Shown piece after piece: positions 1 through 22,587 of a stretch of DNA of 22,587 bases. The notes beneath the pieces are model-generated. The model ran no database searches. It saw only the letters and a program-made list of their open reading frames with translations, and was not told the DNA's origin. Position numbers and translations under genes: made by a program. Each line of letters starts with the position of its first letter. Position 1 is the first letter of the stretch. The DNA comes from an uncultured Gemmatimonadota bacterium (lineage in GTDB: Bacteria > Gemmatimonadota > Gemmatimonadetes > Gemmatimonadales > Gemmatimonadaceae), in the NCBI GenBank assembly GCA_946479895.1, contig CAMLHT010000028.1, forward strand, positions 1 through 22,587, written 5' to 3'.

Positions 1-335
1 GTGCCGGTGCCGCCGCCCATGCCGCAGGTGATGAAGACGAGGTCCGCGCCGGCGATCGCGCGCGCAACTTCGTCGCGATTCTCGTCGATGGCCTGGCGGC
101 CGATCTCGGGACGGGCGCCGGCGCCAAGGCCGCGCGTGAGCTTCTTGCCGATCTGCACCTTCACGTCGGACTTCGACGAGATGAGTGCCTGGGCGTCGGT
201 GTTGACCGAGATGAACTCGACGCCCTCGAGGTGCTCGTCGATCATCCGGTTGACGGCGTTTCCACCACCGCCACCAACACCAACCACCTTCATCCGCGCG
301 TTCTGCGTCGCGGTCTCTTCGAACTCAAAGATCAT
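1..335 (-). CDS. ftsZ: Cell division protein FtsZ, N-terminal part (runs off the left edge)
   Basis: FtsZ is the tubulin-like GTPase that polymerises at mid-cell into the Z ring. Translation from the ATG at 335-333 gives 111 residues. It begins [20 protein letters not shown], followed by the glycine-rich nucleotide-binding loop and NAVNRMI, then [12 protein letters not shown], the [11 protein letters not shown] segment, and, at the window edge, the start of the tubulin signature (GMGGGTGT). These are canonical FtsZ features in the right order and spacing. The rest of the gene lies outside the window. A GGAG lies 11 bases before the ATG. The gene is separated from ftsA by about 3.6 kb of foreign-looking sequence, which is unusual, and it appears to have its own promoter at 452-480. 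Confidence 0.97.
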
Positions 336-451
336 CGAGATCGAGGCTCCGGTATTGGCTGGTTTGAGGTCAGGTGGGATTCGGCAGGCAACTGCGAACG
401 CTCCCTCAGGCCTGGGAAGCAGATGTTCCGGCCGGAAGAAGTGCTCGCGCC

Positions 452-480
452 AATATAAGGCGAAGTCTCAATCCTGCCAT
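452..480 (-). promoter_or_regulatory. Candidate sigma70-type promoter for ftsZ
   Basis: On the minus strand, ATGGCA (475-480, 4/6 to the -35 consensus) is followed by a 17-base spacer and TATATT (452-457, 5/6 to the -10 consensus). This lies in a locally AT-richer patch. The predicted transcription start is near 445, giving ftsZ a leader of about 110 bases. Such a promoter would let ftsZ be expressed although the island separates it from the rest of the cluster. It is a pattern match only. Confidence 0.5.
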
Positions 481-598
481 ACCCGATTTGGACGAGCTAA
501 GTGGCTGCCAGGACACAACCTGGAAAGTCCACATTTCGAACTGGCGGAACGATTTGTGATGTCCCGGCGGGACGGGCGTCGTGCGCCCGGAGGGTTTG

Positions 599-712
599 TT
601 CGCGGATTACGCAGATGAACGCGGAAACGACGAACCGGGCGCGGTCGAGACAACCCTCGGTCTCGACCGCGCCCGGCTAGCCATTTCTGCATTCATATGC
701 GTAATCCGCGAA
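599..712. repeat. Nested palindromic repeat element (REP/MITE-like)
   Basis: The outer arms are 599-619 and 692-712, 21 bases with one mismatch, and contain CGCGGATTACGCA. The inner arms are 635-651 and 660-676, a perfect 17-base inverted repeat around an 8-base loop. The spacing between outer and inner arms is nearly symmetric, so either strand can fold into a long hairpin. The outer-arm sequence resembles dispersed intergenic palindromes I recall from many environmental genomes; that likeness is from memory. There is no U-tract, so it is not a standard terminator, although it lies upstream of the ftsZ promoter and could insulate it from upstream transcription. Confidence 0.8.
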
Positions 713-809
713 TAACTCCTCCGTCCAAGCGCGGAATCACTGCCATCCCGGAACGGGATTAACTCCTGAACCTACTCGGAATGGTTACGCAATCTGATCG
801 GAGCTCTTG

Positions 810-1065
810 CCAGAAATCCTGCAGATAGAATTTCACCTTCTCGATCACCCCATCGAGCCCCTTGCCGCCAATCTTCAGCCGCTTCGCCGACGACGTCGCC
901 GTCCCGAGCGCCCCGTAGTCGGCGAGGCCCCCACCGTCGAGAACCGCGGCGCCTCGACCGCATCGGTGAGCCCTCCCAGGCGCTCGCGCGGAACCGCGAT
1001 CCGGACCCCCGTCCCGAAGACGTCCGGCGCCCCGCATCGCCGCCGGCGAGAACAATACGACCAGT
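810..1065 (-). pseudogene. Remnant of the 3' end of a second ftsA
   Basis: Read on the minus strand, this segment matches residues ~324-419 of the intact FtsA encoded at 3924-5183, including the C-terminal KVKFYLQDFW at both. By hand alignment the DNA is roughly 85% identical. It has a 12-base in-frame gap removing HRMA, a one-base deletion near 928-931 that breaks the frame, and further gaps of about 12 and 6 bases near 1035-1050. The stop codon that follows the terminal Trp in the intact gene is CAA here. In the unbroken first 35 codons about 12 differ and about 10 of those are synonymous, so the copy diverged while still under selection for protein function. It is now too short and broken to encode FtsA. 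Confidence 0.9.
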
Positions 1066-1277
1066 ATCAACGTTGCGGGGGGGGGCGGAGCGGCCACCGC
1101 GGACGGTTCCTGGTCTGGCGGCAGATCGGCGCTGCTCCCGCGACCGCGGTCGGAGCTACGCTACTACTTGCAGTCTCATAGATCGGCCTTGTCGAACCAG
1201 CGGCCCGATGCGAAAGCCCGAGGGGCCGCGCCGTTCGAGGGCGCGGTCCCTCGGTTTCACAAGCTGCCGATTCTCCC
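1066..1277. other. Debris between the ftsA remnant and the Cys-rich gene
   Basis: No intact gene is seen. On the plus strand, 1085-1181 reads GRFLVWRQIGAAPATAVGAT followed by a leucine run and a stop. In the next frame the reading continues QSHRSALSNQRPD. This pattern recalls the transmembrane junction of MacB/FtsX-type (ADOP) permeases with a frameshift inside it, but it is short and low in complexity. A run of nine G at 1077-1085 and the terminator at 1218-1254 also lie here. Confidence 0.35.
1218..1254 (-). terminator. Hairpin terminator downstream of the Cys-rich protein gene
   Basis: Arms 1218-1232 and 1240-1254 form a 15-bp GC-rich stem (one G-U or mismatch pair) around a 7-base loop. 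On the minus strand the stem is followed by GCTTTC, so the T-tract is weak. It starts 23 bases past the stop codon of the gene at 1278-1877, the expected place for a terminator of the two-gene exported-protein unit. Confidence 0.55.
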
Positions 1278-1877
1278 TTACGGCAACATTGATAGCGCCG
1301 CCGTGCTACGGAGGAGCATCGAGGCCGCCACACGGTCCGCCCCCCACCGCAGTTCCCGCCGCGCTGCCACTGTCAATGCAACCGTCGCTTGCCGCTTGTG
1401 CGCCTCGATGAGCGTGCTCGCAGCGAGCGTCACGAGTTTCGCGTCGCGGACGTTCACCGACGCCACCAGTATGGTGCCGTCGCAGGACCACAGCTGGACA
1501 GCATTCCGCCTTCGATTGAAGACCACCATGCCCGGGACAGATCGGCCGACCTGAATGACCGCAGACAAGTCACCCCGCTGAATCGCGTTTGAAGCGGCCA
1601 CGAAGAGTGCGGCTTCCGGCGCCGGCAACCCGCAGCCGCCGCTCGAATGACAGCCGCAGCCCCCGCCGGTGCACCGCAGGCAGAAGTCATGCGATCCTTG
1701 GAGGTCTCCGCCACCGCTCACCGAATGATGCTGGTCTGTGATGCCGCAGACTGTCGTGGCACAGGTGCCGCACCCTCCCCCGCCGATGCCGGAATTCGGG
1801 TCCTCATCCTGAGCGCGCAACGGCGTCGCGACCAGGGACGCCAATACCAGGACCTTCAACCAGGTCTTCACATGCAT
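1278..1877 (-). CDS. Exported cysteine/glycine-rich protein of unknown function
   Basis: I do not recognise this 199-residue protein. It opens with a clear Sec signal peptide (MHVKTWLKVLVLASLVATP, then LRAQ as probable cleavage site). A mature segment of about 60 residues follows, with some eight cysteines set in glycine-rich runs (GGGGCGTCATTVCG, CLRCTGGGCGC, GGCG), then a C-terminal part of about 110 residues predicted to be mixed alpha/beta (VPGMVVFNRRRNAVQLWSCD). The CxxC pairs could bind metal or form disulfides after export. The start at 1877 is chosen because GGAGGAG stands directly before it and the signal peptide begins there; an in-frame GTG at 1910 is less likely. It lies 36 bases after the propeller gene and is probably cotranscribed with it. 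Confidence 0.75.
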   Translation of the reverse strand: MHVKTWLKVLVLASLVATPLRAQDEDPNSGIGGGGCGTCATTVCGITDQHHSVSGGGDLQGSHDFCLRCTGGGCGCHSSGGCGLPAPEAALFVAASNAIQRGDLSAVIQVGRSVPGMVVFNRRRNAVQLWSCDGTILVASVNVRDAKLVTLAASTLIEAHKRQATVALTVAARRELRWGADRVAASMLLRSTAALSMLP

Positions 1878-1913
1878 GGCTCCTCCTCCGGTGTAGGTGG
1901 ACCAACTCACCGC

Positions 1914-3032
1914 TCAGCGCTTGATGCGGAGCGTGTGAAGCTCAAGGCGGGCCTCCCCATTGGCGTCGTGATCGAAGGTGACCAGACGACCTCCCGGGAG
2001 ACTGTTGACGACGCGCTGCGGGATGCGGATTCGCGCGAGCACCCGTCCTGACGCGATATCAATCGCCTCTATCATCGTGTCGACCACTTCGGCGATGTCC
2101 GGTCCCTTCGTTTCTGCTTCGCGAGAGGGGATGCTCGGCCAGGCGCGTTGCCAGCTCTGATCTGGTACGTGCGTAAACGTCCACAGAATGCCGCCCTGCT
2201 CGGACACGCCCGCGCCCAGCGGGTTAGGTGGCGTCTTGGCGTCCCCCATCCAGACAGTTTTCTGAGGGCGAAACCAGGAAGGACCGCGCTCCAGAACGAG
2301 GTGTTGACGGCCGGCGTCGTCCCACAGCGCAATACGGTACGCGAGCCGCTCTGAGGTCCAAAACCGCCCACCGATTGATGGCGTGATATACCACGCGATC
2401 TCAGCGCCGCCGGATGTTGGCGAGGGAATCTCGCCGCTACCGCCGAAGGATCGCTGGACCTGAAGGCCATCCGGATCGATCTTCACGACGTGCACGGCGT
2501 ACCCGATGTGATCCGGAGACCGGACCAGGCCGGTGGCGATGAACTGCCTGCCGTCGAGGGGCAGCACTCCCGCGGGCATTAGGTTCGCCGGCACCGTCCG
2601 CAGCGTGCGGAGTTCCGGCGAGACGATGGTCAAGCGCCGGTTCAGAAAATCGAAGACGCCAAGTGTGTCTCCATCGAGCGGCAGCAACATCCCCCCAGCA
2701 CGGTACTCACCGGGCCCAGCGCCGCTCCGACCAATGAGGCGAAGGAACTGTCCCTTCGCATCGAATACGCGTGGCGGCAGGTCCTGCGAAAACACCCAAA
2801 TGCGACCTTGGGCGTCCAATCGCGCGTCTATCGGCCACTCCGGCAGCGGCACATCGAGAGAGCCAGCCAGCGAGAGACTCGTTCTCTCAATCGAACAGGA
2901 TCTGCAGGATACCTCGTCTGGGACGACGATCCTTTTCGGTGTGCCTTGGCTCGCCGCCGGCGCGGCCGCCGCGAGGAGCGCACAACATGTGGCGGTCAGC
3001 CAATGAGTCAAGGCAGTGGTACGCGTCGTCAT
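1914..3032 (-). CDS. Exported six-bladed beta-propeller (NHL/TolB-like) protein
   Basis: This 372-residue protein has an N-terminal signal peptide (about residues 1-29, ending AAPAASQ). Next comes a CRSC motif around residue 43, then repeated strands typical of propellers: DARLDAQGRIWVFSQ, RVFDAKGQFLRLIGRSGAGP, the GEYR motif, GDTLGVFDFLNRRLTIVSPE, and so on. The pattern of aspartate/glycine turns with a following 'F..DG.....IG..G.GPGE' motif is typical of the 6-bladed propeller proteins I associate with Gemmatimonadota and Bacteroidota. The ligand is unknown; the protein is probably periplasmic. ATG 3032 is preceded by AAGGGA about 8-9 bases upstream. It lies in the island between ftsA and ftsZ and has no evident role in division. 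Confidence 0.8.
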   Translation of the reverse strand: MTTRTTALTHWLTATCCALLAAAAPAASQGTPKRIVVPDEVSCRSCSIERTSLSLAGSLDVPLPEWPIDARLDAQGRIWVFSQDLPPRVFDAKGQFLRLIGRSGAGPGEYRAGGMLLPLDGDTLGVFDFLNRRLTIVSPELRTLRTVPANLMPAGVLPLDGRQFIATGLVRSPDHIGYAVHVVKIDPDGLQVQRSFGGSGEIPSPTSGGAEIAWYITPSIGGRFWTSERLAYRIALWDDAGRQHLVLERGPSWFRPQKTVWMGDAKTPPNPLGAGVSEQGGILWTFTHVPDQSWQRAWPSIPSREAETKGPDIAEVVDTMIEAIDIASGRVLARIRIPQRVVNSLPGGRLVTFDHDANGEARLELHTLRIKR

Positions 3033-3352
3033 TGTCGTGTTCCCTTAGGGGAATTCCGAGGTCACGTATTCCCGCGCAGAGACGCTGCAGGCATGCGACG
3101 CATTGCGCAAGAGCGAAACATGCAACCGGACAATCAGCATTATTTGGAAACCTTAATAATCTTTGCGGCCCCACTTTCACCGATCCGAGGTCGCGTTTCC
3201 CCCCCCGACAGGTCGCTACGTCAGGAAGGTCGGCGGTCGGTTCCGGTGCTCGCAGTGGGGCACCACTTCCCCACCGCCATGGCGCGCCATCGGCGGTCGC
3301 GACGGTGGCAGCGCTCGCACTCTGCGACCTGGGTCGCCCTTTCGCGCACCCG
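3033..3352. other. Upstream region of the propeller gene, no convincing gene
   Basis: The stretch 3133-3166 is markedly AT-rich in a GC-rich setting (TTATTTGG, CCTTAATAATC) and probably carries the promoter of the propeller gene, but I could not find a good -35/-10 pair. A short palindrome TTCCC-N4-GGGAA at about 3040-3053 covers the ribosome-binding area. Open frames here are arginine-rich and featureless. Confidence 0.5.
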
Positions 3353-3556
3353 GAGATACTTACCGAACAAGATCGGCTACATGCCGATCTCGCACTCGGG
3401 AGCCTTGGTCTTCTTTCAGCACATCGCGACGGTATGAACACGCCGACACTGTGCTGGCCCCGAGCAAGGCTTCGCCGAATAAGGCGGGATCTCTGACGAT
3501 GAGGTCATGACGGCCATCTGATCGACCCATTCGTCTACCATTGCCATATCGTCAAC
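3353..3556 (+). pseudogene. Probable remnant of a multicopper oxidase C-terminal domain
   Basis: Three plus-strand pieces in shifting frames match the last cupredoxin domain of multicopper oxidases in order. They are EILTEQDRLHADLALGSLG with LLSAHRDG (3353-3433), EHADTVLAPSK (from 3436), and GHDGHLIDPFVYHCHIV (3503-3556). The family pattern is 'EI.N...HP.HLHG..F.VLSRDG', 'WKDTVLVPPG', 'FVYHCHILEHED'. The distance from the first histidine (3380) to HCH (3539) is 53 codons, close to the 56 I recall for CueO. Two of the three N-terminal copper histidines, the final EH and the GMM ligand are missing, and two frame changes are needed, so no enzyme is made. The match is by eye. Confidence 0.45.
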
Positions 3557-3923
3557 GTCAGGAGCGACAGCGACCGCATGCGCCACCACCAACCCTCAAC
3601 CTTGCATCGGGAGCTCGTCACCCCTCTGGGGCTCGGAGCCCCAGCGCGCCACTCGGTCCTCGCCCAAGGAGGTGGACTCCGGCGTCCTAAGGCTCCCCGC
3701 TCATCCTTGGTATGCAATCTTGATCGACCGAGCGGGTGTGGATCTCAACCGCCTTCACAGTGCAGGGAATTCCGGGAAGCGGCCGAGCTTGTACCGCTCT
3801 CAGATGACCCGACGTGATCCCAGAGGTGAAGTGTACGTCCAGGCTTCGTGTCTCTTAGCAACGAAAGCAAAGTGCGCAATCCCACTTGCAACCAAAGCCC
3901 TCTAATGTGTCTTATGGCCCGTT
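3557..3923. other. Region downstream of ftsA, no convincing gene
   Basis: This stretch contains a tight 8-bp hairpin at 3626-3644 with a 3-base loop and no T-tract. It also has an imperfect direct repeat, CTTAGCAACGAAAGC (3854-3868) and CTTGCAACCAAAGC (3885-3898). A plus-strand frame at 3672-3905 (AILIDRAGVDLNRLH) has a less biased composition than most chance frames, but I cannot assign it and it has no ribosome-binding site. It is probably decayed sequence of the same island. Confidence 0.5.
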
Positions 3924-5183
3924 CTACCAGAAATCCTGCAGGTAGAATTTCACCTTCTCGATGACGCCGTCGAGTCCCTTCCCGCCGATCTTGATCCGCT
4001 TGGCCGACGAAGCCGCGGTCCCCAGCGCCATTCGATGCGCCCCATACTCGGCCAGTCCGACCACCGTCGAGAACCGGGGCGCTTCCACCGCATCCGTCAG
4101 CCCCCCGAGCCGCTCGCGCGGCACCCCGACGCGCACGCCCGTCCCGAAGACGTCCGACGCCAGCTCGGCCGCGCCCTGCATCGCCGCCCCGCCGCCGGCG
4201 AGGACGATCCCCCCGCTCAGCTTCTTCATGTAGCCGGCCGTCGAGATCTCCGTCTGGACGAGATTGAAGATCTCGTCCATACGCTGATGGATGATGTGGG
4301 CGAGGAGCTCGCGGGGGATCTGGCGATCACCCTGCGCCACCGTGCTCGGGAGCTGGATGATGTCGGCCGGGTCGACCATCGGCTCGTACGCACAGCCGTA
4401 GTTCTCCTTCAGCCGCTCCGCGTCCGCCTGCGTGACGCCCAGGCCGTGCACGATGTCGTTGGTGACGTTGTTGCCGCCGTAGGACACCGTCGCCAGGTGG
4501 CGGATCTTGCCCTCGTGGAAGATCGCGACGTCCGTCGTCCCCGCCCCCATCTCCACCAGCGCCGTGCCCAGCTCCTTCTCGTCCTCGGTCAGCACCGCCA
4601 GCGCGCTGGCGAGCGGCTCGAGGATCAGCTCCCGGACCTTGTAGCCCGCCCGCTCCACGGATTTGCGGAGATTGATCGCCGGCGAGCTGCCGATCGTCAC
4701 GAGATACATCTCGGTCTCGAGGCGCATGCCCGTCATGCCGATCGGGTCGCGGATGCCCATGTTCTTGTCGACCGTGTACTCCTGCGGGATCGCGTGAAGC
4801 AGCTCGCGGTCCTGAGGGATGGCCTGGGCCCGGGCGACTTCGTTCGCGCGATCCACGTCGCCCTTGTTGATCTCGTCGCCGGCCACGGCGACGATGCCCT
4901 TGCTGGTCATCGCCTGCACGTGCTCGCCGGCGATGCCCACGTACAGCTCCTGCATCTCGGCGCCGGACATCCGCTCGGCATCCTGCATCGCCTTGCGGAT
5001 CGAGCGGGTGGTTTCCTCGATGTCGGAGACGACGCCGCGGCGCATGCCGGTGGTCCTGGCCTGGCCGACGCCGAGCACCTTCAGGGTCGGATGCTTCGGC
5101 AGGTCGCCTTCGACCTCGGCGATGATGGCCGTGGTCTTGGCGGAACCGATGTCCAGGGCGGCGACGAGACGTTCGGGATTCAT
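3924..5183 (-). CDS. ftsA: Cell division protein FtsA
   Basis: FtsA is the actin-like ATPase that tethers FtsZ filaments to the inner membrane and recruits later divisome proteins. The 419-residue protein has the phosphate-1 motif DIGSAKT (residues 11-17), the 1C subdomain (about 85-165, GIAGEHVQAMTSKGIV), phosphate-2 EMGAGTTDVAIF (211-222) and the adenosine motif GGIVLAGGGAAMQGA (324-338). It ends in a short amphipathic helix, GLDGVIEKVKFYLQDFW, the expected membrane-targeting sequence. Length is normal. The ATG at 5183 overlaps the ftsQ stop as ATGA, implying translational coupling. ftsZ does not follow directly: an island begins after the stop codon, and a diverged copy of this gene's 3' end lies at 810-1065. 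Confidence 0.97.
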   Translation of the reverse strand: MNPERLVAALDIGSAKTTAIIAEVEGDLPKHPTLKVLGVGQARTTGMRRGVVSDIEETTRSIRKAMQDAERMSGAEMQELYVGIAGEHVQAMTSKGIVAVAGDEINKGDVDRANEVARAQAIPQDRELLHAIPQEYTVDKNMGIRDPIGMTGMRLETEMYLVTIGSSPAINLRKSVERAGYKVRELILEPLASALAVLTEDEKELGTALVEMGAGTTDVAIFHEGKIRHLATVSYGGNNVTNDIVHGLGVTQADAERLKENYGCAYEPMVDPADIIQLPSTVAQGDRQIPRELLAHIIHQRMDEIFNLVQTEISTAGYMKKLSGGIVLAGGGAAMQGAAELASDVFGTGVRVGVPRERLGGLTDAVEAPRFSTVVGLAEYGAHRMALGTAASSAKRIKIGGKGLDGVIEKVKFYLQDFW

Positions 5184-5896
5184 TGGAGGCGGGCGATGAT
5201 TTGGCCGGAGTATCGCAGGTCGAGCTCCACCGCGCGAGCGGCGCGCCGGCGGAGGTCCTCCTCGACCGACTGCACCTGGTGCAGGTCGCCGAGGGTCACC
5301 GTCGGCAGGGCGCGGAGGGGGGCGTCGTCGAGCTGAAAGAGCAGCTCATTAGCATTCACTCGCCTGAGTTCACTCACGCGGCGGTAGAGCGCGGGCAGCG
5401 TGTCGCGGAGGCCGGCGAGCAGCCGCAGCAGGGCCGTGTCGCGCCGGGCGAGCACCGGCGCGTCCACCGCGACCCGCGACGGGTCGATCGGCAGCGCGAC
5501 GCCGCGCTGGTCGTAGACGCGAAACCCCTGCGGGCCGGGCACGAGGGCGATGGGCTGGTGTTCGGTGATGGTGATGACGAGGGTGCCGGGAAGCTTCCGA
5601 CGGACGGCGGCCGTCGCGACGCCGGTGTGGCCGCGGACGCGGTCGGCGATCGGACCGGTCGGGTCCCAGACCGACCGCATCGTGTCGACGTTCGCGCGGG
5701 CAACGATGTCGCTCGTGGCAATGTAGCGGGTTCCCGCGATCTCCAGACGGCGCACGCGGAAGAAGTCCATCCGCCGCAGCAGCAGCGGCGCCCAGAGCGG
5801 AAGCGACAGCACGAGCAGCGCGGCGATGCCGACGAGCGCGAGCCTGAGCCGGGGGACTCGCCGGCCTTCCGGTTCGGCGCGCGTCGGCTCACTCAC
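5180..5896 (-). CDS. ftsQ: Cell division protein FtsQ (DivIB family)
   Basis: FtsQ is a bitopic inner-membrane divisome scaffold that binds FtsL/FtsB and regulates septal synthesis. The 238-residue protein has a short basic cytoplasmic tail, one membrane segment at about residues 18-41, then a POTRA domain starting FFRVRRLEIAGTRYI and continuing to about residue 115 (LPGTLVITITEHQPIAL), followed by the FtsQ/DivIB domain. The GTG start at 5896 has AGGAAG 8 bases upstream. The stop codon overlaps the ftsA start (ATGA). It follows murC after 51 bases that contain a fragment of a palindromic repeat. murB and ddl, often placed before ftsQ, are absent. Confidence 0.93.
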   Translation of the reverse strand: MSEPTRAEPEGRRVPRLRLALVGIAALLVLSLPLWAPLLLRRMDFFRVRRLEIAGTRYIATSDIVARANVDTMRSVWDPTGPIADRVRGHTGVATAAVRRKLPGTLVITITEHQPIALVPGPQGFRVYDQRGVALPIDPSRVAVDAPVLARRDTALLRLLAGLRDTLPALYRRVSELRRVNANELLFQLDDAPLRALPTVTLGDLHQVQSVEEDLRRRAARAVELDLRYSGQIIARLQ

Positions 5897-5922
5897 CGGA
5901 TGTGCTTCCTTGCGGAGTCTGC

Positions 5923-5950
5923 CCTGAGGAGCGAAGCGACGAAGGGGTCA
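5923..5950. repeat. Fragment of a dispersed GAGCGAAGCGA-type repeat at the murC/ftsQ junction
   Basis: CCTGAGGAGCGAAGCGACGA and the following GGGGTCA resemble one arm of a family of intergenic palindromes ('CCTGAGGAGCGAAGCGACGAAGG') that I recall from many genomes. It ends in the murC stop codon. Only one arm is present, so no long hairpin forms. Its core AGCGAAGCGA is shared with the complete palindrome at 15278-15343. Confidence 0.45.
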
Positions 5951-7330
5951 CGTGGCGCCCAGTCGCTGGAGCAGCTCCGGCCCGGTCTTCGTGATGTCGC
6001 CGGCGCCGATGGTGATCACCACGTCACCCGCCTTCGCCTGCCCCGCGAGCGCCTCGGCCAGTCCCGTGCGCTCACCGCGCCAGGCGAGCTTGCCGCCGGC
6101 CTTCGCCAGCGCCTGCTCGATCAAGCCCGCGTCGACGCCGGGAATGGGCTGCTCGCGCGCGGGATAGATCTCCGTCAGGTACACGGCATCCGCGGCCGCG
6201 AGCGCGCTTCCGAACTCGCTCGAGAAATCCCGCGTGCGCGTGTACAGGTGCGGCTGGAAGGCGGCCACGATGCGGCGCTGCGGAAAGGTCCCCCGTGCCG
6301 CGGCGAGGGTCGCCGCGATCTCCGTGGGGTGATGCGCGTAGTCGTCGATCACGGAGATCCCGCGCGCCTCTCCGAGGCGCTGGAACCGTCGCTCGACGCC
6401 GCCGAACTCGCCGAGCCCCGCCGCCAGCCCCGCGAACGGGGCGCCGAGCGCGATCCCCGAGGCGAGGGCCGCCAGGGAGTTCAGGATGTTGTGCCGGCCG
6501 GGCACCTGGAGCGACACCGACCCCAGGGCTTCGCCGTCGTGGACCACGTCGAAGGTCGTCCCGCGCCCGGCGTTTCGGATGCCGGACGCCACGAGCCGGG
6601 CATCCGGCGAGTCGATGCCATACCGGATGACCTCCGTGGAGCTCGGCGTCGGCAGCGTGGATGCGCCGCGGTCCTCGCCGCACAGCACGATCGTCCGCGC
6701 GCCGCGGGCGAACTGCGCGAACGCGCCGCGAATGTCCGCGAGGTCCGCGTAGATGTCGAGATGATCGGCCTCGATGTTCGTGACCACGGCGACCGTGGGG
6801 GTCAGCGCCAGGAACGAACGATCGTATTCGTCGGCCTCGACGACGTAGAGGGCATCCCCGCCCTGGCGGAGGTTTCCTTCCCAGGCGGCGACGCGACCGC
6901 CGACGAGCGCCGTCGGGTCGCGGCCGGCGGAGGCGAGCGCGCTGGTCGTCATGACCGTCGTCGTCGTCTTCCCGTGCGTGCCGGCGATGCCCACCAGCTC
7001 CCGGCCCACCGTGACCTCTCCCAGCGCCTCCGCGCGCCGGATGACGGGAATGCCGAGCGTCCGGGCGCGCTCGAGCTCCGGATGATTCTTCGGCATCGCC
7101 GACGTGACGACGAGGGCGCGCGCGCCATCGACGTGGGCGGGATCGTGCGTCGTGACGCGCACGCCGAGGCGCTCGAGATCGGCCGCGCCCCCGGGGTTGG
7201 CGTCACATCCGGTGACCTTCACTCCGCGCCGGAGAAAGAGCTCGGCGAGGGCGCTCATTCCCGCGCCGGCTATGCCGACGAAGTGAACGGGCCGGGGATC
7301 AGTCTGGTCGAGGAGAGCCATCGTCGGCAT
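5948..7330 (-). CDS. murC: UDP-N-acetylmuramate--L-alanine ligase
   Basis: MurC is the cytoplasmic ATP-dependent ligase that adds L-alanine to UDP-MurNAc, the first step of stem-peptide assembly. The protein of about 460 residues shows the N-terminal Rossmann motif HFVGIAGAGMSALAE (residues 16-30), the ATP-binding P-loop GTHGKTTTT (117-125), VVEADEYDRSFL, the NIEADHLDIY motif and DDYAHHPTEI in the C-terminal domain. All are typical of MurC and not of the other Mur ligases. The start is uncertain: ATG 7330 is used, ATG 7321 is equally possible, and neither has a clear Shine-Dalgarno sequence. It is separated from murG by 177 bases filled by a 70-bp-arm inverted repeat, which breaks the coupling seen elsewhere in the cluster. 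Confidence 0.95.
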   Translation of the reverse strand: MPTMALLDQTDPRPVHFVGIAGAGMSALAELFLRRGVKVTGCDANPGGAADLERLGVRVTTHDPAHVDGARALVVTSAMPKNHPELERARTLGIPVIRRAEALGEVTVGRELVGIAGTHGKTTTTVMTTSALASAGRDPTALVGGRVAAWEGNLRQGGDALYVVEADEYDRSFLALTPTVAVVTNIEADHLDIYADLADIRGAFAQFARGARTIVLCGEDRGASTLPTPSSTEVIRYGIDSPDARLVASGIRNAGRGTTFDVVHDGEALGSVSLQVPGRHNILNSLAALASGIALGAPFAGLAAGLGEFGGVERRFQRLGEARGISVIDDYAHHPTEIAATLAAARGTFPQRRIVAAFQPHLYTRTRDFSSEFGSALAAADAVYLTEIYPAREQPIPGVDAGLIEQALAKAGGKLAWRGERTGLAEALAGQAKAGDVVITIGAGDITKTGPELLQRLGAT

Positions 7331-7341
7331 CAATATAGAGA

Positions 7342-7505
7342 CCGCGTTTCAACTTCGGTCATTGCCGCAGTATGTGACGCATGCTCGGAATGGGTGAGCA
7401 TGCTCGAAATACAGGACTGGGTTCATCACTCGGGCTATTCCGAGCATGGTCACCGATTCCGAGCATGCGTCAGATACTGCGGCAATGACCGCCGTTGGAA
7501 CCCGA
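7342..7505. repeat. Long inverted repeat between murG and murC
   Basis: Arms 7342-7411 and 7436-7505 match at 61 of 70 positions around a 24-base spacer. Each arm contains two near-copies of GCATGCTCGGAAT about 18 bases apart, so the motif occurs four times. In the murG-murC transcript this would form a very long hairpin, starting 3 bases after the murG stop codon and ending about 11 bases before the murC start. It has no coding potential and no T-tract. It is probably a MITE-like or REP-like insertion, possibly acting as an mRNA structure that separates murG from murC translation. Confidence 0.88.
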
Positions 7506-7507
7506 AA

Positions 7508-8608
7508 TCAGCCCGGGAGCAGCCGGTGAATCCGCTCCGCGATCTCACGCGCGGCGTTCGGCCTCGCGCGCAGCGACGCCTTCGCCGCCAGCTCCTTCAT
7601 CCGGGTAGGTGAGGCGAGCACGCCGGTCACCGTCTTCGCCAGCTCGTCGACCGTCAGCCTTGATTGCGGGAGGTGAATGGCTGCTCCCGCGGCCTCGAGC
7701 GCCCTGGCATTGAGCGTCTGGTGGTCGGCCGCCGCCGTCGGCAGCGGGACCAGGATGCCGGGAATGCCCCACGCGAACAGCTCGGCCGTCGTCATCGCGC
7801 CGGCGCGCGCCAGCGCCAGGTCGGTCGCGGCGTAGGCGTCCGCGATCGGCGAGAGATAGTCCTTCACGCGCACGCGCGGAGAGTCGAGATCCCTGAATTG
7901 GTCATAGGTGCCCCGCCCAGTCGCCCAGATGACGTAGAGGTCGTCCGGGATCCCGCGGCGGACCCAGTCGGCCATTGCCCGGTTGATCACCAGCGATCCC
8001 TGGCTGCCTCCATAGATGAGCAGCACGTGTCCGCCCGTGCGTGGAAAGCCCCAGCGCTCGCGCGCGGCCGCCTTGTCGGGCAGCGGCGCGGGGGGCGGCG
8101 CGATGGGGGCGCCGGCGTCGATCATCTTCTGCCGGTCCTTCATGTCCGCGTCGAAGACCGCCGCGGCCTCGGGAAAGGCCAGATAGATCTCCCGCGACCA
8201 GCGCGAGAACATTCGCGCCGTGATGCCGGGATGGCTGTCGCCGGCCTGCTGCACCATCGGCATCCGGTGGATGACCGCGTAGGCGAGCATCAGCCCCGCG
8301 GCGTAGCCGCCGGTGCCGACGACGAGCGCCGGCCGCTGGTCGTGGACCATGTGGCCGATCTTCCGCCAGCTCGTGATCGCCCCCCGAAGTGTCTTCCAGT
8401 TGTTCCAGACCGCCGGCCGATACAGCGGATGCAGGTCGAGGAGCAGGTGGGGAAACTCGGACTTTGGCAGCACGTCGCGCTCGATGCCGCGCAGTGCCCC
8501 CACGAAGAACGGCTCGACCCGGGGGTCGAGCCGGACGAGCTCGCGGGCAATGGAGAGGCCGGGATAGAGATGGCCGCCCGTGCCGCCCCCGGCGAAGACA
8601 ACTCTCAT
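7508..8608 (-). CDS. murG: UDP-GlcNAc:undecaprenyl-pyrophosphoryl-MurNAc-pentapeptide transferase MurG
   Basis: MurG transfers GlcNAc from UDP-GlcNAc to lipid I on the cytoplasmic face of the inner membrane, making lipid II. The 366-residue GT-B glycosyltransferase begins MRVVFAGGGTGGHLYPGLSI, the first G-loop. It has the second G-loop IYGGSQGSLVIN in the middle and the donor-binding region LALARAGAMTTAELFAWGIP, followed by GILVPLP, near the C-terminus. Length is standard. The ATG at 8608 overlaps the ftsW stop as ATGA. The gene ends at the edge of the long inverted repeat that separates it from murC. Confidence 0.96.
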   Translation of the reverse strand: MRVVFAGGGTGGHLYPGLSIARELVRLDPRVEPFFVGALRGIERDVLPKSEFPHLLLDLHPLYRPAVWNNWKTLRGAITSWRKIGHMVHDQRPALVVGTGGYAAGLMLAYAVIHRMPMVQQAGDSHPGITARMFSRWSREIYLAFPEAAAVFDADMKDRQKMIDAGAPIAPPPAPLPDKAAARERWGFPRTGGHVLLIYGGSQGSLVINRAMADWVRRGIPDDLYVIWATGRGTYDQFRDLDSPRVRVKDYLSPIADAYAATDLALARAGAMTTAELFAWGIPGILVPLPTAAADHQTLNARALEAAGAAIHLPQSRLTVDELAKTVTGVLASPTRMKELAAKASLRARPNAAREIAERIHRLLPG

Positions 8609-9840
8609 GCTCCCACCGACATCGGGTCGGTCGCCGACCCGTTGATCACTTTCTCACGCGTACTGCCGATGTTCACGAGGATCCCGGTGAAGAGCAGAGT
8701 CAGGACCAGGTTCGAGCGGCCGTACGAGATGAACGGCAGCGTCAGACCCGTCGTCGGAAGCAGTCCGATCACGACGCCGATGTGCAGGTACGCCGTCAGC
8801 ACCGTCGTGAACGTCAGCCCGATGGCCACCAGTTGCAAGAACTGTGATCGCGCCTGGCGGGCGATCCGGAAGCCCTGGAGTCCGTAGACCGCGAACAGGA
8901 AGGTCACGCCCATCAGCCCCACGAAGCCCCACTCCTCACCGATGTTGCTGGCGATGAAGTCGCTGTACGGGAACGGCAGGAAGCCGAGCTGCTGCATACC
9001 CTGCCCGAAGCCGCGGCCCGTCCATCCGCCCGACCCCACCGCGATCAGCGACTGGTTGAGCTGATAGGAGATGGTCTGGGCGGCCGACCCGGGATCGAAG
9101 AACGAGGAGATGCGTGCTTCGGCGTAGGCGAAGCCGCCCACCTTTCGCCACGCCACCGGAATGGCGAGCGCGGCGAGGAAGATGAAGTGCGCCAGGCGCG
9201 CGCCGCCGACGTACAGCAGCATGCCCATCAGCAGCGTGAAGAGCATCGCCACCGAGAGGTCCGGCTCGAGCGCCGCCAGGACGTCGAGCACGCCGATCAC
9301 CACGAGGAACGGGACGAGGCCCTTGCTGAGCCGGCGCAGCGCGTCCCCCTTCTTCACGATGAGCATCGACACCCATACGATCACCGCGAGCTTGGCGAAC
9401 TCCGACGGCTGGAACGAATTCCCGACGAGGAACCGCCGCGAGCCGTTCGTCTTCGTGCCGAACACCAGCACCGCGGTCATCGTCGATATCGCGAAGATCA
9501 TCAGCGGCCAGGCGTACTTCTCGAGCCGGGCGGCATCCACCTTCGCCGCGATCACGAACGCCACGGCGCCAAGGAGCACGCCGGAGAGCTGCTTCAGCAG
9601 GTAGCAGGTGCCCGTGGCCGAGCAGGTGCCGGCCTTCCCGATCGCGTCGAAGGCGCTCGCGGAATACAGGACGGCGAGCCCGAACGCGAGGAGGATCGCC
9701 GTGACCAGCACGATCCGGCGCGCGGGATCCCCCATGCGCCAGCGAAACCGCACCTCCGCCCCGCCGGACGCGGCGCGGTCGGCCGGGCGCGGAACCGGTG
9801 GCGCCATCGACGCGCCCGCCGGCTTCACCTTCGTCTTCAC
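8605..9840 (-). CDS. ftsW: Septal peptidoglycan glycosyltransferase FtsW (SEDS family)
   Basis: FtsW polymerises lipid II into glycan strands at the septum together with its partner transpeptidase FtsI. The 411-residue protein has a cytoplasmic tail of about 40 residues and then about ten membrane segments. SEDS hallmarks are NSFQPSEFAKLAVIVW, AALEPDLSVAML (the catalytic aspartate region), SLIAVGSGGWTGRGFGQGMQ, FPYSDFIASNIGEEWGFVG and LLPTTGLTLPFISYGRSN. The last two are the extracellular-loop and C-terminal signatures. The GTG start at 9840 overlaps the murD stop (GTGA). The tail is somewhat long and proline/alanine-rich; an internal ATG start at residue 12 cannot be excluded. Confidence 0.95.
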   Translation of the reverse strand: MKTKVKPAGASMAPPVPRPADRAASGGAEVRFRWRMGDPARRIVLVTAILLAFGLAVLYSASAFDAIGKAGTCSATGTCYLLKQLSGVLLGAVAFVIAAKVDAARLEKYAWPLMIFAISTMTAVLVFGTKTNGSRRFLVGNSFQPSEFAKLAVIVWVSMLIVKKGDALRRLSKGLVPFLVVIGVLDVLAALEPDLSVAMLFTLLMGMLLYVGGARLAHFIFLAALAIPVAWRKVGGFAYAEARISSFFDPGSAAQTISYQLNQSLIAVGSGGWTGRGFGQGMQQLGFLPFPYSDFIASNIGEEWGFVGLMGVTFLFAVYGLQGFRIARQARSQFLQLVAIGLTFTTVLTAYLHIGVVIGLLPTTGLTLPFISYGRSNLVLTLLFTGILVNIGSTREKVINGSATDPMSVGA

Positions 9841-11228
9841 GTACCCCGGACCATCTCTTTGAAGATGCGTCCGCGCTGTTCGTAGTTGTCGAACATGTCG
9901 TAGCTCGAGCAGGCCGGAGAGAGGAGCACGACGTCCCCTGGCTTCGCCACGGCGCGCGCCGCGGCGATGACGTCCTCGAATGACGATCCGACCCGCCGAA
10001 CGGGAACGACGCCGCGGAGATCGGCCTCGACCAGCTCCGCCGACTCACCGTAGGCGATGACCGCCCGTCCGGTCCGCTCGAGCTCCCCGGCCAGCTCGGT
10101 GTAGGGCTCGCCCTTGTGGCGTCCGCCGAGCAGGAGCACGGTCGGCTTCTGCATCCCGCGCATCGCGACCAGCGTCGAGGCCACGTTCGTTGACTTACTG
10201 TCGTTGATCCAGGTGAGGCCGTCCTTCGTGGGCACGGGCTCGATCCGGTGCTCGAGCGCGTTGAACTCGCGCATGCCCCTGGCGATCCGGCCCACGGCTT
10301 CGGGCGTCTGGTGCCGGTCGTCGGCGAGCATCACCGCGAGCGCCGCGGCGAGGGCGTTCGCGACGTTGTGGTCGCCGAGGAGCGGCAGCTCGTCGCGATC
10401 CAGCACGGGCTGCCCGAGGACCATCAGGCGGTTCGAGTCACGATCGAGCCAGGCGTCCGCCTTCCCGCGCACGGAAAAGAGGTAGCGCCGGCCGGCGATG
10501 CCGTCCGTCAGCCTCAGCGCGTCCGGATCGTCGGCGTTCGTGATCCACTTCGACGCGGGCGTGGCGTTCCGGAAGAGGAGCTTCTTGTCGCCGTAGTACT
10601 CGTCGATGGAGGCGTAACGGTCGAGATGGTTCGCCGACAGGTTGGTGAGCATCCCCACGGCGGGCGCGATGGACGGCGAATCGTGCAGCTGGAACGACGA
10701 GACCTCCAGCGCGATCCAGTCGGGCCGCGTGGCGCCCAGCGCGATCTCCGAGAGCGGCGTGCCGATGTTGCCGGCGGCCACCGTGGTCCGGCCCACTGCC
10801 TCCAGCAGGCGCGCCGTCAGCGAGGTCGTCGTCGTCTTTCCGTTGGTGCCGGTGATCGCGACGTAGTGCTGACCCTGCAGGAACCATAGGGCCACCTCGA
10901 TCTCGCTGACGATGGGGACACCGGCCGCGTTCGCCGCCGCCAGGGGCGGCGCATCGGGAGGCACGCCCGGGCTGGCGATGACGGCGGCCGCCTTCCGGAT
11001 GCGCGCGAGATCGTGCCGGCCGAGCTCAACGTCCACGCGCTGCGCCGCGAGCTCGGCGGCGACGCGCGTGAGGGCATCGCCGGATCCGGCGTCGGATGCG
11101 TAGACCTTCGCCCCGTTCGCCGCCAGCAGCCGCGCCACCGACCGGCCGCTTCGCGCGAGGCCGATCACGGCGATCTCGCCGCTGCCCGCGGCGAGCAGCC
11201 GGTCCTTCAGGTTGGTCGAAACGGCCAC
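9837..11228 (-). CDS. murD: UDP-N-acetylmuramoyl-L-alanine--D-glutamate ligase
   Basis: MurD adds D-glutamate to UDP-MurNAc-L-Ala. The 463-residue protein shows the N-terminal UDP-binding fold (IAVIGLARSGRSVARLL), ASPGVPPDAP, the P-loop GTNGKTTT (127-134), AGNIGTPL, LEVSSFQL, LTNLSANHLDRY and the C-terminal INDSKSTNVAST and LLLGGRHKG motifs. These distinguish MurD from MurC, E and F. The GTG start at 11228 lies 6 bases after the mraY stop, with AGGGA just upstream. The stop codon overlaps the ftsW start. Confidence 0.96.
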   Translation of the reverse strand: MAVSTNLKDRLLAAGSGEIAVIGLARSGRSVARLLAANGAKVYASDAGSGDALTRVAAELAAQRVDVELGRHDLARIRKAAAVIASPGVPPDAPPLAAANAAGVPIVSEIEVALWFLQGQHYVAITGTNGKTTTTSLTARLLEAVGRTTVAAGNIGTPLSEIALGATRPDWIALEVSSFQLHDSPSIAPAVGMLTNLSANHLDRYASIDEYYGDKKLLFRNATPASKWITNADDPDALRLTDGIAGRRYLFSVRGKADAWLDRDSNRLMVLGQPVLDRDELPLLGDHNVANALAAALAVMLADDRHQTPEAVGRIARGMREFNALEHRIEPVPTKDGLTWINDSKSTNVASTLVAMRGMQKPTVLLLGGRHKGEPYTELAGELERTGRAVIAYGESAELVEADLRGVVPVRRVGSSFEDVIAAARAVAKPGDVVLLSPACSSYDMFDNYEQRGRIFKEMVRGT

Positions 11229-11234
11229 GCGTCC

Positions 11235-12389
11235 CTACCGGATCTTGAGCGTGGCGATCGCGGCCAGCGCCGAGAGAATGCCGAGGATCCAGAAGCGCAC
11301 CACGACCTGGGGCTCGCTCCAGCCCTTCATCTCGAAGTGGTGATGCAGCGGGGCGCGCAGGAAGACGCGATGCGCCTTCGCGTACTCGAGCCCGTGCACC
11401 CGCTTCCGGTACTTGAACACGAAGCGCTGGAGGAGCACCGACACCGTCTCCGCGGCGAAGATGAGGCCGACGAAGGCGAGCACGAACTCCGACTTGAGCA
11501 GGATGGCGACCACGCCCAGGGCGCCGCCCAGGGCCAGCGAGCCGGTGTCCCCCATGAACACCTGAGCGGGGTGGGCGTTGTACCAGAGGAAGCCGATGAG
11601 CGCCCCGACGAGCGCGAAGCAGAAGATCGCCAGCTCCCCGGAGCCGGGCAGGTAGAAGACGCCGATGTAGCGGCTCCAGTCGTACCGCCCGATGGCGTAG
11701 GCGAAGACGCCGAAGGTGCTGAACGCGATCGCCGAGAGCCCGGCGCAGAGGCCGTCCAGCCCGTCGGTGATGTTCACCGCGTTCGTGGTCCCGACGAGGA
11801 TGAACGTCGTGAACAGGATGTAGGTCGCCGCGAACCCGCCGATGGACAGGAAGACGACGTACGAACCCTTGAAGAAGGGCAGCGAAGTCGACGCCGGCGG
11901 CAGCGACGAGACCAGCGGATGCTGGAGGATGTACCAGCCGATCGCGAATCCGGCGGTGACCTGGCCGATCAGCTTGTAGCGCTCGACGAGCCCGGAGTTC
12001 TTCACGCCGTCGCGCTTCTGGCGGATCTTGAGCGTGTCGTCGAGGACGCCGATCGCGCCCATCCAGACCGTGGCGAAGAGCGCGATCCAGAGGTAGGGCT
12101 GCGCCTGGCTGAACCGGCCCCAGAGCGCGATCGAGATGATCGAGGAGGCGAGGATGATCAGGCCGCCCATCGTCGGGGTGGTCCCCTTGCCCGCGTGCGA
12201 GTCCGGCGTCCCCTCGCGCACCACCTGGTGCATGTTCTGGCGGCGCAGCGCGCGGAGGATGATCGGCCCGAGGACGAACGAGAGGACGAGCGCCGTCGCC
12301 GCCGCCCCCATCATCCGGAACGAGATGTACGAGAAGATCCGGAGGAAGGAGTATTCCTCGGTCAGGCGTGAGGCTATGTAGAAGAGCAC
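11235..12389 (-). CDS. mraY: Phospho-N-acetylmuramoyl-pentapeptide-transferase MraY
   Basis: MraY joins phospho-MurNAc-pentapeptide to undecaprenyl phosphate, forming lipid I at the inner membrane. The 384-residue protein has about ten membrane segments and the family motifs: HAGKGTTPTMGGL (66-78), the DD pair in GVLDDTLKI (D117, D118) with the following KNSGL, NAVNITDGLDGL, FMGDTGSLALGG and the C-terminal RAPLHHHFEMKGW histidine motif. A GTG at 12389 is used as start; no ATG precedes the first membrane segment and the Shine-Dalgarno sequence is weak (GAGGA about 15 bases upstream). It lies 18 bases after murF and 6 before murD. Confidence 0.96.
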   Translation of the reverse strand: MLFYIASRLTEEYSFLRIFSYISFRMMGAAATALVLSFVLGPIILRALRRQNMHQVVREGTPDSHAGKGTTPTMGGLIILASSIISIALWGRFSQAQPYLWIALFATVWMGAIGVLDDTLKIRQKRDGVKNSGLVERYKLIGQVTAGFAIGWYILQHPLVSSLPPASTSLPFFKGSYVVFLSIGGFAATYILFTTFILVGTTNAVNITDGLDGLCAGLSAIAFSTFGVFAYAIGRYDWSRYIGVFYLPGSGELAIFCFALVGALIGFLWYNAHPAQVFMGDTGSLALGGALGVVAILLKSEFVLAFVGLIFAAETVSVLLQRFVFKYRKRVHGLEYAKAHRVFLRAPLHHHFEMKGWSEPQVVVRFWILGILSALAAIATLKIR

Positions 12390-12407
12390 GTGTTGTTTAT
12401 TGAATCC

Positions 12408-13790
12408 TCAGCGACTGTTCGCCCATTCAGTGATTGCCGGCACCAGCTGCTCCAGCCGCACGCCCCGGCTGCCCTTGAGGAGGATAACGGCGTCGGGAGA
12501 CACCCGCGACGCAAGATCCCTCCAGACGGACGCCGGATCGGCGCCCGTCACCACGCGCGGGTCGCCGGCGCCGACGGCCGCCAGGGCCGTCCCCATCTCG
12601 CCCACGCCCCCGATCAGCTCGACCGGGCTCGCCAGCGCCGTCCGCGCGACGTCCTCGTGCAGCTCCCGACCCCGCGCGCCGAGCTCCAGCATGGTGCCGA
12701 TGATGGCCACCCGCTGCCGCCCCGCACCGGCGTGAGCCAGCAGCTCGATCGCGGCGCGCGCCGACGGCGGATTGGCATTGTACGCGTCGTTGATGAGCGT
12801 CGCCTTCCCGATCTCCTCCCAGTTCACGCGCATCGGCGGCGGCGCCATGGCCCCGATCCCGCGTGCCGCGTCTTCCAGCGAGACGCCCATCTCCCGGGCG
12901 ATGGCCAGGGCGAGCATCGCGTTGCGGAGGTTGTGGGCGCCGCGCAGCGGCACCGCGACGTCGAGGCCCTCCACCGTCATCCGCCCGGTGCCATTCGGCT
13001 CGACCGCCCAGGCCGACGCGCGCAGGTCGCCGGCGTCGAGCCCTGCCTCGACGACCCTGCCCGCCCGCCCGCGCGCCCCCGCGGCGATCTCCGGCTGCGA
13101 CGCCGGCGTCACCACGACCGGCACCCCGTCGGTCACGCACAGCTCCTCGCGCAGCACGCCGGCGACGTCGCCGAGCCCCTCGAGATGCTCCTCGCCGACG
13201 GAGGTGATCACCGCGACCGTCGGCTCGATGATCAGGCGCAGCGCGGCCACTTCACCCGGCTGATTCGTCCCCATCTCCACCACCGCCACTTCGGCGTCGT
13301 CGGGAACGGCGAGCAGCGTCAGCGGCACGCCGACGAGGTTGTTGAGGTTCCCCGTGGTGTGGTGAACGTTCAACCGCGAGCCCAGCGCGGCGCGAATGAG
13401 CTCCTTCGTGCTGGTCTTGCCGTTGCTGCCCGCTACGGCCACCACGGGCCCGTTCCAGGCGCGCCGCCGATAGCGACCGAGCGCGCCAAGGGCGGCCAGC
13501 GTGTCGGGCACCTCGATCACGGGGACGCCGAGACCGGCGAACGGGCGAGACACGACGACGGCGGCCGCTCCCTTCGCGACGGCGTCCTTCACGAAGTCGT
13601 GCGCGTCGAAGCGCTCGCCCCGGAGCGCCACGAACAGGTCGCCGGGCTGCACCGACCGCGTGTCGGCCCACACCCGTGCAAGCGGGCGGTCGTCCGTCGG
13701 CAGGTTGACGCGCGCGATGTCCTCCAGCGCATCGGCCACCCGCGCCAGCGTCCAGAAGCCGGCGGCACCCGAGGGATGGGGTGTGCTCAT
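12408..13790 (-). CDS. murF: UDP-N-acetylmuramoyl-tripeptide--D-alanyl-D-alanine ligase
   Basis: MurF adds D-Ala-D-Ala to the UDP-MurNAc tripeptide, completing the soluble pentapeptide precursor. The 460-residue protein has the MurF-type N-terminal domain (WADTRSVQPGDLFVALRGERFDAHDF without the MurE stretch), P-loop GSNGKTSTK (121-129), TTGNLNNLVGVPLTL, VVEMGTNQPGE, LINDAYNANPPS and LLKGSRGVRLE, all MurF signatures. The frame stays open to 13922 inside murE, but the start at 13790 is preferred because it forms the ATGA overlap with the murE stop and matches family length. Confidence 0.96.
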   Translation of the reverse strand: MSTPHPSGAAGFWTLARVADALEDIARVNLPTDDRPLARVWADTRSVQPGDLFVALRGERFDAHDFVKDAVAKGAAAVVVSRPFAGLGVPVIEVPDTLAALGALGRYRRRAWNGPVVAVAGSNGKTSTKELIRAALGSRLNVHHTTGNLNNLVGVPLTLLAVPDDAEVAVVEMGTNQPGEVAALRLIIEPTVAVITSVGEEHLEGLGDVAGVLREELCVTDGVPVVVTPASQPEIAAGARGRAGRVVEAGLDAGDLRASAWAVEPNGTGRMTVEGLDVAVPLRGAHNLRNAMLALAIAREMGVSLEDAARGIGAMAPPPMRVNWEEIGKATLINDAYNANPPSARAAIELLAHAGAGRQRVAIIGTMLELGARGRELHEDVARTALASPVELIGGVGEMGTALAAVGAGDPRVVTGADPASVWRDLASRVSPDAVILLKGSRGVRLEQLVPAITEWANSR

Positions 13791-15262
13791 GACATGACTC
13801 CAAGCTCGGCCTTCAGCTCGCGAACGACGACCCGCTCGTCGAACGGCTGCTTCGTCGTTCCACGGATCTGATAGTCCTCGTGGCCCTTGCCGGCGAGCAG
13901 GATGACGTCGCCTTCCGTCCACATCCCGAGCGCGCGGGCGATGGCCGCGCGCCGGTCCTCGATGCGCTCGTGCGGCGTGTTCCCCATGCCGCTCTCGATG
14001 TCGTCGAGGATCTTCTCGGGATCCTCGGTGCGTGGATTGTCGCTCGTCACGACCACGACGTCGGCCTTCCGCGCGGCGATCCCGCCCATCTCCGGGCGCT
14101 TGCCCTTGTCGCGATCACCGCCGCAGCCGAACACGCAGATCAACCTGCCCTTCGTGAACGGGCGCACGGCGTCGAGCGCGCGGTCCAGCGCGTCGGGTGT
14201 ATGGGCGTAGTCGCGCAGGACGGCGGGCGCCTCGGAGATCAGCTCGAGCCGTCCAGGCACCTGCGGCGCCCCCGACAGCCGCTCCGCGATCCGCGCGCCG
14301 CTCAACCCGAGCGCCCACGCGGCCGCGGCGGCGCCGAGCGCGTTGGGAACGTTGAAGTCGCCGATGAGCGGCAGGTGCACCTCGTGCGTCTCGCCCCCGA
14401 GCACCAGGTTCCAGCGGCTGCCCCGAGGCGTGAAGCGGATGTCCGTCGCGTGCACTTCCGCCGTCTTCACGCGCTCGCTGAAGGTCACCCGGCGACGCTC
14501 TCCGGGCAGCCCGCTCCACGCCTGGTCGTCGAGGTTCACCACCGCCGCGCCGTGCGGGCGCAGGTAGTCCAGCAGCCGCGCCTTCGCCGCGAAGTAGTCC
14601 TGCATGCTGCCGTGGTAGTCGAGATGGTCGCGCGTGAGGTTCGTGAACACGGCGACGTCGAACTCCAGTCCGTCCACGCGGTGCTGATGCAGGGCGTGCG
14701 ACGACACCTCCATCGCGACGCGCGCGACGCCTGCTTCGCGAAGCTGCTGAAAGAGCTTCTGGAGCTCGATAGGGCCCGGCGTCGTGAGCCCCCCGCCGCC
14801 GGGGACCGGCTCGCCCTCGCTGCCGAGCAGCACGCCCAGCGTGCCGATCGACGCCGCCCGGGCCTTCGGCTCGTCGAGGATGTGGCGGAGAATCCCGACC
14901 GTCGTGGTCTTCCCGTTCGTTCCGGTGACGCCGACGATCTGCATGTCGCGGGCGGGCCAGCCGAATGCCGACGCCCCGGCGACGGCCGCGGCGCGCCGCG
15001 ACGACTTGACCACCAGTGCCGGCAGCTTCGTCGCGTGGGGATCCTCGACGATGGCGGCGGCTGCTCCGGCGCTTGCCGCCGCCGCCAGGAATGCGTGTCC
15101 GTCACGGTCGGCGCCACGCACGGCGACGAACAGGGAGCCGGGGACGACCTGGCGGCTGTCGTCCGTCACGAGCGTCACGGTCTCGGGCAATTGTCCACGA
15201 CGATCCACCAGCAGCCCCTGATCCTTCAAGGCGCGGGCGATCGCATCGAGCGAAATGGTCAT
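13787..15262 (-). CDS. murE: UDP-N-acetylmuramoyl-L-alanyl-D-glutamate--2,6-diaminopimelate ligase
   Basis: MurE adds the third residue of the stem peptide. The 491-residue protein contains DSRQVVPGSLFVAVRG, the P-loop GTNGKTTT (114-121), LTTPGPIELQKLF, MEVSSHAL, the FTNLTRDHLDYHGSM motif, carbamylated-lysine region YFAAKARLL, and DYAHTPDAL. Near the C-terminus, SDNPRTEDP (407-415) carries DNPR, the signature of meso-diaminopimelate rather than lysine selection. Length is standard. The ATG at 15262 lies 85 bases after ftsI, with a palindromic repeat between. The stop overlaps murF. Confidence 0.96.
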   Translation of the reverse strand: MTISLDAIARALKDQGLLVDRRGQLPETVTLVTDDSRQVVPGSLFVAVRGADRDGHAFLAAAASAGAAAAIVEDPHATKLPALVVKSSRRAAAVAGASAFGWPARDMQIVGVTGTNGKTTTVGILRHILDEPKARAASIGTLGVLLGSEGEPVPGGGGLTTPGPIELQKLFQQLREAGVARVAMEVSSHALHQHRVDGLEFDVAVFTNLTRDHLDYHGSMQDYFAAKARLLDYLRPHGAAVVNLDDQAWSGLPGERRRVTFSERVKTAEVHATDIRFTPRGSRWNLVLGGETHEVHLPLIGDFNVPNALGAAAAAWALGLSGARIAERLSGAPQVPGRLELISEAPAVLRDYAHTPDALDRALDAVRPFTKGRLICVFGCGGDRDKGKRPEMGGIAARKADVVVVTSDNPRTEDPEKILDDIESGMGNTPHERIEDRRAAIARALGMWTEGDVILLAGKGHEDYQIRGTTKQPFDERVVVRELKAELGVMS

Positions 15263-15277
15263 TATCTGGAAACCAGG

Positions 15278-15343
15278 GTCATCCCGAGCGAAGCGAGGGA
15301 CCCGCTTTTTCGGAAGCAGATCCCTCGCGACGCTCGGGATGAC
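15278..15343. repeat. Palindromic repeat between ftsI and murE
   Basis: Arms 15278-15300 and 15321-15343 (GTCATCCCGAGCG-N2-GCGAGGGA) are 21/23 complementary around a 20-base loop. The arm resembles a REP-type palindrome ('CATCCCGAGCGAAGCGAGGG') that I recall as dispersed in many genomes. It starts 4 bases after the ftsI stop and ends 15 bases before the murE start. No T-tract follows, so it is more likely a mobile repeat or an mRNA stability/processing hairpin than a terminator. Confidence 0.82.
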
Positions 15344-15347
15344 AGGA

Positions 15348-17336
15348 TTACTGGACGATTCGAATCAGCGAACCCTGCCGCACGACGGATCCTGCGGCAG
15401 GAAACGTAGCGGCTGAAATGCGGCCGTTCGTCCTGCCGGAATATCCCACACGAAAGCCCGCACTGTGCAACGTCCGCACCGCGTCGCGCAGTGACATCCC
15501 TCGCACATCCGGCACCACGCGCGGCGCGGCGGCCGCGGGCCTGGCGACGGGACCGGCCGGCAGCGGCACCACGACAGGCTCCGCGACGGACGCCGTGTCT
15601 ACGGGAGGCGCCAGGGTCTCCCCCGCCTGCTCCGCCGCCGACGCCACCTCGAGCCGCGCTGGCCCTCGCGTCGCCGGCTCGGGCGCCTTCGCCGCCGCCA
15701 GCCGCCGGCGATCCAGGGCCGCGCGCGGCGAGGCGACGGCGGCCTCGATCACCGCTCGGGTCACCGGAGCCGCCGTCTTGCCGCCGTAGTACGACCCGTC
15801 GGGGTTCGAGATGCGCACCGCGATGACGTACTGCGGGTCGTCCGCCGGAAAGAACCCGACGAAGTTGGGATTGTAGAGTCCCGAGACGTAGCGGCCGTCC
15901 ACCATGCCCCGCGGCGTCCCGGTCTTTCCCGCCAGGATGTAGGTGTCGATGTCCGCCTCGGTCGCGGTGCCGCTCTTCACGACCTCCTTGAGCATCTCGC
16001 GCATTCCGGTCGCGACGTCCTCCGAGATCACCCGGCGGATGACCCGCGGCTCGTGGCGATAGCGCACCGCGCCATCCGGCGACCGCACCTCCTTCACCAG
16101 CGTCGGCTCGAGCAGCCGGCCGCCGTTGGCGAACACGGCATAGCCCACCGCGAGCTGGAGCGGCGTCACCGCCACCTCATATCCCATGGCCATCGACGCC
16201 GGCGACTGTTTTCCCCACACCGCCGGGATGCGCAGCGTCCCCGACGCCTCGGACGGGAACTCGATGCCCGTCGGTGTCCCGAATCCGAAGTCGCGCATCG
16301 TCTCGAACTGCTGCTGTGGCGTCAGCCGCTCCGCGAACTTCACGATGCCGATGTTGCTGGACATGCGGATGACCTCCGACAGCGGCACGCGGCCGAGGCG
16401 GTGGTCGTCGTGAATCGTCCGGCCGTTGATCTCGAAAACGCCGTCGCCGGTGTCCACCGAGTCCGTGGACTGCACCAGCCCGCGCTCGATCAGCCCCGCG
16501 GCGATGAAGGGCTTCATGGTCGAGCCGGGCTCGAAGGGCTCGGTGATGGCGGCGGTGGTGACCGCGGTGTCGCCGCGCCGGCTCGCCATCGCCCGGATCT
16601 CGCCGGTGAACGGATCGAGAATCACGATGTCGCCGCTCGTCGCGCCCATCTGGCTCACGGCATCGGCGAGCGCGTTCTCGGCGATCTCCTGGAGCTCCTG
16701 GTTGATCGTGAGCATCACCGAGTTGCCCTCGACCGGTGCAATGCCGGGCATCGTCGGCGACTCGAACGCGCGGCGGCTGGCTCCCTGCACCAGCGTCGCG
16801 ACGCCGGGCTTGCCCCGCAGCAGATGATCGAGCGCCAGCTCGATGCCGTCCGTCGGCCGCCCATCGACGCCAACCCGTCCGATGATCTGGCGCGCCGCCC
16901 GCGACGCCGAGTAAGCACGCTCGACGAACGGCGTCACGTGGACGCCCTTCAGGCCGAGCGCGCCCGCGACGTCCACCCGGAGATATGTCCCCGGGATCGT
17001 GACGTTGAGCAGGCGCGTGTCGCGGGTGCGGAGCACCACGGACTGTGGCACCTTCGCCCGGAGCAGGATCGACTCGAGCTTCGCCCGCTCGCGCACCTCG
17101 CGGGGCGTGATGTCGAGCTTCACCTTGTCGTTGTTCTGCGCCATCAGGCGCCCGCTCTCGTCGAGGATGCGGCCGCGGGGCGCCGGGATGTCCCGCTCGC
17201 GCGTCTGCTGCCGCTCGGCGCGCCGGGCCCAGGCGCCACCGTTCACGATCTGGACGCGGAAGGCCTGGACGACGATGGCGAGGAAGAACAGGCCCAGCGA
17301 GAGGTGCACCAGGCCGAGGCGACTTGGCTTCTTCAC
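15348..17336 (-). CDS. ftsI: Septal peptidoglycan transpeptidase FtsI (PBP2/PBP3 class B) with C-terminal PASTA domain
   Basis: This class B penicillin-binding protein cross-links septal peptidoglycan, acting with FtsW. The 662-residue protein has a short cytoplasmic tail, one membrane segment (about 8-30), the pedestal domain with RDIPAPRGRILDESG (48-62), and the transpeptidase domain: SxxK at S272-TM-K275, SSN at 326-328 and KTGT at 471-474. A proline/alanine-rich linker (about 545-605) leads to a PASTA-like domain (606-662, VVPDVRGMSLRDAVRTLHSA). The PASTA domain is common in Gram-positive and some diderm FtsI/SpoVD proteins. GTG 17336 overlaps the ftsL stop (GTGA). Confidence 0.95.
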   Translation of the reverse strand: MKKPSRLGLVHLSLGLFFLAIVVQAFRVQIVNGGAWARRAERQQTRERDIPAPRGRILDESGRLMAQNNDKVKLDITPREVRERAKLESILLRAKVPQSVVLRTRDTRLLNVTIPGTYLRVDVAGALGLKGVHVTPFVERAYSASRAARQIIGRVGVDGRPTDGIELALDHLLRGKPGVATLVQGASRRAFESPTMPGIAPVEGNSVMLTINQELQEIAENALADAVSQMGATSGDIVILDPFTGEIRAMASRRGDTAVTTAAITEPFEPGSTMKPFIAAGLIERGLVQSTDSVDTGDGVFEINGRTIHDDHRLGRVPLSEVIRMSSNIGIVKFAERLTPQQQFETMRDFGFGTPTGIEFPSEASGTLRIPAVWGKQSPASMAMGYEVAVTPLQLAVGYAVFANGGRLLEPTLVKEVRSPDGAVRYRHEPRVIRRVISEDVATGMREMLKEVVKSGTATEADIDTYILAGKTGTPRGMVDGRYVSGLYNPNFVGFFPADDPQYVIAVRISNPDGSYYGGKTAAPVTRAVIEAAVASPRAALDRRRLAAAKAPEPATRGPARLEVASAAEQAGETLAPPVDTASVAEPVVVPLPAGPVARPAAAAPRVVPDVRGMSLRDAVRTLHSAGFRVGYSGRTNGRISAATFPAAGSVVRQGSLIRIVQ

Positions 17337-17671
17337 GGAGACAGCGAGTCCCGGCCCGGCGCCAGCGGGCGGCGGGGAATGTCGATGACCTGATTGAGCT
17401 CGGGAAGCTTCATGCCGAGGCGAGACTGGGCGATTTCCATGATGTGCTTGCGATCCGAGGCGATCCGGATCGCGTCCTGCAGCTTCAGCTGCTCGGAGAC
17501 GAGCCCCTCCCGCTGCTGCTGCAGGCCGCGGATGTCGCTCGCCTGCCGGAGTCCGTAGACCCGACGCATGTTGACGCCTACGGCCAGCAGGACGAAACCG
17601 AGCAGGGCGAGCACGATCTTCGGCCCCCTCCGTCCTCCCCCCTCCGCCCTCCGCCCTACCTTTTTTGCCAT
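17333..17671 (-). CDS. ftsL: Cell division protein FtsL
   Basis: FtsL is a small bitopic divisome protein that pairs with FtsB/FtsQ and activates FtsWI. The predicted protein has 112 residues: a basic N-terminus (AKKVGRRAEGGGRRG), one membrane segment (about 18-34), a coiled-coil stretch rich in heptads (about 42-75, GLQQQREGLVSEQLKLQDAI) and the ending ASDRKHIMEIAQSRLGMKLP, matching the FtsL/DivIC pattern. The start at 17671 gives a normal length; the frame is open much further into rsmH, but that part is an arginine/proline-rich shadow. It overlaps the rsmH 3' end by 16 bases. Assignment rests on position and topology, as FtsL sequences are poorly conserved. Confidence 0.85.
   Translation of the reverse strand: MAKKVGRRAEGGGRRGPKIVLALLGFVLLAVGVNMRRVYGLRQASDIRGLQQQREGLVSEQLKLQDAIRIASDRKHIMEIAQSRLGMKLPELNQVIDIPRRPLAPGRDSLSP
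17624..17656 (-). other. G-rich tract with G-quadruplex potential at the rsmH/ftsL junction
   Basis: On the minus (mRNA-sense) strand, four runs of at least three G are spaced by 4, 4 and 8 bases, meeting the usual quadruplex pattern. The tract starts at the last base of rsmH, 15 bases inside ftsL, and encodes the AEGGGRRGP stretch. It could impede ribosomes or RNA polymerase, or simply reflect the codons of a basic glycine tail. Confidence 0.5.
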
Positions 17672-18588
17672 ACCCGGAGGCGGGCGCTGCGGGCGCGCGG
17701 GTTCCGCGAGGTTTCGTCGTCGGTCGCCACGATGGACTTCCGGGTCAGCGTCTCGCCGAGCGCCCGGCCGCGACAGGTGCACACGGGCTGCTTCGGCGGA
17801 CAGATGCAGTCCGTGCTCCAGTCGCGGAATGCGTGCTTCACGATGCGGTCTTCTCCGGAGTGGTAGGCGATGACGATCAGGCGACCGCCGGGGGCGAGAC
17901 GGTCCCGCAGCGCGGGGAGCGCGTCGGCGAGGCCGGTCAGCTCGCCGTTCACGGCGATGCGGACCGCCTGAAATATGCGCGCGAAATCGGCGGGACCGGA
18001 CCGCGGGCCGAGCACGGCGCGGATGGCTCCCACCAGGTCGTCGCTCGTGACGAACGGGCGCGTGTCGCGCCGGCGGACGATCTCCTTCGCCATCCGGTGC
18101 GCCTTCGGCTCGTCCGCGTACTCCTTCAGGGCGGCCGCGATTTCCCGCTCGTCGGCATCGTTCAGCCACCCGGCGGCATCCTCCGCGGCATCGGGGTCCA
18201 TCCGCATGTCCAGCGGCGCGCCTTCCCGGAAGGTGAACCCGCGATCCTCGGCGTCGAGCTGGCGGGAGGACACCCCGAGGTCGAGGAGGATGGCGTCGAA
18301 CTTCTCGTCGCCAAGCTGCGCGAGGGTCTCCACGTCGGCGTAGTTGCCGCGAACGAACCGGAAGCGGCCTTCCCTTTCATAGGGCGCCAGGCGCTCCCGG
18401 GCGGCCTCGATCGCCCGCGGGTCGCGGTCGATGCCGACGACCTCCCGGACGCCATGCTCGAGCATCGCCAGCGTGTGCCCCCCGCCGCCGAGGGTCCCGT
18501 CGACGGCCGTCCGTGCGTCGCCGACGAAGGAAAGAACCTCGCCAGCGAGCACAGGCGCGTGATATGCGCTAGACCAGGACGTGCCCAT
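17656..18588 (-). CDS. rsmH: 16S rRNA (cytosine(1402)-N(4))-methyltransferase RsmH (MraW)
   Basis: RsmH methylates N4 of C1402 in the decoding centre of 16S rRNA using S-adenosylmethionine; it is usually the first or second gene of dcw clusters. The 310-residue protein has the N-terminal YHAPVLAGEVL, the SAM-binding GTLGGGGHT (31-39), VGIDRDPRAI, AILLDLGVSSRQLD, the insertion domain with RGFTFREGAPLDMRMD, FQAVRIAVNGEL and IAYHSGEDRIVKHAFR (usually FHSLEDR), with a cysteine-bearing DCICPPKQPVC near the C-terminus. The ATG at 18588 has no clear Shine-Dalgarno sequence. mraZ is missing upstream; instead a divergent lipid kinase gene overlaps the start codon. Confidence 0.95.
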   Translation of the reverse strand: MGTSWSSAYHAPVLAGEVLSFVGDARTAVDGTLGGGGHTLAMLEHGVREVVGIDRDPRAIEAARERLAPYEREGRFRFVRGNYADVETLAQLGDEKFDAILLDLGVSSRQLDAEDRGFTFREGAPLDMRMDPDAAEDAAGWLNDADEREIAAALKEYADEPKAHRMAKEIVRRRDTRPFVTSDDLVGAIRAVLGPRSGPADFARIFQAVRIAVNGELTGLADALPALRDRLAPGGRLIVIAYHSGEDRIVKHAFRDWSTDCICPPKQPVCTCRGRALGETLTRKSIVATDDETSRNPRARSARLRVWQKR

Positions 18589-19486
18589 ACGCCATCAGAA
18601 TCCGAAACACATCGTGATCATCGTCCACGGGGCGCGTGCCGCCCGCGCGGACTTCCTGCATCTCATCGGCTGGGTTCGGGAGAAAGGACATCTGGTCGAA
18701 GTTAAGCTGACGGGGGCCGCCGGGGATGCCACAGAGCATGCCGGCGAGGCCGCCGTCCGCGGCGTCGACGTGGTGGTTGCCGCCGGCGGCGACGGGACCG
18801 TCAACGAGGTCGTGAATGGCCTCGATGGGTATGACGTTCCCCTCGGCATCATCCCGCTCGGGACAGCCAACGACTTCGCCCGGCAGGTGGGCATCCCCGC
18901 CGACGCCGATCACGCGATGGACGTGGTCCTCCAGCGGCCCCCACGGCGCTTCGACACGGCGTCGCTGAACGGGCGCCGGTTCCTGAACGTCTCGACCGGC
19001 GGCGTGGGGGCCGAAGCGACCGCGGAGACCCCGGCGAGCGCCAAGGAGACGCTCGGGCCTCTCGCGTATGCGGTGAGCGGCATGCGGAAGCTCGCCGACT
19101 TCAAGCCGTACAGCGCGAAGTTCGTGAGCGATGACTTCAGCTTCGAGGGGGAGTTCCTGATGTTCGCGGTGGGCCTCACGAAGTCCACCGGTGGCGGGAC
19201 GATGGTGACCCCGATGGCGTCGGCAACGGACGGGCTCCTCGACCTGTGCATCGTCGAGGCGATGAGCCGTCGGGAATTCGCGGCGACGGCGCTCAAGGTG
19301 AAGCGCGGCGAGCACGTCGGGCACCCGGGAGTGCACTACAAGCAGCTGCGGAACGTGACCATCGACGCGCCGGAAGAGCTGAGCGTGAACGTGGATGGCG
19401 AGAACTCGGTCGGGCGTCGCTTTACGTACCGCGCGCGCCCGCGCGACTTGTGGGTTCACGTGGCGCACCTGCCGGGCGAGGGCTGA
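18581..19486 (+). CDS. YegS/DagK-type diacylglycerol (lipid) kinase
   Basis: Members of this family phosphorylate diacylglycerol, sphingoid bases or similar lipids with ATP. The 301-residue protein has the catalytic GGDGTVNEVVNGL (69-81), PLGTANDFAR (92-101), the STGGVGAEAT loop, GTMVTPMASATDGLLDL and a C-terminal VNVDGE, the last resembling the family's conserved DGE. This places it firmly in the family; the exact lipid is not deducible. GTG 18581 is the first possible start after an in-frame stop and overlaps the rsmH start by 8 bases head to head. It has only an AGGAC directly against it. A GTG at 18614 is an alternative that would remove the overlap but shorten the first beta strand. Confidence 0.9.
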   Translation: MPIRHQNPKHIVIIVHGARAARADFLHLIGWVREKGHLVEVKLTGAAGDATEHAGEAAVRGVDVVVAAGGDGTVNEVVNGLDGYDVPLGIIPLGTANDFARQVGIPADADHAMDVVLQRPPRRFDTASLNGRRFLNVSTGGVGAEATAETPASAKETLGPLAYAVSGMRKLADFKPYSAKFVSDDFSFEGEFLMFAVGLTKSTGGGTMVTPMASATDGLLDLCIVEAMSRREFAATALKVKRGEHVGHPGVHYKQLRNVTIDAPEELSVNVDGENSVGRRFTYRARPRDLWVHVAHLPGEG

Positions 19487-19503
19487 CGGAGCGGAGGAAA
19501 AAA

Positions 19504-19535
19504 AAGACGCCCGCCGCTTTCGCGACGGGCGTCTT
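19504..19535 (-). terminator. Rho-independent terminator between convergent genes
   Basis: A perfect 10-bp stem AAGACGCCCG / CGGGCGTCTT (19504-19513 and 19526-19535) encloses a 12-base loop. On the minus strand it is followed by eight T (complement of 19498-19505), so it is a strong terminator for the TPR protein gene ending at 19553. On the plus strand the stem lies 17 bases after the lipid kinase stop but lacks a T-tract, so it may serve that gene weakly. Confidence 0.9.
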
Positions 19536-19552
19536 CGTGCTCTGGAACCGTG

Positions 19553-21313
19553 CTACTTACACTTGAGCTGTGCCTTCGTCCCTTCGATGAAGGGCTTGAG
19601 CTGGCCTGCGGCGTTGATGATCGCGCCCGCCTGCTGCGGATTGAACCGGCCGCCCTGCATCATGTTGAGATCCACGGCCAGCACCATGTCGGAGGCCGTC
19701 TTCAGCTCGGCGCACGCCGCCGGGATGTTCTTGGCCTTGTTCGCCAGGTCGCTCACGCGGCTCGCCGCGTTCGCCGCGAGGTTGTACGCCGCGAACGACA
19801 TGTAGAACTTGGTGGCCGCCTGCGGGACGATCGAGTCGACCGACGCCGACAGCTTGTACACCTCGTTCCAGTTGGCGCGGGCGACGTCGGGCGTGGCGCC
19901 CGTGTCGGCCTGCGCCTTCGACATCGACGGGCCGATCAGCGCCAGGAGGCCCTGACCGATGGAATTCTTCGTCGTCGAATCGGGGCTGCTCGCGAGCGCC
20001 TGCCGGGCGAACGCCACCGCGCTGTCGGGCTGATTGAGCTGCGTGTACAGCACGACGACCGTGGCATACCCCTGGTCGGCCTTCGGGTCGACGGCGATCA
20101 CCTTCTTCGCCGCGTCGAGCGCCTGCTGGAGCTGACCCTGCTTGCGAAGCTCCTGCGTGTAGGCCTGGAGCAGGAACACGTTCCGCGGGAACTTCTGCGT
20201 CGCGCGCGCCAGGAACTGGAGCGCGAGCTGCGGCTGGCTGTCGCTGTACGCGGCGCCGACCTGTCGGCGGAAGTAGATCGTGTCGGCCCTCGCCGTGTCG
20301 AACTTGACCATCTCCTCGCCGGCGGCGATGGCGCGCTTCCACTGCTGGAGCGCCTGGAGGAGCTTCCACTGCGTCTCGATGACGTTCGGGTCGCCCGGGT
20401 TGTTCTTCATCTGGTCCTCGACGATGATCAGCGCCTTGTCGGGGGCGCCGGCAGCGGCGAGGAAGTCGATGATGCCCGCCGTGGTCGGCGAGGCCGGGTT
20501 GAGCGCGTACAGCTTCATGCTCGTCTCGATCGCCTTCGCCGTGTCACCCCGGGCGCGATAGGCGTCCACGAGCGTCACGAGCGCGATCTCGTTCTCCGGA
20601 TCGATCGTCATGAGCTCGTTCGCGACGCGCATGACCGAGTCGAGCGGGAACTTCTTCTGCTCGTAGTACTTGTTGTACGCCGTCAGCAGGCACGCGCGCG
20701 GCAGGACGCCCTGGGCGTATTCCTTCAGCGCCGCGTTGGCCGCGGTGATCGCCGCGTCGAACTGGTTGTTGATGAGCGCGTTGCGGCACGTGTCGTACTC
20801 GTCCAGCTCCTTCCGGACCTGCGCGTACAGCTCGGCCACCTTGCGGCCCGCCGACTCGGCGCTCTTCTCGACCACGACCGGAAGCACTTCGGCCGCGCTC
20901 GTATTGTTCAGCCAGTACACCTTGGCGCGAACCTCGACGCCCTCGGCCGTCCGCTTCGCCGTGCCTTCCATCGACTCGTCGGCACCCATGCCCTTCCCGA
21001 GGTCGCGCAGGTCAGTCGTCGTGATCGCCGAGTCCGCGGGATAGCCCGAGCCCGTCAGCGATGTATTGATCTCTTCCTGCTTGACGATCCGGAGCTGGCC
21101 GGGACGCGGCGGGAACGGGAAATAACGAAGCATCCGCTGCCGGATGGCCTCGGCTACCTCGATGCCAAGCTTCGGCTCGCCGGGCGACTTGAAAGTCACG
21201 GCCAGGAAGACCGGGCTTCTCGCGGCCTGACGTTGCGCCATTGCCGTCGTCGGCGCGAAAACCACCGCGAGGAGTCCTGCAGTCGTGATCGCTTGGCGTA
21301 GGATTTTGTTCAC
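19553..21313 (-). CDS. Large exported tetratricopeptide-repeat protein
   Basis: The 586-residue protein begins with a Sec signal peptide (MNKILRQAITTAGLLAVVFA, cleavage likely after TTAMA). It is followed by a domain of about 140 residues with a beta-rich look (SPVFLAVTFKSPGEPKLG and GVEVRAKVYWLN), reminiscent of FlgO/TolB N-terminal-like or GUN4-type 'functional' domains of exported TPR proteins. Then comes an alpha-helical array of several TPRs (for example YPADS.., DPENEIALVTLVDAYRARG, NPASPTTAGIIDFLAAAG, DPKADQGYATVVVLYTQLN). Two cysteine-bearing stretches occur, near residues 185-210 and at the C-terminus, which ends LKCK. It probably acts as a periplasmic protein-protein scaffold; no specific partner is visible. 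The GTG start has GGAGGG 8 bases upstream. Confidence 0.85.
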   Translation of the reverse strand: MNKILRQAITTAGLLAVVFAPTTAMAQRQAARSPVFLAVTFKSPGEPKLGIEVAEAIRQRMLRYFPFPPRPGQLRIVKQEEINTSLTGSGYPADSAITTTDLRDLGKGMGADESMEGTAKRTAEGVEVRAKVYWLNNTSAAEVLPVVVEKSAESAGRKVAELYAQVRKELDEYDTCRNALINNQFDAAITAANAALKEYAQGVLPRACLLTAYNKYYEQKKFPLDSVMRVANELMTIDPENEIALVTLVDAYRARGDTAKAIETSMKLYALNPASPTTAGIIDFLAAAGAPDKALIIVEDQMKNNPGDPNVIETQWKLLQALQQWKRAIAAGEEMVKFDTARADTIYFRRQVGAAYSDSQPQLALQFLARATQKFPRNVFLLQAYTQELRKQGQLQQALDAAKKVIAVDPKADQGYATVVVLYTQLNQPDSAVAFARQALASSPDSTTKNSIGQGLLALIGPSMSKAQADTGATPDVARANWNEVYKLSASVDSIVPQAATKFYMSFAAYNLAANAASRVSDLANKAKNIPAACAELKTASDMVLAVDLNMMQGGRFNPQQAGAIINAAGQLKPFIEGTKAQLKCK

Positions 21314-21321
21314 CGGCGTAA

Positions 21322-21327
21322 CCCTCC
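21322..21327 (-). promoter_or_regulatory. Strong Shine-Dalgarno site fixing the TPR gene start
   Basis: GGAGGG stands 8 bases before the GTG at 21313, an ideal spacing. It supports the GTG as start even though it is not ATG, and the signal peptide begins exactly there. Confidence 0.85.
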
Positions 21328-21385
21328 AAAACAGTTATCTGGAAATACCCGTTACCGACTTTCGAGTTCTCGATTGCCCTACCAG

Positions 21386-21459
21386 TGGGCGAAGAGGGAC
21401 TCGAACCCCCGACATCCTGCGTGTAAGGCAGGCGCTCTAACCAACTGAGCTATTCGCCC
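21386..21459 (-). tRNA. tRNA-Val (anticodon UAC)
   Basis: The minus strand folds into a complete cloverleaf of 74 bases: acceptor GGGCGAA/TTCGCCC with discriminator A, D-arm GCTC...GAGC, anticodon stem CCTGC/GCAGG with loop CTTACAC (anticodon TAC), a 5-base variable loop and a T-arm with TTCGAGT. CCA is not encoded. It reads valine codons GUA and probably GUG/GUU. It lies 20 bases after the small membrane protein gene and may be cotranscribed from the promoter at 21658-21686. Confidence 0.97.
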
Positions 21460-21479
21460 CGGCTATCCGAGCGCCGTCC

Positions 21480-21647
21480 CTACTTGAGAATCGCGATCGG
21501 TACCAACACGCAATAACCGATCACGAGGAGAATTGGAGCGATGGTCTCGCCGCCACGGGCGAGGTCCGCGAAGCCCAGCAGGAGGGCTGCTGCCGCGAGC
21601 CCCCACCAGAGCCATGTTTTCTTGGTCGTGCTCGCTGAATCAGACAT
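21480..21647 (-). CDS. Small two-helix membrane protein of unknown function
   Basis: This 55-residue protein has a short polar N-terminus (MSDSASTTKK), a hydrophobic helix (about 11-28), a short charged turn (RGGE at 31-34) and a second hydrophobic helix (about 35-53) ending in LK. I do not recognise the family with certainty. The start at 21647 is preferred to an in-frame upstream codon at 21686 because the latter lies inside the -35 box. There is no Shine-Dalgarno sequence; the promoter at 21658-21686 predicts a leader of only about 4 bases, so the message is probably leaderless. Confidence 0.7.
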   Translation of the reverse strand: MSDSASTTKKTWLWWGLAAAALLLGFADLARGGETIAPILLVIGYCVLVPIAILK

Positions 21648-21657
21648 TAGGGGCACA

Positions 21658-21686
21658 AGTGTAGAGTTGGCCCAAAACCGTGTCAA
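21658..21686 (-). promoter_or_regulatory. Strong sigma70-type promoter for the small membrane protein and tRNA-Val
   Basis: A perfect -35 box TTGACA (21681-21686), a 17-base spacer and TACACT (21658-21663, 4/6 to the -10 consensus) stand on the minus strand. Transcription should begin near 21651, about 4 bases before the ATG of the 55-residue gene, and could continue into tRNA-Val. Confidence 0.8.
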
Positions 21687-21738
21687 GCAACGTAACCACG
21701 CGCAGTTACGCAGGTATTAGCGCAAGATTACGTCCAGA

Positions 21739-22587
21739 TTACGACGGCGGGGCGGCACGGGGCGGATCCCCGACCTGCTGAGACGTCGGATCGAGCAGAT
21801 CCGACAACGGATCCGCCGCGGCGGCGGCCGCTTCGGCCCGGGCGTCGGCCACCACCATTGCCGCCAGCCGCTCGCGATCGCGACGCCTCCGGGCCAGGTA
21901 CAGGGGCAGCAGGATGAGGCCCATCAGGAGCCCCGCCAGCGCGAGGTTGCTCACGAGCGCGAGGCCGCCATACCGACGGCGGGTGCGAGCCTGCCATTGC
22001 TTCTCGAAGTCGGTGAGAGTGATCCCGTAGGACAGCCGAATCGCCTTCTCGAGCGATCCCTGTTTCTTCCATTCCTCGAGGAGCGGCTCCAGCCCGCGAT
22101 CGCCGCCGAGAGCGGCAAGGTCGGCGACGGCCCGATAGGCGAGCGCGTAGGCTTCCTGGGCACTGGTCGACCCGCCACGAAAACGCTCGTCGAGCTGCTC
22201 GAGGGTCGGCATCCCGCGGATCGCGAGGCCCAGGTTCGTCGCGAGCAGGTCCTCCCTGCTCCACTCGTGCGCCGCCCAGCTGGCGTAGCCCTCGTCGAAC
22301 CACCGCGGCGGCAGGTCTCCCATCGCCTCGTGCAGGGCGAGATGCGCGAGCTCGTGGCGGAAGGTCTCGAGCGGATTCCCGGCGTCGCTGCCGGCCGACG
22401 CCCCCTGCATGATGATGCGATTCGACTCCGGGAAGGCGACCGCCGCTCCCCATTCCGGCGCGTACGGCCCGACCCACTCACGGAATCGCTGGTCGTCGGG
22501 CGCGAGCGCGACGAGGATCCGCGCTTTCGGTCGCGGCAGGCTGGGAAACGAATCGGCGTTGATGACGCGATCGATCACCGTGCGCGC
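21739..22587 (-). CDS. Membrane-anchored zinc metallopeptidase (Peptidase_MA-like), N-terminus beyond the window
   Basis: The frame is open to the right edge; at least 279 residues from a GTG at 22578 are visible, and the true start is probably outside. The catalytic motif FRHELAHLAL (HExxH at 22342-22356) is followed 17 residues later by PPRWFDEGYASW, the glutamate-containing third zinc-ligand segment of gluzincin-type Peptidase_MA proteins. Helices rich in alanine follow, including LSYGITLTDFEKQWQA. Then comes one membrane segment (GGLALVSNLALAGLLMGLIL) and a charged C-terminal tail rich in alanine and proline. With the membrane helix C-terminal and followed by RRRR, the peptidase domain is likely periplasmic and the tail cytoplasmic. 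The substrate is unknown. Confidence 0.85.
   Translation of the reverse strand, partial: ARTVIDRVINADSFPSLPRPKARILVALAPDDQRFREWVGPYAPEWGAAVAFPESNRIIMQGASAGSDAGNPLETFRHELAHLALHEAMGDLPPRWFDEGYASWAAHEWSREDLLATNLGLAIRGMPTLEQLDERFRGGSTSAQEAYALAYRAVADLAALGGDRGLEPLLEEWKKQGSLEKAIRLSYGITLTDFEKQWQARTRRRYGGLALVSNLALAGLLMGLILLPLYLARRRRDRERLAAMVVADARAEAAAAAADPLSDLLDPTSQQVGDPPRAAPPS

What the first reader, a model, noticed from the sequence alone, without database searches (positions are those of the whole stretch)
810..1065. Diverged, frameshifted ftsA tail stranded beside ftsZ
The segment next to ftsZ aligns with the last ~95 codons of the intact ftsA 3 kb away at roughly 85% identity. It carries indels, a frameshift and no stop. 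About 10 of 12 codon differences in the clean stretch are synonymous, so the two copies diverged as functional genes and were brought together later. This fits integration or recombination with DNA from a relative at the 3' end of ftsA. The incoming copy now completes the working ftsA, and the displaced native tail remains beside its native neighbour ftsZ.
Basis: partly seen in the sequence, partly recalled or inferred. Interest (0 to 1): 0.75.

Follow-up and report, generated by a model that had tools for sequence, protein, structure and literature searches.

The report
Recombined ftsA end beside ftsZ
In this soil bacterium the end of the cell-division gene ftsA is present twice, once working and once as a decaying remnant next to ftsZ, most likely because DNA from a close relative recombined at a junction that often carries extra genes in this bacterial family.

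Summary
Window 810-1056 (minus) aligns with the last 94 codons of the intact ftsA, 211 of 247 aligned bases identical, gaps of 8, 14, 1 and 12 nt, no stop. Differences fall 3/2/31 on codon positions 1/2/3; 27 of 33 changed codons are synonymous, so most divergence arose while both ends were working. No second ftsA tail was seen in 75 relative loci, 50 of them reaching ftsZ, or in 165 family genomes with a tail match.

Between the copies lie a secreted propeller-like gene and a Cys-rich gene. The best propeller match in 179 family genomes lies in the same ftsA-ftsZ slot, same order and orientation, in another lineage. The slot exceeds 600 bp in 15 of 50 relatives; four other dcw junctions never do.

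Best reading: two congeneric alleles of this slot recombined, homologously inside a flanking gene and illegitimately at about 1057-1065. It works like C-terminal displacement at rhs loci, here in a division gene taken to be essential.

The parts
3924..5183 (-). Intact ftsA (419 aa), overlapping ftsQ by 4 bases, ending TGG TAG
   Evidence: ORF; Pfam FtsA 5.6e-43 and SHS2_FTSA; closest listed protein 95% identical
3927..4208 (-). Part of intact ftsA (codons 326-419) that has the second copy
   Evidence: alignment
3033..3923 (.). Stretch between ftsA stop and the propeller gene; no convincing gene, possibly decayed
   Evidence: six-frame reading; no Pfam match in its ORFs and one PHROGs match of unknown function at E 0.094; lower G+C than the ftsA-ftsQ side
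1914..3032 (-). Cargo gene 1: secreted beta-propeller-like protein, 372 aa (secretion signal judged by eye)
   Evidence: weak DUF5128 6-bladed propeller match, 19.6 bits, below the 22.9 cut-off; homologues P0122-P0126, two of them with that Pfam family
1278..1910 (-). Cargo gene 2: small Cys-rich protein, secretion signal judged by eye (likely start at 1877, 199 aa)
   Evidence: ORF; P0142, P0143; homologue behind the second propeller in the same slot of L118
1195..1277 (-). Strong hairpin directly after cargo gene 2; the scan found no terminator with a T run here
   Evidence: -47.9 kcal/mol, z -3.9; scan
1057..1065 (.). Illegitimate joint (inferred): end of cargo side against ftsA codon about 323-326
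   Evidence: end of similarity in the alignments
810..1056 (-). Second, decaying ftsA tail: gaps of 8, 14, 1 and 12 nt, frame shifted
807..809 (-). CAA where the stop codon of the second tail should be (one base from TAA)
   Evidence: sequence; that a stop was lost by substitution is inference
336..806 (-). Leader of ftsZ, with a promoter-like site at 480..452 and a palindrome at 588-723
   Evidence: 2 promoter-like sites found against 0.8 in shuffles, so weak
3..335 (-). ftsZ, first 111 codons, cut by the window end
   Evidence: ORF; FtsZ starts 80-95% identical in the rows listed for family genomes

Best explanation
In Gemmatimonadaceae the junction between ftsA and ftsZ is an open slot that gains and loses cargo genes, while the neighbouring dcw junctions stay tight. 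In this lineage two alleles of that slot, from two close species, recombined. One allele carried a propeller plus Cys-rich module. One end of the exchange was an ordinary homologous crossover inside ftsA (or, in mirror image, inside ftsZ) and left no scar. The other end was an illegitimate joint at about 1057-1065, which placed the end of the module side against codon about 323-326 of the other allele's ftsA. ftsA stayed whole, because the copy attached to its body has its stop. The other allele's last 94 codons were stranded beside ftsZ, where they lost the frame, the stop and about 35 bases. Shown: the two tails, functional-type divergence, decay of one, the module in the same slot elsewhere, and the enlarged slot in relatives. 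Inferred: the recombination route, the congeneric donor and the direction.
For: Codon-position bias 3/2/31 and 27 of 33 changed codons synonymous. The share of changes made without constraint is estimated at 0-0.15, upper bounds 0.20-0.37; 34 relative pairs at 0.12-0.18 divergence have on average 20% of changes at positions 1 and 2, here 14% (5 of 35). No second tail in 75 loci, of which 71 hold a complete ftsA end and 50 reach ftsZ, in 20 enlarged junctions plus G085, or in any of 165 genomes with a tail match; the 4 genomes with two matches were contig-edge copies (G123, G012) or 31-34% paralogues (G174, G176). The best propeller match in 179 genomes, E 6.6e-58, lies between ftsA and ftsZ of G085, followed by a Cys-rich gene in the same order (26% over 145 aa, E 1.4e-7). 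ftsA-ftsZ spacing exceeds 600 bp in 15 of 50 relatives against 0 of 49, 0 of 55, 0 of 68 and 0 of 70 at four other dcw junctions. No propeller relative in 50,697 phage or 72,556 plasmid records or, confirmed, in viral contigs.
Against: The two copies are sisters with 100/100 support, which a local duplication would also give. The tree puts nearly all change on the second copy (end branches 0.024 and 0.23; third positions alone 0.31 and 1.25), though outgroups are far; counting by outgroup base gives 13 and 16 third-position changes. In proteins the intact tail is closer than the second to 107 of 120 relatives, the second to 3, with 10 ties. No congeneric DNA could be fetched, so neither donor nor direction is seen. 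The slot neighbour G085 has an FtsA only 70% identical and a propeller only 33% identical, so the shared position could be two independent insertions; its first small gene is not a significant match to the window's (best E 1.7). Propeller genes are common: 61 of 179 genomes have a match, with at most 11 candidates scored per genome. No other genome shows a displaced ftsA tail.
Confidence: 0.66

Rival explanations
1. Exactly the reader's direction: the module and the present ftsA tail came in together from a relative, and the decayed tail beside ftsZ is the native one. (A sub-case of the best explanation.)
For: The second copy sits where a native ftsA end belongs, next to ftsZ and in the right orientation. 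The same kind of module lies downstream of ftsA in G085. At codon 352 the second copy has the residue of all seven nearest proteins (I), the intact copy a different one (V).
Against: Little in the sequence tells it from its mirror image. G+C at third positions is 0.94 in the ftsA body, 0.89 in the intact tail and 0.88 in the second tail. Both tails have the same nearest proteins, P0001 and P0005. At codons 336 and 353 the intact copy has the common residue.
Confidence: 0.36
2. Mirror image: the module is native to the slot, and an incoming ftsA tail plus ftsZ leader from a relative without the module joined illegitimately behind it. (A sub-case of the best explanation.)
For: The module occupies the same slot in another lineage, so it may be old there. 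Against 25 distant relatives the second copy carries the five changes at codon positions 1 and 2, though the nearest proteins reverse this at codon 352.
Against: Those changes are equally explained by decay after displacement. FtsZ and FtsA of the window have the same best genome by E-value, G004, so the ftsZ side looks no more foreign.
Confidence: 0.3
3. Local duplication: the ftsA end, or a whole second ftsA, was duplicated in place and one copy decayed.
For: The copies are each other's nearest relatives and share their last 22 residues, which none of 120 proteins has.
Against: A truncated copy would decay from the start, yet only 5 of 35 changes are at positions 1 and 2. It would need two working ftsA ends for a long time, and no family genome with a tail match shows a second one. 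It does not by itself explain the module between the copies.
Confidence: 0.2
4. Site-specific integration of a mobile element into the 3' end of ftsA, the element bringing its own ftsA end.
For: The layout (whole gene, cargo, displaced 3' end) is what 3'-end integration leaves, and the last 36 bases of the two tails differ at only one position.
Against: No recombinase or known phage function recognised in the insert ORFs tested; no propeller relative in phage or plasmid records nor confirmed in viral contigs. Similarity runs over about 280 bases at 85% rather than over a short identical core.
Confidence: 0.07
5. Assembly artefact: two strains joined by misassembly.
For: The window has no whole genome on hand, and the copies differ about as two species would.
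Against: The second copy is itself broken in several places and has no stop, unlike the intact gene of another strain. Reads were not available.
Confidence: 0.07

Closest known systems
C-terminal displacement at rhs loci (Jackson et al. 2009, PMC2935791; passages read)
   Same: A working gene gets a new 3' end by recombination, and the old 3' end stays downstream as a silent fragment; some such fragments carry frameshifts.
   Different: rhs tips at one locus are unrelated; here the two ends are homologous (73 of 79 residues) and belong to a division gene. rhs gives long arrays, here one fragment.
Displacement of T6SS effector genes in Vibrio (2017, PMC5361080; passages read)
   Same: Incoming module anchored by homology at its upstream side, illegitimate joint at the other end, older gene part shifted downstream. 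The authors propose a process akin to homology-facilitated illegitimate recombination.
   Different: There the cargo is an effector-immunity pair and the retained part may be useful; here the retained part is a dead tail.
Homology-facilitated illegitimate recombination (Amarir-Bouhram et al. 2011, PMC3240628; abstract and section list read)
   Same: One homologous end and one illegitimate end, as needed here.
   Different: Described from experiments in competent bacteria and in conjugation; here only a possible outcome is seen.
Integrative elements that rebuild the 3' end of their target gene (recalled)
   Same: Whole gene, cargo, displaced 3' end.
   Different: No recombinase and no short identical core found here.

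Membership tests
C-terminal displacement (rhs-type) | Intact gene followed by a dissociated 3' fragment of the same gene | tested here: met
C-terminal displacement (rhs-type) | Fragment silent or decaying | tested here: met
   gaps, frameshift, no stop; expression not tested
C-terminal displacement (rhs-type) | Shared core with an unrelated tip | tested here: not met
   the tips are homologous, 73 of 79 residues; so it works like this but is not filed as a member
C-terminal displacement (rhs-type) | Related strains show different states of the locus | tested here: inconclusive
   no second tail in 75 loci, 20 enlarged junctions or 165 genomes with a tail match, but none is congeneric
Homology-facilitated illegitimate recombination | One joint without homology | tested here: inconclusive
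   similarity ends abruptly at 1057-1065, but the second parent sequence is not known
Homology-facilitated illegitimate recombination | Homologous anchor at the other end with donor sequence | not testable with these tools
Site-specific integrative element | Integrase or other recombinase gene | tested here: not met
   none recognised in the insert ORFs tested
Site-specific integrative element | Short identical direct repeats at both ends | tested here: not met
   repeat is 85% over about 280 bases; its last 36 bases differ at one position
Local tandem duplication | Decay without codon-position bias from the start | tested here: not met
   3/2/30 of 35 changes

The most novel reading that the evidence does not exclude
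The ftsA-ftsZ junction of Gemmatimonadaceae works as a natural exchange site: cargo modules for secreted proteins, transport, signalling or catabolism sit there, and whole slot alleles pass between related species by recombination anchored in the essential genes on either side, sometimes swapping the membrane-anchor end of FtsA with them. The window has caught one such swap with its leftover.
Probability: 0.33. Interest if true: 0.65.

Novelty: new variant of a known kind. Interest (0 to 1): 0.47.

Why it matters
ftsA and ftsZ are usually treated as a tight pair in a conserved cluster (recalled). Here the pair is split, the spacing is a variable slot across a family, and the end of a division gene taken to be essential has probably been exchanged with a relative's. 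That makes the evolution of a core gene end, and the use of an essential gene as a recombination anchor, open to test in congeneric genomes.

Tried and rejected
Looked for an integrase, phage or plasmid origin of the insert: none recognised; only three weak matches appeared (PHROGs of unknown function at E 0.044 and 0.094, Spt4 at E 0.032). Looked for a second ftsA tail in relatives to show a recurring process: none. In one search short stretches of 17-61 nt matched the tail in 7 of 75 loci (L005, L008, L017, L022, L026, L042, L062) and one protein stretch in L046 (E 0.51), all taken as chance; 21 of the 71 loci with a complete ftsA end do not reach ftsZ, six of them with under 600 bases downstream. 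In one search matches of 20-26 nt turned up in 3 of 20 junctions (L119, L123, L124).

Tried to tell the native tail by tree, protein identity and third-position G+C: no resolution. One search reports no support or clade for the pair because the unrooted tree was read with its root inside it; only its branch lengths are used. First gapped pairwise identities to relatives were unreliable and were replaced by codon alignment. In one search one relative (L092) with no comparable codons was dropped and 72 were used; one search stopped with a division by zero after its pair table. ftsA-ftsZ spacing leaves out loci whose ftsZ lies beyond the fetched 6 kb or the contig end, which works against large gaps; two of its 15 large gaps (L062, L069) carry an identical ORF and may be one species. 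In the slot tree (quick method) six loci labelled M14-like had no ftsZ in view, and other open-ended loci were left unlabelled. Literature: of the 20 papers listed out of 45 none mentions Gemmatimonadota; one search gave two papers on other elements, not read. Structure prediction was not used.

Full report
What is there. The window is the division and cell-wall cluster of a Gemmatimonadaceae bacterium (by its nearest relatives), read on the minus strand: ftsW, murG, murC, ftsQ, ftsA (5183..3924), then 3.6 kb to ftsZ (335.., cut by the window end). Gene names other than ftsA are from recall of the sequences; their relatives lie in the same order in the loci compared. In that gap, next to ftsZ, window 1056..810 repeats the last 94 codons of ftsA: 211 of 247 aligned bases identical, with gaps of 8, 14, 1 and 12 nt in the second copy. 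Its last sense codon is followed by CAA where the intact gene has TAG; CAA is one change from TAA, so loss of a stop by substitution is my inference. No whole genome is held for the window.

How the copies diverged. Mismatches fall 3, 2 and 31 on codon positions 1, 2 and 3; of 33 changed codons 27 are synonymous. Over the 79 complete codons the counts are 3, 2 and 30. Relative pairs at similar divergence (0.12-0.18, 34 pairs) have on average 20% of their changes at positions 1 and 2; here it is 14%. The share of changes made without constraint is estimated at 0 to 0.15 with upper bounds of 0.20 to 0.37, depending on the assumed background, and a half share has probability 0.0002-0.0018. So the two ends separated as parts of working genes. 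By majority base of 25 relatives, the five changes at positions 1 and 2 and 16 at position 3 lie on the second copy's side, 13 at position 3 on the intact copy's, 1 undecided. The seven nearest proteins correct this at codon 352: all have the second copy's isoleucine, so there the intact copy changed. Maximum-likelihood trees are less even: end branches 0.024 and 0.23, third positions alone 0.31 and 1.25. The outgroups are far, so I do not lean on either split.

Who is related to whom. One scan found 75 relative loci, FtsA at most 83% identical; a search of 179 family genomes found at most 84% in its listed rows. The protein database lists FtsA up to 95% identical. The two tails share 73 of 79 residues; of 120 proteins the best, P0001, shares 69 with the intact tail, and P0001 and P0005 share 68 with the second. 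The intact tail is closer to 107 of the 120, the second to 3. In nucleotides the two are 85% alike against at most 73% and 70% to any of 72 relatives, and sisters with 100/100 support among 74 rows.

Not a recurring scar. A second tail was seen in none of 75 loci, of which 71 hold a complete ftsA end and 50 reach ftsZ; in none of 20 fetched junctions chosen for their large spacing, 8 of which repeat contigs; and not in G085. Only short chance-like matches appeared. In 179 family genomes 165 have a tail match; four have two, and these are contig-edge pieces (G123, G012) or 31-34% identical paralogues (G174, G176).

The insert. Behind the intact ftsA lies about 0.9 kb without a convincing gene, then a 372-residue protein with a weak 6-bladed propeller match below Pfam's cut-off, then a 210-residue Cys-rich protein without a Pfam, NCBIfam or PHROGs match, then a strong hairpin. 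Both begin with what looks by eye like a secretion signal. The protein database gave 20 other propeller relatives (of 7,999 candidates scored, a capped number) and one other Cys-rich relative. No phage or plasmid relative of the propeller was found, nor a confirmed one in viral contigs.

The slot. Among 179 family genomes 61 have a propeller match, and the best of all (E 6.6e-58) lies in G085 between ftsA and ftsZ. That junction, 5,988 bp long, has two propeller genes each followed by a small Cys-containing gene, in the order and orientation of the window. The second small gene matches the window's (26% over 145 aa, E 1.4e-7); the first does not match significantly (E 1.7) and is likened only by eye and by 7 invariant columns of an alignment. 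More widely, ftsA-ftsZ spacing exceeds 600 bp in 15 of 50 relatives, while ftsW-murG, murG-murC, murC-ftsQ and ftsQ-ftsA never do (0 of 49, 55, 68, 70). Cargo differs: a glycosyltransferase (L009), PEP-CTERM protein (L062), M14 peptidase (L043), salicylyl-CoA hydroxylase with an enoyl-CoA hydratase (L019), and in fetched junctions of 0.8-11.1 kb other genes that by eye look like a transporter, a two-component pair, a protein kinase and a gamma-glutamyltransferase (no family search). A quick tree of 69 rows needs at least 8 changes between short and long junctions.

Reading. The simplest account is recombination between two close alleles of this slot, one with the module, with a homologous crossover in a flanking gene and an illegitimate joint at about 1057-1065. 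One new joint is enough. Whether the module and the present tail came in, or the second tail and the ftsZ side came in, is open. The FtsA end concerned is the amphipathic membrane anchor (recalled), and its last 22 residues are the same in both copies and in none of 120 other proteins.

Known parallels. rhs loci displace C-terminal tips and keep old ones downstream, some with frameshifts (PMC2935791, passages). Vibrio effector loci do the same with whole modules, and the authors propose a process akin to homology-facilitated illegitimate recombination (PMC5361080, passages), which joins by homology at one end and illegitimately at the other (PMC3240628, abstract). This case works like those, with homologous ends and a housekeeping gene; it is a new variant rather than a new kind.

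Noticed in passing
L118 (G085:C504), oriented 1964-7951: ftsA-ftsZ junction of 5,988 bp with two propeller genes, each followed by a small Cys-containing gene, the same module type as in the window.
   Followed up: yes
ftsA-ftsZ junction of Gemmatimonadaceae, e.g. L043, L009, L019, L062, L119-L124: The junction is an open slot with unrelated cargo, 0.8 to 11 kb in the junctions fetched, while neighbouring dcw junctions stay tight.
   Followed up: partly
window 588-723, 7343-7504 and 15278-15343: Intergenic palindromes (arms of 64, 69 and 30 bp); a 23-base exact piece of the first occurs in L015.
   Followed up: no
window 1914-3032 and 1278-1910: Propeller and Cys-rich pair of unknown function; weak matches of the Cys-rich protein also lie near propellers in L108 (E 2.5e-4) and L115 (E 0.002).
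   Followed up: partly
L043 and ten further loci: Related proteins of mostly about 1000 residues sit behind ftsA in the Gemmatimonas clade; the one tested, L043, has a zinc carboxypeptidase (M14) domain.
   Followed up: no
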